64,000 bases of DNA from an uncultured SAR86 cluster bacterium. Its GTDB lineage: Bacteria; Pseudomonadota; Gammaproteobacteria; Magnimaribacterales; Magnimaribacteraceae. The translations under genes were made by a program, and so were the position numbers. Below are positions 1 through 64,000 of the stretch, one piece after another (within the stretch, counting starts at the first letter, position 1; the number at the start of each line of letters is the position of its first letter). The notes under the pieces were generated by a model. The model was not told the origin of the DNA, ran no database searches, and saw only the letters and a list, made by a program, of their open reading frames with translations. The stretch is from positions 1 to 64,000 of the forward strand of contig CACBBD010000005.1 in the NCBI GenBank assembly GCA_902537425.1. Reading direction: 5' to 3'.

Positions 1-594
1 AAAGAAGAGTACGAGAAATGTAACAATTTAGTAAAAATACTTACTCCGTTATCTAATAAGAGAAATTCAAAAATTATAAATCCGTTAATGGATTTGATGG
101 ATATCAATTATTTTGAAGCTTTAGGATCAATATCTGCAGAAAAATTTATGAAAAGAATGTCCAGAAGATATGATTTAGATGCATGGTTACTATGCACCAT
201 TAAAGATGAATTCGGTCTTCTATTAGATAGTCCTAAATGCTTAACATCTCTAGGAAGACAGTCTTCTCCCCAAGAAGCCCTCAATTATTTATTAGATAGA
301 GTTAATTCAAAAAATACACTAGTTGTTGACAAGAAATTAAAGAATAAAACCTCTATAAGGATTGTCGGTATAACTAGTCTTTCATTTTTAGAAGATGTTT
401 TGAGTAACTTGAAGTCGCAAGTGCTTGTGTATGGGGTTTCTTTAGAAAAGGTTGAGGGAGATAAATTAGATATTTTACTTTCACATTATGGCAAATCTGA
501 AGACCTTAAAAACTTATTAAATATCAATGATGATTTCAAAGGAATAGATAATAGTTCCAGGGAAATAATTTCTTACAAATATAATAATAGTTAA
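1..594 (+). CDS. DUF2066-like protein, 5'-truncated by window edge
   Basis: Frame is open from base 1 through the listed ORF start (88) to the stop at 594; lies just upstream of pgsA-like and hda genes, a typical gammaproteobacterial position for DUF2066. Confidence 0.6.
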   Translation, partial: KEEYEKCNNLVKILTPLSNKRNSKIINPLMDLMDINYFEALGSISAEKFMKRMSRRYDLDAWLLCTIKDEFGLLLDSPKCLTSLGRQSSPQEALNYLLDRVNSKNTLVVDKKLKNKTSIRIVGITSLSFLEDVLSNLKSQVLVYGVSLEKVEGDKLDILLSHYGKSEDLKNLLNINDDFKGIDNSSREIISYKYNNS

Positions 595-597
595 GTC

Positions 598-1143
598 ATG
601 TTATCTGCTATCCCAAACATCATCACCTCTATGAGATTTATTTTGGTAGTACCAATTAGCTTTTATATTTACCAAGGTAATGATCTTTTGGCTTTGATTC
701 TTTTCATTATTGCCGGTCTATCAGATGGCTTAGATGGATATTTAGCACGTAAATTCAATTGGCAAAGCGCCTTTGGTCAATTTGCTGATCCATTAGCTGA
801 TAAATGTCTGATTGTGGCAACCTTATTAGCTCTTGCTTTTTCGGACAAACTCCCTCTGTGGTTTGTATATATAATACTTTCAAGAGATGGAATTGTACTA
901 ATAGGAGCTATGCTACATCTTCTTCTATTCAATAATAAACAAGCTCTTTCTAATAGATGGGGAAAACATTACACAGGATGGACAATAGCGCTATTTATTA
1001 TTCTTTTAGTACAATCTGCTTTCCAAATTTTACCTTTTTACTTTGCATGGATAGCTATGTCTGGGGTGATAATTTTTACATTATTAAGTCTTTTTTATTA
1101 CTTTAAAAGCGAGGGCAAATTAATTTTTAAACAATTTTTATGA
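598..1143 (+). CDS. pgsA: CDP-alcohol phosphatidyltransferase (PgsA-like)
   Basis: Motif DGLDGYLARKFNWQSAFGQFADPLADK matches the CDP-alcohol phosphatidyltransferase signature DGx2ARx8Gx3Dx3D; multi-TM. Confidence 0.8.
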   Translation: MLSAIPNIITSMRFILVVPISFYIYQGNDLLALILFIIAGLSDGLDGYLARKFNWQSAFGQFADPLADKCLIVATLLALAFSDKLPLWFVYIILSRDGIVLIGAMLHLLLFNNKQALSNRWGKHYTGWTIALFIILLVQSAFQILPFYFAWIAMSGVIIFTLLSLFYYFKSEGKLIFKQFL

Positions 1144-1868
1144 GCAAATCACCAGATCAGCTTACTCTAAACATCAAACTTGATGATACTGTAAGCTTGG
1201 ATAAGTTTATTGAATGCGATAGTAATAGAGATTGTTTAAACTTCCTTAAAAGTACACTACGAGAAGACTCAATCTCAAATTTATTTTATATATGGGGAAG
1301 AGAAGGGGTCGGAAAATCTTACATAATGCAAGCTTTAAATAGAGAGTTTATTAATCAGGATAAGAGAACTTTTCACTTATCCCTCGCTGATAGGAAAGTA
1401 TCATCTCACAAAATCTTGCAGCACCTAGAGGCCTTAGATGTCATACTGATTGAGAATATAGATAATCTTCCAAAAAGTGAGGAATGGGAAACTCAAATTT
1501 TTTCACTCATCAACAGTGCCCTGACAAGCAAAATCAAAATTTATCTATCATCTAGAATAGTTTCAAAAGATCTTGAAATAGACCTTAAAGATTTACACTC
1601 TCGATTGGCATATTTTACTGCCATCGAAGTTCCAGAGATTACCAATGAAGAAAAATTAGATGCAATATCTCAGTCTTCAGCTAGAAAGGGCATTGATTTG
1701 GATACAAAAACAAAAGAATTTATTATCAACAATACTTCTAGAAGCTTATCCGATCTATTGCAACTCTTAAGCGAAATTGATGACTTCTCTCTTGAGAAAA
1801 AGAAAAAAGTAAACCCATACCTTATCCGACAACTATTAAAAGTTAGATCGGGCAGTCCTCACAAATGA
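1140..1868 (+). CDS. hda: DnaA-related regulatory inactivation protein Hda
   Basis: Short DnaA-like AAA+ domain (YIWGREGVGKSYIMQAL, LIENIDNL, LHSRLAYF); ATGA overlap with the upstream pgsA-like gene; no DNA-binding domain IV. Confidence 0.85.
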   Translation: MSKSPDQLTLNIKLDDTVSLDKFIECDSNRDCLNFLKSTLREDSISNLFYIWGREGVGKSYIMQALNREFINQDKRTFHLSLADRKVSSHKILQHLEALDVILIENIDNLPKSEEWETQIFSLINSALTSKIKIYLSSRIVSKDLEIDLKDLHSRLAYFTAIEVPEITNEEKLDAISQSSARKGIDLDTKTKEFIINNTSRSLSDLLQLLSEIDDFSLEKKKKVNPYLIRQLLKVRSGSPHK

Positions 1869-3678
1869 TATAAATTCCTTTAGGATCATTAAACTGATTT
1901 ATATCTTTTAGAGCATTGATTGCATTTTTTACTACGAAATTATCTTTTATGTAAGGTGGTATCACCCAACTAATATAGCCTGAAAATCTTTTCGCCAATT
2001 GCGTTCTCCAATCAACAGATTGAGTAGGATAATAGGTTGTGTATTCACTAATTTCAGCTAGCTCAGCTGCTCTTTTTATAGCCATTTTTAGATTTCCGAT
2101 ATTATCAACTAAGCCTAGCTCTTTTGCTGATGTTCCGGCCCAAACACGACCTTGAGCAATTTGATCAACTTGATCTATTGGGATATTTCTCGCTTCGCTA
2201 ACTAATCCTATAAAACGTTTATAACCATACTCTATTTCACTTTGGATTATGTTTGATAAACCTTCACTTAATGGTTGAGTGACATCTCCTGATAGATCGA
2301 TCTTTGAGGTTTTGACACCATCACTGTTGATACCAATTTCATTAAGGGCTCTATTAAATGTTGGAAGCAAACCAAAGATTCCTATCGATCCAGTTATGGT
2401 GTTATGAGAAGCCCAGATTTCATCTGCATTAGCTGAAATCCAATATCCACCGGAAGCAGCAACATTTCCCATTGAAGCAATAACTTTTAAACCTTTTTCT
2501 TTCGCCTCTAAAAGTTCTTGTCTAATTTGTTCAGATGCAAATACTCCACCCCCGCCTGAATCGACTCTTAGGACTATAGCTTTAACATTTTCATCCTCAT
2601 ATGCTTCCCTAATAAGTCTTGAGGTTGAATCACCTCCAATTGTCCCCGGAGGCTGTACACCATCAACTATAGTCCCTTTAGCCACTATGACAGCTATCTT
2701 ATCTTTACCTCCTAGGTCTTTTTTTTCTGAGCGAATAAGTTGAAGATACTCAAAACCAGAGATTCTGGCAAAGGATTTCTTGTCTTCAGATTCACCAAAT
2801 AATTCTCTGAGATAAGATCTTGTTTTTGTTCTGGGTAATAACTTATCTACCAACCCATAATCAAGGAAAGCTTCAGATGTAGAGCCACTTTTATCTGTTA
2901 AAACCTTATCAGCATTATCAACTAGGTACTGAATCTCATCGGACGTCATCTCGCGATTCTTTGAAACTTCATCTTTATAAGAGTCCCAAAGAACATTTAA
3001 ATAAGCCAAATTAGCTTCTTTAGCTTCTTTGGACATTTTATTATCAAGATATGGTTCTACTGCAGATTTATAAGTACCTACTCTGAAAACGTTAAAATCT
3101 ATTTTGATCTTATCGAGAAAAGATTTAAAGAATAATCTACTGCGTCCAAATCCATCTAAGCCAACCAATCCATCATTATTCATAATTATCTCATCGGAAA
3201 ATGACGCAAGATAATAGCCACTTCTAGAATAATAATCCCCGACAGCGATTATCGTCTTATCTGCATCCTTAATTTTTTGCAAAGCAACTCCGACATCATA
3301 TAAAACTGCCTGACCGGTTTCATCCATATTATCTAAGTTTAATAAGACATTCTGTACTCTTTCATCTATGGCTGCCGATTCCAGAACTTCCAGTAAGTCC
3401 CCAACATACAATTCCCTTGGTAAATTACCGCTAAATTGATCGATAGGATCATTTGTCCCTGTAATTTGTTCAACAATTGGCCCCATCGGGTTAATTACTA
3501 GTGCTTTATTAGTTGGATCTTTAAATTCATCTACAAATAAAGAGCTGATAAAAGAAAATATTGAAATGATTATGACGATTGAAAAAATTATATTCAGTGA
3601 TAAAAAAAATAATTTTCCTGAAAAAAGCCAAAAAAGTGGATTACTTTTAAATTTTTCTAAGAGAGTTTTTTGTTCCAT
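1843..3678 (-). CDS. sppA: Signal peptide peptidase SppA, 67K type
   Basis: 611 aa, N-terminal TM, double S49 domain, catalytic-region motif GNVAASGGYWISANADEIWA. Confidence 0.92.
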   Translation of the reverse strand: MEQKTLLEKFKSNPLFWLFSGKLFFLSLNIIFSIVIIISIFSFISSLFVDEFKDPTNKALVINPMGPIVEQITGTNDPIDQFSGNLPRELYVGDLLEVLESAAIDERVQNVLLNLDNMDETGQAVLYDVGVALQKIKDADKTIIAVGDYYSRSGYYLASFSDEIIMNNDGLVGLDGFGRSRLFFKSFLDKIKIDFNVFRVGTYKSAVEPYLDNKMSKEAKEANLAYLNVLWDSYKDEVSKNREMTSDEIQYLVDNADKVLTDKSGSTSEAFLDYGLVDKLLPRTKTRSYLRELFGESEDKKSFARISGFEYLQLIRSEKKDLGGKDKIAVIVAKGTIVDGVQPPGTIGGDSTSRLIREAYEDENVKAIVLRVDSGGGGVFASEQIRQELLEAKEKGLKVIASMGNVAASGGYWISANADEIWASHNTITGSIGIFGLLPTFNRALNEIGINSDGVKTSKIDLSGDVTQPLSEGLSNIIQSEIEYGYKRFIGLVSEARNIPIDQVDQIAQGRVWAGTSAKELGLVDNIGNLKMAIKRAAELAEISEYTTYYPTQSVDWRTQLAKRFSGYISWVIPPYIKDNFVVKNAINALKDINQFNDPKGIYIICEDCPI

Positions 3679-3685
3679 ATTCCTT

Positions 3686-4039
3686 TTAGTTTATTAAATT
3701 TAAGACATTTTCTGGTGGTCTACCTATGATAGCTTGATTGCTTGAAACAACAATTGGTCTTTCAATTAATTTTGGATATTCAGACATAAGTTTAATAATT
3801 TTTGAGTTGTCTAGAGTTCGGTCTTTCAAATTCAATTCTTTATATTCAACTTCACCGGTTCGAAGTAATTCTCTAGGTTCAATTCCTAAGAAATCCAAAA
3901 TTTTCCTTAAATCAGATTCTGACGGTGGGTCTTCAAGATATAGGACAATTTTTGGATCGATACCTTCCTGCTTTAATAAATCTAATGTTTGTCTGGATTT
4001 ACTACACCTTGGATTGTGGTAAATGGTAAAATGCTTCAT
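3686..4039 (-). CDS. arsC: ArsC-family arsenate reductase (glutaredoxin-type)
   Basis: IYHNPRCSKSRQTLDLL active site and IERPIVV ... IGRPPENVLNL are typical of ArsC. Confidence 0.9.
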   Translation of the reverse strand: MKHFTIYHNPRCSKSRQTLDLLKQEGIDPKIVLYLEDPPSESDLRKILDFLGIEPRELLRTGEVEYKELNLKDRTLDNSKIIKLMSEYPKLIERPIVVSSNQAIIGRPPENVLNLIN

Positions 4040-4054
4040 AGGATAAAAAATTAA

Positions 4055-4519
4055 ATGACAATAAAATATCTATATTACAAGACAAAATATATTTTACTTA
4101 TAAATCTTATTTTTATTTTAAGTGCTTGCTCAGAACCAGATTACAGGCTTGTTGATGGTGGTTCTGGGAAAGTGGATGACTTTTTAGGAAAGTGGTTAAT
4201 CGTAAATTATTGGGCAGACTGGTGCCCACCTTGTATTAAAGAGATGCCTGAACTTGAAAATTTTTATAATGATAATAAGGCACAGGCTCTAGTATTAACT
4301 TATAACTTCGATAGACTTGAAGGTGAAGAATTGGAAAATCAAATTATCAGATTTGGTGTTAATGTCCCAAGTATTTTAAATGATCCTGGAACATTGTTTG
4401 GATGGGAGTCTCCACCAAGTTTACCAGCTACCTATGTTCTTGATCCCGAGGGTAAGCTCATCCACACATTAATAGGACCTCAAACACAGGAGAGCCTCGA
4501 AGCTCTATTAGGGCTCTGA
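4055..4519 (+). CDS. TlpA-like thioredoxin-fold lipoprotein
   Basis: Lipobox-like LSACS; WADWCPPCIKEMPELE redox motif. Confidence 0.85.
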   Translation: MTIKYLYYKTKYILLINLIFILSACSEPDYRLVDGGSGKVDDFLGKWLIVNYWADWCPPCIKEMPELENFYNDNKAQALVLTYNFDRLEGEELENQIIRFGVNVPSILNDPGTLFGWESPPSLPATYVLDPEGKLIHTLIGPQTQESLEALLGL

Positions 4520-4525
4520 AAATAA

Positions 4526-5362
4526 CTAATTAACAAATATTTCTGGATTTATTGGTATACCAAGGAAATATACCTCCCAATGTAAATGAGGTCCTGTAAC
4601 TCTTCCTGTGCTACCAACATATCCAAGTACTTCTCCTGCAATCAACGATTGGTTCATAACGACAGCCTCTTTACTCATATGAGAATAACTACTTACCAAG
4701 CCATTTCCATGATCCAAGTAAACGACATTTCCTTTATAAAAGAAATTACCGATAAGAATTACTTTACCATCTAAAGGAGTTCTAATAGGTTCGCCCTCAT
4801 TGGCAGCAATATCCAAACCTATGTGTCTATTTCTAGGCTTCCCATTTATAAACCTTCTCACACCAAATTCACTGCTAGTTATACCTATTACGGGTATAAC
4901 CATCTTTGTTTGCTTGAGATCTGAGGACGATAAGGTATTTTTCGCGGTCAAACCTTGTAGGTACTCTCTTTCGATTCTTTCTTGCATTGAACTTGGAGGA
5001 TTAACTAAGTCTTTATTCTGTATCTGTATCCTAGATTCCCTATAAAATTTATTCTCAATACCTATCGAGTCTATAAGTTCATTATTGAGGATTACTTCAA
5101 TTTTATTCTTACTATACGTAAGTGGAATTGGAACAAGAATGTTCGCATTAAAATCATCATCTCTACAAATCGTAAATTTGAGATTGCCCATTTGTAACTT
5201 ATTCTTTAAATCTGAATCATTTGACTTCAGATGATAGTTAACCAATCCTCCTGGATAATTCTTATCCATAGGAAAAGAACAGCTTTCTATTTCGTTAAGA
5301 GTAGGAAGGTTTGCACAAGATGATGATAAACATATCAATAAAACTAAAGACTTAGTCTTCAT
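4526..5362 (-). CDS. M23 family metallopeptidase (LytM-like), predicted lipoprotein
   Basis: HIGLDIAANEGEPI...HGNGLVSSYSHM...TGPHLHWEV M23 motifs; start moved to the internal ATG (MKTKSLVLLICLSSSCA lipobox) rather than 5386. Confidence 0.85.
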   Translation of the reverse strand: MKTKSLVLLICLSSSCANLPTLNEIESCSFPMDKNYPGGLVNYHLKSNDSDLKNKLQMGNLKFTICRDDDFNANILVPIPLTYSKNKIEVILNNELIDSIGIENKFYRESRIQIQNKDLVNPPSSMQERIEREYLQGLTAKNTLSSSDLKQTKMVIPVIGITSSEFGVRRFINGKPRNRHIGLDIAANEGEPIRTPLDGKVILIGNFFYKGNVVYLDHGNGLVSSYSHMSKEAVVMNQSLIAGEVLGYVGSTGRVTGPHLHWEVYFLGIPINPEIFVN

Positions 5363-6701
5363 CAGTCTTATTAAGTATTTGAGCAAGAATTTCTCCTTTT
5401 TGAAATCTTGCTTTAATTTTTTGATTTATGTTTAACTCTTCAGAAGAGGTAATAATTTTATTAGTATCGTCTGTCACAATTGAGTAGCCCCTGCTCAATA
5501 CCGCCAAAGGGCTTACCGCCTCTAAAGTATTGATATTTTTAAGATAGCTTTTTTGGGTTTTCTCTATGTTCAATTTTATGGAGTTAATAAGATTTAAATA
5601 ACTTTCGTTTATTTTAGTTTGTTTAAATTTGATATCTATTTTTGGAGAAGAGGCCTTCAGTTGTGAGGTATTTCTCTCTAATCTATTTTTCTTATCTAAG
5701 GCTATATTCAACAAAAGATCTTTCATCCTTGTTTCAAAATTATCTAATTTTTGTGATGTCTCTCTCAATTTTTCGCCGGGATGTCTGATGAGAGCCATTT
5801 TAAAATCGAGCACTTCTTTTAAGGCTTCAATTTTATTTAGTAATCCCTTTACAATAGTGTCTTTATTCCTTGAGAAGGATTCCAATAAATTAGTATGATT
5901 CTGACTTATTATTTCAGCGGCTGCAGACGGCGTTGGTGCTCTTAAATCCGAAACAAAATCGCTAATTGTAAAGTCAGTTTCATGACCAATGGCACTAATT
6001 ATTGGAACTTGAGATTTTGAGATCTCTCTTGCAACAGATTCCATATTAAAACACCACAAGTCTTCTATTGATCCGCCACCTCTAGCTAAAATAATTACAT
6101 CAAAATCTTCTACTTCATTGGCTCTCCTAATTGCTTTAACAATTTCTTTATCTGCCGTTCTTCCTTGAACTTGAGATTCCACCAAAGTGAGTTTAAGAAA
6201 TGGTGATCTTCTTCTAAGCACGTTTATGATGTCTTGAAATACCGCTCCCGTTTCCGAAGTTATTACAGCAACTGCTAAAGGAAGTTTAGGAATCAATTTT
6301 TTTCTACTTTGATCAAAGAGACCATCATTTTCTAGCTTTATTTTTAGATCTTCAAATGCTTTTAATAATGCTCCTTCGCCAAAAACCTCGATATGTTTAA
6401 CATTAAATTGATATCTTCCTGAAGGTGCGTAAATACTAATATTGCCATTTAGAATTAGTTCATCCCCGATCTTAGGATCAAATAAAACACTTTGGTTTTC
6501 AAATTTAAACATGACACAACTCAAAGAGGACTTCTTATCTTTTATGGTAAAGTACCAATGGCCTGATCCATGAGCTGTGAAGCTAGAAATTTCGCCTTGT
6601 ATCCAAACATTAGATAAATCCTTTTCTAATAAACCTTTAGCAAGGTTATTAATGTCAGATACCGAAATAATTTCTTGATTATTCGATGGAACTTGGCTCA
6701 T
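5352..6701 (-). CDS. xseA: Exodeoxyribonuclease VII large subunit
   Basis: OB-fold start (VWIQGEISSFTAHGSGHWYFTIKD) and ARGGGSIEDLWCFN...ISAIGHETDFTISDFVSDLRAPTPSAAAE. Confidence 0.95.
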   Translation of the reverse strand: MSQVPSNNQEIISVSDINNLAKGLLEKDLSNVWIQGEISSFTAHGSGHWYFTIKDKKSSLSCVMFKFENQSVLFDPKIGDELILNGNISIYAPSGRYQFNVKHIEVFGEGALLKAFEDLKIKLENDGLFDQSRKKLIPKLPLAVAVITSETGAVFQDIINVLRRRSPFLKLTLVESQVQGRTADKEIVKAIRRANEVEDFDVIILARGGGSIEDLWCFNMESVAREISKSQVPIISAIGHETDFTISDFVSDLRAPTPSAAAEIISQNHTNLLESFSRNKDTIVKGLLNKIEALKEVLDFKMALIRHPGEKLRETSQKLDNFETRMKDLLLNIALDKKNRLERNTSQLKASSPKIDIKFKQTKINESYLNLINSIKLNIEKTQKSYLKNINTLEAVSPLAVLSRGYSIVTDDTNKIITSSEELNINQKIKARFQKGEILAQILNKTDED

Positions 6702-6725
6702 GTTACAAAAGTATAACTGAAGATT

Positions 6726-7601
6726 TTGAACGAAGAAAAAAATATATCGAGAGATCTTGTTAAAGGTATTTTCTTATTACTTATTGGTGCTTCAATGTTG
6801 GGAGGTTCCGGAATTTTTGTAAAACTAAGTGATTCATCACCCTCATTGATAGCGTTTTATAGATCCCTCTTTGCATTGCCTTTTTTATATGCCTGGATGA
6901 AATTTGAAGAAAGAAATGATTCCGCAAAGATTATTTGGGATAAAAAGACATTTTTCTTTCTGGTATTAGGCGGATTATGTTTTGCTTTGGACATGTCAAT
7001 TTGGAATTGGTCTTTGACCTTTACGTCGGTTGCTAATGCAACACTCATGGCAAATATAGCGCCAGTCTTTGTTGTTATCTTTGGTGTCTTATTTCTTGGC
7101 TATAAAATTGAAATCTTTTTTATAGTTACTTTATTGCTTGCCTTAATGGGAGTATTTCTCGTCATATTGCCAGGAGAGCAAATAATGATTTTCGGGGATT
7201 CATTGGGAATCCTAGCTGCTGTTTTTTATGCAGGATATATATTATCTATAAAAGATCTGACCAATATACTTCAACCAGCAAGAACTCTTTTTTTGGTAAC
7301 AATAATAACTACTCTTTGTTTGCTTCCCATTAGCTTGATTGAAACGGATAGCTTGATCCTAAGCAAATCAGAGTTTTTTATACTCATCTCTTATGCTATT
7401 TTTTCTCAAACTCTTGCTCAAGGCTTAATTACCTCAGGAATTTCAAAAGTTTCCGCCCATTTATCTTCATTAGTACTTTTAATGCAACCTGTGGCGGCTG
7501 CATTTTATGGATGGTTTTTTCTGCAAGAGTTATTGAGCCCGTTACAAATGGCCGGGGGATTAATAGTTTTGGCAGCTATTTATTTAGCTTCAAGGGAATG
7601 A
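6726..7601 (+). CDS. EamA/DMT-family transporter
   Basis: About 10 TM hydrophobic protein with two EamA-type halves. Confidence 0.85.
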   Translation: MNEEKNISRDLVKGIFLLLIGASMLGGSGIFVKLSDSSPSLIAFYRSLFALPFLYAWMKFEERNDSAKIIWDKKTFFFLVLGGLCFALDMSIWNWSLTFTSVANATLMANIAPVFVVIFGVLFLGYKIEIFFIVTLLLALMGVFLVILPGEQIMIFGDSLGILAAVFYAGYILSIKDLTNILQPARTLFLVTIITTLCLLPISLIETDSLILSKSEFFILISYAIFSQTLAQGLITSGISKVSAHLSSLVLLMQPVAAAFYGWFFLQELLSPLQMAGGLIVLAAIYLASRE

Positions 7602-7602
7602 G

Positions 7603-8391
7603 CTAATCCCATTTAGGTTCTCTTTTCTCAAGAAAAGCTGCTATACCCTCTTGGGCATCAGGACCGGCGAATGTTTCAGCACTCTTCTTACTTAGATATG
7701 GAAGAGCTTCATCAAAATTCATAGCATCTTGATTAACATAAGCTTCTAAACCGAATTGCATTGTTCCGGGTGCTAAGTTTGCAAGATCAGATGCTAGTCT
7801 ATCAACAGCCTCATCTAATTGATCGCTAGGTACAGATTGATTAATTAAACCCCATTCCTCAGCCTTCTTAGAGTCAATTGCTTGACCTCTCATACAAAAA
7901 TCTAATCCAGCTCTTTTTGGCATAACTCTAAATAATCCGGCCATAACCATATGAGGCCAGACACCTCTAAGAATCTCTGGAGCTGAGAACTTAGCCTCTT
8001 CAGTAGCAATAGCATGTGTGCAATTTGTAACCATTAAAAGGGCACCTGCGTGAACTGAGCCTTGTATCTTACAAATTACAGGTTTGTATAAATGTCTAAT
8101 GAGAAGACTAATATCATCAGATCCCTCTATTTTGGGCACATTTGATTCTGCCTTTTCTCGTCTGAGATCAGCTCCCGCACAAAAAACATCTCCTTCGGCA
8201 GCGATTATTACAACTCTGATTTCCCTCTCTTGCTTTGCATAAGACAATGCATAACAAATTTCATTCATCATTACATTATTAAGCGCATTTTTCTTTTCAG
8301 GCCTATTAAGGGTAATGGTGAGTACATTATTTTCTACTTTTATTTTGGTGGCTTGAAATATTAATCCTTCGAGAGATAGTTTATTTTTCAT
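7603..8391 (-). CDS. Enoyl-CoA hydratase/isomerase family protein
   Basis: Crotonase motifs LNRPEKKNALN, IIAAEGDVFCAGADLRR. Confidence 0.9.
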   Translation of the reverse strand: MKNKLSLEGLIFQATKIKVENNVLTITLNRPEKKNALNNVMMNEICYALSYAKQEREIRVVIIAAEGDVFCAGADLRREKAESNVPKIEGSDDISLLIRHLYKPVICKIQGSVHAGALLMVTNCTHAIATEEAKFSAPEILRGVWPHMVMAGLFRVMPKRAGLDFCMRGQAIDSKKAEEWGLINQSVPSDQLDEAVDRLASDLANLAPGTMQFGLEAYVNQDAMNFDEALPYLSKKSAETFAGPDAQEGIAAFLEKREPKWD

Positions 8392-8398
8392 AGTCGTA

Positions 8399-10168
8399 TT
8401 AATTTTTTAAAAAATCAGGTATTTCAATATCTTTCGCTCTCAAGTACTCACCTAAAGATTTTGCTTGGCCGTCTAGACGAGTCGAGGAAGAAACTCCGTC
8501 TTGTAAGATGTCATGAACATAGAAGTTCAGTGAGAGTATGTTGGGCAGTTCGTACCTATCTATTTCATATTGTTTCAGATCTGGTAATAGCTCCTTAAGC
8601 TTTTCTACTGAGAGAAATTCATATAGATATGAATATGCCTCCTGAGTTTTTGCCCAGACACCTAAATTAGCGCATCCACCTTTATCTCCGGATCTAGTTC
8701 CATAAAGGCTTCCAAATTTTACTTTAGAAACATTTTCGTAAGATGGGACTTCATTTTCATAAGGTTGCTTTTGATAATAGGTTTCTTCGAAATCCATTTG
8801 ACTAGTTGGTTCGACTTCTATTATTTTTCCCTCAAAATGAACATTTTCTTTTATAAATTTACTATCGATAAGAGCAGGCCAATATTGAATGTAAGGACCT
8901 GAAGGCATTCCGGATCTTCCCGTATAACCGGGTATGCTAGCCAAACCTAATTCAACTATCTTTGCACTAAAAAGTCGTCCAACAAGATCAGGATTTTGTG
9001 ACAATACAGAAATTCTTAGAGATGCTTGTGCTTCTTCATTAGAAATCGGATTATCATGATCTGTCCTTATAAGTTGAATATCAACATGATCAAATTGATC
9101 CCTGCCTCCTACATTATCAAATATTAGATCTGTAACAAGTTTAGCTTTATCTTCGATATCAATTCCTGTTAATAGGATTTCTGTTCCATTTCTAAAACCG
9201 CCAGCAAGGTTTACGCAAACTTTGTGAGTCTTTGGAGCACTTGACCCTCTGCATCCACTTACAAAAACTCTGTCTTCTGCCTCTTGTTCCATCTTCAGGG
9301 TGTCAAAATGTCCTATGACATCAGGATTCATATAAGCAGGTGAACTAATTTCATATAAAAGTTGTGCAGTGACAGTACCAACAGATACTAAACCACCTGT
9401 TCCAGGATGTTTTGTTATCGTGAAACTTCCATCTTCATATATCTCAGCAATTGGATAACCGATATTGAAGAAAGAGGGGACTTCATGAAAGAAAGAATAA
9501 TTACCTCCAGTAGCTTGAGCTCCGCATTCAATTATATGACCTGCAGCTAAAGCACCAGCCAAAGCATCAAAATTATCTCTAGACCAATTATATTTCCAAG
9601 CTGCTGGACCAATTACAACTGCAGCATCTGTTACTCTAGGACAGACCACTACATCAGCACCATGGTCTAAGGCTTCTTTGATGCCCCAGGCTCCGAAATA
9701 TGCATTAGCTGTCAGAGGTTTTTTGGAGTAATCGTGAAGAGAAATACCTTTTTCCATATTAGCTAGAGGCTCATTTGCTTTTTTTAGCTCTTCAAACCTT
9801 GGAATAAGATCATCACCGTCAATATAAGCAACTTTTAAATCTAAATTTAATTCTTGAATGATTTCTTCAATTTTGTTGGCCATGGATGAGGGGTTTAGGC
9901 CTCCAGCATTCGTAACTATTTTTATATTTTTTTCTTGGCAAGATGCTGCTACATCTTTGAACTGCTTCAAAAAGGTACCTACATATCCTTGATCTGCTCC
10001 TCTATTCATCTTTTGGTTATAGAGGATTGTCATAGTTAGTTCAGCCAGATAGTCACCTGTGAGGACATCTATAGGCCCACCTTCAACCATATCTTTTGCG
10101 GCTGAAAGTCTATCTCCATAAAAACCACTACAGTTACCTATAATTATTTTATCTTTAGAGTTTGCCAT
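8399..10168 (-). CDS. DUF1446/AtuA family protein (acyclic terpene utilisation AtuA-like)
   Basis: 589 aa; N-terminal IGNCSGFYGDRLSAAKDMVEGGPIDVLTGDYLAELTM typical of AtuA/DUF1446; C-terminal YGTRSGDKGGCANLGVWA domain. Confidence 0.85.
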   Translation of the reverse strand: MANSKDKIIIGNCSGFYGDRLSAAKDMVEGGPIDVLTGDYLAELTMTILYNQKMNRGADQGYVGTFLKQFKDVAASCQEKNIKIVTNAGGLNPSSMANKIEEIIQELNLDLKVAYIDGDDLIPRFEELKKANEPLANMEKGISLHDYSKKPLTANAYFGAWGIKEALDHGADVVVCPRVTDAAVVIGPAAWKYNWSRDNFDALAGALAAGHIIECGAQATGGNYSFFHEVPSFFNIGYPIAEIYEDGSFTITKHPGTGGLVSVGTVTAQLLYEISSPAYMNPDVIGHFDTLKMEQEAEDRVFVSGCRGSSAPKTHKVCVNLAGGFRNGTEILLTGIDIEDKAKLVTDLIFDNVGGRDQFDHVDIQLIRTDHDNPISNEEAQASLRISVLSQNPDLVGRLFSAKIVELGLASIPGYTGRSGMPSGPYIQYWPALIDSKFIKENVHFEGKIIEVEPTSQMDFEETYYQKQPYENEVPSYENVSKVKFGSLYGTRSGDKGGCANLGVWAKTQEAYSYLYEFLSVEKLKELLPDLKQYEIDRYELPNILSLNFYVHDILQDGVSSSTRLDGQAKSLGEYLRAKDIEIPDFLKN

Positions 10169-10172
10169 TTAT

Positions 10173-12095
10173 TTAGTTTTCTACGACCATTAATAGAGCA
10201 CCATTCTCTAATTGATCGTCCTTCTTAATTAAAACTTTGGTAACCTTACCATCCTCAGAAGCCTTAACTTGATGTTCCATTTTCATAGCCTCTAGAATCA
10301 CGAGGGTATCTCCCTTTTTAACTTTCGAGCCTACCTTAACTTTCAGATCAATAACTTTTCCTGGCATAGGAGCCACTAAACCTCCTGCTTGCTGCTCTGA
10401 GCCTGGTAAAGTAAATCTAGGTAAGATTTTAAATAGTGCATCTCCCCAAGGACCATGGACTACAATACTGTCACTGTCTCTTGTTATCTTTGAAAAGAAC
10501 CTTGAATTATTGACTTCAATATCGATACCTGAAGGAGTCCATTCAATTATTTTTGCAGTTGTTCCATTATTCACTGTAAAAGAACCATCTCTATTTGATC
10601 GGTAAGTAATTTCAATATCTTGATCACGATAATTAAAGGTTATTTTTTGTCCAGGAAGTCGAGAATTCCTCCATCCAGTAGGTATTTCTCTTAAAATAGC
10701 TGCATTCTCTCTATTTTGACCTTGTATCCATAATGAAGCAGCTGATAAAGCATTTTCAAGAGACTCGCCGTCAAGAATTACTGCTCTTTGAGGATTAGTC
10801 TTTTCAATGAAGTCCGAAGTTGTTTTTCCATTTAAAAAGTCTTCTGATCTTAATGAAGCTACTAAAAAATCTCTATTAGTAGTTACTCCACCTATATGCA
10901 AGCTTTCTAGGGCTAAGGCAAGTTTATTTGCGGCATCCATTCTAGTTTTGCCTTTAGTTATGACCTTTGCAAGCATTGGATCGAAATCTGTACCTACTAC
11001 TGATCCTTGTTCAATTCCTGTATCCCACCTTGCATCTATATTGATGTCACTTTCATAAGCAATAAGAGTTCCAGTAGCAGGTAAAAAGTCATTAGAGGGA
11101 TCTTCGGCATATAATCTGGCCTCTATAGAAGAACCTGTCCAAGTAATATCATCTTGAGAATAGCCAAGTTCTTCTCCCCTAGCAATGCGCAGTTGTTCAT
11201 AGACCAAGTCCTTACCTGTAACCTCTTCAGTGACAGGATGCTCAACTTGTAATCTGGTGTTGACTTCTAAAAACCAGAACTCACCAGTCTTATCATCGAC
11301 TAAGAATTCAACAGTGCCTGCGGACTCATATTTAAGCTTTTTAGCAAGCTTAATTGCTGCATCACCCATCGCAGCTCTCATCTCTGTATTAACTCTTGGA
11401 GAAGGAGATTCTTCTATGATCTTTTGATGCCTTCTTTGTATAGAGCATTCTCTTTCTCCAAGGTGGACTACATTTCCTTGAGAATCCCCTAAAATTTGTA
11501 TTTCAATATGCCTAGAAGATGCTACGTATCTTTCTATGAAGACTCGATCATCCCCAAAACCAGTCTTAGCTTCTCTTTGAGCTCCTGCAATAGCTTCTTT
11601 CAGATCTTTTTTATCTTCAACTATACGCATACCTTTTCCACCACCGCCTGCGGCAGCTTTTATAAGAATAGGATAGCCAATAGAGTTTGCTTTTTTAGGA
11701 TCAGTGGTCATTGGCAGAGTAGGGACACCAGCCTTTTCAGCTATATCTTTAGCCTTCAATTTATCTCCCATTGAGGTTATCACTCTTGAATTAGGTCCTA
11801 CCCAAATCAAGCCTTCCTTTTGAACGGCTCTGGCAAATTTTGCATTCTCCGAAAGAAAACCATAACCAGGATGAATTGCTTCAGCACCAGTTAGTTTGGC
11901 AGCATTAATTATTTCGTTACCATTTAGGTAAGAGTCACTTAACTTTATGGCTTGATCTGCCATTCGAACAAATGGCGAATAGGTGTCGGCCTCTGTATAG
12001 ACAGCAACACAAGCAATGCCCATTTCATGAGCAGTTTTAATAATTCTGCAAGCTATTTCGCCTCTATTGGCAATTAATAATTTATGAAAAGTCAT
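10173..12095 (-). CDS. Biotin-dependent acyl-CoA carboxylase alpha subunit (biotin carboxylase + BCCP)
   Basis: LLIANRGEIACRI, ATP-grasp AAAGGGGKGMR, biotinyl motif LEAMKMEH. Confidence 0.93.
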   Translation of the reverse strand: MTFHKLLIANRGEIACRIIKTAHEMGIACVAVYTEADTYSPFVRMADQAIKLSDSYLNGNEIINAAKLTGAEAIHPGYGFLSENAKFARAVQKEGLIWVGPNSRVITSMGDKLKAKDIAEKAGVPTLPMTTDPKKANSIGYPILIKAAAGGGGKGMRIVEDKKDLKEAIAGAQREAKTGFGDDRVFIERYVASSRHIEIQILGDSQGNVVHLGERECSIQRRHQKIIEESPSPRVNTEMRAAMGDAAIKLAKKLKYESAGTVEFLVDDKTGEFWFLEVNTRLQVEHPVTEEVTGKDLVYEQLRIARGEELGYSQDDITWTGSSIEARLYAEDPSNDFLPATGTLIAYESDINIDARWDTGIEQGSVVGTDFDPMLAKVITKGKTRMDAANKLALALESLHIGGVTTNRDFLVASLRSEDFLNGKTTSDFIEKTNPQRAVILDGESLENALSAASLWIQGQNRENAAILREIPTGWRNSRLPGQKITFNYRDQDIEITYRSNRDGSFTVNNGTTAKIIEWTPSGIDIEVNNSRFFSKITRDSDSIVVHGPWGDALFKILPRFTLPGSEQQAGGLVAPMPGKVIDLKVKVGSKVKKGDTLVILEAMKMEHQVKASEDGKVTKVLIKKDDQLENGALLMVVEN

Positions 12096-13747
12096 AGTCT
12101 GTATACTCCATATCCAGGTGAACCCTCGATATTTCTTCCATTAACCAAAGATAGACACATTCCCAGCACTGTTCGTGTATCTCTAGGGTCAATAATCCCA
12201 TCATCACTAATCGCACCAGTTGCTCTTAGGGCAAGTGAACCTTCCTCTTGAGCCTTTTCAGCAAATGCAACCATTTTGGCGTCTTCTTTTTCGTCAAATT
12301 TTTCTCCCGTTCGTGCAGCTCTAGCTCTACGAACTATCGACATTACTCCTGCGATTTGCTGAGGGCCCATAACTGCAACCTTTGCTGTCGGCCATAAAAA
12401 AGTAAATTTATTATCATAAGCTCTACCAGACATTGCATAAGTTCCTGCCCCGTAACTTGCACCTAAGATAATAGTGAGATGTGGAACGGTCGAATTCGAA
12501 ACAGAATTCAAAAATTGCGCTCCTCTTTTAATTTGACCAGCTTGTTCATAGTCTTTTCCTACAACAAAACCAGTTATGTTGTGCAGAAAGATAATGGGTA
12601 TGTCTATTTGATTACATAACTGAACAAATTGACCACCCTTAGCAGCTGTATCTGGAAAAATAGGCCCATTATTACCCAATATACCAACTGTATATCCATG
12701 AATAGTTGCGAAACCACATATTAGAGTGGGCCCAAATAGAGGTTTAAATTCTTCAAATCTTGAGCCGTCAGTAATACGTCCAATAACCTCCCTAACATCA
12801 AGAGGTCTTTTTAAATCTGGGTCCACTAACCCTAGAAGATCTTCGGTATCTAGAATTGGATCATCAGCTTTCATAGAAGGTTCTTTACCTTCTTTCCTCC
12901 AATTTAAGTGAGACACAACCTCTCTTCCTATCCTAAGAGCATCCATTTCATCTTCAGCAAGATAATCAGCTAACCCTGAAACTTCGGCATGCATTTGCCC
13001 TCCACCAAGAGTTTCATCATCAGATTCTTCTCCTGTAGCCATTTTTACAAGTGGCGGACCTCCAAGGAATACTTTAGATTGCTTTTTGATGAAGATATTG
13101 TAATCAGACATACCAGGTTGATAGGCCCCTCCAGCCGTAGAAGATCCAAAAACAATTGATATAGTTGGGATTCTTAATTTTGATAGTTCTGTAACTTCAT
13201 AGAAAGTTCTTCCTGATTCGGCAAAGTGACCAGCACCCAGTATAGTTCCAGCTGCACCTTTTTTACCTTTGCCACCTCCCATTCTCAAATCACCACCAGC
13301 AGACTCCACAAATTGAACATAAGGAATTTTGTTCACCCTCGAAATTTCCATTGCTCTAGACCATTTTTTTCCTGAAAAAGCATGCATTGCACCAGCCAGA
13401 ACAGTAGGATCATTTGCAAAAATAACTACTTCTGTGCCTGCTACTATTCCAATACCTGCAACCGCACCTCCTCCAATCGGATAATCAGATGCGTAAGCAG
13501 CTAAAGAGCTTATCTCTAAGAAAGGTGTATCAGGATCTAAAAAGTTCGCAATTCTATCTCTAACAGACATTTTGCCTCTAGCAGCAAGTCTCTCGTGGTG
13601 ATGCATTCCTCCACCAAGTTCAACATAATCAAGCAAGTCTTCAATGCCATCTAGTTTTTCCAACATAGCATTTTTATATTGATGAAATTCTTCAGATCTA
13701 TTGTCGATCTTAGTTTCCAGGGCGGGTGCTAAAAGGGTATTTTTCAT
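12092..13747 (-). CDS. Acyl-CoA carboxylase beta subunit (carboxyltransferase; MCC/GCC-like)
   Basis: Carboxyltransferase motifs VFGSSTAGGAYQPGMSDY, GNNGPIFPDTAAKGGQFVQLCNQIDIPIIFLHN; ATGA-type junction with the alpha subunit. Confidence 0.93.
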   Translation of the reverse strand: MKNTLLAPALETKIDNRSEEFHQYKNAMLEKLDGIEDLLDYVELGGGMHHHERLAARGKMSVRDRIANFLDPDTPFLEISSLAAYASDYPIGGGAVAGIGIVAGTEVVIFANDPTVLAGAMHAFSGKKWSRAMEISRVNKIPYVQFVESAGGDLRMGGGKGKKGAAGTILGAGHFAESGRTFYEVTELSKLRIPTISIVFGSSTAGGAYQPGMSDYNIFIKKQSKVFLGGPPLVKMATGEESDDETLGGGQMHAEVSGLADYLAEDEMDALRIGREVVSHLNWRKEGKEPSMKADDPILDTEDLLGLVDPDLKRPLDVREVIGRITDGSRFEEFKPLFGPTLICGFATIHGYTVGILGNNGPIFPDTAAKGGQFVQLCNQIDIPIIFLHNITGFVVGKDYEQAGQIKRGAQFLNSVSNSTVPHLTIILGASYGAGTYAMSGRAYDNKFTFLWPTAKVAVMGPQQIAGVMSIVRRARAARTGEKFDEKEDAKMVAFAEKAQEEGSLALRATGAISDDGIIDPRDTRTVLGMCLSLVNGRNIEGSPGYGVYRL

Positions 13748-14135
13748 ATCTTGACTGTATAATGCTCTCCAAAGCGCTATTTTAAAAATCGTCCAAAAAT
13801 GGGTTACCGAATATTAACAATTGAGAGTTAGTAACAAAAGGATATTTTTAGAAAATTACTTATGCAAGCCAATCGTTTCCATATAGGTATGGTGATGGAA
13901 GAGATCAATAGAAATTCTTTTGACTCCGATTTATTAAATGAATCAAAAAAGAAAGCTAAGGGCATTGAACAGATTAGTTTTGCTTACTATATTATCCTTA
14001 GAGCTGAAAAGATTGCGTCAAAAGAGGAATTTCCTCTTAGAAAATTTTGAATTTATTGAATATATAAAATCCTTATTTCAATTAAAAAATTATAAGAATT
14101 TATATATACTCAATAGAAGTGCTTGGAGAGAATTT

Positions 14136-15740
14136 ATGAGTAATACTATTGAGATAAAAGAATTTGATGCTGTAATAATTGGAGCTGGATTTGCAGGAAT
14201 CTATCAACTTCTAAAACTTAGAAGACTCGGATTAAATGCAGTTATTTTAGAAAAGGCCGATCAGGTAGGTGGAACCTGGCACTGGAATAGATATCCTGGC
14301 GCAAGATGTGATATACCATCCCTTGAATATTCATATCAATTTGATGAAAACTTGCAACAAGAATGGAATTGGACTGAGAAGTATTCGGCACAACCGGAGA
14401 TACTAGAATATTTAAATCATGTTACGGATAGGTTTGAGCTAAGAGATGGTATTAAGTTTGAAGAAGAGGTGCAGACCGCTAAATTCAATGAAGATAATTT
14501 AAAGTGGACTGTTACAACTAGTAAAGCTAAATACCAAACAAAATTCTGTATTTTTGCTACTGGTTGTCTGTCTGTTCCTAATAAACCTAACTTTGAGGGT
14601 ATAGAAAACTTTGATGGAGAATTGCTTCAGACATCAAATTGGCCTCACGAAGAACAAGACTTTAGTGGTAAAAAGGTTGCAATTATCGGAACAGGATCTT
14701 CTGCCATACAGTCGATACCTATAATCGCAAATCAAGCTGAAGAACTATATGTTTTTCAAAGAACACCTAATTATTCAATCCCTTCTAATAACGGACCTAT
14801 GGATAAGGATATAGAGAAGGAAATTAAATCAAGATATTCAGAATTCAGAAAAGAAAATTACTCGAATGGATTTGGTATTGCAGGTATTTCAGATGAATCT
14901 TTAATTTCTGAAACTGAGCTTGAAGAGGTGCACCAACAACTTGAAGAAAATTGGCAAAGCGCAGGTCTCGGATTTTTTGGAGGATATGCGGACATCCCTA
15001 TAGATAAAGACGCGAATAAAGTAGCCGCCGATTTTGTACGAAATAAGATTAAGCAAATTGTGAAAGATCCTGACACTGCCTCTTTGCTTTGCCCTGATTA
15101 TCATATTGGTGGTAAGAGACTATGTGTAGACACAGGTTATTTTGAAACATTCAATAGAGAAAATGTTTATTTAATAGATCTCAATGCAAATCCAATAGAG
15201 AAAATCAGCTCAAATTCAATTGAAGCAGATAAAAAATATGAAATAGATACTTTGATATTAGCGACTGGCTTTGATGCCATGACGGGTGCGCTTACAAATA
15301 TTGATATTAGCGGAAGAGGAAATATCAAATTAAAAGACCAGTGGGAGCAGGGTGCCAAATCTTATTTAGGAATAGGTATCTCAAATTTTCCAAATCTATT
15401 CACAGTTACAGGTCCGGGTAGTCCGTCTGTCTTATCAAATATGATGCCTTCAATCGAGCAGCACGTTAACTGGATAACTGATTGTATAGATTGGATGATT
15501 CAAAATGATAAAGCTGTTATTGAATCTTCTGAAACAGCCGAAGAAGAATGGATGGCTTTGGTAAATGAAATAGCAGATATGACAGTATTTACGGATACTA
15601 AGTCTTGGTATAACGGATCCAACATTGAAAAAAAGGCGAAGGCATTTTTGCCTTTTATCGGAGTGCCTGTTTACACGGAAATGATCGAGGAAGTAGTCAA
15701 TGAAGGCTATAAGGGTTTTATATTTGATAGGATGAACTAA
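14136..15740 (+). CDS. Flavin-containing/Baeyer-Villiger-type monooxygenase
   Basis: Rossmann GAGFAG; GGTWHWNRYPGARCD motif; second GTGSSA Rossmann; variant BVMO fingerprint FDGELLQTSNWP. Start placed at ATG 14136, with GGAGAG upstream, rather than 13938. Confidence 0.88.
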   Translation: MSNTIEIKEFDAVIIGAGFAGIYQLLKLRRLGLNAVILEKADQVGGTWHWNRYPGARCDIPSLEYSYQFDENLQQEWNWTEKYSAQPEILEYLNHVTDRFELRDGIKFEEEVQTAKFNEDNLKWTVTTSKAKYQTKFCIFATGCLSVPNKPNFEGIENFDGELLQTSNWPHEEQDFSGKKVAIIGTGSSAIQSIPIIANQAEELYVFQRTPNYSIPSNNGPMDKDIEKEIKSRYSEFRKENYSNGFGIAGISDESLISETELEEVHQQLEENWQSAGLGFFGGYADIPIDKDANKVAADFVRNKIKQIVKDPDTASLLCPDYHIGGKRLCVDTGYFETFNRENVYLIDLNANPIEKISSNSIEADKKYEIDTLILATGFDAMTGALTNIDISGRGNIKLKDQWEQGAKSYLGIGISNFPNLFTVTGPGSPSVLSNMMPSIEQHVNWITDCIDWMIQNDKAVIESSETAEEEWMALVNEIADMTVFTDTKSWYNGSNIEKKAKAFLPFIGVPVYTEMIEEVVNEGYKGFIFDRMN

Positions 15741-15743
15741 CGA

Positions 15744-15935
15744 CTATACAAAAATATAAGTATTAAGGAGCATTGCTCCACCCATAAATACGAGGCAAGC
15801 GGCCTGAACAATAGTAGGTATCACTACAAACATAACAAGAGGGTTAAAATTCATCTTGTTCATATAGTCTTCTTTTCTCCAGTCTTGATAAGTGCTTTCA
15901 TCAGCCTGTTCTTTCACGATTTTTAATCTTGACAT
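15744..15935 (-). CDS. Small single-TM protein of unknown function
   Basis: 63 aa with C-terminal hydrophobic helix; 3 nt downstream of the cupredoxin gene on the same strand. Confidence 0.6.
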   Translation of the reverse strand: MSRLKIVKEQADESTYQDWRKEDYMNKMNFNPLVMFVVIPTIVQAACLVFMGGAMLLNTYIFV

Positions 15936-15938
15936 AAT

Positions 15939-16382
15939 TTATATCCTTGAAAGATAGTCATCTAACCTTTCTTGATTCATCAAAAAGGTTTTTTTGTAAG
16001 ACTCAGCTTTAGCTCTGATTGAGTTAATATTGGAAGAAGATTCGACTTTTATAACTCCTACCATAGCCATCATATTGTGTGGAGTGCATTGATAGACATA
16101 GACACCTTCTTCAGTCAAAGTGACTTCTATATCTTGATTCATTGCCCCTACCCAAGGCTCAGCTCCTTCTGGAATCATACCCTCTACCGAAGAAGAGTTG
16201 TGAGCTAAGTCAGTTGCGACAAATTTTACAGTGTCACCTTTATTGATGGAAAGAACTGCTGGCTCAAAAACCATCATCCCTTCCTTGCCAGCATTAAGCA
16301 TTTTCACAACATGTTCTTGTGAGAAGGCTGAGAGGGTGTATAGAGTGAGAAATAGTGTAAATGCGAGTTTTTTCATGCTCAC
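15939..16382 (-). CDS. Pseudoazurin-like blue copper protein (cupredoxin)
   Basis: Signal peptide; type-1 Cu ligands DLAHNSS ... YVYQCTPHNMMAM. Confidence 0.88.
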   Translation of the reverse strand: MSMKKLAFTLFLTLYTLSAFSQEHVVKMLNAGKEGMMVFEPAVLSINKGDTVKFVATDLAHNSSSVEGMIPEGAEPWVGAMNQDIEVTLTEEGVYVYQCTPHNMMAMVGVIKVESSSNINSIRAKAESYKKTFLMNQERLDDYLSRI

Positions 16383-16419
16383 ATTATATACTAAACTTAT
16401 TAGTATGTATAAGTCATAT

Positions 16420-17589
16420 TTATACTATATCGAAAGTTAAACCAGCTTTTTTAATGAGCCTATCAATTAACTTTTCACCCATAGATGGTGCAGGAGTATA
16501 AATGCCACCTGCAAGATCTGGACATTCTTGAACAAGGCACAGGGCACTTTCAGCAATCATTTTTGATGTTGACCCATAACCTGGATCCATATCTCCAGTA
16601 ACTCTAGCCTCTATTGATTTTTCCTCAAGATCTGCAAAAAACAAGATATCATAGTTTCCTTTCTCTCTAGACTCCTTTGATGGCCCCTCACCGGGTTGAG
16701 GTAGATTATCACCACCCATTGGATTTCCTGAAGACATTGCTTTAGCCATCTGTTCTCCTTCATCACCTTCTCCAGCGATCATCATCTCGTCATAGCAAAA
16801 ATCTTCGCCATATGCCTGATCCAACAACGCATTTGATCTGTGTATATTTTTGGTATTGATCGGAGCCATGACAAATGGTGACAACCACATATTCATTTTT
16901 TCATCTAACAGAGGCTTTGAATCATCAAGCTGTGATGGCCCTTCAAATCCCTCTGTTAATGAAAAGGGATTTGCAAGTACTTTTATTAGTTCAGGTTTTT
17001 CTTTGAGAGTTGACATGGTCGCTCCTAGAGAGGCAATTGTTCCTCCGGAAAACTCTCCGTTCATCGCTTTAACTCTTCCTCTAACATGTGGAGCTGGTTT
17101 TCCAAACTTCTCCTTCGCAGCGTTTTGCACAAAATAGACCCCCAAATCAAAAGGAATGCTGTCAAAGCCGCACGAAAATACAATTCTTGCTCCAGATTTT
17201 TGGGCAGTTTCTTTATGAGCATTAATCATTTCATACATCCAACCGGGCTCTCCTGTTAGATCAACATAATCAGTGCCATTTCTAGCACATGACTCAACCA
17301 ATTTTGAGCCATAAAGCTGATAGGGACCTACCGTGGTTAATATACATCTCGCTGATCTTGTCATCTTATCCAAAGAATAAAGATTTGAACTATCCACTTC
17401 TAATATTGATATGTCTTCATTGAGTCTTAAGTCTTTTTTTACCTCGAGAAGCTTCTCAATATTTCTACCGGCAATTGCATATTTTATGGAATTATCATTT
17501 CCATACTGATAATGCATATATTCTGCTACTAATTTACCGGTATAACCACTTGCCCCAAAAATTACTACATCAAATTCTCTATCAGACAT
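16420..17589 (-). CDS. Saccharopine dehydrogenase/trans-acting enoyl reductase family protein
   Basis: FDVVIFGASGYTGKLVAEYM NAD-binding start; TVGPYQLYGSKLVESCARNGTDYVDLTGEPGW. Confidence 0.85.
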   Translation of the reverse strand: MSDREFDVVIFGASGYTGKLVAEYMHYQYGNDNSIKYAIAGRNIEKLLEVKKDLRLNEDISILEVDSSNLYSLDKMTRSARCILTTVGPYQLYGSKLVESCARNGTDYVDLTGEPGWMYEMINAHKETAQKSGARIVFSCGFDSIPFDLGVYFVQNAAKEKFGKPAPHVRGRVKAMNGEFSGGTIASLGATMSTLKEKPELIKVLANPFSLTEGFEGPSQLDDSKPLLDEKMNMWLSPFVMAPINTKNIHRSNALLDQAYGEDFCYDEMMIAGEGDEGEQMAKAMSSGNPMGGDNLPQPGEGPSKESREKGNYDILFFADLEEKSIEARVTGDMDPGYGSTSKMIAESALCLVQECPDLAGGIYTPAPSMGEKLIDRLIKKAGLTFDIV

Positions 17590-17676
17590 TTTTTCTCCCT
17601 TATTCTGTGAATAAAACCATTTTACATGACATAATCTATGGATAAATACATAGGTTGCTTATCAATAGGATTAAAC

Positions 17677-18099
17677 ATGAAATATCTACACACAATGTTA
17701 AGAATAAAGGACGAAGAAACTTCTTTAAAATTTTTTGTTGATGCTCTGGGTCTTAAAGAAATAAGAAGAATTCCTGTTGAAGAGGGCAGATTTACGCTTT
17801 TCTTTTTGGCAGCAGAGGGAGATGAAGATTCTCAGATAGAACTTACTTATAATTGGGATGGTGATGATCTAGGTGAAGGATCCAGAAACTTTGGACATTT
17901 AGCTTACCAAGTAGAAAATATCTATGATGTTTGTCAAAGACTTCAAGAAAAAGGAGTAGAAATAAATAGACCTCCGAGAGATGGAAGGATGGCTTTTGTT
18001 AAATCACCAGATAATATTTCTATTGAAATATTACAAAAGGGAGATGCACTTGAGCCAATTGAGCCCTGGCTATCTATGGAAAATATTGGAACTTGGTAA
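17677..18099 (+). CDS. gloA: Glyoxalase I-like VOC family protein
   Basis: MLRIKDEETSLKFFVDALGL...IELTYNW...GHLAYQVENI...FVKSPDNISIEIL; start chosen at internal ATG 17677. Confidence 0.8.
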   Translation: MKYLHTMLRIKDEETSLKFFVDALGLKEIRRIPVEEGRFTLFFLAAEGDEDSQIELTYNWDGDDLGEGSRNFGHLAYQVENIYDVCQRLQEKGVEINRPPRDGRMAFVKSPDNISIEILQKGDALEPIEPWLSMENIGTW

Positions 18100-18120
18100 A
18101 ATTGAAGGATTATTTGAACT

Positions 18121-19137
18121 ATGAATAAATATATTGCCTTGTTGATTTCATTTTTTCTTTTCGGCACTTTGCATTCAAAGGATTATGAATTTGAGAGAGG
18201 TATGGGAAATTTAATAGGCAAAGAAACTTGGTCCAGATGTTCTGAAAAGTTAGCATCCAAAGAGGCAAAAGAGTATGAGCTTTCGTATGAAAGATCAACC
18301 ACAATGCCAAAGTCTCCATTTGCAGGAGAATACGAACCTAAGTTTCTTCCCCCAGTAGGATTAGCGGGATCAAAGCAAATTTATAATATGGATGTCTTAA
18401 ATGAAAACGTTAATGATGGTAATCAAGGAACTCAGATGGATGCCTTTGGTCATTTTTCTCATACTCAAGAAAAATGGGATGGAGAGTCTGATCTAAAGGC
18501 AGAAGATGCGAAATATTTTGGAGGTTTCACTCAAAAGGAAGTTAAACCTTCACCTGATTCGCCTCTATTAAAGCTCGGAATGGAAACTGTTCCACCCATC
18601 ATTACTAGCGCGATTTTATTAGATGTAAGGAAGCATATATTTAAAGGTAAATCTATGGAAGCAGGCCAATATGTAACTGTAGAACATCTCAAAAAGACTA
18701 TTGAATTGTCTGGTTTGTCTGAGAGAGGATTAAAGCCTGGTGATGTGGTGCTTATAAACACCGGATGGAGTGATCATTATGAAGACCCCGATATATCCAA
18801 AATTTATTATTCTTATGCTCCGGGTATTTCGTACGAAACTGCCAAGTTCTTGGGAACCAAGAAAGTTGTCGCAGTTGGTTTAGATACTCCTTTTGTAGAT
18901 GCGGTGCCAAACCCTAATTCAGAGAAAATCTTTAAGATGCCTGGAGGAATGCCTGACGGATTAGGCTTTCCAGTTCATCATTACTTTCTTACTCAAGTAG
19001 GTATTTATACCTTAGAAAACTTGAAACTAAATAATTTAGCCAAAGATTCAGTTATAGAATCTTGCATTATGATTCTACCTTTACTTTCAAGAGGGAGCGC
19101 AGCATCACCAATAAGGCCTGTCGCCATAGGTGGGTAA
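18121..19137 (+). CDS. Cyclase family protein (kynurenine-formamidase-like fold), exported
   Basis: Signal peptide; QMDAFGHFSH metal-binding-type motif; GLKPGDVVLINTGWSDHY; SEKIFKMPGG. Confidence 0.8.
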   Translation: MNKYIALLISFFLFGTLHSKDYEFERGMGNLIGKETWSRCSEKLASKEAKEYELSYERSTTMPKSPFAGEYEPKFLPPVGLAGSKQIYNMDVLNENVNDGNQGTQMDAFGHFSHTQEKWDGESDLKAEDAKYFGGFTQKEVKPSPDSPLLKLGMETVPPIITSAILLDVRKHIFKGKSMEAGQYVTVEHLKKTIELSGLSERGLKPGDVVLINTGWSDHYEDPDISKIYYSYAPGISYETAKFLGTKKVVAVGLDTPFVDAVPNPNSEKIFKMPGGMPDGLGFPVHHYFLTQVGIYTLENLKLNNLAKDSVIESCIMILPLLSRGSAASPIRPVAIGG

Positions 19138-19194
19138 ATTTATCAAATGATTATTTAATGGATCAGGAGTTATAAAAAACTAGGGAGAATTTTT

Positions 19195-20013
19195 GTGAGA
19201 TTTTTAAGATTATTATTTTTTGGGGCTCTTTTAATTTTTCAATCGATACTCCTCTCTGAGATTATTCCAATTGGTCCCAATGGAAAGCCTGATTTAAATG
19301 GAGTATGGCAAGTAATGAATAGGGCTAATTTTAATTTGGAAGCTCACTCAGCTTCGGCAGCTATGCATCTTATCGAAGGACCTGTAGTTCCTATACCGCA
19401 TCCAGATATTCTTGCATTAGGGGCAGTGGGATCTGTGCCAGGTGGATTAAGCGTCATAGTTGGGAATAAAATACCTTACAAAAGAGATGCTTTGAGAAAA
19501 AGAGATGAAAATCGAAATGATTGGTTAAATAGAGATCCTGAAATCAAATGTTATTTACCTGGAGTACCCAGAGCAACTTACATGCCCTATGCCTTCCAAA
19601 TATTCCATAGTGAGGAAGCCGTCTTTTTTGCTTACGAATACGCAGGTGCTACAAGAAATATATATCTGCAAGATCCTGGAGAGCCACCAGTAGACTCTTG
19701 GATGGGACAATCTTGGGGGTATTGGGAAGAAAATACTTTTGTCATAGAAGCTACTGGGTTTAATGATCAAACCTGGTTTGATAGGTCAGGAAATTACCAT
19801 TCAGATAAACTTAAGGTTACAGAAAGATATACCCTTTTAAATGAGCATTTGATGGACTATGAAGCTATGATTGAAGATGAAGAGGTTTTTACAAGACCAT
19901 GGAAAATACAGATGAAGCTATATAAAAAAGTAGGGGATGATGCGCAATTACAACAATTTAAATGCGTTGAATTTGTTGAAGAGTTAATTTATGGAGAGTG
20001 GCGTGCAAAATAA
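19195..20013 (+). CDS. Exported conserved protein of unknown function (PDLNGVW family)
   Basis: Signal peptide then GPNGKPDLNGVWQ and WGYWEENTFVIEATGFND, shared in form with the next ORF. Confidence 0.65.
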   Translation: MRFLRLLFFGALLIFQSILLSEIIPIGPNGKPDLNGVWQVMNRANFNLEAHSASAAMHLIEGPVVPIPHPDILALGAVGSVPGGLSVIVGNKIPYKRDALRKRDENRNDWLNRDPEIKCYLPGVPRATYMPYAFQIFHSEEAVFFAYEYAGATRNIYLQDPGEPPVDSWMGQSWGYWEENTFVIEATGFNDQTWFDRSGNYHSDKLKVTERYTLLNEHLMDYEAMIEDEEVFTRPWKIQMKLYKKVGDDAQLQQFKCVEFVEELIYGEWRAK

Positions 20014-20977
20014 AATATTTATAACAATTCTATCTATCCTCTCGCTCTCAACCTTTTCTGAAGAATTTAAAGTTAAAAAAACTTGGTTTGGTGACCCTGA
20101 TCTTCAAGGAGTTTGGACCAATGCAAGTCTAACAACTTTAGAGAGACCTGATCATTTTGATGCACTTGAGATAAGCGATGAAGTAGCTGATTATGCAAAG
20201 AAAGCAAGTCAAGATTTTAACGAAATACTTGATAATCCTTACGAAGAAGGAGAAACGCCAGAATCTGGTGGGGATGTAGGTGGTTATAATGTAGCTTGGA
20301 TGGATCCTGGAAATGATTTCATCAGACTAAATGGAAAATATCGAAGTTCGATCTTAACTTATCCGGAAAATGGCAAATTACCGAGAAGACTAACTAGATG
20401 GGCAATAGAAGGCCCATCAATTTACAGAATGTTTAACAGCGCAGATCATCCAGAAGAAAGAAGCCTTGGGGAAAGATGTATTGTTGGATTTGGTTCTAGT
20501 GGAGGACCGCCCATGTTGAATGTCCTTTACAATAACCACTATCAAATTGTTCAGTCTCCTGGCTTTGTCATGATAATGGTTGAGATGAATCACGACGCTA
20601 GGATTATAAGACTTGAATCAGAGCATAATCCCGATGAGATGCGTCCTTGGCTAGGAGATTCCATAGGATGGTGGGAAGGAGATACCCTTGTTGTCAAAAC
20701 CAAGAATCATCATCCCCAACAAAAATTCAGAGCTGCTATAAGGCATCAAATCCTGATCATGGATGGCGCAGTTGTAACAGAAAGATTTACAAGGACAAGT
20801 GATAATGAAATTTTATATGAGTTTGAGGTTAACGATAAAAAAGCTTACCGAGACATTTGGAAAGGAGAGATGCCTTTAAGGGCAACCGATGCAAAGATCT
20901 ATGAATATGCTTGCCATGAAGGAAATTATGCAATGGCCAACATACTGGCTGGTGCTAGAGCGGAGGAAAGTCAATGA
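19991..20977 (+). CDS. Exported conserved protein of unknown function (PDLQGVW family paralog)
   Basis: Signal peptide; FGDPDLQGVWTNASLTTLERP and IGWWEGDTLVVKT. Confidence 0.7.
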   Translation: MESGVQNKIFITILSILSLSTFSEEFKVKKTWFGDPDLQGVWTNASLTTLERPDHFDALEISDEVADYAKKASQDFNEILDNPYEEGETPESGGDVGGYNVAWMDPGNDFIRLNGKYRSSILTYPENGKLPRRLTRWAIEGPSIYRMFNSADHPEERSLGERCIVGFGSSGGPPMLNVLYNNHYQIVQSPGFVMIMVEMNHDARIIRLESEHNPDEMRPWLGDSIGWWEGDTLVVKTKNHHPQQKFRAAIRHQILIMDGAVVTERFTRTSDNEILYEFEVNDKKAYRDIWKGEMPLRATDAKIYEYACHEGNYAMANILAGARAEESQ

Positions 20978-21411
20978 TAAACCTTATATGTAAATCAATT
21001 TTTTCAATATTTCTTGTAATATTAAGTATTAATAGTTTCTCACATCACGCTTTTACAGCTGAATTTGATGCAAATGCCCCAGTTAATCTTACTGGCGAGG
21101 TGATTAAAGTTGAATGGATTAATCCTCATGCCTGGGTTCATTTAGAAGTTGAAGAAAGCGGCAAAAAAACTACTTGGATGGTCGAGGGAGGAACTCCTAA
21201 CACTTTGATACGAAACGGCATAACGAAACAGAGCATTAAACCGGGAACGGTTATTGTGGTAAGAGGTTATCAAAGTAAAGGAAAACTTTGTCTCCCACGC
21301 TGTATAGCAAATGGAAGAGATGTAACCTTTCCAGATGGCAGAAAGGTATTTATGGGATCTTCCGGTACTGGAGCCCCTAGAGACGGAGCTGACCCTAGAG
21401 AGAGAAAATAG
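20974..21411 (+). CDS. DUF6152-like exported protein
   Basis: SHHAFTAEFDANAPVNLTGEVIKVEWINPHAWVHLEVE is characteristic of this family; translationally coupled to its neighbours. Confidence 0.75.
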   Translation: MINLICKSIFSIFLVILSINSFSHHAFTAEFDANAPVNLTGEVIKVEWINPHAWVHLEVEESGKKTTWMVEGGTPNTLIRNGITKQSIKPGTVIVVRGYQSKGKLCLPRCIANGRDVTFPDGRKVFMGSSGTGAPRDGADPRERK

Positions 21412-21851
21412 TGAATAGGCTTAGAATCGCCATTTTTTTTAATCTCACTCTTCTAATTTCTTCCTATTCATTGGCTGAAGATGACCATCATCATTCTGAT
21501 ATGCATGATGTTATGGCTCATCTTTTAACTCCAGCATCTGAAAAAATATGGAATGCTTCGGGTTCTATTATTACTAAAGATGGGGAATTAAGTCTGGCAC
21601 CAACCAATCAGGAAGAATGGAATGAGGTTATTTTTGGTGCCAAGGTGATAATGGAAAGCACTTTTATCTTAAATAGACCTGATCGTGCAAAAGGGAGAGA
21701 AGACTGGGTAAGATTTTCTGAACTTCTTGAACCAATAGGCAAAAGAGCTTTGAAAGCTGCTGAAAACAAGGATTCTGAAAAGCTTTTCGTTGTCGGCGCT
21801 GATTTATATCAAGCATGTGTCGCTTGTCATAATGTTTATATGAGAAATTAA
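21411..21851 (+). CDS. Cytochrome c'-like monohaem protein
   Basis: Signal peptide and C-terminal CVACH haem-binding motif in a helical protein (GTG start). Confidence 0.75.
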   Translation: MNRLRIAIFFNLTLLISSYSLAEDDHHHSDMHDVMAHLLTPASEKIWNASGSIITKDGELSLAPTNQEEWNEVIFGAKVIMESTFILNRPDRAKGREDWVRFSELLEPIGKRALKAAENKDSEKLFVVGADLYQACVACHNVYMRN

Positions 21852-21856
21852 ATTTC

Positions 21857-22435
21857 ATGTTTAACTTCATTGACTGGCTGGCTTCAACTTCAGGAAGTAT
21901 TGCTCTTCGTGAGTCACTCTATATGTATCCTTGGATAGAGTCTGCTCATGTTCTATTTATAACTATATTTTTTGGTACATTACTTTTTGTTGATTTACGG
22001 TTGACAGGATATGGATTCAAAAATTTATCCATCAGTCAAATGAATGCGAAAATTTTACCTTTAACACTCATTGGTTTTCTTTTCATGATTATCACAGGCC
22101 TATTGTTATTTTATGCGCTCCCTGTGAGAAATTATCAAAATTTATTTTTTAGGATAAAGTTATTTTTGATGTTGCTCGCAGGTCTCAATGCCTGGTATTT
22201 TCACAGAACTATGAATCGACAAAGCAAGGCCTGGGACAAAAACAGCTTCATTCCATTTCGAATGAAGGTTTCAGCAACAATTTCTCTGGTTCTATGGGGA
22301 CTGGTGATCTTATCTGGCAGGATGATCGCCTACAATTGGTTTGATTGCGATAAGCAACCTCAATCTGAGTTAGTCAATTTCTTAATAAGTTGTACCGTTG
22401 ATCCAGAAATTTATGAGTATTTAAATGGAATCTAA
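21857..22435 (+). CDS. 4-TM membrane protein, DUF6644-like
   Basis: Four hydrophobic helices; YPWIESAHVLFI near the N-terminus; LSGRMIAY at the end. Confidence 0.7.
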   Translation: MFNFIDWLASTSGSIALRESLYMYPWIESAHVLFITIFFGTLLFVDLRLTGYGFKNLSISQMNAKILPLTLIGFLFMIITGLLLFYALPVRNYQNLFFRIKLFLMLLAGLNAWYFHRTMNRQSKAWDKNSFIPFRMKVSATISLVLWGLVILSGRMIAYNWFDCDKQPQSELVNFLISCTVDPEIYEYLNGI

Positions 22436-22901
22436 TCAACTACTGGAAATTATCTATCTTCTTGAAGACAGCTATATTGGTGAATATGTAAGAGGTTCAT
22501 TGTGGTTATTTCCAGTAATTCAGTCTTTTCATCTTATAGGCCTGGGAATTTTAGGTGGTGCAGTGGTTATCGGAGACTTTAGACTATTGGGAATTTTAAT
22601 GAAAACTGAAACCACTAGCTATGTAATAAGAGTCACCAAGCCTTGGTTTAATTTTGGACTTTCTATTTTGATTCTCACAGGCATCCCACTTTTTTTAAGT
22701 GAGGCAGTGAAATGTTATTACAGCCGAGCATTTTGGATAAAGATCTCGTGCCTACTAATGGGAACGATATTCGTTTATTTCATAAGGAATCCAATAGTCC
22801 TTTCAAGAGAAGAAAACTTTTTCATGAAAATTTTGGGAGTTTTGTCCTTTTCAATTTGGGTTGTTACAGCTGCATCGGGACGCTGGATAGGGTTTTCCTA
22901 A
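22425..22901 (+). CDS. 4-TM membrane protein, DUF6644-like paralog
   Basis: LFPVIQSFHLIGLGILGG and AASGRWIGFS parallel the preceding ORF. Confidence 0.7.
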   Translation: MESNQLLEIIYLLEDSYIGEYVRGSLWLFPVIQSFHLIGLGILGGAVVIGDFRLLGILMKTETTSYVIRVTKPWFNFGLSILILTGIPLFLSEAVKCYYSRAFWIKISCLLMGTIFVYFIRNPIVLSREENFFMKILGVLSFSIWVVTAASGRWIGFS

Positions 22902-24700
22902 TCCAAAGAGAAAGCAAGTATTGCATTTCCGGCCATCTGCCCGTGTTGACTGTAACCACTGTTTACAAATACCCAGTCATCAACAATTACTGGTCCAGCT
23001 GAATCTATGGAACCTCCGACTGCGGGCATTCCATTTACAGTAATGAAGTCTTTAAGGGTATCGAACTCCCATAATTTAGAACCATCTTCGCTTGCATGTG
23101 CTGAAAATCTCCCATCCAATGCTCCTGCAAAAATCACATTATTTGTCATTGAAATAGCAGCTGAGAAACCTGTACTGCATTTGCCCTCTCCATGCAAAGC
23201 TTTTCGAGATTTGCAAATATCATCTAGCCGATATTCCCATAAGATATCTCCATCTTCAAAATCTAGAGCATACAGTCCTGGTTTTGCATCATTATCATAG
23301 TCTCTGTTGACTTTTCTATCCGATATAGGGACATATAAATTTTTATTGTCGGTTGTCATGCCAAAATGAACACCTCCAAGTGTGCCTCCATTTCCAACTT
23401 TACTTTTCCAAGATATCTCTCCTGTATCTATATCAAGCCTAAAAACCCAGCCTGATTTTTGACCGGCAAGAAGAATTTTTTCCCCTTCCTGATCCTTGGA
23501 TTGGATTACTGAAGCTCCAAAATCGAAATCAGGACCATTTTCTTTCGGACAGACCAATCTTTTTATACCTGGTATTTCGCAACCCATGTTGTATGCATCA
23601 CCTTTAAGTGTCTGAGTTGCCCACATTTTCTCCCCTGATTCTAGGTTCATTGAAATGATGGCATCGCTAAAATTAGACGCTGGACTTTGTAAACTTTGAC
23701 CTGTTCCGAAGAAAATTCTTTTATCTTCTTCATCAATACCGGGGGCATTCCAGACGGCTGACCCTGCTGGTGCAAACTTTTCCATTCTTGTGATTAATGT
23801 TTTTCCAAGACTTGTAGATTTCTCTTCAATCCTATGCGTCCATATTATTTCACCAGAATCAGTATCAACTGCTGCTATCCCCCCGCTTGTTTTACAGCAC
23901 TCATGTCTGGGGTCTATCGCAAGCACGGTTTCAAAAGTAGATATTGGAACTATAAGATATTTTCCCGATTGTACTGGAGAAGCTGAGGGAATATTTGATT
24001 CATAATCAACGGGAATTTTTGATGCCCAAATCAATTCACCGCTTAATAAATTTAACTTATAAACTTCAAAATCAGAATCAACTAAAAAAATTGATTCACC
24101 ATCTATTTTGTTTAAGACTGGTGCATTTCTAAGTCTAGCCTTGGAAGTGAATTTCCAGTAAGTACAACCGTTTTCTCTATTTAGTGCATGTAGAGAATCT
24201 GAATCTGATAATAAAATTACTTCTCCTATAACGATAGGTTGGGCTCTTACATCTTGAGAGCTAATACCGAAAGACCATCGTAATTTTAAACTCTTAACAT
24301 TATCTGCGTTGATATTAGAATGTAGCTGATTTCTGGTGTTGAAATTATCATAACCCCAACTTGGCCAACTTGAGCTTTGTTTAAGGTCTCTTTTCTCTAT
24401 GACATGAGGACATTTGTAATTAGACGAGCCTGTCATAGTCCCTAGGACTTCATTTTGTGCAAGATATTCTGAGATAGCCTCTTTTTCTTGTATTGAAAGG
24501 TGTGAAGCTTGCTGCTTCATTTTTCCTTTTTGAAGAACATACATTAGTTCTGACTGAGTTAAATACGTCATTGAAGATAGCGAAATTAAATTCAGTCCTT
24601 CATCTTCATGACATGAAGCACAATTTTCTTTAACCAACTTGCTTGCATCGGTAAAAGCTAATTGAGATACAAAAAAAAGTAATAAAAGGTTTCTTTTCAT
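22898..24700 (-). CDS. PQQ-dependent quinohaemoprotein dehydrogenase, polyvinyl-alcohol-dehydrogenase-like
   Basis: N-terminal cytochrome c motif CASCHEDEG followed by a PQQ-type beta-propeller (WGYDNFNTRNQ, GGIAAVDTDSGEIIWTHR, GPDFDFGASVI). Confidence 0.82.
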   Translation of the reverse strand: MKRNLLLLFFVSQLAFTDASKLVKENCASCHEDEGLNLISLSSMTYLTQSELMYVLQKGKMKQQASHLSIQEKEAISEYLAQNEVLGTMTGSSNYKCPHVIEKRDLKQSSSWPSWGYDNFNTRNQLHSNINADNVKSLKLRWSFGISSQDVRAQPIVIGEVILLSDSDSLHALNRENGCTYWKFTSKARLRNAPVLNKIDGESIFLVDSDFEVYKLNLLSGELIWASKIPVDYESNIPSASPVQSGKYLIVPISTFETVLAIDPRHECCKTSGGIAAVDTDSGEIIWTHRIEEKSTSLGKTLITRMEKFAPAGSAVWNAPGIDEEDKRIFFGTGQSLQSPASNFSDAIISMNLESGEKMWATQTLKGDAYNMGCEIPGIKRLVCPKENGPDFDFGASVIQSKDQEGEKILLAGQKSGWVFRLDIDTGEISWKSKVGNGGTLGGVHFGMTTDNKNLYVPISDRKVNRDYDNDAKPGLYALDFEDGDILWEYRLDDICKSRKALHGEGKCSTGFSAAISMTNNVIFAGALDGRFSAHASEDGSKLWEFDTLKDFITVNGMPAVGGSIDSAGPVIVDDWVFVNSGYSQHGQMAGNAILAFSLD

Positions 24701-24705
24701 TTAAA

Positions 24706-24966
24706 TTAATTTAAATTTTTTTGGCTGGATTCCTTTTCTATCCAGGATAGCGCAAGATTGATTTTTTCTTCTAATTCAGTTACATGTTGCGCAAGCATAC
24801 CTGATGCGTCTGTTACATTATTCATAGTTTCGGCATGCTGAATAAGGGTAATGATATTATTACTAATTTCAAGCTGCTGAGCTTGTAAATCTTGAATTGT
24901 ACTTTCAAGAATTTCTATTTTTTTTTCTAAATCTAGAATCTGAGCTTTTAATAAATTTTCAGTCAT
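24706..24966 (-). CDS. Small coiled-coil protein, unknown function
   Basis: 86 aa heptad-rich helix; overlaps the 3' end of the upstream gene. Confidence 0.55.
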   Translation of the reverse strand: MTENLLKAQILDLEKKIEILESTIQDLQAQQLEISNNIITLIQHAETMNNVTDASGMLAQHVTELEEKINLALSWIEKESSQKNLN

Positions 24967-25384
24967 TTCCTAGTGTAGCTAGATTTGGACTAAAGCCTCC
25001 TTTAAGTTTCCAGTTTCCATCTTTGTTTACAAGTAAATAAGTCACATCACTTGTTAAGATAATTTGATTGTCCTTATCAAATCTTGAAAAATTTACCTGA
25101 ACCATAGAGGTATCATCATCATTGTATAGAACCTTAGAAGTATTAATCTTTGAGTAAGACCAACCATCCTTTTTTAAACCATTAAAATTTATTGCATCGC
25201 TATATTTTTCTTCAAGGACTATATTTTTACCCATGATGTATATGAAAGGGGAATCTGAATTTTTGTTAATGGCTGAAATATCTTCGTTATTAAAATCCCG
25301 ATAAAACTCTTTTATGGCTTCTTCAGGCCCTGCACTTAAATGGCCTATAAGAAATATATTAAATATTAAAAATATTTTTTTCAT
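24959..25384 (-). CDS. Exported NTF2/SnoaL-like protein
   Basis: Signal peptide MKKIFLIFNIFLIGHLSAG; DVTYLLVNKDGNWKLKGGFSP is NTF2-like; start chosen at internal ATG 25384. Confidence 0.65.
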   Translation of the reverse strand: MKKIFLIFNIFLIGHLSAGPEEAIKEFYRDFNNEDISAINKNSDSPFIYIMGKNIVLEEKYSDAINFNGLKKDGWSYSKINTSKVLYNDDDTSMVQVNFSRFDKDNQIILTSDVTYLLVNKDGNWKLKGGFSPNLATLGND

Positions 25385-25770
25385 TTTTCTAAATGTGCGA
25401 TGCATTTAATTTCGATTTTAAGGTTTGGCTGAACAAGAGCATTTACACCAATCAATGTTTGAGAAACTTCGGGCTTGCAACCATAAATTTTTTCTCTCTC
25501 AGCGAAGACCTCTGAAACGTTTTCCATGCACTCATTCATATCGGTTACAAACCACGTTTCATCAATTATATTCTCAAGAGTACCGCCAAAATGATCCAAA
25601 ATTTTTGAGATATTCTCATAACACATGATCATCTGACTTTTGAAATCGGCCGGAGTATTACCATTCTCATCGACAGCAATTTGTCCTGCCATTGTTAATA
25701 CGTTATCCACTTGCACCCCTTGAGAAAAAAAGTCTGCGTAAGGTCCTTCTCTTAATAACTTCTTTTTCAT
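25381..25770 (-). CDS. RidA family protein
   Basis: GPYADFFSQGVQVDNVLTMAGQIAVDENG...QTLIGVNALVQPNLKIEIKCIAHL. Confidence 0.85.
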   Translation of the reverse strand: MKKKLLREGPYADFFSQGVQVDNVLTMAGQIAVDENGNTPADFKSQMIMCYENISKILDHFGGTLENIIDETWFVTDMNECMENVSEVFAEREKIYGCKPEVSQTLIGVNALVQPNLKIEIKCIAHLEK

Positions 25771-25854
25771 TTAGGCTCCTAAAACTATTACAAGGATTAT
25801 TCCAAAAAATAATGCCAAGAGAATAGATTTGAAGTCTTTTTTAATTTGATTCAT
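25771..25854 (-). CDS. Possible 27-aa single-TM small protein (MNQIKKDFKSILLALFFGIILVIVLGA)
   Basis: ATG-to-TAA ORF directly abutting the RidA start; KK-rich N-terminus then one hydrophobic helix. Below the ORF-track cutoff. Confidence 0.4.
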   Translation of the reverse strand: MNQIKKDFKSILLALFFGIILVIVLGA

Positions 25855-25869
25855 AAATTTCTCTTATTT

Positions 25870-26043
25870 TTATCTAGCTCTGATACTTTTTTTCATACCA
25901 CAATTGGGGCATTTATATTTATATTTTAATGAAACAGCAGCATCCAGATAACTATTAATTCTTTCAAGCTTAACATCGCATCGAGTACAGTAATATATAT
26001 TCTTGTAGTGTTTTTTAAACCAATACAAAATTCTCTTAAACAT
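25870..26043 (-). CDS. 57-aa zinc-ribbon-like small protein
   Basis: My translation MFKRILYWFKKHYKNIYYCTRCDVKLERINSYLDAAVSLKYKYKCPNCGMKKSIRAR has two CxxC knuckles; absent from the ORF track. Confidence 0.5.
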   Translation of the reverse strand: MFKRILYWFKKHYKNIYYCTRCDVKLERINSYLDAAVSLKYKYKCPNCGMKKSIRAR

Positions 26044-26084
26044 AAAAGAATTAGAATAAGTAGGGCAACATGTAAATGTAGCTT

Positions 26085-26315
26085 CTAGTTAAGATCATTA
26101 TCCTTTTTTCTATATTCCCAGAATGTATCTGCGTGCAAAAAAGTATCGTTAGCGTAATCTCTAATTTCTTTAAAGTTCATATCAACCGCATCAAATACTT
26201 GTTTCCACTGATCCTGTTCTCTTTCAAAAGCTTTACTCAAAGCTTCTTTTATTTCCTCAATAGATTTTTCTAGACTTTCAATTCTGCATTCAATTTTTTT
26301 AATATCACTATCCAT
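26085..26315 (-). CDS. Small coiled-coil protein
   Basis: 76 aa; MDSDIKKIECRIESLEKSIEEIKEAL heptads. Confidence 0.5.
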   Translation of the reverse strand: MDSDIKKIECRIESLEKSIEEIKEALSKAFEREQDQWKQVFDAVDMNFKEIRDYANDTFLHADTFWEYRKKDNDLN

Positions 26316-26355
26316 TAATTTTCTTCCTTTTGTTATTAGGGATTTTTACCAAACT

Positions 26356-26685
26356 TTAACGTGCTTCACAGTTATTAAGATTAGGTCTTCGGCATGGTTG
26401 AGACTTATCCATTAAAATTTCCTTATTAATATCATCAACATTTTGAATCGTATTTGCGAAATTGGTGAATTCATCACAATTAAAATTTCTGTTTCTTTTT
26501 TCTTTTAAAATTTTCTTCCTAATTATGAGTTGTTCCTCAGTATTCAATTTTGAAAAGCCAATATCTGTATCTGGGAAACAAAGAAAGAAATTTGAATAGG
26601 TTGCCTGACTTCTTTCAATCTCTGAGATATTAAAAGTGCAGCTTACCATTAGACTTATCATTATGATAAAGATTTGTATTTTCAT
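26356..26685 (-). CDS. Small putative lipoprotein
   Basis: MKIQIFIIMISLMVSCTF lipobox. Confidence 0.55.
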   Translation of the reverse strand: MKIQIFIIMISLMVSCTFNISEIERSQATYSNFFLCFPDTDIGFSKLNTEEQLIIRKKILKEKRNRNFNCDEFTNFANTIQNVDDINKEILMDKSQPCRRPNLNNCEAR

Positions 26686-26991
26686 TCAAAAGCTTAGATT
26701 TGCTTCATCCAATAAGTGAACCTCTCCATTAGAGTTATCAAGCCTGATAGGTTTGATTTTGTTGTAGTCATCACTTTCGTACCAATCATTGAAAGCTTTC
26801 TCGTCTTCGAAGCGAATAACTACCATTCTTTGATTTCTTGTTTCACCTTCAATTGCTTTAGGTTCGTCGTCAACTGCAAGCATGTCTATCCCAAGTCTCT
26901 CAAACATCGGGAGAACTTCATCTTGATAATCTTTATATCCTTCTTTATTTTTAATATCTATTATTGCAACCATTACTTTGCTCATACACAC
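26686..26991 (-). CDS. DUF1330-like dimeric alpha-beta barrel protein
   Basis: RMVVIRFEDEKAFNDWYESDDYNKIKPIRL is typical of the DUF1330 fold. Confidence 0.7.
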   Translation of the reverse strand: MCMSKVMVAIIDIKNKEGYKDYQDEVLPMFERLGIDMLAVDDEPKAIEGETRNQRMVVIRFEDEKAFNDWYESDDYNKIKPIRLDNSNGEVHLLDEANLSF

Positions 26992-27046
26992 TCCTACTTA
27001 CTTGTTATTTATTATATTTTCTGAATGATATAGTTATTCGATAGAA

Positions 27047-27853
27047 ATGAAAAAAGTATTACAAATAATATTATCACTTATGGTCTTTAAATTTTTTGCA
27101 TATGAGACGCAATCTCTTAGAACAGAATGGGATGATGAAAAATCTATTATGGATCCAAGAGTACAACATTTAAGTTATATTTTTGAAGAAACTGGAGAAA
27201 CAATACCTTATGCACTATTTATTCCTTCCTCTTACGAGAAAGGGAAGGATATTGCGCTGATGGTATCATTGCATGGTCTTACACGCACCTACGATTGGTT
27301 AATGGGATATGAGGGATTATTAGATTTAGCAGAAGATAATAACTTTATGATAGTCACTCCTTTAGGTTATACAAGAAAAGGTTGGTATGGGTCTTGGACT
27401 AGGGGTTTGGACAGAAGGTCCTTAGAAAAGGAAGGTCGATATAGTGAAAAGGATGTGATGAACGTATTGGCACTCATCAAAAAAAACTATTCTATTGATG
27501 CCAAAAATATATTCCTTTGGGGGCACAGCATGGGAGGGGCAGGGACGTATCATCTAGGTATGAAGTATCCTGAACTTTGGAAGGCTCTGGCACTGGCCGC
27601 CCCAGCACCTCCTCAAGTCAGAAATATAAAAGACTTAAAGATTATTAAAAATAAACCAATTCTAATTCTTCAAGGCACTAAAGATAGATTAGTTTATCCT
27701 ACAAGAGAGTGGGTAGCTGAAATGAAAAGATTAGAAATGGATTATATTTATGATGAAATAGTCGGAGCCGACCACTCTCTCTTTATTTCCAAAAATAAAG
27801 ACAACATAAAAAAAATATTTGATTTCTTCATTGAATATAGAGATGAAGGTTAA
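27047..27853 (+). CDS. Exported alpha/beta hydrolase (PHB depolymerase/esterase-like)
   Basis: Signal peptide; MVSLHGLTRTYDW; nucleophile elbow LWGHSMGGAGTYHLGMKYPELW; ILQGTKDRLVYP. Confidence 0.85.
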   Translation: MKKVLQIILSLMVFKFFAYETQSLRTEWDDEKSIMDPRVQHLSYIFEETGETIPYALFIPSSYEKGKDIALMVSLHGLTRTYDWLMGYEGLLDLAEDNNFMIVTPLGYTRKGWYGSWTRGLDRRSLEKEGRYSEKDVMNVLALIKKNYSIDAKNIFLWGHSMGGAGTYHLGMKYPELWKALALAAPAPPQVRNIKDLKIIKNKPILILQGTKDRLVYPTREWVAEMKRLEMDYIYDEIVGADHSLFISKNKDNIKKIFDFFIEYRDEG

Positions 27854-27864
27854 GCATTAATCTT

Positions 27865-28911
27865 GTGCGTGATTTTCAGAAAATATTATTCATATCATTA
27901 ATGTTTTTTTCTGGAGAGATTATTTCTGAAAAAAATTCTACAGATCTCTTTTTTGCAGAACCAAATGAAATTGATTTATTTCCTGCTTGCACGAAATTAA
28001 AAGATCCACTTGAAATACGGCCAATTCGTCAATATCCACCAAGATATCCAAGAAGAGCTCTTGAGCAGGGTGTACAAGGCACAGTCTTAGTTAAATTGAA
28101 TATATCAGATGAAGGAAAGGTTTTAAGCTCCGAGGTAATTTGGTCTTCTTCCGATAATCCTAAATACGAGAATATCTTTGATAAGAATTCGATTGAGGCT
28201 TCAAAACGTTTCATCTATCAACCTAAAATTAATGAATATGGTGACAAAATTGCCTCTAAATCGTATGCCGTCATTGTATTTACAATAGAAGGACTAGAGG
28301 AAACTTTAAATTTAGGATCTCAAACAAGAAAATTTAATAGTCTGCGGAGAATGATGAGAGATGACCCTGAAAAGTTCCTCATTGAAGTTGAAAAGTTATT
28401 AAGTGGGAAAGATTTATCAAAGATACAAAGGGCTATATATCTTTATTTTAAAGGCTTAGTACTTTACAAAAGAGGAGCAAAAGTTGAGAAGGTAATATCA
28501 ATTTTAGAAGATTCCCAAAAAAATTATTTTCAGACCTATACCTATGAGACCGGAAACTTTGAAGATAAAAATATTGTATTGATGGGGAATAATGAGTCAA
28601 AGCTTCATACTTTTAACGGAATTTTACTTGGGCAATTGTATATGGAGCAATCTAGATGGAATGAAGCGGCATTTCAAAGTGCCTCGGTCATAAGGATAGC
28701 TCGGAATCAAAATATGGATTCACCAAGATTCTTACAAGCCTATATAAATTTTGGAATTTCTGCTTATAACCTTAAACATTGGTGTCAGGCATCTGAAAGT
28801 TGGAAATCTGCAAATGAATTATCAAAAAAAATACAAAGAACACTACCCGAATGGATTTCACCCTTTATAGCCGAGGCAAATAAAAGGCGTGCTTTAGAAA
28901 CTGTAGAATAA
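27865..28911 (+). CDS. TonB C-terminal-domain protein with downstream helical region
   Basis: PIRQYPPRYPRRALEQGVQGTVLVKLNISDEGKVLSSEVIWSS...F...VIVFTIEG is TonB CTD; GTG start. Confidence 0.75.
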   Translation: MRDFQKILFISLMFFSGEIISEKNSTDLFFAEPNEIDLFPACTKLKDPLEIRPIRQYPPRYPRRALEQGVQGTVLVKLNISDEGKVLSSEVIWSSSDNPKYENIFDKNSIEASKRFIYQPKINEYGDKIASKSYAVIVFTIEGLEETLNLGSQTRKFNSLRRMMRDDPEKFLIEVEKLLSGKDLSKIQRAIYLYFKGLVLYKRGAKVEKVISILEDSQKNYFQTYTYETGNFEDKNIVLMGNNESKLHTFNGILLGQLYMEQSRWNEAAFQSASVIRIARNQNMDSPRFLQAYINFGISAYNLKHWCQASESWKSANELSKKIQRTLPEWISPFIAEANKRRALETVE

Positions 28912-28929
28912 TATAATTCTCGATCTTCT

Positions 28930-29005
28930 GGGCGATTAACTCAATTGGTAGAGTGCCACCTTTACACGGTGGAAGTTACAGGTTCAAGTCCTGTATCGCC
29001 CACCA
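28930..29005 (+). tRNA. tRNA-Val (anticodon UAC)
   Basis: Cloverleaf by eye: acceptor GGGCGAT/ATCGCCC, anticodon stem CCACC-TTTACAC-GGTGG, T-arm ACAGGTTCAAGTCCTGT, encoded CCA. Confidence 0.95.
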
Positions 29006-29079
29006 TCCAAAATCCATCAAGTTTCCATAATTTTAATTGAAAGGTATAGTTGGAGCATGAAGATAAAAAGCCTTTAATT

Positions 29080-29991
29080 ATGACAGAAAGGATAAAAGAA
29101 GAGCATATCGAGTTATGGAGAAAAGAAGGGGCCGTTGTGGTTCCTGAATTCTTTAAAAGAAAAGAAATAGATGCTGTAGTAGAAGACTTTCAAATTATTT
29201 TTCCCGATCGACAAACGGCAGCAAGACCGATTGATAATAAAGAAAAAGGTGATGTGGGAAAAACAACACTGGAACAATTCAAAAATTTTGAAAATATACC
29301 CTTCGAATGTTCTAGTTCTTTAAATCTAATCCCTGTTCATCCAGATTTAATAGAATTTGCAAGACAAGCTTTAAAGACAGATGAAGTAAGGCTATATCAA
29401 GCCCAGGCTTGGGCAAAATTCACCGGTGAAGCAGATTTTGATCAAGCATTTCATTGCGATTTTGGAAACCATACACTGACGGTGCCTTCTCGCGATGAAT
29501 GTTTGAACTCTATTACTTTTATTATTTTCTTCAGTGATGTCACTGAAGCTCATGGACCCACACACTATGTGAATCGAACAGACAGTGATAATTGCGGTGG
29601 CGTGAAACGTTTTCTTAAAAAACGTGAAGATCATGAATATCAAAAAGAGTTAATGAAGTTTGAGCGAAGTGCAGCTGGACCAGCAGGTACTCTTTTGGCT
29701 TATGGCATTGATGTATTACATCAAGGCACGAACCTTACCGAACCAAATGGATACAGATATGCAATGACTTCTTGTTTTAAAAAAGCAGGTAATGATGCAA
29801 TTGGCTATACGGCTTGGCCATGGCATTTCAATAAACCATGGCATAAGGTTTTTGAACATGCTACACCTGAACAACTTAACTGTTTCGGAGTTCCTTTGCC
29901 CGGAGATCCCTTTTGGACGGAAGAGACAATATCTCTGGCTAAATTGAGATATCCTAAATGGGATATGTCTGATTACAAAACGAAGCAATGA
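29080..29991 (+). CDS. Phytanoyl-CoA dioxygenase (PhyH) family protein
   Basis: Fe(II)/2OG pattern with HCDFGNHTL (HxD) and distal His (VLHQGTNLTEPNGYRYAMTS). A TTG start at 29050 is also possible. Confidence 0.8.
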   Translation: MTERIKEEHIELWRKEGAVVVPEFFKRKEIDAVVEDFQIIFPDRQTAARPIDNKEKGDVGKTTLEQFKNFENIPFECSSSLNLIPVHPDLIEFARQALKTDEVRLYQAQAWAKFTGEADFDQAFHCDFGNHTLTVPSRDECLNSITFIIFFSDVTEAHGPTHYVNRTDSDNCGGVKRFLKKREDHEYQKELMKFERSAAGPAGTLLAYGIDVLHQGTNLTEPNGYRYAMTSCFKKAGNDAIGYTAWPWHFNKPWHKVFEHATPEQLNCFGVPLPGDPFWTEETISLAKLRYPKWDMSDYKTKQ

Positions 29992-30300
29992 ATCTTTAAA
30001 AAGTTCAGTTAAAGGTTCATTGAGGTAATGTATTGGGAACAGTCTTAATGATTAATATTTCAAACACTTCGTTCATGAACAAGATTGATATTGCCTTGTT
30101 ATTGTTATTGCCCTTAATTCACTTTTTTAGGTCTTTATTGCCTTCTTCTTTTGCAGCACTTTATGTTGTTTTAGTAGACAAAGTGCCACTTTAACTGGAT
30201 AAATTTTAGGTACAAGTCCCGTAATATCCTCTATACAACTTGCGAAAATTATCTATTAGTCTAATCTAGAATCCCTAGCAAATTTTAGAAGGAGCTAATT

Positions 30301-31368
30301 TTGACTAAGACTATAGATACCATTGAGGACATTAATATTGATTGGCTAAATTCTGCTATAGAGGGTATCGATGAATTTGAAAATGACCCTGTAAAAGAAC
30401 TCAAAGTGAATGCAATGGGAGAGGGCATCGGACAGTTAGGTCAATTCGCCCTTTTAAAATTACTAAGAGAATCTGGAAAGGTTACAAATATCTTCGCAAA
30501 AGCTCAAACACCAAATGAAGATATGGACGATTTAGCAAGGGATTATCTAGTCTACGCTAGGGAGGTTAAATTCTATAAAGACTTAGCTTCGAAAGTAGAT
30601 GTCAGGACACCTTATCCATATTATGTAGAGTTCAATGAAAAAGAAAATAAGGTCATCCTCCTGCTCGAATTTATGGATGGATGGCATACTCCAGACCAAA
30701 TTTCTGGTGCTTCAGAGGAAGAAATATTTAAGGCAATTGAAGGCCTCATATCAATTAACAGTAGTTTTTGGGGCGAAACAAGTAAAGTGGAATGGCTTCC
30801 CGATATGTTGGATGACTACATGTATAAAGCAAAGGATGACATAATTACTCATCAACCTGAATTCTTAAAAAGGCACAAACATATTATGGATTCTTCTAGA
30901 GAAGAAGACCTTAGAAAAATCTCCGAGTTTTATCCGACCCTTTGTGAAATATTATCTCAAGAACCGCTTACGTTAACTCATTTTGATTACAGAGTTGAGA
31001 ATATATTTTTTAGTAGCGACATGAAAAGACTAGCTGTCATAGATTGGCAGTTAGTAATGAAGAATTTGCCAGGTTATGATCTTGCATATCTTCTCTTTAG
31101 CAATACAGACATATATTTGAGAAGAAACATATTCGAAGATTGTTGCAATGCATACCTTTCTGGTCTTAAAGATAGAAACTTAAATCTCTCACAAGATGAA
31201 CTCCATAAAAATATGATGTATTCATTAATGGCTCAAACTATTATTCCAGTAAACGGAGGTGCAAACTTTGATTTAGAAAATCAGAGAAGCAAAAAGTTAT
31301 TTGAAGTTATAGCAGATAGAATGTTTTCAGCAATTGAGGACTATGATGCTACATCCTATATAGGGTAA
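30301..31368 (+). CDS. Aminoglycoside phosphotransferase/kinase-like family protein
   Basis: LTHFDYRVENIFFSSDMKRLAVIDWQLV (HxDxxxxN...DWQ) kinase motif; TTG start preceded by AAGGAG. Confidence 0.8.
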   Translation: MTKTIDTIEDINIDWLNSAIEGIDEFENDPVKELKVNAMGEGIGQLGQFALLKLLRESGKVTNIFAKAQTPNEDMDDLARDYLVYAREVKFYKDLASKVDVRTPYPYYVEFNEKENKVILLLEFMDGWHTPDQISGASEEEIFKAIEGLISINSSFWGETSKVEWLPDMLDDYMYKAKDDIITHQPEFLKRHKHIMDSSREEDLRKISEFYPTLCEILSQEPLTLTHFDYRVENIFFSSDMKRLAVIDWQLVMKNLPGYDLAYLLFSNTDIYLRRNIFEDCCNAYLSGLKDRNLNLSQDELHKNMMYSLMAQTIIPVNGGANFDLENQRSKKLFEVIADRMFSAIEDYDATSYIG

Positions 31369-31377
31369 ATAATATTA

Positions 31378-33588
31378 TCAGGGCTCTAATACTGACCACC
31401 CAAAAGGAATCTGTTGTTGTGGATTAAAAACTTTTGCTCCCGAGAGGGGATAAGCTCTTGAAGCATCATAGATCTCTTGTTCACTTAAGTAATCACTTGG
31501 TAGTAATTCAAATACATCTAAACCTCGTTTAATCTCTGTTGCATAAATGAAGCCATCGTAATAGTAAGCGGACCAGTAACCTCCCATTACTAAAAGCTCA
31601 TCATCTATTGGACCTCTATCAAAGAATGCAATTTCTTTAGGATTTGATGATTCAGTGAAGTCCATCAATGATATACCTCCCTGATACCAGGCCTGCACAA
31701 ATATATCTCTATCCGGTATAGGTATAAGAGAGCCATTATGTGCTACACAGTTTTCAGTTTCTAGTTGCGGAGCAGGCATTTTGAAGTGACTTCGAAATTC
31801 TAATTTTTTATCTACAATATCGTAAATGGCGTTCGCACCCCAATCTAGAGGATCCCATGCTCTACACCTAGCTCTTCCTCCACCTCCCCATTCATCTGTA
31901 AAAATTACTTTTGTTCCATCATTATTAAATGTGGCTGAATGCCAGTAAGCAAAGCCAGTATCTGTTACGACATCAATTCTCTGAGGATTATATGGATCGG
32001 TAATATCAAAAAGAATGCCATTACCAGAGCAGGCACCTGCCGCTATATTGGCAGTTGGATAAACAGTAATATCATGACATTGATCTGTACGTCTCGTTTT
32101 TTGTGTTTCATCACCATGATCACCTCCAGTCCATAATCCGCCTAGTGCACCTGTTTCAGGATCAGCAAAAACAGCAGGACTACTTACAATTTTAGACTCA
32201 GAAGGATTTGATACAGGAATCTCGATTACATCAATTCTAAACAAAGCAGTTCTATTATCACCAGCTATGTTGCCAATACATTCTTCCATTTCCTCTTCAT
32301 CTCTTACGCCAGCTGTTCCTGAGTTGTAGACAATTATTTTTCCATCTTCATCTGGACCAGATACAACAGAATGCGTATGAGATCCTCTACAAGTCTGGAC
32401 AGCACCTACTTGTTTTGGTCTTTCTAAATTCGATATATCGAAAATTCTTAATCCTCTAAATCTCTCGGGACTCGCTTCTTTAGAAACGCCTTCAAGACCA
32501 CAATCTAATCGACTTCTAGTTTGTTCAACTGACATTATGAGAATATCTCCGACTATAGAGACATCTCCTTGTCCTCCTGGACAAACTACAGACGATATAA
32601 GATTTGGTATTCCGTCAGTTTGGATTTCATAAATATTGAAACCATGATAGCTGCCAGCTACCAAAATATTGTCTCTAAAAGCCATATCAGTGCTTGCAAA
32701 ACTAAGAATTGGCCATCTAAGAGAACTCGACATTTCTTCGATAGTTCTTACTTTTTCTTCTTTTTTGTCGTCTTTCTCTTCTCTTTTTATCCCTTTACCT
32801 TCAGGATTATCTGGATCAAAGAAGCCAACGGGTTTTTTTAGAGACGTAACCAATTTAAGATTTTGGATAGACTCACCAGCATCATACAAACCTGGCTTAA
32901 GATTAGATCTAGGGTCTTCAGAGAGATTCACTAAAATGCCGTTCATTCTTTCTATTTCAACGCCTTGATCATTGATCAATTCAGAAATAAATTCATCTAA
33001 AGATGAATCATAAGAGTTACCTGGAAATTCTTTTAGTGTTTTGACCATTTCCAAAGCTCCGTCATGATGATTGATCATTAACTTTAAAAATATTTTATCG
33101 AAGGACGTACTCTTAGACTCTTTTAGCTCTTTCAGTTCCTCACTAGATGCCATGCCTGCCATTTTCATATGCTTATGACCAGAATGATTTTTATTTTCTC
33201 CTCTTGATTCAAGCCAATTTCGCATAAAATCGATTTCATCCTCTTGCGAAATGTCAATTCTGTCTGCCAGATCTAATATAGTTTGATTATTAGTTCTTTC
33301 TTCTGCCAATTCTGACATGAGAATTGCCTGTTGATGATGAACTATCATTCCCTGTAAAAAGTCCACATCAGCTTGTACGTATGAAGTAGTGGCTATATTG
33401 GTTGCCTCAACTGGATCTAAAGTTTTTGAATCTTCTCCTGGTGCTCCAGGTTGGACAATAGAATGTGAAGTGATGTTATTTTCATTCGGTACTAATTTCT
33501 CATCATTGAGAGAAATATCACTATTGTCCTGTGTATCAGTGCAACCAACTATCGCTAAAGTTGATATTAAAAAAATAAATTTTCTCAT
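31378..33588 (-). CDS. DUF305 + LVIVD-repeat beta-propeller fusion lipoprotein
   Basis: Lipobox IVGCTD; DUF305 motifs FLQGMIVHHQQAILMSELA and LMINHHDGALEMV; C-terminal LVIVD-type repeats (LRIFDISNLERPKQVG, ISLMDFTESSNPKEIAFFD). Confidence 0.8.
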   Translation of the reverse strand: MRKFIFLISTLAIVGCTDTQDNSDISLNDEKLVPNENNITSHSIVQPGAPGEDSKTLDPVEATNIATTSYVQADVDFLQGMIVHHQQAILMSELAEERTNNQTILDLADRIDISQEDEIDFMRNWLESRGENKNHSGHKHMKMAGMASSEELKELKESKSTSFDKIFLKLMINHHDGALEMVKTLKEFPGNSYDSSLDEFISELINDQGVEIERMNGILVNLSEDPRSNLKPGLYDAGESIQNLKLVTSLKKPVGFFDPDNPEGKGIKREEKDDKKEEKVRTIEEMSSSLRWPILSFASTDMAFRDNILVAGSYHGFNIYEIQTDGIPNLISSVVCPGGQGDVSIVGDILIMSVEQTRSRLDCGLEGVSKEASPERFRGLRIFDISNLERPKQVGAVQTCRGSHTHSVVSGPDEDGKIIVYNSGTAGVRDEEEMEECIGNIAGDNRTALFRIDVIEIPVSNPSESKIVSSPAVFADPETGALGGLWTGGDHGDETQKTRRTDQCHDITVYPTANIAAGACSGNGILFDITDPYNPQRIDVVTDTGFAYWHSATFNNDGTKVIFTDEWGGGGRARCRAWDPLDWGANAIYDIVDKKLEFRSHFKMPAPQLETENCVAHNGSLIPIPDRDIFVQAWYQGGISLMDFTESSNPKEIAFFDRGPIDDELLVMGGYWSAYYYDGFIYATEIKRGLDVFELLPSDYLSEQEIYDASRAYPLSGAKVFNPQQQIPFGWSVLEP

Positions 33589-33686
33589 CTATGTTACCTC
33601 AATAAACCTTGAATTTAGATATCGGTTAATACTTTATATTTAATCATTATCTTTATCATTTAAAACTTGAAGAACTGATTGCAGAT

Positions 33687-35531
33687 CTAACCTTGTTCTA
33701 ATTTTTGATTTAAATCAAACCACTGCTCCTCAGATAGTTCTATCTCATTTTTTAAACTGACTTGATCCCTTAATAGTGCATGAAAATCTAATTCTTCATC
33801 CTTTTTATAAGATTTCGGATTATTAAGACTTTTCTCAACTTCTTTTAATTTCCTATTCAGGCGTTTCAATATTTTTTCTACAGCAATTATTTCTTTCTTA
33901 ATTTGTTTTTGGTCTATTTGAGTAAGTCCTTTTTCTTTTTTATGGTTCTTTTCTCTTTTAGGCGAAGAATTTTTCAAGACTGATTTTCTGTAATCTTCCA
34001 GATCTCCTTTAAAATTATCCAAAATACCATTATTTATAATTAGAAACTCATCTACGGTGTTCGCCAACAGATGTCTATCGTGAGAAATTAAAAGTATTGC
34101 ACCTCCGAATCCTTGAAGAGCAACTGTTAAAGCTTGTCGCATATCCATATCCAGATGGTTGGTGGGCTCATCCATTAGTAATAGATTTGGCTTTTGAAAA
34201 GCAATAATTGATAGTGCTAATCTAGCTTTCTCCCCCCCAGAAAAGTTTTTTATCGTATTTTTGGTCTTATCACCAGTAAAATTAAAACCACCTAAAAAAC
34301 TTCTTATTTCTGACTCTGATGCATCCTCATTTACCTTGATAAGATGATCTATGGGACTCTGCTCAGGATTGAGATCATCAACTTGGTGTTGTGAAAAATA
34401 TCCAACTTTTAAATTTTTCCCCTCATATTTGTAACCCTTTAAAAGAGGCAATTCACCTTTAAGACTTTTTACAAAAGTAGATTTTCCCGCACCATTTACT
34501 CCTAATAATCCAATTCTATCTCCTGGACGTAGCGATATTTTCACATTACTTATGATAGAAGTCTCATATCCAAGATGAGCATCTTCAAGAGTTATTAGTG
34601 GATTTGAAATCTTACTTGTTTCAGGTATTTTGAACTTAAATGGAGAATCGATGTGTGCTGGGGCTATTAGCTCCATTCTTTCTAGCGCCTTTATACGACT
34701 TTGAGCTTGTCTGGCTTTCGTTGCTTTTGCTTTAAATCGTTTCACAAATTCTTGCATGTGAGATATTTCTTTTTGTTGCTTAGAATAATTACTTTCTATC
34801 TCGGCAAGTCTTGCTGCCTTTCGTTCTTCAAATTGAGAGTAGTTACCTTTATAGATCTCAATAGTCTCATTATGAATGTGAGCAATAAAGTTAACGCACT
34901 CGTCTAAAAATTCTCTGTCGTGTGATATGAGTAACATAGCGCCTTTAAAAGATTTAATCCAATTACTAAGCCAAATGATTGCGTCTAAATCTAAATGGTT
35001 TGTTGGTTCATCTAAAAGCAGCAGATCTGAGGGTTGCATGAGCGTTTTAGCGAGATTTAGCCTTACCCGCCAACCCCCTGAAAATTCTTTAAGGGTTTTA
35101 GAGAATTCTTCTTCAGAAAATCCCAAACCTACAAGCAGTTTCTCTGCTCTAGATTTAGCAGTAAACCCATCCAGATCCTCAAGTTGTGAATGAAGCTCCC
35201 CTAGAGAATCATACTCTCCATTAGACTCAGCATCTGAAATTGCTTTTTGAATCTCTACGAGCTTTTCGTCACCACTGATAACATAATCTAAAGCCTTTTC
35301 ATCAGTGCCAGGAATTTCTTGAGCCATGCAAGCTATTTTTAAGTCTGGAGGATAATTACATTGCCCCTGATCTGATTCAAATTCTCCTAGAATCATTTTA
35401 AAAAGACTCGTTTTTCCAGTTCCATTAGTACCAACTAGTCCAACTTTATTATTTTTATGCACAGTAAAACTCACATTTTCAAATAAAAGTTTTGAACCCC
35501 TTCTAAGGGATAGGTTATTAAATGAGAGCAT
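33687..35531 (-). CDS. ABC-F family ATPase (YheS-like)
   Basis: Two ABC domains with Walker A GTNGTGKTS/GVNGAGKST, signature motifs and DEPTNHLDLDA/DEPTNHLDMDM; start chosen at the internal MLSFNNLSLRRG. Confidence 0.92.
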   Translation of the reverse strand: MLSFNNLSLRRGSKLLFENVSFTVHKNNKVGLVGTNGTGKTSLFKMILGEFESDQGQCNYPPDLKIACMAQEIPGTDEKALDYVISGDEKLVEIQKAISDAESNGEYDSLGELHSQLEDLDGFTAKSRAEKLLVGLGFSEEEFSKTLKEFSGGWRVRLNLAKTLMQPSDLLLLDEPTNHLDLDAIIWLSNWIKSFKGAMLLISHDREFLDECVNFIAHIHNETIEIYKGNYSQFEERKAARLAEIESNYSKQQKEISHMQEFVKRFKAKATKARQAQSRIKALERMELIAPAHIDSPFKFKIPETSKISNPLITLEDAHLGYETSIISNVKISLRPGDRIGLLGVNGAGKSTFVKSLKGELPLLKGYKYEGKNLKVGYFSQHQVDDLNPEQSPIDHLIKVNEDASESEIRSFLGGFNFTGDKTKNTIKNFSGGEKARLALSIIAFQKPNLLLMDEPTNHLDMDMRQALTVALQGFGGAILLISHDRHLLANTVDEFLIINNGILDNFKGDLEDYRKSVLKNSSPKREKNHKKEKGLTQIDQKQIKKEIIAVEKILKRLNRKLKEVEKSLNNPKSYKKDEELDFHALLRDQVSLKNEIELSEEQWFDLNQKLEQG

Positions 35532-35682
35532 AAAATCTGCTTGCGGATTGTAGCAACTATTATCTTCCAATTGCTGAAATTAGAAACAATATCGACAGCT
35601 AAGCTAGTAAAAAGAAAGAGTTCATATATGATTTTTAGATTAAACTAACAACATAGAGAATTGAAGTATCTACATCTAAAAA

Positions 35683-35874
35683 ATGCAATATATCGAAGGC
35701 ACCATTCATGACTTAATAATTTTTATTATCATGATTATCTTTGGCGGATTAACCTGGTACATCGTAAATAAGCTTTTATCTAGTTTGATTACAAACCAAA
35801 GAATCACTGAGATTATATCTATTATCTGTGGACTTTCTGTTGGCGTGTTTATTATTAACGAGTTCTTGCTCTAA
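35683..35874 (+). CDS. Small two-TM membrane protein, unknown function
   Basis: 63 aa hydrophobic ORF between divergent genes. Confidence 0.4.
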   Translation: MQYIEGTIHDLIIFIIMIIFGGLTWYIVNKLLSSLITNQRITEIISIICGLSVGVFIINEFLL

Positions 35875-35912
35875 TCTCTATACATACTTAATTTTCAGTC
35901 TATTATTATGTA

Positions 35913-37220
35913 ATGAGTAATTCGCTAAAAGAATCTAATATAAAAAAAGTAGCTTTGACATCTTTGTCTGGCACAAGTATCGAGTGGTATGACTTCTTTT
36001 TATACGGTGCAGCAGCAGGTTTAGTATTTCCAAAACTATTTTTTGGAGAAGTTGATCCAACTACTGCATTAGTTTTATCTTTTATGACTTTTGCTGCAGG
36101 ATTTATAGCTAGGCCTATAGGTGGAATTGTATTCGGTCATTTTGGAGACTTGATAGGAAGAAAAAAGACTCTAGTGATTGCTCTAATGCTTATGGGTATT
36201 TCTTCGACTCTTATCGGGTTATTGCCTACCTATGACACTATTGGAATAGTTGCTCCATTATTACTTACTGCCTTAAGATTTTGTCAGGGTATTGCAATAG
36301 GAGGGCAGTGGGGCGGAGCTATGTTACTAGTTACTGAGAGTGCTCCCAGTAATAGGAGAGGCTACTATGGAGCTTACGCTCAAGCTGGAGCTCCTGTTGG
36401 AGTAATTCTTGCGAATATAGCCTTTATTTCAGTAAGCATGCTTACATCGGAAGAAAACTTCTTATCGTGGGGTTGGAGAATCCCATTTCTTATAAGTTTT
36501 GTTCTAGTAATTATCAGTATGTATATACAACTAAATCTAGAGGACACAAAAGCTTTTAAAGATCTTGAGGCAATGAAATCATCTGACGATAGTAGTCCAA
36601 AAGTTGTAAAATCATCTCCAATTTTGGAAGCTTTAAGAAGATATCCTAGAAGGATTTCACTGGCAGCGGGGGCTTTTCTTTCAGTACAAGTAACTTTCTA
36701 TATATTAGTGGCATTCATCCTTGCCTATGGTGTTCAGACTACTGACTTATCTAGAAATGATTTACTAATGGCTGTTTTGATAGGATCTGCATTAATGGTG
36801 CCGACGCAATTTATGTTTTCAGATTACTCTGATAAAAACGGAAGAAAAGGAATCTTTATGACCGGAGCTGCCTTAACAGCGTTATGGTCCTTTGCTCTTT
36901 TCCCTCTTATAGATACAGGAAATTTTTACTTAGTTATACTAGGTGTGACTGGAGGATTAGCCTTTTTAGGTATGATGTATGGTCCGCAAGCAGCCTTTTT
37001 TGCTGAATTATTTTCAACAGAAGTTCGATACTCCGGTGCTTCGCTTGGCTATCAAATTGGAGCAATTATTGGAGGTTCTTTTGCTCCTACAATTGCAACA
37101 CTTCTTTGGAAAAATTATGATATCTTTTGGGTGTCGGTCTATATAGCGTTTGCTTCTATATTGTCCTTAATATCTGTTTATTTTTTAACTGAAACCTATA
37201 AATCAGACTTGAATGAATAA
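35913..37220 (+). CDS. MFS transporter, metabolite:H+ symporter (ProP/ShiA-like)
   Basis: SGTSIEWYDFFLYGAAAGLVF...FGHFGDLIGRKKTL; about 12 TM. Confidence 0.9.
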   Translation: MSNSLKESNIKKVALTSLSGTSIEWYDFFLYGAAAGLVFPKLFFGEVDPTTALVLSFMTFAAGFIARPIGGIVFGHFGDLIGRKKTLVIALMLMGISSTLIGLLPTYDTIGIVAPLLLTALRFCQGIAIGGQWGGAMLLVTESAPSNRRGYYGAYAQAGAPVGVILANIAFISVSMLTSEENFLSWGWRIPFLISFVLVIISMYIQLNLEDTKAFKDLEAMKSSDDSSPKVVKSSPILEALRRYPRRISLAAGAFLSVQVTFYILVAFILAYGVQTTDLSRNDLLMAVLIGSALMVPTQFMFSDYSDKNGRKGIFMTGAALTALWSFALFPLIDTGNFYLVILGVTGGLAFLGMMYGPQAAFFAELFSTEVRYSGASLGYQIGAIIGGSFAPTIATLLWKNYDIFWVSVYIAFASILSLISVYFLTETYKSDLNE

Positions 37221-37223
37221 CGT

Positions 37224-37874
37224 CTAAATTAAATTACCTTTTTCCATTCTTAACTGTTTATCAGTCATGACCTCAGCTTCATAAGCATCATGAGTTACTA
37301 AAAGAATACTAGAATTCCTATCAGAAAAAACATTCGATACTTCCTTATATAGACTTTTTCTAAGCTCTTCATCTAGTGCGCTAAAAGGTTCATCTAACAT
37401 TAGTAAATCTGGATTAGGAGCAAGAGATCGAGCAAGAGCAACTCTTTGTTGTTCGCCTCCAGATATTTCATGAGGGTACTTATTCTTAAGAGAATCTATT
37501 TTTAAGAGCTCTAGAAGATCCGATACAATTTTGTTTTTATCTTTGTTTCTCTGAATACCAAAGCAAATATTTGCATAAACAGACAAATGAGGAAAAAGAG
37601 CTTTCTCTTGGACAACTAGACCAACATTTCGTTTTTCAGGAGGAATGAATATTTTGTCACTGGTCATAACTTCGGCTTTCTTAATAATCTCACCATTATT
37701 TGGTTTTTCCAAACCAGCAATAAGTCGTAATAAAGTACTTTTTCCACATCCCGAAGGACCTAATATTGAAACTCTTTCTCCGATTGAAATATTTAAATTA
37801 AGATCTTTTATTGTTAAGTCAGACTTCCCATAAGAATGATTCAAGTCTTTAATTTCTAAGATTAGGTTATCCAT
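37224..37874 (-). CDS. fbpC: Fe3+ ABC transporter ATP-binding protein
   Basis: Walker A GPSGCGKST, ISGGEQQRVALARSLAP, LLMLDEPFSALD; operonic with permease and binding protein. Confidence 0.85.
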   Translation of the reverse strand: MDNLILEIKDLNHSYGKSDLTIKDLNLNISIGERVSILGPSGCGKSTLLRLIAGLEKPNNGEIIKKAEVMTSDKIFIPPEKRNVGLVVQEKALFPHLSVYANICFGIQRNKDKNKIVSDLLELLKIDSLKNKYPHEISGGEQQRVALARSLAPNPDLLMLDEPFSALDEELRKSLYKEVSNVFSDRNSSILLVTHDAYEAEVMTDKQLRMEKGNLI

Positions 37875-37878
37875 TTAC

Positions 37879-39483
37879 TTAATTGGGTCTAGATGATCTT
37901 ATCATTTTTGATAGAAATATTATGGGAATCAATCCAATAATGACTATCGCGATAGCAGGTGCAGCTGCCTGCAACATTCTTTCTTCAGAGGCATAGGTAT
38001 ATGTTGAAACCGCCAATGTTTCAAAATTAAAGGGTCTAAGTATGAGAGTCGCAGGTAATTCTTTCACTACATCAGACATCACGAGTAAAACGGAAGTTAA
38101 TAAAGCGGTTTTCATTAGCGGAGAATGAACATTAATCAACATGCGCCAACCCGAGATTCCGAGCAATCGTGATGATTCATCTATAGAATTACTAACTCTT
38201 TGGTAGCCGGATTCTAAAGAGGAATTTGCAAGTGCATAAGTTTTTATGACGTAGGCAATCATTAATCCAAAGATTGAGCCAGTCAATACAATATCTACAT
38301 TGGAAAATAAAAAAGTATCAAGATATACCATTAGCTGTACCATACCTACAGCAAGTATCAAACCTGGTACAGCATATCCTAAAGACAATAGTGAACTTAA
38401 TTTCTCAACTAATTTATTAGGTTTAAATCTGACTGAAAAGTTAATTAATAGAGCTAATCCGGCACAAATTATACCTGTTCCTAAAGACAGGCTCAGCGTG
38501 TTCATTGAATTACTAATAAATCTGTCATTGAAAAAGCCTAGGTTTACTTCGTATGCCCAAAGACTAAGTTCAACTATTGGAATGATAAAGCCAATAAAAA
38601 TTGGTATAAAACAAATTAAAAATGCTATTAATCCCTTAAAACCTTGCAGATTATCCACAAGATTGGGCGAGAAGTTTGAATTATTAGATGTATAGATTGA
38701 CCCGCCTCGAGTAATTTTTTCGATTAGATAAAATACACCAATAATAATAAGTAATAAAGAAGCTAGTTGCATGGCAGTTTGTAGATCATACAAGCCATAC
38801 CAAGTTCTAAATATCCCGGTGGTAAAAGTCTCTATTGCAAAGTGATCCACAGCACCAAAGTCAGATAAAGTTTCCATGATCACTAACATAACACCAGCTA
38901 TAACAGCCGGCCTTATTATCGGCAAACCAAGCTTATAAAAAACTTGCACTTCATTGAGACCTAGTAACCGTGAGGCCTCTTTCATTGATTTTGATTGATT
39001 GATAAGAGCACTTCTAGACACCAGGTAAACATAAGGATATAAAGTAAAGGCAAATACTATTATTGCACCATACATACTTCTCACATTTGGGAAGAAAACA
39101 AAATCATCATCGAGATCAAACAAATATCTAATTAAATTATTAGCATCTCCATAAGGATCAAACAGTCCGGTAAAAGTATAGGCCAAAATATATGGCGGTA
39201 TAGACAATGGAAGAATCAAAGCCCACTCAAATATGTTTTTACCTATAAAGTTGTAGTTTGTAACCGTCCAGGCAGTCACTGTTCCAATGATGAATACTAA
39301 GACCGCAACTCCGATTACTAATATCAGTGACGAATTTATATAGTCTAAAAGAACAAATTCGTAAAGATGAGACCAATTGTCAGAATAATTTCCAAATAAA
39401 CTTGATAAAACTATTACTAGAGGAGCAGTAAAGATAATCAGGACTGCAAAGGGGAGAAGTCTCCAGGAAGATACTGTGTTCAA
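37879..39483 (-). CDS. fbpB: Fe3+ ABC transporter permease
   Basis: About 12 TM, two binding-protein-dependent permease halves (EASRLLGLNEVQVFYKLGLPIIRPA; ESSRLLGISGWRMLINVHSPLMK). Confidence 0.88.
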   Translation of the reverse strand: MNTVSSWRLLPFAVLIIFTAPLVIVLSSLFGNYSDNWSHLYEFVLLDYINSSLILVIGVAVLVFIIGTVTAWTVTNYNFIGKNIFEWALILPLSIPPYILAYTFTGLFDPYGDANNLIRYLFDLDDDFVFFPNVRSMYGAIIVFAFTLYPYVYLVSRSALINQSKSMKEASRLLGLNEVQVFYKLGLPIIRPAVIAGVMLVIMETLSDFGAVDHFAIETFTTGIFRTWYGLYDLQTAMQLASLLLIIIGVFYLIEKITRGGSIYTSNNSNFSPNLVDNLQGFKGLIAFLICFIPIFIGFIIPIVELSLWAYEVNLGFFNDRFISNSMNTLSLSLGTGIICAGLALLINFSVRFKPNKLVEKLSSLLSLGYAVPGLILAVGMVQLMVYLDTFLFSNVDIVLTGSIFGLMIAYVIKTYALANSSLESGYQRVSNSIDESSRLLGISGWRMLINVHSPLMKTALLTSVLLVMSDVVKELPATLILRPFNFETLAVSTYTYASEERMLQAAAPAIAIVIIGLIPIIFLSKMIRSSRPN

Positions 39484-39528
39484 TTTAAATTTAAAAACGT
39501 TTGCAATTAAGCTTAAACTAGAAATAAG

Positions 39529-40548
39529 CTATTTCCAACCAGACCTATCCATAAGTTTTACTGCATTAGGATTAAGTTCACCAAAACTTCTTACAGAAGT
39601 TTGATCTTCTTTGAAGTTTGTTCCAAAACCTGCTATTTCAGCGCTGGGTGCAACATCTTCAAGGACTGAATATTCATATGACTTATCAATCATATATTTT
39701 TGAACTCTTTTCGAAATTAAAAACTCAATGAAAGAATTAGCATTATCTTTATTTGGTGCATTTTTTAATATACCAGCACCACTTATATTAATATGGGCTC
39801 CTCTATTTTTTTGATTTGGAAAAATCATTTTTACTTTTTTTGCAGCTTCCAGTTGTTCTTGTCCAGCAGATCCGGAAAGCATTATCCCTATGTAATAGCT
39901 ATTTGCCACGGCTAAGTCGGCCTCTCCATTTGCTACTGCTATAATTTGTGATCTGTCATTACCTTGAGGCTTTCTTGCAAAGTTACCAACTAATTTTTTG
40001 GCCCATTTTTCAGTTGCTTCTTCTCCTATATTCTTTATCAGTGATGCAACCAAAGACTGGTTATACATATTATTAGAACTCCTAATAACTACTCTTTTAT
40101 TCCATTTTTGATCCGCTAAGTCCTCGTAATTAAAATTCTCTACTAGCTCATCAGAAACATTCTCCGGATTATAAAATATAACCCTGGCTCTTTTAGCTAT
40201 AGCCGTCCATTCATCATTTGGACCTCTGAGATTTTCAGGAACCTCAGTGAGTACTTTTTCAGACTGAATGCTTTGAAACAAACCTTCTTTTTGAACTTTC
40301 CAAAGATTTCCTGCATCTACGGTGAAAAAGATGTCAGCAGGTGAGTTCCTTCCTTCCACCTTGAGTCTTTGCAATAGGGCACTGCCTTTTCCAGAGATGA
40401 TATTGACTTTTATACCGGTCTCTTCTGTAAATTCTTCATAAAGTGCATCATCGGAATCATAGTGACGAGAAGTATACACATTTACTTCATCAGCAAAGAC
40501 TAGGTTAATAAAAAAGGAAGAAAGCAAAATCATTAGAATTTTCTTCAT
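39529..40548 (-). CDS. fbpA: Fe3+ ABC transporter periplasmic binding protein
   Basis: Signal peptide then VNVYTSRHYDSDDALYEEFTEETGIKVNII; Fur-like palindrome just upstream. Confidence 0.9.
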   Translation of the reverse strand: MKKILMILLSSFFINLVFADEVNVYTSRHYDSDDALYEEFTEETGIKVNIISGKGSALLQRLKVEGRNSPADIFFTVDAGNLWKVQKEGLFQSIQSEKVLTEVPENLRGPNDEWTAIAKRARVIFYNPENVSDELVENFNYEDLADQKWNKRVVIRSSNNMYNQSLVASLIKNIGEEATEKWAKKLVGNFARKPQGNDRSQIIAVANGEADLAVANSYYIGIMLSGSAGQEQLEAAKKVKMIFPNQKNRGAHINISGAGILKNAPNKDNANSFIEFLISKRVQKYMIDKSYEYSVLEDVAPSAEIAGFGTNFKEDQTSVRSFGELNPNAVKLMDRSGWK

Positions 40549-40566
40549 AAGCAGGATTTTACTTTA

Positions 40567-40583
40567 TTGAGAATGATTCTCAA
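40567..40583. promoter_or_regulatory. Putative Fur box
   Basis: TTGAGAATGATTCTCAA is a perfect 17-nt inverted repeat; core TGAGAATGATTCTCA resembles the 7-1-7 Fur consensus TGATAATNATTATCA; 18 nt upstream of the fbpA start. Confidence 0.78.
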
Positions 40584-40590
40584 ATAGAAT

Positions 40591-41919
40591 TTACTTTCTA
40601 TGAACGATTACTGGCAGTTCTGTAATACCTCTAATAAAACTTGAGTTGAGATACTTAGTTTCTCCAACAGTTTCAATAAATGAAAATCTTTTTAGAATTT
40701 CTTCCCAAAGAATCTTCAGTTGAAGATCGGCAAGTCTATTGCCAAGGCATCTATGGATTCCAAAACCAAAAGAGATATGCTGCCTTGCATCTTCTCTTTC
40801 GACATTAAGTTCATCAGGGTTCTCAAATTTATTTATATCTCTATTTGCCGAAGTGTACCAAATTGCAACCTTATCCCATTTTTTAATTTTCTTTCCACCA
40901 ATTTCAACATCTTCCATTGCAGTTCGACACATATGTCCAACAGGACTTTGCCATCTGATTATCTCAGACACCATATTGCTTATTAAATCATTGTTAGCTT
41001 GAACTTTGGCTAGTTGCTCCGGGAATTGATTAAAAGCTTTAATGCCACCACTCATCGAATTTCGAGTAGTATCGTTTCCTGCTACTATCAGAAGAATTAC
41101 ATTTCCTAAAAATTCATTGGGCGTCATATTTTTGGTATTTTCACCTCGAGCGAGCATTGAAATAAGATCATTTCCATCACTACCGTTAGCCTTCCTTTCT
41201 TCCCATATTGAATTGAAGTATTCAAAACATTTCCAAAGTTCTTGAAAACCTTCTTCGGGAGTTTCAAAAAAATCTGGATCCGTTATTCTCTCAACCGTAT
41301 CTGACCAATGTATCAGTTTTAATCTATCTTCTTGCGGAACATCAAACAACGTAGCTAACATTCGGCTAGTAAGTTCTATGGATACTTTATCAACCCAATT
41401 AAAGGTCTCTCCATCAGGAAGTTGATCAAGAATGCTTTCGGTCCTTTCTCTTATTAACTGCTCAAAATTTCCTAAATGACCCGGAGTAAACATTGGCGCA
41501 ACTACCTGTCTTTGGTCAGTATGTATAGGCTGATCTTGCATTATGAACATAGGTAGATGAAATATTGCGTCTGGTGGCTCGGACATTGGCTGTCCACCGA
41601 GCCTAATGCCACCATTCATAATGTCAGATGAAAATGTTTTATGATTCATATCAATAGCTTTTACATCTTCATATCCTGAGATAGACCAATAAGGACCTGC
41701 TTGACTATCCTCAGTGAAGTGAACAGGACTCTCCTCTCTTAATCTTTTAAATACATCAATATCAAGATTCTTTCCAAACCAATCATTATTAGCAGGATTG
41801 ATTTTATCGATATCAACAGAGTAAGGATCAATATCGTCCGGTAATCCCCACTTAGCTTTTATGTCTGCATTTGATATATTTTCAATATCAAGAATATTAT
41901 CTTTTTGATCTGTACTCAT
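40591..41919 (-). CDS. Cytochrome P450, CYP153-like
   Basis: Haem motif FGFGIHRCLG; I-helix VAGNDTTRNSMSGG; GPYWSISGYEDVKAID as in CYP153. Confidence 0.85.
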   Translation of the reverse strand: MSTDQKDNILDIENISNADIKAKWGLPDDIDPYSVDIDKINPANNDWFGKNLDIDVFKRLREESPVHFTEDSQAGPYWSISGYEDVKAIDMNHKTFSSDIMNGGIRLGGQPMSEPPDAIFHLPMFIMQDQPIHTDQRQVVAPMFTPGHLGNFEQLIRERTESILDQLPDGETFNWVDKVSIELTSRMLATLFDVPQEDRLKLIHWSDTVERITDPDFFETPEEGFQELWKCFEYFNSIWEERKANGSDGNDLISMLARGENTKNMTPNEFLGNVILLIVAGNDTTRNSMSGGIKAFNQFPEQLAKVQANNDLISNMVSEIIRWQSPVGHMCRTAMEDVEIGGKKIKKWDKVAIWYTSANRDINKFENPDELNVEREDARQHISFGFGIHRCLGNRLADLQLKILWEEILKRFSFIETVGETKYLNSSFIRGITELPVIVHRK

Positions 41920-41993
41920 ATTGCGAACATTATCTCAAAAGATATTGATTATTGTTATAAAGTTTTTTTTTAATATGTTTTAAAATGTAACTA

Positions 41994-42671
41994 ATGATAG
42001 TAGGAATCTTATTTTTTCTAATAGTCTTTGTTATTCCCAAATTTTGGCTTTCGTATTCAATGAAAAGTAATGACAAAGAACTCACAAATATGCCATTCAA
42101 TGCCGAGGAATTTGGGAGACTTATTCTTGAAGAAAATAATTTAAAAGACGTAAAGATCGAAGAATCTTCAATGGTAGATCATTATGATTTAAATGATAAG
42201 ACTGTAAGAGTTCAAGAAGGTAGATTATCAAAAAAAAGTTTAACTTCATTAACTATAGTATGTCATGAAATAGGGCATGCAATACAACACAATGAAGAGT
42301 ATGGTCCTTTAGTTCGCAGAACAAATATAGTAGAAAAAACTCAGTGGATTTCAAAACTTGGAGGAATAATCCTCTACAGTGGTCTGCCACTCATATTAGC
42401 GACTGGTTCCTTTGGTCTTATCAAAGTTTGCCTTATTTTTGTTATATGCTCAGTTCTACTTGGAGTTTTGATTCACTTAATTACCTTAGATGTAGAGATT
42501 GATGCAAGCTTCAGACGAGCTATGCCTATCATCAGAGAAAAGATACCTGAACAATATCATGCTAATTGTAGCAATGTGCTGAAAGCAGCTGCTTTCACTT
42601 ATGTAATTGGTGCACTTACGAGTTTCTTGTCTCTTAGATATTTGTGGCTACTCGTTTCGAGAGTGCGTTAG
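41994..42671 (+). CDS. Membrane neutral zinc metallopeptidase (YugP-like)
   Basis: TIVCHEIGHAIQHNEEYGPLVRRTNIV (HExxH) in a multi-TM protein. Confidence 0.85.
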   Translation: MIVGILFFLIVFVIPKFWLSYSMKSNDKELTNMPFNAEEFGRLILEENNLKDVKIEESSMVDHYDLNDKTVRVQEGRLSKKSLTSLTIVCHEIGHAIQHNEEYGPLVRRTNIVEKTQWISKLGGIILYSGLPLILATGSFGLIKVCLIFVICSVLLGVLIHLITLDVEIDASFRRAMPIIREKIPEQYHANCSNVLKAAAFTYVIGALTSFLSLRYLWLLVSRVR

Positions 42672-42675
42672 AAAT

Positions 42676-42918
42676 TTAGTCTAATTTCTCTTCAAAGTCA
42701 CAGATCATTTTAGCTTCAACTGATCCAACAACAGCCAAGTTTACTTTTGCGCGACCTTCCATAGATCCAGAAACTAGACATTTCTCAAGACTTTCTTGAA
42801 TAATTTCTCTAACGATCTCAGTTAACTCCTCGACTGTTAAGTCACTAATTGTTTTTTCCTCTGTTAATAAGATATTGAAGCTTACGAGTAAAATTGCACA
42901 AATTAATTTTTTTTTCAT
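42676..42918 (-). CDS. Small exported protein, unknown function
   Basis: 80 aa with signal peptide MKKKLICAILLVSFNILLT. Confidence 0.5.
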   Translation of the reverse strand: MKKKLICAILLVSFNILLTEEKTISDLTVEELTEIVREIIQESLEKCLVSGSMEGRAKVNLAVVGSVEAKMICDFEEKLD

Positions 42919-42922
42919 ATTT

Positions 42923-44428
42923 TTACCTAGTATTTTCTTTTATAAATTTTTCAGCATTTGCAAATATATTCTTCTTTCTCACAGGATCCAATCTGTCTAA
43001 AGTTCTGGTGAGAAAGCTCATTCTGGCGTTCTTTTCAAAGAAGTTTCTATGTTTCTCTGTAAATCTCCAGTAGAGTCCATCAACGGTATCATTCCATTCT
43101 CCTTTTTTATAATTGCTCATTTTCATCATATAGTTGGAACCGCATGTATAAGGTTTAGTAGACATCAATCCACCATCTGCAAAGGTTGCCATTCCATATA
43201 CATTAGGGACCATTACCCAGTCTGATGAATCAATGTACATTTCCATAAACCATTTATAGATTTCATCAGGGTGAATTTCGCACATATTCATTAGATTGCT
43301 GATAATCATCAGTCTTGGTATGTGATGATTGTAGCCGTCTTTAAGAACACTTTTTATGCAATCATCAAGAGGAACAATACCAGTCGTTCCGTCATACCAA
43401 CTTTTGGAGAGTTTGTTGGTGTGATTCCAATAGTTACTTTGAAGTTGGAATTCACTTTGATCTTGATATATACCTCTTATAAATTCTCTCCATCCTATTA
43501 ACTGCCTTAGGAATCCTTCTAGAGAATTTAGAGGTACTTCAGATTTACTTACATGTTTATTAATAGATTTTAAAATTTCCTTTGGAGTTATAAGTCCCAG
43601 GTTCAAAGAAGAACTAATACAACTATGAAAAAGAAAATTTTCTTCATTCAACATTGCATCTTCGTATAAACCAAAGTTATTGAATTTTACTTTTAAAAAA
43701 TTATCAAAATGATTCTTAGCTTGTTCTCTAGTAACTGGAAACCAAAAATTATCTAATAATCCTGGGTGATCAGAGAAATATTTTTCAATGATATGGATAA
43801 TATCATCGTGATGCTTTGATTTCTTATAGGCGGGCTGAGTAGGAAGCTCTATGTTCTTCGGAAATTTTTTTCTATTTTCCTCATCAAAAGACCACTTGCC
43901 TCCCTCTGGATTTCCTTCTTCGTCTACAAGGAGATTTAAATTTAATCGAGATTTTTTATAGAAACTAGCCATCCTGTATTTACTGCTGTCTCCTTGGAAT
44001 TCTCTTAATTCTTCTCTTGAAAAGAGAAACATAGGTGACTTGATAAATTCTATTTCTTTCTCAATCCTCTTAAAATAATTGATAGATTCCTCTTCAAAGG
44101 GCTTATCTTCTATCTGATACATAAAAATTTTATTAAAATCTTTATCTATAAGAAAAGAGTCAAAATTATCAAAGTAACTTTTTGAGACTTTTAGGTTTTC
44201 TAGTTTGCTGTAATGAACATTTATGCCTTTAGCCATTAAAGTATCCTTGTATTCCCTCATAGCCGTCAAAAATAGATAGAGCTTTAGTTTGTGATGCTTT
44301 TGGTATGTGCACAAACCGAAATCCTCAGACATATATACATCTGTGCAACCTTTTTCTAATAACTCGTCTGGATTGAAAAGTTGATTGCCTAGAACTAAAA
44401 AAAGATTTCTACCGTTCTTGGAAGTCAT
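42923..44428 (-). CDS. Cryptochrome/photolyase-related protein, PhrB (FeS-BCP) family
   Basis: N-terminal FLVLGNQLF; DGYNHHIPRLMIISNLMNMCEIHPDEIYKWF; VPNVYGMATFADGGLMSTKPYTCGSNYMMKMSNY. Confidence 0.9.
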   Translation of the reverse strand: MTSKNGRNLFLVLGNQLFNPDELLEKGCTDVYMSEDFGLCTYQKHHKLKLYLFLTAMREYKDTLMAKGINVHYSKLENLKVSKSYFDNFDSFLIDKDFNKIFMYQIEDKPFEEESINYFKRIEKEIEFIKSPMFLFSREELREFQGDSSKYRMASFYKKSRLNLNLLVDEEGNPEGGKWSFDEENRKKFPKNIELPTQPAYKKSKHHDDIIHIIEKYFSDHPGLLDNFWFPVTREQAKNHFDNFLKVKFNNFGLYEDAMLNEENFLFHSCISSSLNLGLITPKEILKSINKHVSKSEVPLNSLEGFLRQLIGWREFIRGIYQDQSEFQLQSNYWNHTNKLSKSWYDGTTGIVPLDDCIKSVLKDGYNHHIPRLMIISNLMNMCEIHPDEIYKWFMEMYIDSSDWVMVPNVYGMATFADGGLMSTKPYTCGSNYMMKMSNYKKGEWNDTVDGLYWRFTEKHRNFFEKNARMSFLTRTLDRLDPVRKKNIFANAEKFIKENTR

Positions 44429-44458
44429 AGCAAAATGTTGGGCGCAAAAGTTTTCAAA

Positions 44459-44794
44459 TTAATTCAAACGGTATTTGAAGTTTATTTGAAATTCATTATT
44501 TTGTTCAAAATTTTGATTTTCGACAAAATCGTCTTGAGCAGGCTGTTTCAAGAAATCTATAGTAAATTTCCTTTCAGCTGTTTCATTGATGAAATCAGTT
44601 TCTTCAGAATCATCACCACTATTCATGACGAAGTAGGCAATTAATCCCACTGCAACAATTGCGCCTGCAGCAGAACTACTTCCACCGTATCCACCGCCAT
44701 CATCACCTGAAGAAGGATCTTCACTTCCTCCATGGTAGCTAGCAAGAGCCAGATTTGAAGTTATTGAGAACAATAATATAAATAAGTATTTCAT
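44459..44794 (-). CDS. Exported Gly/Ser-rich small protein
   Basis: Signal peptide; GGSEDPSSGDDGGGYGGSSSAAG followed by a hydrophobic segment. Confidence 0.55.
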   Translation of the reverse strand: MKYLFILLFSITSNLALASYHGGSEDPSSGDDGGGYGGSSSAAGAIVAVGLIAYFVMNSGDDSEETDFINETAERKFTIDFLKQPAQDDFVENQNFEQNNEFQINFKYRLN

Positions 44795-45028
44795 AAATAT
44801 TTCCTTATATTTGTCCTGAGCGTCTAATTCCGTAACCGAAAACGTAAGTGCCCTGACGTTTCGTAGAAATTAGCAAAGCAGATAATTAAATTGAGCGGCG
44901 AGCAACACAGAATGTGTAAACTGATTATAAATTGTTCTTCAAATTATTTATACAAGAATTTTACTTCCATGGAATTTTTTTGAAATAACAACCTATGATA
45001 ATATGTTGTAAACATTACCAATTACTTA

Positions 45029-46228
45029 ATGCATAAAAAAGAACAGATACGCCTTCTAAAAGGATTGATCCATCATTTAGACAATAAAACTAATATCGAT
45101 GCAGGTGGCATAATACGAACTCCAGCTGATACTTATACATCGGAAGAAAGATTCGATATGGAGTGGAATACTTTTTTTCAAGATTATCCTCAAATAGTAG
45201 GCATGTCAGGAGATCTACCTGGACCTGATACTTTTTTAACAACTGAGGATTTTGGCGTACCAGTCTTAGCTGTGAGAGATAGTAATGGTAAATTTAAGGC
45301 TTATGCTAATGTCTGTGCTCATAGAGGTGTAACTGTCGAGGCTAACAAAAGAGGTGAAAAAAAGAGATTTTCTTGTCCTTTTCACGGTTGGACTTTCAAT
45401 AATGATGGGGAGCTCGTAGGTTATCCAAAAAAAGATCAATTCGGAGAAATAGATAAAGCATGTTACGGACTTAAAGAGTTGCCAGCTACTGAAAAATTTG
45501 GGTTTCTCTGGGTCCATCCTTCAAGAGATGGAACGATTAATTTTGAAGAATTACTCGGAGAAGATTTAGTTAAAGAATTTGAATCATGGAATTTTGAGAG
45601 TTTAGTTTTCGAACACCAAGAAGAATATGTCACTGATATGAACTGGAAATTAGCGATTGATACATTTGGCGAAACCTATCATTTTTCTGTTCTACACAAA
45701 GATTCTTTACATGAAGTATTCCATGGGAACTGTCAAATGTTCGATAACTTTAATCGTAATGGAAGGTTAATATTGTGCAGAAGAGCTATAGATGAAATGA
45801 GAAAATTGCCAGAATCTGATTGGAATATCTGTGCTGGCACACTACCGGTATATTATTTATTTCCAAATATTATTTTTATGCCAACACAAGAAGGCGCCTT
45901 CTTAGTTCAAGAGTACCCCCTAGAAAATTCACCCCATAAGAGTGTTTCTAAAATTTCATTTTATTTTTATCCTCATGTTTTAGAACATGTAAAACAGCTT
46001 GAGAAGCAAGGTATTAATGGAAAGGAACTGCTTCAACAACAATACAATGGATTTGCCTCAGTAATTAGAGATGAAGATTATGTTGCAGCAGCCTCATCTC
46101 ACAAAGGTCTGAAATCAGGGAATATCGATTATTTAACATTCGGTAAAAATGAGCCTGCTCTTCATCATTATCACAATACATATCGTGAGGCTTTAGGCCT
46201 TCAATCTTTACCACTAGAAAAAGCTTAG
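45029..46228 (+). CDS. Rieske-type aromatic ring-hydroxylating dioxygenase alpha subunit
   Basis: Rieske CAHRG...CPFHGWTF; mononuclear-Fe region DTFGETYHFSVLHKDSLHEVFHG. Confidence 0.88.
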   Translation: MHKKEQIRLLKGLIHHLDNKTNIDAGGIIRTPADTYTSEERFDMEWNTFFQDYPQIVGMSGDLPGPDTFLTTEDFGVPVLAVRDSNGKFKAYANVCAHRGVTVEANKRGEKKRFSCPFHGWTFNNDGELVGYPKKDQFGEIDKACYGLKELPATEKFGFLWVHPSRDGTINFEELLGEDLVKEFESWNFESLVFEHQEEYVTDMNWKLAIDTFGETYHFSVLHKDSLHEVFHGNCQMFDNFNRNGRLILCRRAIDEMRKLPESDWNICAGTLPVYYLFPNIIFMPTQEGAFLVQEYPLENSPHKSVSKISFYFYPHVLEHVKQLEKQGINGKELLQQQYNGFASVIRDEDYVAAASSHKGLKSGNIDYLTFGKNEPALHHYHNTYREALGLQSLPLEKA

Positions 46229-46231
46229 AGA

Positions 46232-46975
46232 GTGAATATTCTCGAAGTAAGAGGCTTAGAGAAGTCTTATCCTGACCCCGAGTCTGATAAAAACTTAAAA
46301 GCTGTCGACGGCATTTCTTTTACACTCGAGGAAGTCCAAATTTATGGAATATTAGGGCCTAATGGGGCAGGGAAAACGACAACATTAGAAATGATAGAGG
46401 GCTTAACGGACATAGACAAAGGTTATGCTGCTGTGAATGGTATAAATGTTGCGGATAACCCTTATGCAGTTAAAGAGATCATAGGAGTGCAACTTCAATC
46501 AAACGAATATTTTGATTCCTTAAGCCTTAAAGAATTACTGATCCTTTTCGGTAAGCTTTACCAAAATCATGTTGATCCCAAAGATCTCCTTAACAAAGTG
46601 GACCTTTTAGAAAAGATAAACTCAAAACCTGAAGAACTCTCAGGTGGTCAGAAACAGAGATTTTCCATTGCATGTGCTTTAGTTAATGAACCTAAAGTTC
46701 TTTTTCTCGATGAGCCAACTACCGGCTTAGATCCACAAGCCAAACATAACCTCTGGGAGCTAATCAAAGATTTAAATCTTTCTGGAATGACAATTATTCT
46801 TACAACTCATAATATGGAAGAGGCAGAAAACCTTTGCCACAAAGTAGCGATTATGGATAAAGGTAGGATTTTAATTGAAGGAAATCCCAAAGATTTAATA
46901 CATAAATATGATCAAGAGGACGGGAATCTTGAAAATGTTTTTTTGTCATTAACTGGCAAAGAGCTTAGAGATTAA
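46232..46975 (+). CDS. ABC transporter ATP-binding protein
   Basis: GPNGAGKTTTLEMIEGL, LSGGQKQRFSIACALV, LFLDEPTTGLDP; GTG start. Confidence 0.9.
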   Translation: MNILEVRGLEKSYPDPESDKNLKAVDGISFTLEEVQIYGILGPNGAGKTTTLEMIEGLTDIDKGYAAVNGINVADNPYAVKEIIGVQLQSNEYFDSLSLKELLILFGKLYQNHVDPKDLLNKVDLLEKINSKPEELSGGQKQRFSIACALVNEPKVLFLDEPTTGLDPQAKHNLWELIKDLNLSGMTIILTTHNMEEAENLCHKVAIMDKGRILIEGNPKDLIHKYDQEDGNLENVFLSLTGKELRD

Positions 46976-48064
46976 ATGATTACTTCCTTGCAGTTGCATC
47001 TCTCCAAGATTTTTTTAAAGATATTTTTAAGAAATAGACAAGCTATATTATTCAGTCTTTTTTTCCCACTCATATTCATCGGAGCCTTTTCTTTTTCGGG
47101 TAGCGAACCTCAACCATTTCTCATCGGAGTAGAAGATAAATCCAATTCACCTTTTTCTACTAAATTTATAGAAAACTTAGAAAAAGAAGATTTATTTACT
47201 TTGATCAATGGAGATTTTGAAAACCTCAAACTATCTCTGGAAGAGGGCGCGATAGATGGATTTATTGTGATTCCTGAGAATTTTGAGGAAATTGAAAATT
47301 TAGATGCATTGAAATTTTATGTGGATGCTTCTCAAGCCAGACAAGCTAGTATTATCAAACAGGCTATAGACAGATCGCTTGTTTCTATAGAAAGGAATAT
47401 AAGAAATATGTCTCCTTTATTTACTGTTGAATTGGAAGATGTGAAATCAAGAAATCAACGATATATAGATTTCTTACTTCCTGGATTATTAGCTTTTATG
47501 ATCATGAATTTGAGCATAGCTGGATCAGGATTCAATATTGTGGAATATAGAAGAAGAGGAATACTTAAGCGATTATTTGTAACGCCAATCAGACCTAGAG
47601 ACTTTATGATTGGTATTGTTTTAGCCAGAATGGCCATCGTTCTCGTTCAACTTTCTGTTGTTTTATCTATAGCGTTATTTTTATTAGATATAAATATTGT
47701 TGGTAGTTATATTTCGTTTTATTCTGCTGTGATTCTAGGGACTCTCATTTTTTTATGTATAGGCTTTGCACTTGGAAGCCTTGCAAAGACTCAAGAAGGC
47801 ATCAGGCCCGTTGTAGGTTTAGTTACATTTCCCCAAGTTATTCTATCTGGAGTATTTTTCCCTATCAGCTCAATGCCTGAAATAGTTCAACCGATTGTTT
47901 ACTCTTTACCGCTAAGTTCAGTTGTTTCCTCTTTAAGAGAAATTGCTAATGATGGTGCAAGTCTTTTCTCTTTTAGCACCTCAACAATAGGACTAGTCAT
48001 CTGGGTAATGATTGCTTTTTTTATTTCAATAAGATTCTTTGTTTGGAAAGAAGTAGCCAGATAA
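46976..48064 (+). CDS. ABC-2 type transporter permease
   Basis: Multi-TM; immediately downstream of the ABC ATPase; LPGLLAFMIMNLSIAGSGFNIVEYRRRGILKRL. Confidence 0.88.
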   Translation: MITSLQLHLSKIFLKIFLRNRQAILFSLFFPLIFIGAFSFSGSEPQPFLIGVEDKSNSPFSTKFIENLEKEDLFTLINGDFENLKLSLEEGAIDGFIVIPENFEEIENLDALKFYVDASQARQASIIKQAIDRSLVSIERNIRNMSPLFTVELEDVKSRNQRYIDFLLPGLLAFMIMNLSIAGSGFNIVEYRRRGILKRLFVTPIRPRDFMIGIVLARMAIVLVQLSVVLSIALFLLDINIVGSYISFYSAVILGTLIFLCIGFALGSLAKTQEGIRPVVGLVTFPQVILSGVFFPISSMPEIVQPIVYSLPLSSVVSSLREIANDGASLFSFSTSTIGLVIWVMIAFFISIRFFVWKEVAR

Positions 48065-48143
48065 TCATTCATATTTTAAAAATATCGTTTTAAAAGAGTT
48101 AAAATAGATATAACTCATCAATCTCTTTAAGAAGGAAAAAAAA

Positions 48144-48587
48144 TTGTTCCATAGTGTTAACTACAAGAATCCACGAAAATTATTAAATTCATGGGAAGCC
48201 CAAGCTTTAGCTACTTTGACAGCAAAGAATTTACCTAATTCTTTCAAAGCAGTCTCAGAGATTATGCATGACGAAACAAAAGATATTGAAGTGCGAACAG
48301 CATCAGAAATACTCTTTTGGGGGAGAGTTTGGCGCCAATCTAAAACTAAAGAAGAGGTAGTAACTTCATGGGAAAGAATCCTAAGATTGATTAAGCACTC
48401 TAACTATCAAGGAATAGCAACTTTTGATGAAGGTAAGGCATCAATGGAAGGATTTGATGAAAGAGTTGATTTACCTGTTACAGAAAGGATTCAAGAGCTT
48501 ACTGAAGAGGGTCTATCACCAGAAGAAATTATTATGCGAGGTTTTAGTTTTGAAAAGGTAAATGAAGCTTTAAAAAATGGCTCATAG
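48144..48587 (+). CDS. Conserved hypothetical protein
   Basis: 147 aa ORF with TTG start after AGAAGGA; overlaps the following small gene. Confidence 0.55.
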
Positions 48588-48717
48588 TAAACTTACACTA
48601 GAAACAAAAATTTGTGCAAACTGCAAAAGACCTTTTTCATGGAGAAAAAAATGGGAAAGGAATTGGGAAGAGGTAAGGTTTTGTAGTAAAAGATGCAAAA
48701 GAGAGGGGAAATGTTAA
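48577..48717 (+). CDS. DUF2256-like 46-aa zinc-ribbon protein
   Basis: My translation [46 protein letters not shown] matches the DUF2256 pattern; missing from the ORF track. Confidence 0.75.
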
Positions 48718-49109
48718 GAGTAGATAAAATTATATTACTAATACTAGCAATTGAGCATCTAGGATTTGGCATCTATGGCTTTTATTCTCCAGAAGGTATA
48801 GCTGAACTAACTGGCTATGCACTGAATAGTAAATTTGCTTATTCTGAGATAAGGGCTTACTACACTTTAATTTCAGGATTGGGACTTATGGCCTTTTTGG
48901 CAATTTTCTTTCATAAGCTCGCAAGGCAAACCTATATCCTTTTTTCATTTATGTTTGGTTGTATTTTTCTAGGAAGGCTTGCTAATTACCTTCTCACCGG
49001 TCAGATGGATAATTCAATTATGATTGCCATGATTGCAGAGGCCTTGGTGATACTCTTGTCGCTTTGGAGACTTGCTTCTTCTAAAAACAGACCAGTAGCA
49101 GAAGAATAA
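48711..49109 (+). CDS. DUF4345-like membrane protein
   Basis: 4-TM protein; start refined to ATG 48711 overlapping the DUF2256 stop. Confidence 0.6.
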
Positions 49110-49331
49110 ATGAGCTCCAATACCATCACACTTATATTTTGCTTAGGCGGTATTACTTTTCTGTTTAATTGGTTGCTTATACTTCATTGGTATTTCAAAA
49201 ATAATTCAACACAAATAACTAACAAAATCCAGTTTGCAAGAATCTTCTTAGCTTGTCTGTTTATTTCCATTTTTGGAGTTTTAACAACAGGTGTTATATT
49301 TGTTTCGGCTTTAATGTTTTCCCACGGTTAA
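49110..49331 (+). CDS. Small two-TM membrane protein
   Basis: 73 aa hydrophobic ORF directly abutting the upstream stop. Confidence 0.5.
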
Positions 49332-49344
49332 AGAATTTAAAAGT

Positions 49345-50013
49345 ATGGACAATAAATATTCTCTTGATAATTTTTCGAGACCCAAATTAGAACTACCAAA
49401 AAAAAACTCTAAGCTGCTTCTACATAGTTGTTGCGCACCTTGCGCAGGGGAAATAATGGAAGCCGTCGCAGCATCGGATATTGAAACTACAGTCTATTTT
49501 TATAATCCTAATATTCATCCCGTTGAGGAATATGAAATAAGAAAAGATGAAAATAAAAGATTTTGTGATGCCTTAGGGTTTAAATTTATCGACGCTGATT
49601 ATGATAAAGAAAATTGGTTCGAGCGAATAAAAGGTCTTGAGAATGAACCCGAAAGAGGGGAAAGATGCACAAAATGCTTTGATATGAGGTTCGAAAGATC
49701 TGCCCTATATGCCAGTGAAAATGATTATGCTGTTTATGCCACAACACTAGGTATCTCAAGGTGGAAAGATATGAAACAAATAAATGATTCCGGTCATAGA
49801 GCTGCAGAAAGGTATGACCAAGTCAGTTATTGGGATTTTAATTGGAGAAAGCAAGGAGGTTCCTCAAGAATGATTGAAATCTCTAAAAGAGAGGAGTTTT
49901 ACCAACAAGAATATTGCGGTTGCGTTTATAGCTTGAGAGATACTAATAAATGGCGCAGAGAGAACAACAGGCCTAGGATAAAACGCGGTATAAAATATTA
50001 TAATATTTCATGA
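49345..50013 (+). CDS. queH: Epoxyqueuosine reductase QueH
   Basis: [49 protein letters not shown]. Confidence 0.9.
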
Positions 50014-50714
50014 AACATATTATCGCGATTGGCGGTGGGGGTTTTGGAAGGAATCCAGGTGAAGGTCTAATAGAACAATATATTCTGGATCAGACGGGCA
50101 AGAATCTGCCGAATATATGCTTTATTCCAACTGCAACAGGAGACAATGAAGCTTACAAAGTTAATTATTATAGTACTTTCTCAAAGTTACACTGTAATCC
50201 AGTTCATTTAGATTTCTTTAAAAGAACTCCGGATCTAGAAAAGTTAATAGGTGAACAAGATGCTATCTTTGTAGGAGGTGGCAATACTAAGAGTATGTTG
50301 GCCGTCTGGAAAGATTGGGGATTGGATAGCTTGCTTAAAAAAGCTTACGAGGCTGGAGTGGTCATGAGTGGAGTCAGTGCTGGTGCTAACTGTTGGTTTG
50401 AAAGAGCTGTCGTTGATTCTTGGGAGGATGAACTCAAAGTAATCGATTGTATGGGGTTTGTGAAAGGAAATTTTTGTCCGCATTATGATGAAGAACCTCA
50501 GAGACGACCTTCAGTTAAGTCTTTTCTCGAAAAGGATATTATAAATGCGTGTTATGCCTCCGAAGGTAATGCAGCCCTTCACATTAAAGATAATAATGAT
50601 TATTTATCCGTTGATTTCGGCAAACAAAAACAGTCTTATCTAGTTTCACTCGTCCAGGGGAAAGTATCAGAAGTGGCATTTGAATCTCTTTCTTTAAAGG
50701 CCCAAAAAAACTAA
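50010..50714 (+). CDS. Peptidase E (S51 family)
   Basis: [12 protein letters not shown] and [14 protein letters not shown] catalytic motif; ATGA overlap with queH. Confidence 0.88.
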
Positions 50715-50765
50715 AAAGTAATCTCTCAAAATTATATAACTCCTGTTAGAATGCCTGAGTTCTAT

Positions 50766-50843
50766 GGACCGGTAGTTCAGTTTGGTTAGAACGCCGCCCT
50801 GTCACGGCGGAGGTCGCGAGTTCGAGTCTCGTCCGGTCCGCCA
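50766..50843 (+). tRNA. tRNA-Asp (anticodon GUC)
   Basis: Acceptor GGACCGG/CCGGTCC, anticodon CCGCC-CTGTCAC-GGCGG, T-arm GCGAGTTCGAGTCTCGT, encoded GCCA. Confidence 0.96.
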
Positions 50844-50892
50844 TTTTTCATTCAGGGTTAACACACAAATGAATAATCATTAGAATGATGAT

Positions 50893-51357
50893 ATGAAAAT
50901 TTTATCTCTCATTGGTGCGTTATTAATTTCTCAAGTTTCCAATGCAGAATACTTAGAGGGTCTCAAAATAAAGAAAGTAGTCGATGGAGATACTGTGCAT
51001 GTCTTTTATCAAGATGAAGTTTATAAGATCCGACTCACAGAGATCGATGCACCTGAAAGAGATCAGCCTTATGGGAGCAATTCAACCGAATATTTAAAAG
51101 GTCTTTTGAACGAAGGAAGAGTTGACGTAGATATCTCCGGGACAGATAGATACGGAAGAAAACTAGGAAGACTATATTGGCAAGGCATGGATATAAATCG
51201 TGAGCTTGTATCGGCAGGCTATGCTTGGGTTTATGATCAATACGTCACAGATAATTCCTTTTACGCAAATCAATTCAAAGCGAGGAATCTAAAAAAAGGT
51301 CTATGGCAGGATAAAAATCCACTAGAACCCTGGAATTGGAGAAAGCTAAAAAACTAA
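50893..51357 (+). CDS. Thermonuclease family protein (SNase-like)
   Basis: VVDGDTVHVFYQDEVYKIRLTEIDAPERDQPYG...SGTDRYGRKLGRLY. Confidence 0.9.
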   Translation: MKILSLIGALLISQVSNAEYLEGLKIKKVVDGDTVHVFYQDEVYKIRLTEIDAPERDQPYGSNSTEYLKGLLNEGRVDVDISGTDRYGRKLGRLYWQGMDINRELVSAGYAWVYDQYVTDNSFYANQFKARNLKKGLWQDKNPLEPWNWRKLKN

Positions 51358-51416
51358 TTTATCTTAAAATTGTTATGGCAATCTAAGCCATCTATAATAG
51401 TCTTAGGGAGAATTGC

Positions 51417-51743
51417 ATGAAATGGTCCTATACGAACGGAAAGCTTAATGTCAGCTCAGATGAGGTCGATCAGCAGTTTACTTTGCAAGAACTCATTGAA
51501 GAAGCTTCTAGACATCAAGCGTATAGAAAAAAAATAGTAGCCTTATTTTTAGTAATCGCATTAATTTTATTTTTTATGCAGACTTATGGAGGAGATATAC
51601 CACCAAACGCGTCTATTTATTTTTATGTAGGTTATTTGTCGACACCTCTTTTCATTTCAGGATTTATTTCATCTATCTGTTATGTTCTTATGCGAAAGCC
51701 TCCTAGGCAAGTCAGACGACTTAACAAATTTTTCAAAGATTAA
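51417..51743 (+). CDS. Hypothetical two-TM membrane protein
   Basis: 108 aa; two TM helices with charged termini. Confidence 0.55.
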   Translation: MKWSYTNGKLNVSSDEVDQQFTLQELIEEASRHQAYRKKIVALFLVIALILFFMQTYGGDIPPNASIYFYVGYLSTPLFISGFISSICYVLMRKPPRQVRRLNKFFKD

Positions 51744-52543
51744 TAGAAAGTTCTAGCAGACCCTCCATCTACTTGCACAGCTAAACCGGTCATATAGTTT
51801 GCTTTTTCAGAAGCCAAGAAAGTTATCAATCCTGCTAAATCTTCAGCTTCGCCAACTCTCTTCATTGGAATATTATCGGCAATGGTTTTTTCTATTTCTT
51901 CTTTACTCAAACCAGAAGAAGAAGATTGAGATTCTAAGATAGCCTCGACTCTTTCTGTCCTGGTATAACCAGGACATACTGTATTAACAGTTATACCATG
52001 AGCAGCAACTTCATCTGCCAGTGCTTTTGCCCATCCCAGTACACCCATTCTTAGACTGTTAGATAGAAATAATCCATTTACAGGAGTTTTTACTGATACT
52101 GAGGAGATATTTATAATGCGGCCCCATTCCTTTTTTTTCATGTTGGGCACCAAGGCTCTTGAAAGTCGAATAGCTGACATCATTGTTGAATTAAAAGCAT
52201 TTTGCCAATCTTCATCAGAAATTTGCTCGAATGTACTTGGTGGTGGGCCGCCAGTATTATTTACTAAAATATCAACTTCACCCAAGCTTTGTTCAACTTC
52301 TTGCAAAAATATTTGTATATCCTCTAAAGAATCAAGATCAGCTTTTAATGCTATAACCTTGATATTGTGTTCTGTTTTCTGAAGTATTTCTTCTTTAGCT
52401 TTGTCTATTTTTTCTTGATCTCTAGAACAAATGGCCAGATTCACACCTTCCTTTGCAAGATCTATAGCTGCTGCCTTACCTAATCCTTGGCTGGATGCAC
52501 AAACGACTGCATTCTTATTTTCTAGATTTAAATTCATACTCAA
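51740..52543 (-). CDS. SDR family oxidoreductase
   Basis: ASSQGLGKAAA, NNTGG, INISSVSV; C-terminal MTGLAVQVDGG. Confidence 0.9.
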   Translation of the reverse strand: MSMNLNLENKNAVVCASSQGLGKAAAIDLAKEGVNLAICSRDQEKIDKAKEEILQKTEHNIKVIALKADLDSLEDIQIFLQEVEQSLGEVDILVNNTGGPPPSTFEQISDEDWQNAFNSTMMSAIRLSRALVPNMKKKEWGRIINISSVSVKTPVNGLFLSNSLRMGVLGWAKALADEVAAHGITVNTVCPGYTRTERVEAILESQSSSSGLSKEEIEKTIADNIPMKRVGEAEDLAGLITFLASEKANYMTGLAVQVDGGSARTFY

Positions 52544-52614
52544 AATTTACAGATAAGCCTTATATTAATCAAATAATCCAGTATCATTAGCTTTGAAAAA
52601 TTTATGGGGCATCA

Positions 52615-53976
52615 ATGATCAAATCAAAGTGGATTTTCTTTTTATTATTTTCAGCATTGAGTTTATCTCTATTCCCAAGCTCATATGAAGCCAGTCAAGT
52701 TGGTGTCTCTAAAGAAAGACTAGATAAAATCTCTCGTGTTCTGGAAGAAAATATAAAAGCAGGCAGATTTCCTGGTTTCATCTCAGGTGTTGCAAGAAAA
52801 GGCAAAGTTGTTCATTTTGATACTCAAGGATATTCGGATTTAGAAAAACAAATACCTCTCCAAAAGGATTCACTATTTAGGATTTATTCAATGAGCAAAC
52901 CAATTACTGGAGTTGCACTAATGATTTTATTAGAAGAAGGTAAAGTAAGATTGAATGATCCTGTTTCTCTCTACATACCTGAGTTTGCCAACACAGAGGT
53001 AATGATTGTTAATGAGGATGGCACTACAACTCTGGAAAAACTTAAAAGAGAAGTAACAATCAGACATTTAGCTACTCATACTTCCGGAATTGCTTATAGC
53101 TTCACAGCAACACCTCAATTACGGAAGATTTACGCGAAGGAGAGACTGTCTCCTTATTTTTTTATCGATAATTTTGAAGCTCTTCAAATAAATGGCAATA
53201 CCGTGGTTAGTTCAGGAAAGTCTTTTCCCGATATTTGTACATTCTCATCTGCATTGGCGTCTAAAGCTCCCTTGATGCATCAACCCGGTGTTAAATATAC
53301 ATATTCTATGGGAATGGATGTTTTGGGTTGTGTTATCGAAAGAGCATCTGGTATGAAATTTGATACTTTTTTAGAGGAAAAAATCTTTAAACCTCTTCAA
53401 ATGAACGATACTTCTTTTTCTGTTCCGGCTTCAAAAGTAGATAGATTCACATCTCTTTATGCGTATCCTGGAGATTTAGGTCGTTTGATACCTGAAATGG
53501 AAGGTAAAATACCAGATGATCTTTTAATGATAAAAATTGATGATCGTTCTTTTAGTCCTTATCTTAAACCTGCAACATTGTTCGATGGTGGTTCCGGGTT
53601 GGTCTCTTCAACAGAAGACTATTTAAAATTTGCCCAAATGTTGCTGAATGGCGGCGAACTTGCTGGAGAGAGAATATTGAGTAGAAAATCTGTAGAACTT
53701 ATGTCATCTAATCTTCTACCAGATAATATTAAAGGGTCGGATGACTATATTCAGGGTGCTGGCTTTGGTATCACAGTCGGAGTAATTGAAGATCCTGGAC
53801 TAATAGGACAATATGGTTCTGAGGGAATGTATTTTTGGGGAGGTGCTGCGTCGACGTTTTTTTGGGTAGATCCTAAAGAGGAATTAGTTGCAGTAGTGAT
53901 GACGCAATTGCTTGCTAATCCATGGCCCCTTAGAGAAACCTTTAATGCCCTTGTATATCAATCAATAGTCGATTAA
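52615..53976 (+). CDS. Beta-lactamase family serine hydrolase
   Basis: SMSKPITG (SxxK), YSMGMDVLGCVIE, LATHTSGIAY. Confidence 0.9.
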   Translation: MIKSKWIFFLLFSALSLSLFPSSYEASQVGVSKERLDKISRVLEENIKAGRFPGFISGVARKGKVVHFDTQGYSDLEKQIPLQKDSLFRIYSMSKPITGVALMILLEEGKVRLNDPVSLYIPEFANTEVMIVNEDGTTTLEKLKREVTIRHLATHTSGIAYSFTATPQLRKIYAKERLSPYFFIDNFEALQINGNTVVSSGKSFPDICTFSSALASKAPLMHQPGVKYTYSMGMDVLGCVIERASGMKFDTFLEEKIFKPLQMNDTSFSVPASKVDRFTSLYAYPGDLGRLIPEMEGKIPDDLLMIKIDDRSFSPYLKPATLFDGGSGLVSSTEDYLKFAQMLLNGGELAGERILSRKSVELMSSNLLPDNIKGSDDYIQGAGFGITVGVIEDPGLIGQYGSEGMYFWGGAASTFFWVDPKEELVAVVMTQLLANPWPLRETFNALVYQSIVD

Positions 53977-53978
53977 AA

Positions 53979-55697
53979 ATGAAGAAGGTTTTTCTCATTT
54001 TAATTTTAAATATTTCATTTATTAGCACTATATTTGCTAATGAACTGCCGATTATTGAATATCAATCTATTAATCATCCGGTTATAGGCGATGAGGGGAT
54101 GGTTGTCTCTCAAAGAATGATCGCAAGTGAAGTAGGAGCTTCTATTTTGAGACGAGGTGGTAATGCTGTAGATGCAGCAGTAGCAACAGGTCTAGCCTTA
54201 GCGGTTGTGTTACCTAGAGCAGGAAATATTGGAGGTGGCGGTTTTATGGTTATACACCTCAAAGATCAAGATAAGAGTTTGACCATAGATTATAGAGAAA
54301 AAGCACCAGCTGCTGCTTCTAGAGATTTATTTCTAGATGAAAATGGAGATTACGATAGAAATAAAGCTCAGTTTTCTCTTCTATCAGCCGGTGTTCCTGG
54401 TTCTGTAGCTGGTTTCTATCATGCTTTAACTAAATACGGCACTCTTACATGGCAGGAAATAATGGAACCATCTATTAAATTGGCAGAAGAAGGTTTTGAA
54501 ATCCCCCATGATTTGGCAAATACACTAGCTTCAAAACGTTACAGAGAAAGATTATCTTCAGATCCTGCAGCATCTAAGGTCTTTTTTAAATCAGATGGCA
54601 GTCTCTATGAGGCTGGAGAAATTCTTATACAAACAGATCTTGCATCTACTCTTAAACAAATTAGCAAATACGGCCCTGATGCTTTTTATCGTGGAGATAT
54701 AGCCAAGCTTATTGTAAAGGAGATGGAAACAAATGGTGGCTTGATCACTCTTGAAGATTTGGATAATTACAACATAGTTGAAAGGCAACCACTCAATGGA
54801 ACTTATAGGGATTTTAAAATTGTTTCTATGCCCCCTAGCAGCTCAGGAGGAACACACTTAGTCCAAATGCTAAATATGCTTGAAGAGTTTCCCATCAAAG
54901 AAATGGGCTTTGGAAGCTCAGAAGGTATTCACATTCTCGCTGAGATAATGAAAAGAGCATATGCTGATAGAAGTAAGTATTTAGGTGATAGTGATTTTTA
55001 CGAAGTGCCTTCAAGCCTTACAAGTAAGGAATATGCAAAATCTTTAAATCTAGATATTTCGAAAGACAAAATAACACCCTCAAGTGAAATTTCTCCAGGC
55101 GATCCTTATCCCTATGAAAGCCCTGACACAACTCATTTTTCTGTTATGGACGCTTATGGAAATGCTGTTTCTAATACATACACCATTAATTTCTCTTACG
55201 GCTCAGGAAAGATGATTCCAGGCACGGGCATGCTGATTAATAATGAGATGGATGATTTCTCATCCAAGCCAGGGACGCCTAATGGATATGGATTACTCGG
55301 ATCCGAGGCTAATGCAATAGAAGGGAATAAAAGACCTCTTTCGTCTATGACTCCAACAATTATTTTTAAAAATGATGAACCTTATGTAATTTTAGGGAGC
55401 CCGGGTGGTAGTAGGATTATTACAACAGTGCTTCAAGTTGCTTTGAATGTGATGGATCATGATATGAATATAGCTCAAGCAGTTCATAGCCCACGAATTC
55501 ACCATCAATGGTTGCCTGAAGTATTGATGATAGAAAAAGGATTTGGTGCTGATACTGAAACGCTTTTAAAGAAAAAAGGTTATAAATTATATCCCTCATC
55601 AACAATGGGCAGTGTTCAAGCCATTATGAAAGAGGGTAATTATTTCTATGGTGTGGCTGATCCTAGAAGACCTGGTTCTGGAGTCGCAACTCCTTAA
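53979..55697 (+). CDS. ggt: Gamma-glutamyltransferase (copy 1)
   Basis: GGNAVDAAVATGLALAVVLPRAGNIGGGGFM; DTTHFSVMDAYGNAVSNTYT; LGSPGGSRI. Confidence 0.92.
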   Translation: MKKVFLILILNISFISTIFANELPIIEYQSINHPVIGDEGMVVSQRMIASEVGASILRRGGNAVDAAVATGLALAVVLPRAGNIGGGGFMVIHLKDQDKSLTIDYREKAPAAASRDLFLDENGDYDRNKAQFSLLSAGVPGSVAGFYHALTKYGTLTWQEIMEPSIKLAEEGFEIPHDLANTLASKRYRERLSSDPAASKVFFKSDGSLYEAGEILIQTDLASTLKQISKYGPDAFYRGDIAKLIVKEMETNGGLITLEDLDNYNIVERQPLNGTYRDFKIVSMPPSSSGGTHLVQMLNMLEEFPIKEMGFGSSEGIHILAEIMKRAYADRSKYLGDSDFYEVPSSLTSKEYAKSLNLDISKDKITPSSEISPGDPYPYESPDTTHFSVMDAYGNAVSNTYTINFSYGSGKMIPGTGMLINNEMDDFSSKPGTPNGYGLLGSEANAIEGNKRPLSSMTPTIIFKNDEPYVILGSPGGSRIITTVLQVALNVMDHDMNIAQAVHSPRIHHQWLPEVLMIEKGFGADTETLLKKKGYKLYPSSTMGSVQAIMKEGNYFYGVADPRRPGSGVATP

Positions 55698-55706
55698 AAT
55701 AACTTC

Positions 55707-57410
55707 ATGATAAAGAGTTATTTTCCTTATCTTCTTTTATTATTTATTTCTTTCGAAGGCCTATCGCAAACAAGAACTCAAACAACTCTAGATTATCAAA
55801 ATAGAATCCATCCTGAGATATCTAATAGCTTCATGGTTGTGTCACAAAATAGTCATGCTACTGAGGCAGGTTACGAAATACTTAAGAAAGGAGGAAATGC
55901 AGTAGATGCTTCAGTTGCTGTAGGCTTTGCTTTGGCGGTTACTCTTCCTAGAGCAGGAAACCTAGGAGGTGGAGGATTCGTCTTAATATACGACAAAGAG
56001 GAAAACGAAGTATCTTCCATAGATTATCGTTCTGCAGCTCCAAAATCAGCAACAAGCGATTTATTTGTCAAGGAAGATAGTATTGTAAGATTTGGTCACC
56101 TGGTAAATGCAGTACCTGGATCTGTAGCTGGCCTACTTAAAGCTCATCAGGATCATGGGACTTTGCCACTCTCTGACTTGCTGTTGCCTTCCATAAGATT
56201 GGCAAGAGATGGCTTTGAAGTTTCTCACGATTTAAATTACGTATTAGAGTGGGGAAAAGAGTCTTTGCTCACTAATGCGGCTTCCAATAACAAATTCTAT
56301 AGCGCGAATGAAGAGCCTCTAGAGATCAAGAGTATTTTTAAGCAGCCTAATTTAGCTAAAACTTTGTTTATGATCAGTAAGAAGGGTGCTGATGTATTTT
56401 ATAAAGGTGAAATAGCTAAATGGATTTCTGAAGAATCCTTATCCAATGGAGGATTAATAACTTTAGAGGATATGGCATCTTACGAAGCTAAATACAGGGA
56501 TCCTATAAAGACCGTCTATAGAGGTCATACAGTAGTTTCTATGGCTCCTGCAGCCAGTGGTGGCTTAGTTTTACTTCAAACTTTAAATATTTTAGAAAAT
56601 TTCAATTTAAGAGATTCAGGACATAATTCAGCTAAAACAATTCATATTCTTTCTGAAGCAATGCAAAGAGCTTATGCTGATAGAGCAGAGTATCACGGTG
56701 ATCCTGATTTTTATGATGTGCCAATTAAGCAGATACTAAGTAAACAATATTCTAAAGATTTATCTAACCAAATTAGTGGAATGAGAACTCCTGATGGGCA
56801 AATTTATGAGGGTGATTTAAAGCAATATGATGAGAGTCCAGATACCACTCACTTCTCGGTTATAGATTCCAAAGGGAATGCTGTTTCAAATACCTACACC
56901 TTAGGTTCTTCTTTTGGTTCTGGGGTAACCATTAAAAAAGGCGGATTTTTAATGAATAATCAAATGAGAAACTTCTCTCATTTTTACGGAAGAGATGATA
57001 TGCAATTCGGTACAAGTGAGGCGAATAAGCTTGAGCCAGGCAAGAGAATGATCAGCACTCAAGCACCTACGCTTGTTTTCAATCCTAATGGCGATCTTTT
57101 TATGATTTTAGGCTCTCCAGGCGGTGGTCGTATTCCTAATATAATTACTCAAGTTATCAGCAATGTAATTGACCATGAGATGAGTTTTACTGAAGCGGTG
57201 ATAGCTCCTAGGATAAATCAAAGATTGGAGGGTAATCTTCAATTAGAGACCGGTTTTAGTCCCGATACTATAAGTTTGCTTATCGACAGAGGGCACGAAG
57301 TTGAAAGCTCTAATACCATGGGCAGTGTGCAAGCTATCTTTTTAGACCAAGGAAAAATATTTGGAGTGGCTGATACCAGAAGACCAGGTGCACTTGCAAA
57401 AGGTAATTAA
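55707..57410 (+). CDS. Gamma-glutamyltransferase family protein (copy 2, divergent pocket)
   Basis: GGNAVDASVAVGFALAVTLPRAGNLGGGGFV; DTTHFSVIDSKGNAVSNTYTL; LGSPGGGRI. Confidence 0.9.
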   Translation: MIKSYFPYLLLLFISFEGLSQTRTQTTLDYQNRIHPEISNSFMVVSQNSHATEAGYEILKKGGNAVDASVAVGFALAVTLPRAGNLGGGGFVLIYDKEENEVSSIDYRSAAPKSATSDLFVKEDSIVRFGHLVNAVPGSVAGLLKAHQDHGTLPLSDLLLPSIRLARDGFEVSHDLNYVLEWGKESLLTNAASNNKFYSANEEPLEIKSIFKQPNLAKTLFMISKKGADVFYKGEIAKWISEESLSNGGLITLEDMASYEAKYRDPIKTVYRGHTVVSMAPAASGGLVLLQTLNILENFNLRDSGHNSAKTIHILSEAMQRAYADRAEYHGDPDFYDVPIKQILSKQYSKDLSNQISGMRTPDGQIYEGDLKQYDESPDTTHFSVIDSKGNAVSNTYTLGSSFGSGVTIKKGGFLMNNQMRNFSHFYGRDDMQFGTSEANKLEPGKRMISTQAPTLVFNPNGDLFMILGSPGGGRIPNIITQVISNVIDHEMSFTEAVIAPRINQRLEGNLQLETGFSPDTISLLIDRGHEVESSNTMGSVQAIFLDQGKIFGVADTRRPGALAKGN

Positions 57411-58852
57411 AGAAGAAAGTAGGGCACAGAAACAACCGCAATAAAAGACACGATAATTATTCCTAAAATATTTATCAGAAACCCTGCTTTAGCCATTTGG
57501 GGAACTCTTATTAAACCTGATCCAAACACAATTGCGTTAGGAGGCGTGGCGACAGGTAACATAAAGGCACAACTTGCAGCTAAACCAACAGCCGCAGTCA
57601 ATAAAATAGGATTAAAATTAGATTGAATTGCTACAGCCGCCACCACCGGAAGAAAAGTAGCTGTCGTAGCCAAGTTGGAAGTAAGTTCTGTTAAAAATAA
57701 AATCATTGTTACCACCAGTACAACAAGCAACACTAAATTGATACTCTCCGGGAGCAGGTTCCCCATCCATATGGCTAGACCGGTCGTCTGAACTGCGTTT
57801 GCTAGACTAAGTCCTCCACCAAATAGTACCAATAAACCCCATGGAACATTCTCTTGGGCGTCCTTCCATTCTAAGAGTGGACCTTTTTTTATTTGATCAC
57901 CGCTCGGAATGAGAAATAGAGCTAATGAGGCAATCATAGCTATGCCAGCATCAGACAGTCCGTTTAAAAACCATATATCATCTAGTAAAGTTCTGAACAT
58001 CCATGCAGCAGCAGTTAAGATGAAAACAAGAAGAACTTTATATTCAGCTCCCTTAAGAATTCCCAATTCCTCTTTCATTTCAGCTAATAAAGTAATAGTT
58101 TCTCTTGAAGTTTCAAAATTAACTTTAAAAATAACTTTCGTCAGAATGAGCCAGCTGCAGGGCAACATTACTGCACTCAGCGGTACACCAACTTTCATCC
58201 AGTCAGTGAAACTGATGTCTAAGTCATAATTATCAGCCATAAAAGCAGCAAGCATTCCGTTCGGTCCTGTTCCTATTAGAGTTGACATACCTCCTATCGT
58301 CGCTCCGTAGGCAATGCCTAGAAGTAAAGCAAGCTGAAATGATTCAACTTCTCTCTCACTCAGTCCCTTTACAGTCTCTTTCACGACAGTTATTACGGCA
58401 AGACCAATAGGAAGCAACATAATAGTAGTTGCAGTGTTCATCACCCACATACTTATGATTGCTGCAGTTGTCATAAAACCAAGTATTAAGGATGCACCAT
58501 TCGACCCCGCATTATTTAATACAAATAAAGCTATTCGTTTATGAAGATCCCATTTTTGAATAGCAGTTGCTATTAAGAAGCCTCCAAGAAATAAATAAAC
58601 AATTTTATTAGCATATGGGTTTGCTGCTGACTGTATGTCTACAATACCCAGAAGAGGGAAGAAAGCTAATGGCACCAATGCGGTTACTGCAACTGGAACC
58701 GCTTCAGTCGCCCACCAAGTTCCCATAAGAAGAAACAAAGCTGCTGTTTTTTGTGCTTCGTAGGATAAGCCATCAGGACTTGGCAAAATAAGCACAATAA
58801 GTGCTATTAAGATTCCTAGAAAAAAACCTTTATTTGTGAATATGAAATTCAT
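57407..58852 (-). CDS. DASS/SLC13-family anion:Na+ symporter
   Basis: WWATEAVPVAVTALVPLAFFPLLG; MWVMNTATTIMLLPIGLAV; LVLFGGGLSLANA. Confidence 0.9.
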   Translation of the reverse strand: MNFIFTNKGFFLGILIALIVLILPSPDGLSYEAQKTAALFLLMGTWWATEAVPVAVTALVPLAFFPLLGIVDIQSAANPYANKIVYLFLGGFLIATAIQKWDLHKRIALFVLNNAGSNGASLILGFMTTAAIISMWVMNTATTIMLLPIGLAVITVVKETVKGLSEREVESFQLALLLGIAYGATIGGMSTLIGTGPNGMLAAFMADNYDLDISFTDWMKVGVPLSAVMLPCSWLILTKVIFKVNFETSRETITLLAEMKEELGILKGAEYKVLLVFILTAAAWMFRTLLDDIWFLNGLSDAGIAMIASLALFLIPSGDQIKKGPLLEWKDAQENVPWGLLVLFGGGLSLANAVQTTGLAIWMGNLLPESINLVLLVVLVVTMILFLTELTSNLATTATFLPVVAAVAIQSNFNPILLTAAVGLAASCAFMLPVATPPNAIVFGSGLIRVPQMAKAGFLINILGIIIVSFIAVVSVPYFLL

Positions 58853-58867
58853 ATCTTTATTGTAAAT

Positions 58868-58895
58868 AAAAAAGGGAGTAGTAACTCCCTTTTTT
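58868..58895 (-). terminator. Rho-independent terminator after the TonB receptor gene
   Basis: AAAAAAGGGAGT-AGTA-ACTCCCTTTTTT: perfect 12-bp stem, 4-nt loop, with U-tract on either strand. Confidence 0.88.
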
Positions 58896-58908
58896 ATTTA
58901 TATTGGAA

Positions 58909-61818
58909 TTACATCCTTAATCTAAAGTCTAAGTAATAATTCCTACCATAATCTTGATGAGCATCAGCGAAAAAACCATAAAACCTATCTGCAAGAGGTG
59001 CTCTTTCGTCATCTATATTTTTAACAGCTAACTTAATTCTCGCATCACTATCACCAATAGTGAAGTTATAGTAAACCGATGCATTAACCGTTCTCATTGA
59101 CGGAATTATGAACCTTGTTCCATCAGATCTTGTTTCGCTATTCTGATAAAACTCACCTTTTTTTAGACTGGTCAATTGAGCCCCCCAATCGCCGTACCTA
59201 TAATTAAGTTTCATACTTGTCTTTTCAGTATAGTTTCCGTCTAAGCCAGCCAGATCACCAAATCCAGCCAAAGTAACATCAAAAGGTATACGACCACTTT
59301 CTTGAGCAGCAACCAGTTTGGCATATTCAGCTGTCGGCTCTTGAGTAAACTCGTCAGTTTCAGAATAGTTTATAGAAAGCTTAAAGCTACCTAAATCAGT
59401 CTCTATATCGTAATAAAGCCCTATATCATCACCAGATATTGTCCTTGTAGCAGCATTTGCGTAAGGATCAGTCACCAAAAAAGCCTCTCCTACAGGACAA
59501 ATTCCAGCTGAAGTGAATACTGCTACATCAGCTGCAGAGTAACCAGGCTCTGGATCTCTTAGGACATTTGGATTACTGTAACTAGAACAGTTAGCTGTTC
59601 CATAATCAAGTAAATTTACTAAATCTTCAACTAACCTATTTTGACGTCCTAACAGTACAATAGTATTTTCTTTTTCTATTTCCCAAGAATCATAAGTGAT
59701 AGTGAGACCCTCCATAATTTCTGGAGTCCAAACAAAACCAATTGACGTATTCTCTGATTCCTCTGGTTTTAACTCGGGATTTCCTAATCTATAACTTCCA
59801 ATTTGATAACGATCATCAAGAGGATTTCCACCTAAAAATTCCCCAACGGCATCATCAACATTATTACTCCTTGTTACATATAACTGATTTTGTTGTATGA
59901 GATTAGGAACTCTAAAAGAAGTTGAAAACGATCCTCTCAGGGAAAAGTTTTGATTAACGTCCCATCCTAAAGCTAGTTTTCCAACTGTAGATGATTCAGT
60001 ATCGTCTGGATCCTCATGTCTCACAGCTATTTGAGATTCCACATTATCCATTAAAGGCAGAATCAGCTCGGCAAATACAGAGGTTGTTTCTCTTTCTCCT
60101 GTAGTATCAGAGGTAGGACTAGATCCAAGCACGTCTCCTACAAAAGGGAAAGTTAAACCGGTTATGGTTGAAGTAAACCTAATTGTTCCGTCTAAGCGAG
60201 GATCACGATCATCGGTGTATTCTTCCTCTCTATACTCAAACCCTATCAATAGTGCTGCTGGGCCTGCCGGCATACTGAATATTTCCGGATTAGATGCCTT
60301 GAAGTCAAACGAGCTAAGCTCACTTGTATCATTTCTGTAAACATCAATTATGGCTGGAGCTAAGGCTGTTTTAACATCTGAAGAAAAGATATTGATTGCG
60401 TTTGAAGTTGAGTCGGCAAGTCCCGCTTCTAAAAGACTATTGGATAATCTATTTTGGGTGAAGTCTTCAGACTCTGCCTTAGACTTTAATAAGGCTGTCT
60501 CCCAGTCCCATCCTGATTCAGTTGTACCACGAAGGCCAACAAGATATCTTGAAGTTTCTTTATCAACATTAATAATTCTTGGGCCTATATCTGGTCTCCA
60601 ATTATCAATTCTAATATTTTTATTTGAACTACTATTGTCAGCATTTATTCCTAGTAAATCAGTATAGTAGTAATTCGGTCCTATATTTAAAAGTGCTGTT
60701 GAGAAGTCTCCAGCAGGCTCTTTTAATCTTCTGTAGTCAGAATTGTACTGTCCCAATTCAGCAAAAAGCTCTTGTCCACCATCTAATTCATGGTTTATAA
60801 AAATAAATATGTTATCTCTCTCGAGTTCACCTCTATAGTCTCTGAATTGTCCTGGATTTATATAATATTCTCCATTAGCTAGAGAGGTTGTATCTACACC
60901 TAAACATGTCCCGTAACCAGTATCTAAAGAATCGCTTCTTGAACACCTAGGGTCTGAAGAAGGCATTATCTGTATTTCACCAGATGAATCAGAGTAATCT
61001 GTTCTGCCTCTTAGATCTATTTGGGCCCATTTACCTGAATATCTATTGTTGAAAGACCTGTCATTTGCCCATAAAGAATCAGCTGGAATCCATTTTCTGT
61101 GATCTGAATCACCCCATCTTGGGTCTTCTGCGGCAGCAATGGCATCTCTGTCGTAGTAATCAAACATAATGGATATATTAGTTCTACCCTCGTTAAGGTC
61201 AGCACCATATTTTATTTGTATCCTGTCGTCATTTGCTGCAAAGTGATCGTAACCATTTCCCCTATAGGAAACTTCAAATCCAGTAAAGTCTGTATCTAGA
61301 ACATTATTTACGACACCAGCAACAGCATCTGCACCATAAATTGCTGATGCACCGTCTTTCAGTAATTCCACTCTGTCTAATCCATTTGCTGGAATCAAAT
61401 TGGAGTTTACCGACATAGTAGGCACAAAATCACCGCCTAGAAGTTCTGTTTGATATCCAGCATTATTTACTAAACGCCTTCCATTAAGCAAAACTAAAGT
61501 GTTTCCAACACCCATATTTCTCAGATTGTATGCACCTACATCTCCTCTAGCAGAATTCACTCCTCCAGAATCAGATTCAGCTTCAGTAAAGTAGTTTAGT
61601 CCTTGCTCTGCTATATTTTCCATGAGCTCTGTTCCATCTTCTGGACCTATTGCATCAATATCTTCAGAAGAAAGAATAGTTACAGGCAAAACACCTGTAA
61701 TCTTGGCACCTTTTATCTGCGAGCCAGTTACTACGACTTCTTCAACTTCTTCTTCAGCTACTAGTAATCCAAAGTTATTTAGTAGCCCTAATAACGCGAT
61801 TAGAGTAATTTTTTTCAT
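58909..61818 (-). CDS. TonB-dependent outer-membrane receptor
   Basis: Signal peptide, EEVVVTGSQIKG TonB box/plug start, VELLKDGASAIYGADAVAGVVN, C-terminal NYYLDFRLRM; start refined to internal ATG 61818. Confidence 0.92.
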   Translation of the reverse strand: MKKITLIALLGLLNNFGLLVAEEEVEEVVVTGSQIKGAKITGVLPVTILSSEDIDAIGPEDGTELMENIAEQGLNYFTEAESDSGGVNSARGDVGAYNLRNMGVGNTLVLLNGRRLVNNAGYQTELLGGDFVPTMSVNSNLIPANGLDRVELLKDGASAIYGADAVAGVVNNVLDTDFTGFEVSYRGNGYDHFAANDDRIQIKYGADLNEGRTNISIMFDYYDRDAIAAAEDPRWGDSDHRKWIPADSLWANDRSFNNRYSGKWAQIDLRGRTDYSDSSGEIQIMPSSDPRCSRSDSLDTGYGTCLGVDTTSLANGEYYINPGQFRDYRGELERDNIFIFINHELDGGQELFAELGQYNSDYRRLKEPAGDFSTALLNIGPNYYYTDLLGINADNSSSNKNIRIDNWRPDIGPRIINVDKETSRYLVGLRGTTESGWDWETALLKSKAESEDFTQNRLSNSLLEAGLADSTSNAINIFSSDVKTALAPAIIDVYRNDTSELSSFDFKASNPEIFSMPAGPAALLIGFEYREEEYTDDRDPRLDGTIRFTSTITGLTFPFVGDVLGSSPTSDTTGERETTSVFAELILPLMDNVESQIAVRHEDPDDTESSTVGKLALGWDVNQNFSLRGSFSTSFRVPNLIQQNQLYVTRSNNVDDAVGEFLGGNPLDDRYQIGSYRLGNPELKPEESENTSIGFVWTPEIMEGLTITYDSWEIEKENTIVLLGRQNRLVEDLVNLLDYGTANCSSYSNPNVLRDPEPGYSAADVAVFTSAGICPVGEAFLVTDPYANAATRTISGDDIGLYYDIETDLGSFKLSINYSETDEFTQEPTAEYAKLVAAQESGRIPFDVTLAGFGDLAGLDGNYTEKTSMKLNYRYGDWGAQLTSLKKGEFYQNSETRSDGTRFIIPSMRTVNASVYYNFTIGDSDARIKLAVKNIDDERAPLADRFYGFFADAHQDYGRNYYLDFRLRM

Positions 61819-61910
61819 ATTTTTCCCCAAAATAGACTGAACGCATCCGTAATTTAATAAAACTACACTCAAAAGTCACTAAAAGTTGTATAGAATTAAA
61901 TTTATAAGTT

Positions 61911-62807
61911 ATGGAAAAGAAATACATATTATCCATGGATGGAGGAGGTGTAAGAACTTTAGCTTCTATAACCTTTTTAAAAAGGCTTGAGATTGCATTA
62001 CAAACTAGAATTGCAGATAAGTTTGATTACTTCATCGGGACATCTGCTGGTGCTGTTTCATGTTTAGCGTTAGCTGTTAATGCAGCAAAAATTATAGACC
62101 TAGAAGATATTTGGGCACCGAGAAATATAAACAGAACTATGAGCAACTCTTCCTGGGAAAGTAAATTTGGTTTACTTCAAGGAAGGCCAAAGTACGATAA
62201 TGTTGGTAAGCTTTTTGTCCTAAAGAAATATTTCGGCAAGAGTGTCATGAAGGATGCAAAAAAACCTGTAGCAGTAACGAGCTATGACATAGAAAAACGA
62301 AAACCTGTCCTCATAAGGTCATATTCTGAAGTTGATAGTAATATTAAAATTATCGATGCAGCAAATGCTACCAGTGCTGCTCCAATTTATTTCCCAACAG
62401 CAAAGGTAGAAGATAGGTACTTAATAGATGGAGCTATTGTAGCTAATAATCCGGTACTTCATGGTTATGCAGAAGCTGTAAAATTATTTCCTAATACCGA
62501 ATTGAAAGTTTTAAGTGTAGGCACAGGTCTTAGTAAAAGACCTTTAAAAGGTGAGGCTTCCCAAAATTGGGGAGTTGTTGGATGGATGATGCATGATTTA
62601 TTTGGTCTAATGGTTGAAAGTAGCCTTGACCATGAGCTAGCAGGAGATTTGATTGGCGAAAATTATTTAAGAGTAAATTCTCCTCTGGGAACGGTTAATA
62701 GAAGATTAGATGATAAAAGAGAAGGGAATATTAAAAAAATAGTCGAAATGGGGGAATCTTGGTGGGAAGAGTTTGGAACAAAGGCATTGAACTTGCTTAC
62801 CTCATGA
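61911..62807 (+). CDS. Patatin-like phospholipase
   Basis: LSMDGGGVRTLASI, GTSAGA nucleophile, DGAIVANNP. Confidence 0.9.
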   Translation: MEKKYILSMDGGGVRTLASITFLKRLEIALQTRIADKFDYFIGTSAGAVSCLALAVNAAKIIDLEDIWAPRNINRTMSNSSWESKFGLLQGRPKYDNVGKLFVLKKYFGKSVMKDAKKPVAVTSYDIEKRKPVLIRSYSEVDSNIKIIDAANATSAAPIYFPTAKVEDRYLIDGAIVANNPVLHGYAEAVKLFPNTELKVLSVGTGLSKRPLKGEASQNWGVVGWMMHDLFGLMVESSLDHELAGDLIGENYLRVNSPLGTVNRRLDDKREGNIKKIVEMGESWWEEFGTKALNLLTS

Positions 62808-64000
62808 AAATACATTTTCTCATATTATTGTTTATCGTTTCTCTGGTAAGTTGTGCAGTGAATCCTGTAACAGGTAAGCAAGATTTTGTGATGATTAGTG
62901 AGGAACAAGAGATTCAGATGGGTAGAGAATATAATTCCCAAATACTTAAAATGAATCCAGTTTATGAAAATCAAGAGCTTCAGGAATATGTTCAATCAAT
63001 AGGAGAATCTCTCGCCTTAAAGAGTCATAGACCAAACCTTATTTATAGATTCACTATACTGGACAGTCCTGACATCAATGCTTTTGCATTGCCGGGTGGT
63101 TACATATATATCAATCGTGGATTGATGAGTTACTTTTCAAGTGAAGAAGAATTGGCAGCTGTTTTAGGTCATGAAATCGGTCATGTCACGGCAAGGCATA
63201 GTGTCAGACAATATTCACAATCTCAATTAATGGGTATTCTTTCAGCAGCTATTGAGATTAACTCTGGTAGAACGGCAGGCAATATAGCGAACTTGGCATC
63301 AGGAGCTCTGCTTTCTGGTTATGGAAGAGAGATGGAACTAGAAGCTGACGATTTAGGGGCTCAATATATCTATCAGGATGGATATTCTCCGCAAGGTATG
63401 TACGACGTGCTATCGGTTCTCAAAGATCAAGAAACTTACTCTAAGAAAATAGCTGAGCAAAGAGGACAAGAACCAAGAAGTTATCATGGAGTTTTTGCAA
63501 GTCATCCATCAAATGATCTTCGCCTTCAAGAGGTTTTAGATAATGTGAGCAATACTTATCAAAAAGGAAATGAAAAAACAAAAGACATCTATCTCGAGAA
63601 GATAGAAGGTATGGTATTTGGTGATTCAGAACAATCCGGCATTAGGAGAGGTAATAAGTTTTATCACGGTCCTTTAAATCTTTTCATGTCCTCTCCTGAA
63701 TCTTGGGAAATTATCAATACACCCAATCAACTAATTTTCATGTCTCCTTTTGGCGAAGCAGTTTTGCAGATGACTCTTGAAGATCTAAATTTTAAAGAAT
63801 CACCAGAAAGTTATTTGAGACGTTTCGTCTCAAATACATATGACGATACGAGTTTAAATGTTAATGGATTTGAAGGATTCACTGTCAAGACTTATAGGAA
63901 CGGAAAAGAAACAAGGATGGCAGTTATTTTTAAAGATGATCAAGTTTACCAATTATTAGGTTACGCAAAAAATGATTATTCTAATATCTCACAATATGAT
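62804..64000 (+). CDS. M48-family metalloprotease lipoprotein, 3'-truncated by window edge
   Basis: ATGA overlap with the patatin stop; lipobox SLVSCAVNPVTGKQ; GHEIGHVTARHS (HExxH); frame open to the window end. Not in the ORF track. Confidence 0.88.
   Translation, partial: MKIHFLILLFIVSLVSCAVNPVTGKQDFVMISEEQEIQMGREYNSQILKMNPVYENQELQEYVQSIGESLALKSHRPNLIYRFTILDSPDINAFALPGGYIYINRGLMSYFSSEEELAAVLGHEIGHVTARHSVRQYSQSQLMGILSAAIEINSGRTAGNIANLASGALLSGYGREMELEADDLGAQYIYQDGYSPQGMYDVLSVLKDQETYSKKIAEQRGQEPRSYHGVFASHPSNDLRLQEVLDNVSNTYQKGNEKTKDIYLEKIEGMVFGDSEQSGIRRGNKFYHGPLNLFMSSPESWEIINTPNQLIFMSPFGEAVLQMTLEDLNFKESPESYLRRFVSNTYDDTSLNVNGFEGFTVKTYRNGKETRMAVIFKDDQVYQLLGYAKNDYSNISQYD

Follow-up and report, generated by a model that had tools for sequence, protein, structure and literature searches.

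The CopC/CopD and YcnI/YcnJ copper systems place an exported protein with a predicted N-terminal histidine beside a multi-span membrane protein, as do the DUF6152 protein (D) and the DUF6644 proteins (F and G) of the SAR86 locus described here. The CopC fold is cupredoxin-like, whereas D is modelled as OB-like; DUF6644 is a Pfam family of its own, and in the SAR86 module a cytochrome and a quinohaemoprotein accompany these proteins. HemJ protoporphyrinogen oxidase (UPF0093) is likewise a short multi-span protein, whose TM1 His and TM3 Lys lie in register with F, while cytochrome c' (class II cytochrome c) has in common with the cytochrome of the locus (E) a C-terminal CxxCH and a weak profile similarity to its structures. 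The last protein of the locus (H) has the same domain order (haem c, then a PQQ-type propeller) as a quinohaemoprotein of Sphingopyxis sp. 113P3 (plasmid NZ_CP009453), whose record reads PQQ-binding-like and which we take to be the polyvinyl alcohol (PVA) dehydrogenase of a PVA degradation locus. Unlike the SAR86 module, this plasmid locus has no DUF6152, DUF6644, or PDLxGVW genes within 4 kb. Like D, the DUF4198, DUF6702, and anglerase proteins covered in a 2025 survey of N-terminal-His proteins (PMC12537917) are exported and predicted to begin with His once the signal peptide is removed; these families are distinct from that of D, and the text of the survey contains no DUF6152 folds or motifs. 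Our literature searches on DUF6152 and DUF6644 returned no papers.

Organization of the locus

The window analyzed here is a stretch of 64,000 nucleotides from a SAR86 cluster MAG (1.34 Mb, 74% complete), and the locus within it comprises the following features:

A, 18121..19137, + strand: exported Cyclase-family protein (PF04199); a lineage-specific neighbour, not core
B, 19195..20013, + strand: exported PDLxGVW-family protein 1, GTG start; conserved in the SAR86 family and homologous to C
C, 19991..20977, + strand: exported PDLxGVW-family protein 2; conserved, and duplicated in some SAR86 genera
D, 20974..21411, + strand: DUF6152 protein with a signal peptide; Pfam match and OB-like fold model
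His-His codons of D, 21043..21048, + strand: predicted mature N-terminus; invariant in aligned members
E, 21411..21851, + strand: exported class II (cytochrome c'-like) c-type cytochrome, GTG start; C-terminal CxxCH and invariant Met35
F, 21857..22435, + strand: DUF6644-type membrane protein a; His31, Lys101, and Arg155 conserved across phyla
G, 22425..22901, + strand: DUF6644 membrane protein b; His36, Lys106, and Arg153 conserved across phyla
H, 22898..24700, − strand: exported haem c and PQQ-type propeller protein; PVA-dehydrogenase-like and co-inherited with B–G

An ORF check returned all eight ORFs with the coordinates, strands, and overlaps given in an earlier sequence-only reading, and bore out its picture of seven + strand genes (18121–22901) meeting the − strand haem c/PQQ-type gene H (22898–24700). 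By ORF coordinates, neighbouring genes overlap by 23 nt (B/C), 4 nt (C/D), 1 nt (D/E), and 11 nt (F/G), G and H overlap tail-to-tail by 4 nt, and gaps of 5 nt and 57 nt separate E from F and A from B, respectively. The same reading had assigned signal peptides to six of the eight proteins, and we agree by eye, noting an N-terminal signal-peptide-like segment in A, B, C, D, E, and H, although of these six only B, D, E, and H pass a hydropathy cut-off over 19 residues. The remaining two, F and G, are multi-span membrane proteins as had been proposed, with three and four segments found, respectively. Terminator-like matches in the region were not above chance.

A conserved six-gene core in the SAR86 family

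For comparison, we used 19 relatives carrying a DUF6152 gene, all from the same family of genomes as the window. The order B-C-D-E-F-G is kept at each of the 20 DUF6152 loci found in the SAR86 family (window included), with one contig end falling inside C at one of the 19 relative loci and a second copy of C at some loci. Because this order is retained at the 19 other loci, at about 49–100% identity, the ORFs B–G can be taken as real genes, and these six (19195–22901) form the conserved core. No DUF6152 gene turned up in the three further families sampled from the same order, an absence that, like others reported here, is weakened by genome incompleteness.

The cyclase A had originally been counted as part of the set. 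It matches Cyclase PF04199 (E = 5e-21). Its exported-looking sequence and its position 57 nt upstream of B would suit a catabolic pathway led by A as the essential enzyme. However, A is present at the locus in just four very close genomes (the window, L023, L024, and L025) and therefore does not belong to the conserved set; we rule it out as a core gene and regard a cyclase-led pathway as very improbable. Of the cluster boundaries first proposed, B–G stand as the core and H is retained via its co-inheritance (described below), whereas A is dropped.

Neither B nor C has a Pfam family, and B has no NCBIfam match either. On sequence comparison the two are homologues, two paralogues of one family, and PDLxGVW is a secreted protein family missing from Pfam. 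The C-terminal domain of C, modelled as a monomer, forms a weakly calycin-like barrel with weak resemblance to fatty-acid/retinoid-binding barrels. No match to C was present among the plasmids searched, and searching PDB sequences with B, C, D, and G yielded nothing credible as a relative.

Distribution beyond SAR86

Scanning named genomes with the G profile returned 80 loci, 62 of them outside SAR86; those nearly identical to the window's locus carry the label SAR86 cluster bacterium. At these 62 loci, many of whose contigs break off within the module region, DUF6152 lies within 5 kb of DUF6644 at 49, cytochrome E at 52, and a PDLxGVW gene at 47, with all three within 5 kb at 41 and their orders rearranged. 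Given that the search was seeded on DUF6644, these counts describe the surroundings of DUF6644; many DUF6152 and PDLxGVW genes occur elsewhere, and a single Acidobacteria genome gave 68 matches to DUF6152. When 28 module genomes were scanned in full, every one had two or more DUF6644 genes and 27 had 1–4 copies of DUF6152. With so few copies per genome, we estimate that chance would bring the genes within 5 kb of each other in roughly 1% of cases, far less often than observed.

The B–G set is also found in Acidobacteriota, Gemmatimonadota, Myxococcota (one locus lacking B), and other Pseudomonadota, and the module occurs in OM182 and Pseudomonadales. A frequent layout outside SAR86 comprises two convergent blocks, B-C-D and E-F-G, and E-F-G converging on D-C-B is the commonest arrangement in Gemmatimonadota. 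Smaller sets consist of D and B with DUF6644 pairs in Sinorhizobium, Novosphingobium, and Sphingobium, and of a D-DUF6644 pair alone in Azospirillum; E and H are absent from such smallest pairs. Recurrence in several phyla in rearranged orders indicates that the link between these genes is not the synteny of one lineage. A lack of co-occurrence in other genomes had been named beforehand as what would refute the cluster; the proposal survived this check, as B–G proved to lie together across several phyla. While the small genomes of SAR86 might suggest that unrelated genes were packed by coincidence in a streamlined genome, the same set is present in large genomes of several phyla with its order rearranged; this conserved co-occurrence contradicts coincidental packing, to which we give almost no credence.

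In a tree of C, all SAR86 sequences form one branch (support 100/98), which is nearest to a Myxococcota sequence and not to other Gammaproteobacteria. This topology would fit a separate acquisition, with the exact sister unsure owing to long branches.

The DUF6152 protein and its candidate metal site

D belongs to DUF6152 (PF19649), which it matches at 104.9 bits (E = 2e-30) against a gathering cut-off of 27. The conserved domain of this family opens with His-His directly after the signal peptide, corresponding in D to a predicted mature start at His24-His25, and D also contains an invariant Asn50-Pro51-His52 (NPH); neither motif varies among the 49 diverse members aligned. Among 92 distinct DUF6152 sequences, the residue at position −1 to His-His is A, S, or G in 91, and position −3 holds a small or aliphatic residue with essentially no exception, whereas −2 and −4 are less constrained. 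Together, the His-His and Asn-Pro-His motifs make a candidate metal site. With its predicted N-terminal His and second conserved His, D has the pattern expected of a histidine brace at the level of sequence prediction, and its motifs resemble N-terminal-His copper sites as defined in PMC10952591. A scan of viral contigs for D found nothing.

This resemblance speaks for a CopC/CopD-like metal system, in which DUF6152 would chelate copper (or nickel) via its N-terminal His and the NPH His, the DUF6644 partner would take up, export, or reduce the metal, and E and H would be redox clients or helpers. The two-gene D-DUF6644 pairs in Azospirillum, the weak resemblance of 3 of 38 F proteins to CopD, and the HupE/UreJ_2 genes that lie near the module at some loci point in the same direction. 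However, the AlphaFold model of D (monomer, pLDDT 83) is an OB-like barrel that differs from the CopC fold and best matches PriB and tRNA-synthetase domains (TM about 0.5), with residues 1–3 of the model unreliable (pLDDT < 50). Furthermore, a genome with as many as 68 copies of DUF6152 is hard to square with a simple homeostasis gene, and a metal system leaves the co-inheritance with H and the PDLxGVW proteins unexplained. On this evidence, we consider metal handling of this kind rather unlikely as the role of the module.

Paired DUF6644 membrane proteins

G matches DUF6644 (PF20349) at 98.3 bits (E = 6e-28), above the gathering cut-off, and F scores 25.6 bits, just below the gathering value of 27. 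Nonetheless, 37 of 38 F orthologues match DUF6644 with E-values of 0.01 or lower, and the alignment of F to G has a probability of 98.7, making F and G paralogues of one family. Across phyla, each retains one His at 100% (H31 in F, H36 in G) and one Lys at 100% (K101 and K106, respectively), and a Gly-Arg near the C-terminal end is also kept. Against CopD (PF05425), F reached 14.3 bits, below the gathering cut-off of 32.1, and its best orthologue reached E = 0.00043.

Against HemJ (PF03653), F scored 19.5 bits, below the gathering cut-off of 34.2. F does show a UPF0093/HemJ match at E = 0.0013, along with DUF2214 matches, and its His and Lys stand in HemJ register; combined with the weak likeness of C to fatty-acid/retinoid-binding barrels, this could suggest a tetrapyrrole or other hydrophobic-ligand system in which the B/C barrels bind the ligand and F/G oxidise it in a HemJ-like manner. 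HemJ membership was not supported for F or G: profile comparison by hhalign gave probabilities below 2%, not significant with either shallow or deeper alignments. A separate, true HemJ gene lies elsewhere in the source genome. A tetrapyrrole system is accordingly improbable.

The cytochrome and the PQQ-type protein

The window's E protein matches cytochrome c' (PF01322) weakly (14.3 bits against a gathering cut-off of 26.5, E = 0.08) and contains a CxxCH. The assignment gains strength from its relatives, as 15 of 32 E orthologues match Cytochrom_C_2 at E ≤ 0.01. The E profile likewise matches cytochrome c' structures, though weakly and over the C-terminal part only, with E adding an invariant N-terminal Met and conserved Trp residues. 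Both the CxxCH and one Met are present at 100% across members. This invariant Met may be the second haem ligand, in which case E would be an electron carrier and not a gas binder.

H contains PQQ and Cytochrome_CBB3 domains (Pfam) and scores 96 bits against the methanol/ethanol-type PQQ alcohol dehydrogenase model TIGR03075, far below its curated cut-off of 480. It aligns end to end with the Sphingopyxis quinohaemoprotein at 29% identity, sharing the CxxCH and a vicinal Cys pair, and with this homology and its N-terminal haem c followed by a PQQ-type propeller, H is PVA-dehydrogenase-like. Using a threshold of at least 45% identity, an H orthologue was present in 20 of the 21 SAR86-family genomes that bear the module and in 3 of the 14 that lack it (Fisher p = 9e-6, with no correction for kinship; the genomes compared are related and many are incomplete). 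Within SAR86, H adjoins the module only in the window's genus, and its orthologues are unlinked in other genera. Homologues with 33–38% identity lie beside B in Gemmatimonadota and beside G in one Pseudomonadales genome, and in other phyla no family flanks the module more often than PQQ-type proteins, which account for 20 of 260 flanking ORFs. Given its co-inheritance in SAR86, even where unlinked, and the homologues beside the module in Gemmatimonadota, H belongs with the B–G module, which upholds the earlier linking of the PQQ-type gene to the cluster.

The earlier designation of H as a PQQ dehydrogenase holds for its haem c/PQQ-type sequence, but PQQ use is not assured, with PqqC and PqqE not found in 35 SAR86-family genomes. 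Outside the family, PqqC was above the cut-off in only one of 24 other module genomes, a single strong match that shows the PqqC search works. Most module carriers are probably supplied with PQQ from elsewhere if H uses it, and some prokaryotes are known to require exogenous PQQ (PMC4133262). A literature search for SAR86 with quinoprotein returned no papers.

Proposed function of the module

B–G and H are conserved, co-inherited exported and membrane proteins that carry two haem c motifs, and given that the set recurs in distant phyla, it is probably one undescribed machine outside the cell membrane, moving electrons or metal. We infer an oxidising pathway that feeds electrons to the membrane, and favor it over CopC/CopD-like metal handling, its main rival. 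In such a pathway, H would use externally acquired PQQ to oxidise a hydroxylated substrate, which may be hydrophobic and handled by B and C. Electrons would pass from the haem of H to cytochrome E and on to F and G; this pair, probably binding haem b, would deliver them to the quinone pool. D would be a metal-binding protein, probably for copper, that works with F/G and either supplies or uses the metal. Against this reading stand the absence of PqqC and PqqE from the SAR86-family searches, the non-significant similarity of F/G to HemJ, a haem b family, and the weakness of the fold matches for C. We put the probability that B–G and H form one extracytoplasmic redox module, with the route from H through E to F/G included, at roughly 40%. 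What remains of the single extracytoplasmic pathway first proposed is the co-occurring B–G and the co-inherited H, without the cyclase and without assured PQQ use.

Since E and H are absent from the smallest D-DUF6644 pairs, the ancestral function of D with F/G may be something other than alcohol oxidation. The oxidising and metal-handling readings can also be combined, for instance in a membrane redox unit that depends on metal and serves several periplasmic oxidoreductases. More broadly, and tentatively, the locus may represent a respiratory or metal-redox module that is widespread but undescribed. In it, DUF6152 as a new family of N-terminal-His metalloproteins, a paralogous DUF6644 pair with its His and Lys, a divergent class II cytochrome, and PDLxGVW proteins would act in one complex, coupling a PVA-dehydrogenase-like quinohaemoprotein to the membrane.

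These results join two DUF families and a family absent from Pfam as one unit across ocean Gammaproteobacteria, Acidobacteriota, and Gemmatimonadota, and single out particular residues within it, namely the mature H1/H2 and NPH of DUF6152 and the His and Lys of DUF6644. The module predicts a quinohaemoprotein partner, and SAR86, a marine group that is both abundant and uncultivated, may depend on other organisms for PQQ.

Neighboring genes

Three further genes in the window deserve mention alongside the module:
13938-15740, flavin monooxygenase-like protein, resembling the pentalenolactone D synthase group with a score under the cut-off
15939-16382 (-), exported plastocyanin/azurin-like copper protein by family match, close to the cluster
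29050-29991, putative phytanoyl-CoA dioxygenase-like protein, downstream of the module, its likeness judged by eye

The flavin monooxygenase-like protein carries ~70 additional N-terminal residues ahead of the FAD motif, and the start of this ORF is possibly wrong. By locus comparison, the position of the plastocyanin/azurin-like gene next to the module is kept within the genus of the window.

Family expansion and duplication

DUF6152, the family of the module protein D, shows extreme expansion in the Acidobacteria bacterium NC_groundwater_289 (locus L179, genome G827), with 68 matches in a single 4.7 Mb genome scanned whole. The exported PDLxGVW-family protein C (PDLxGVW 2) occurs in an extra copy at six of the compared loci (L029, L035, L037, L039, L040, and L041), spanning several SAR86 genera. 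Given that each copy forms its own clade in the tree of C, the duplication looks to predate the SAR86 genera carrying both copies.
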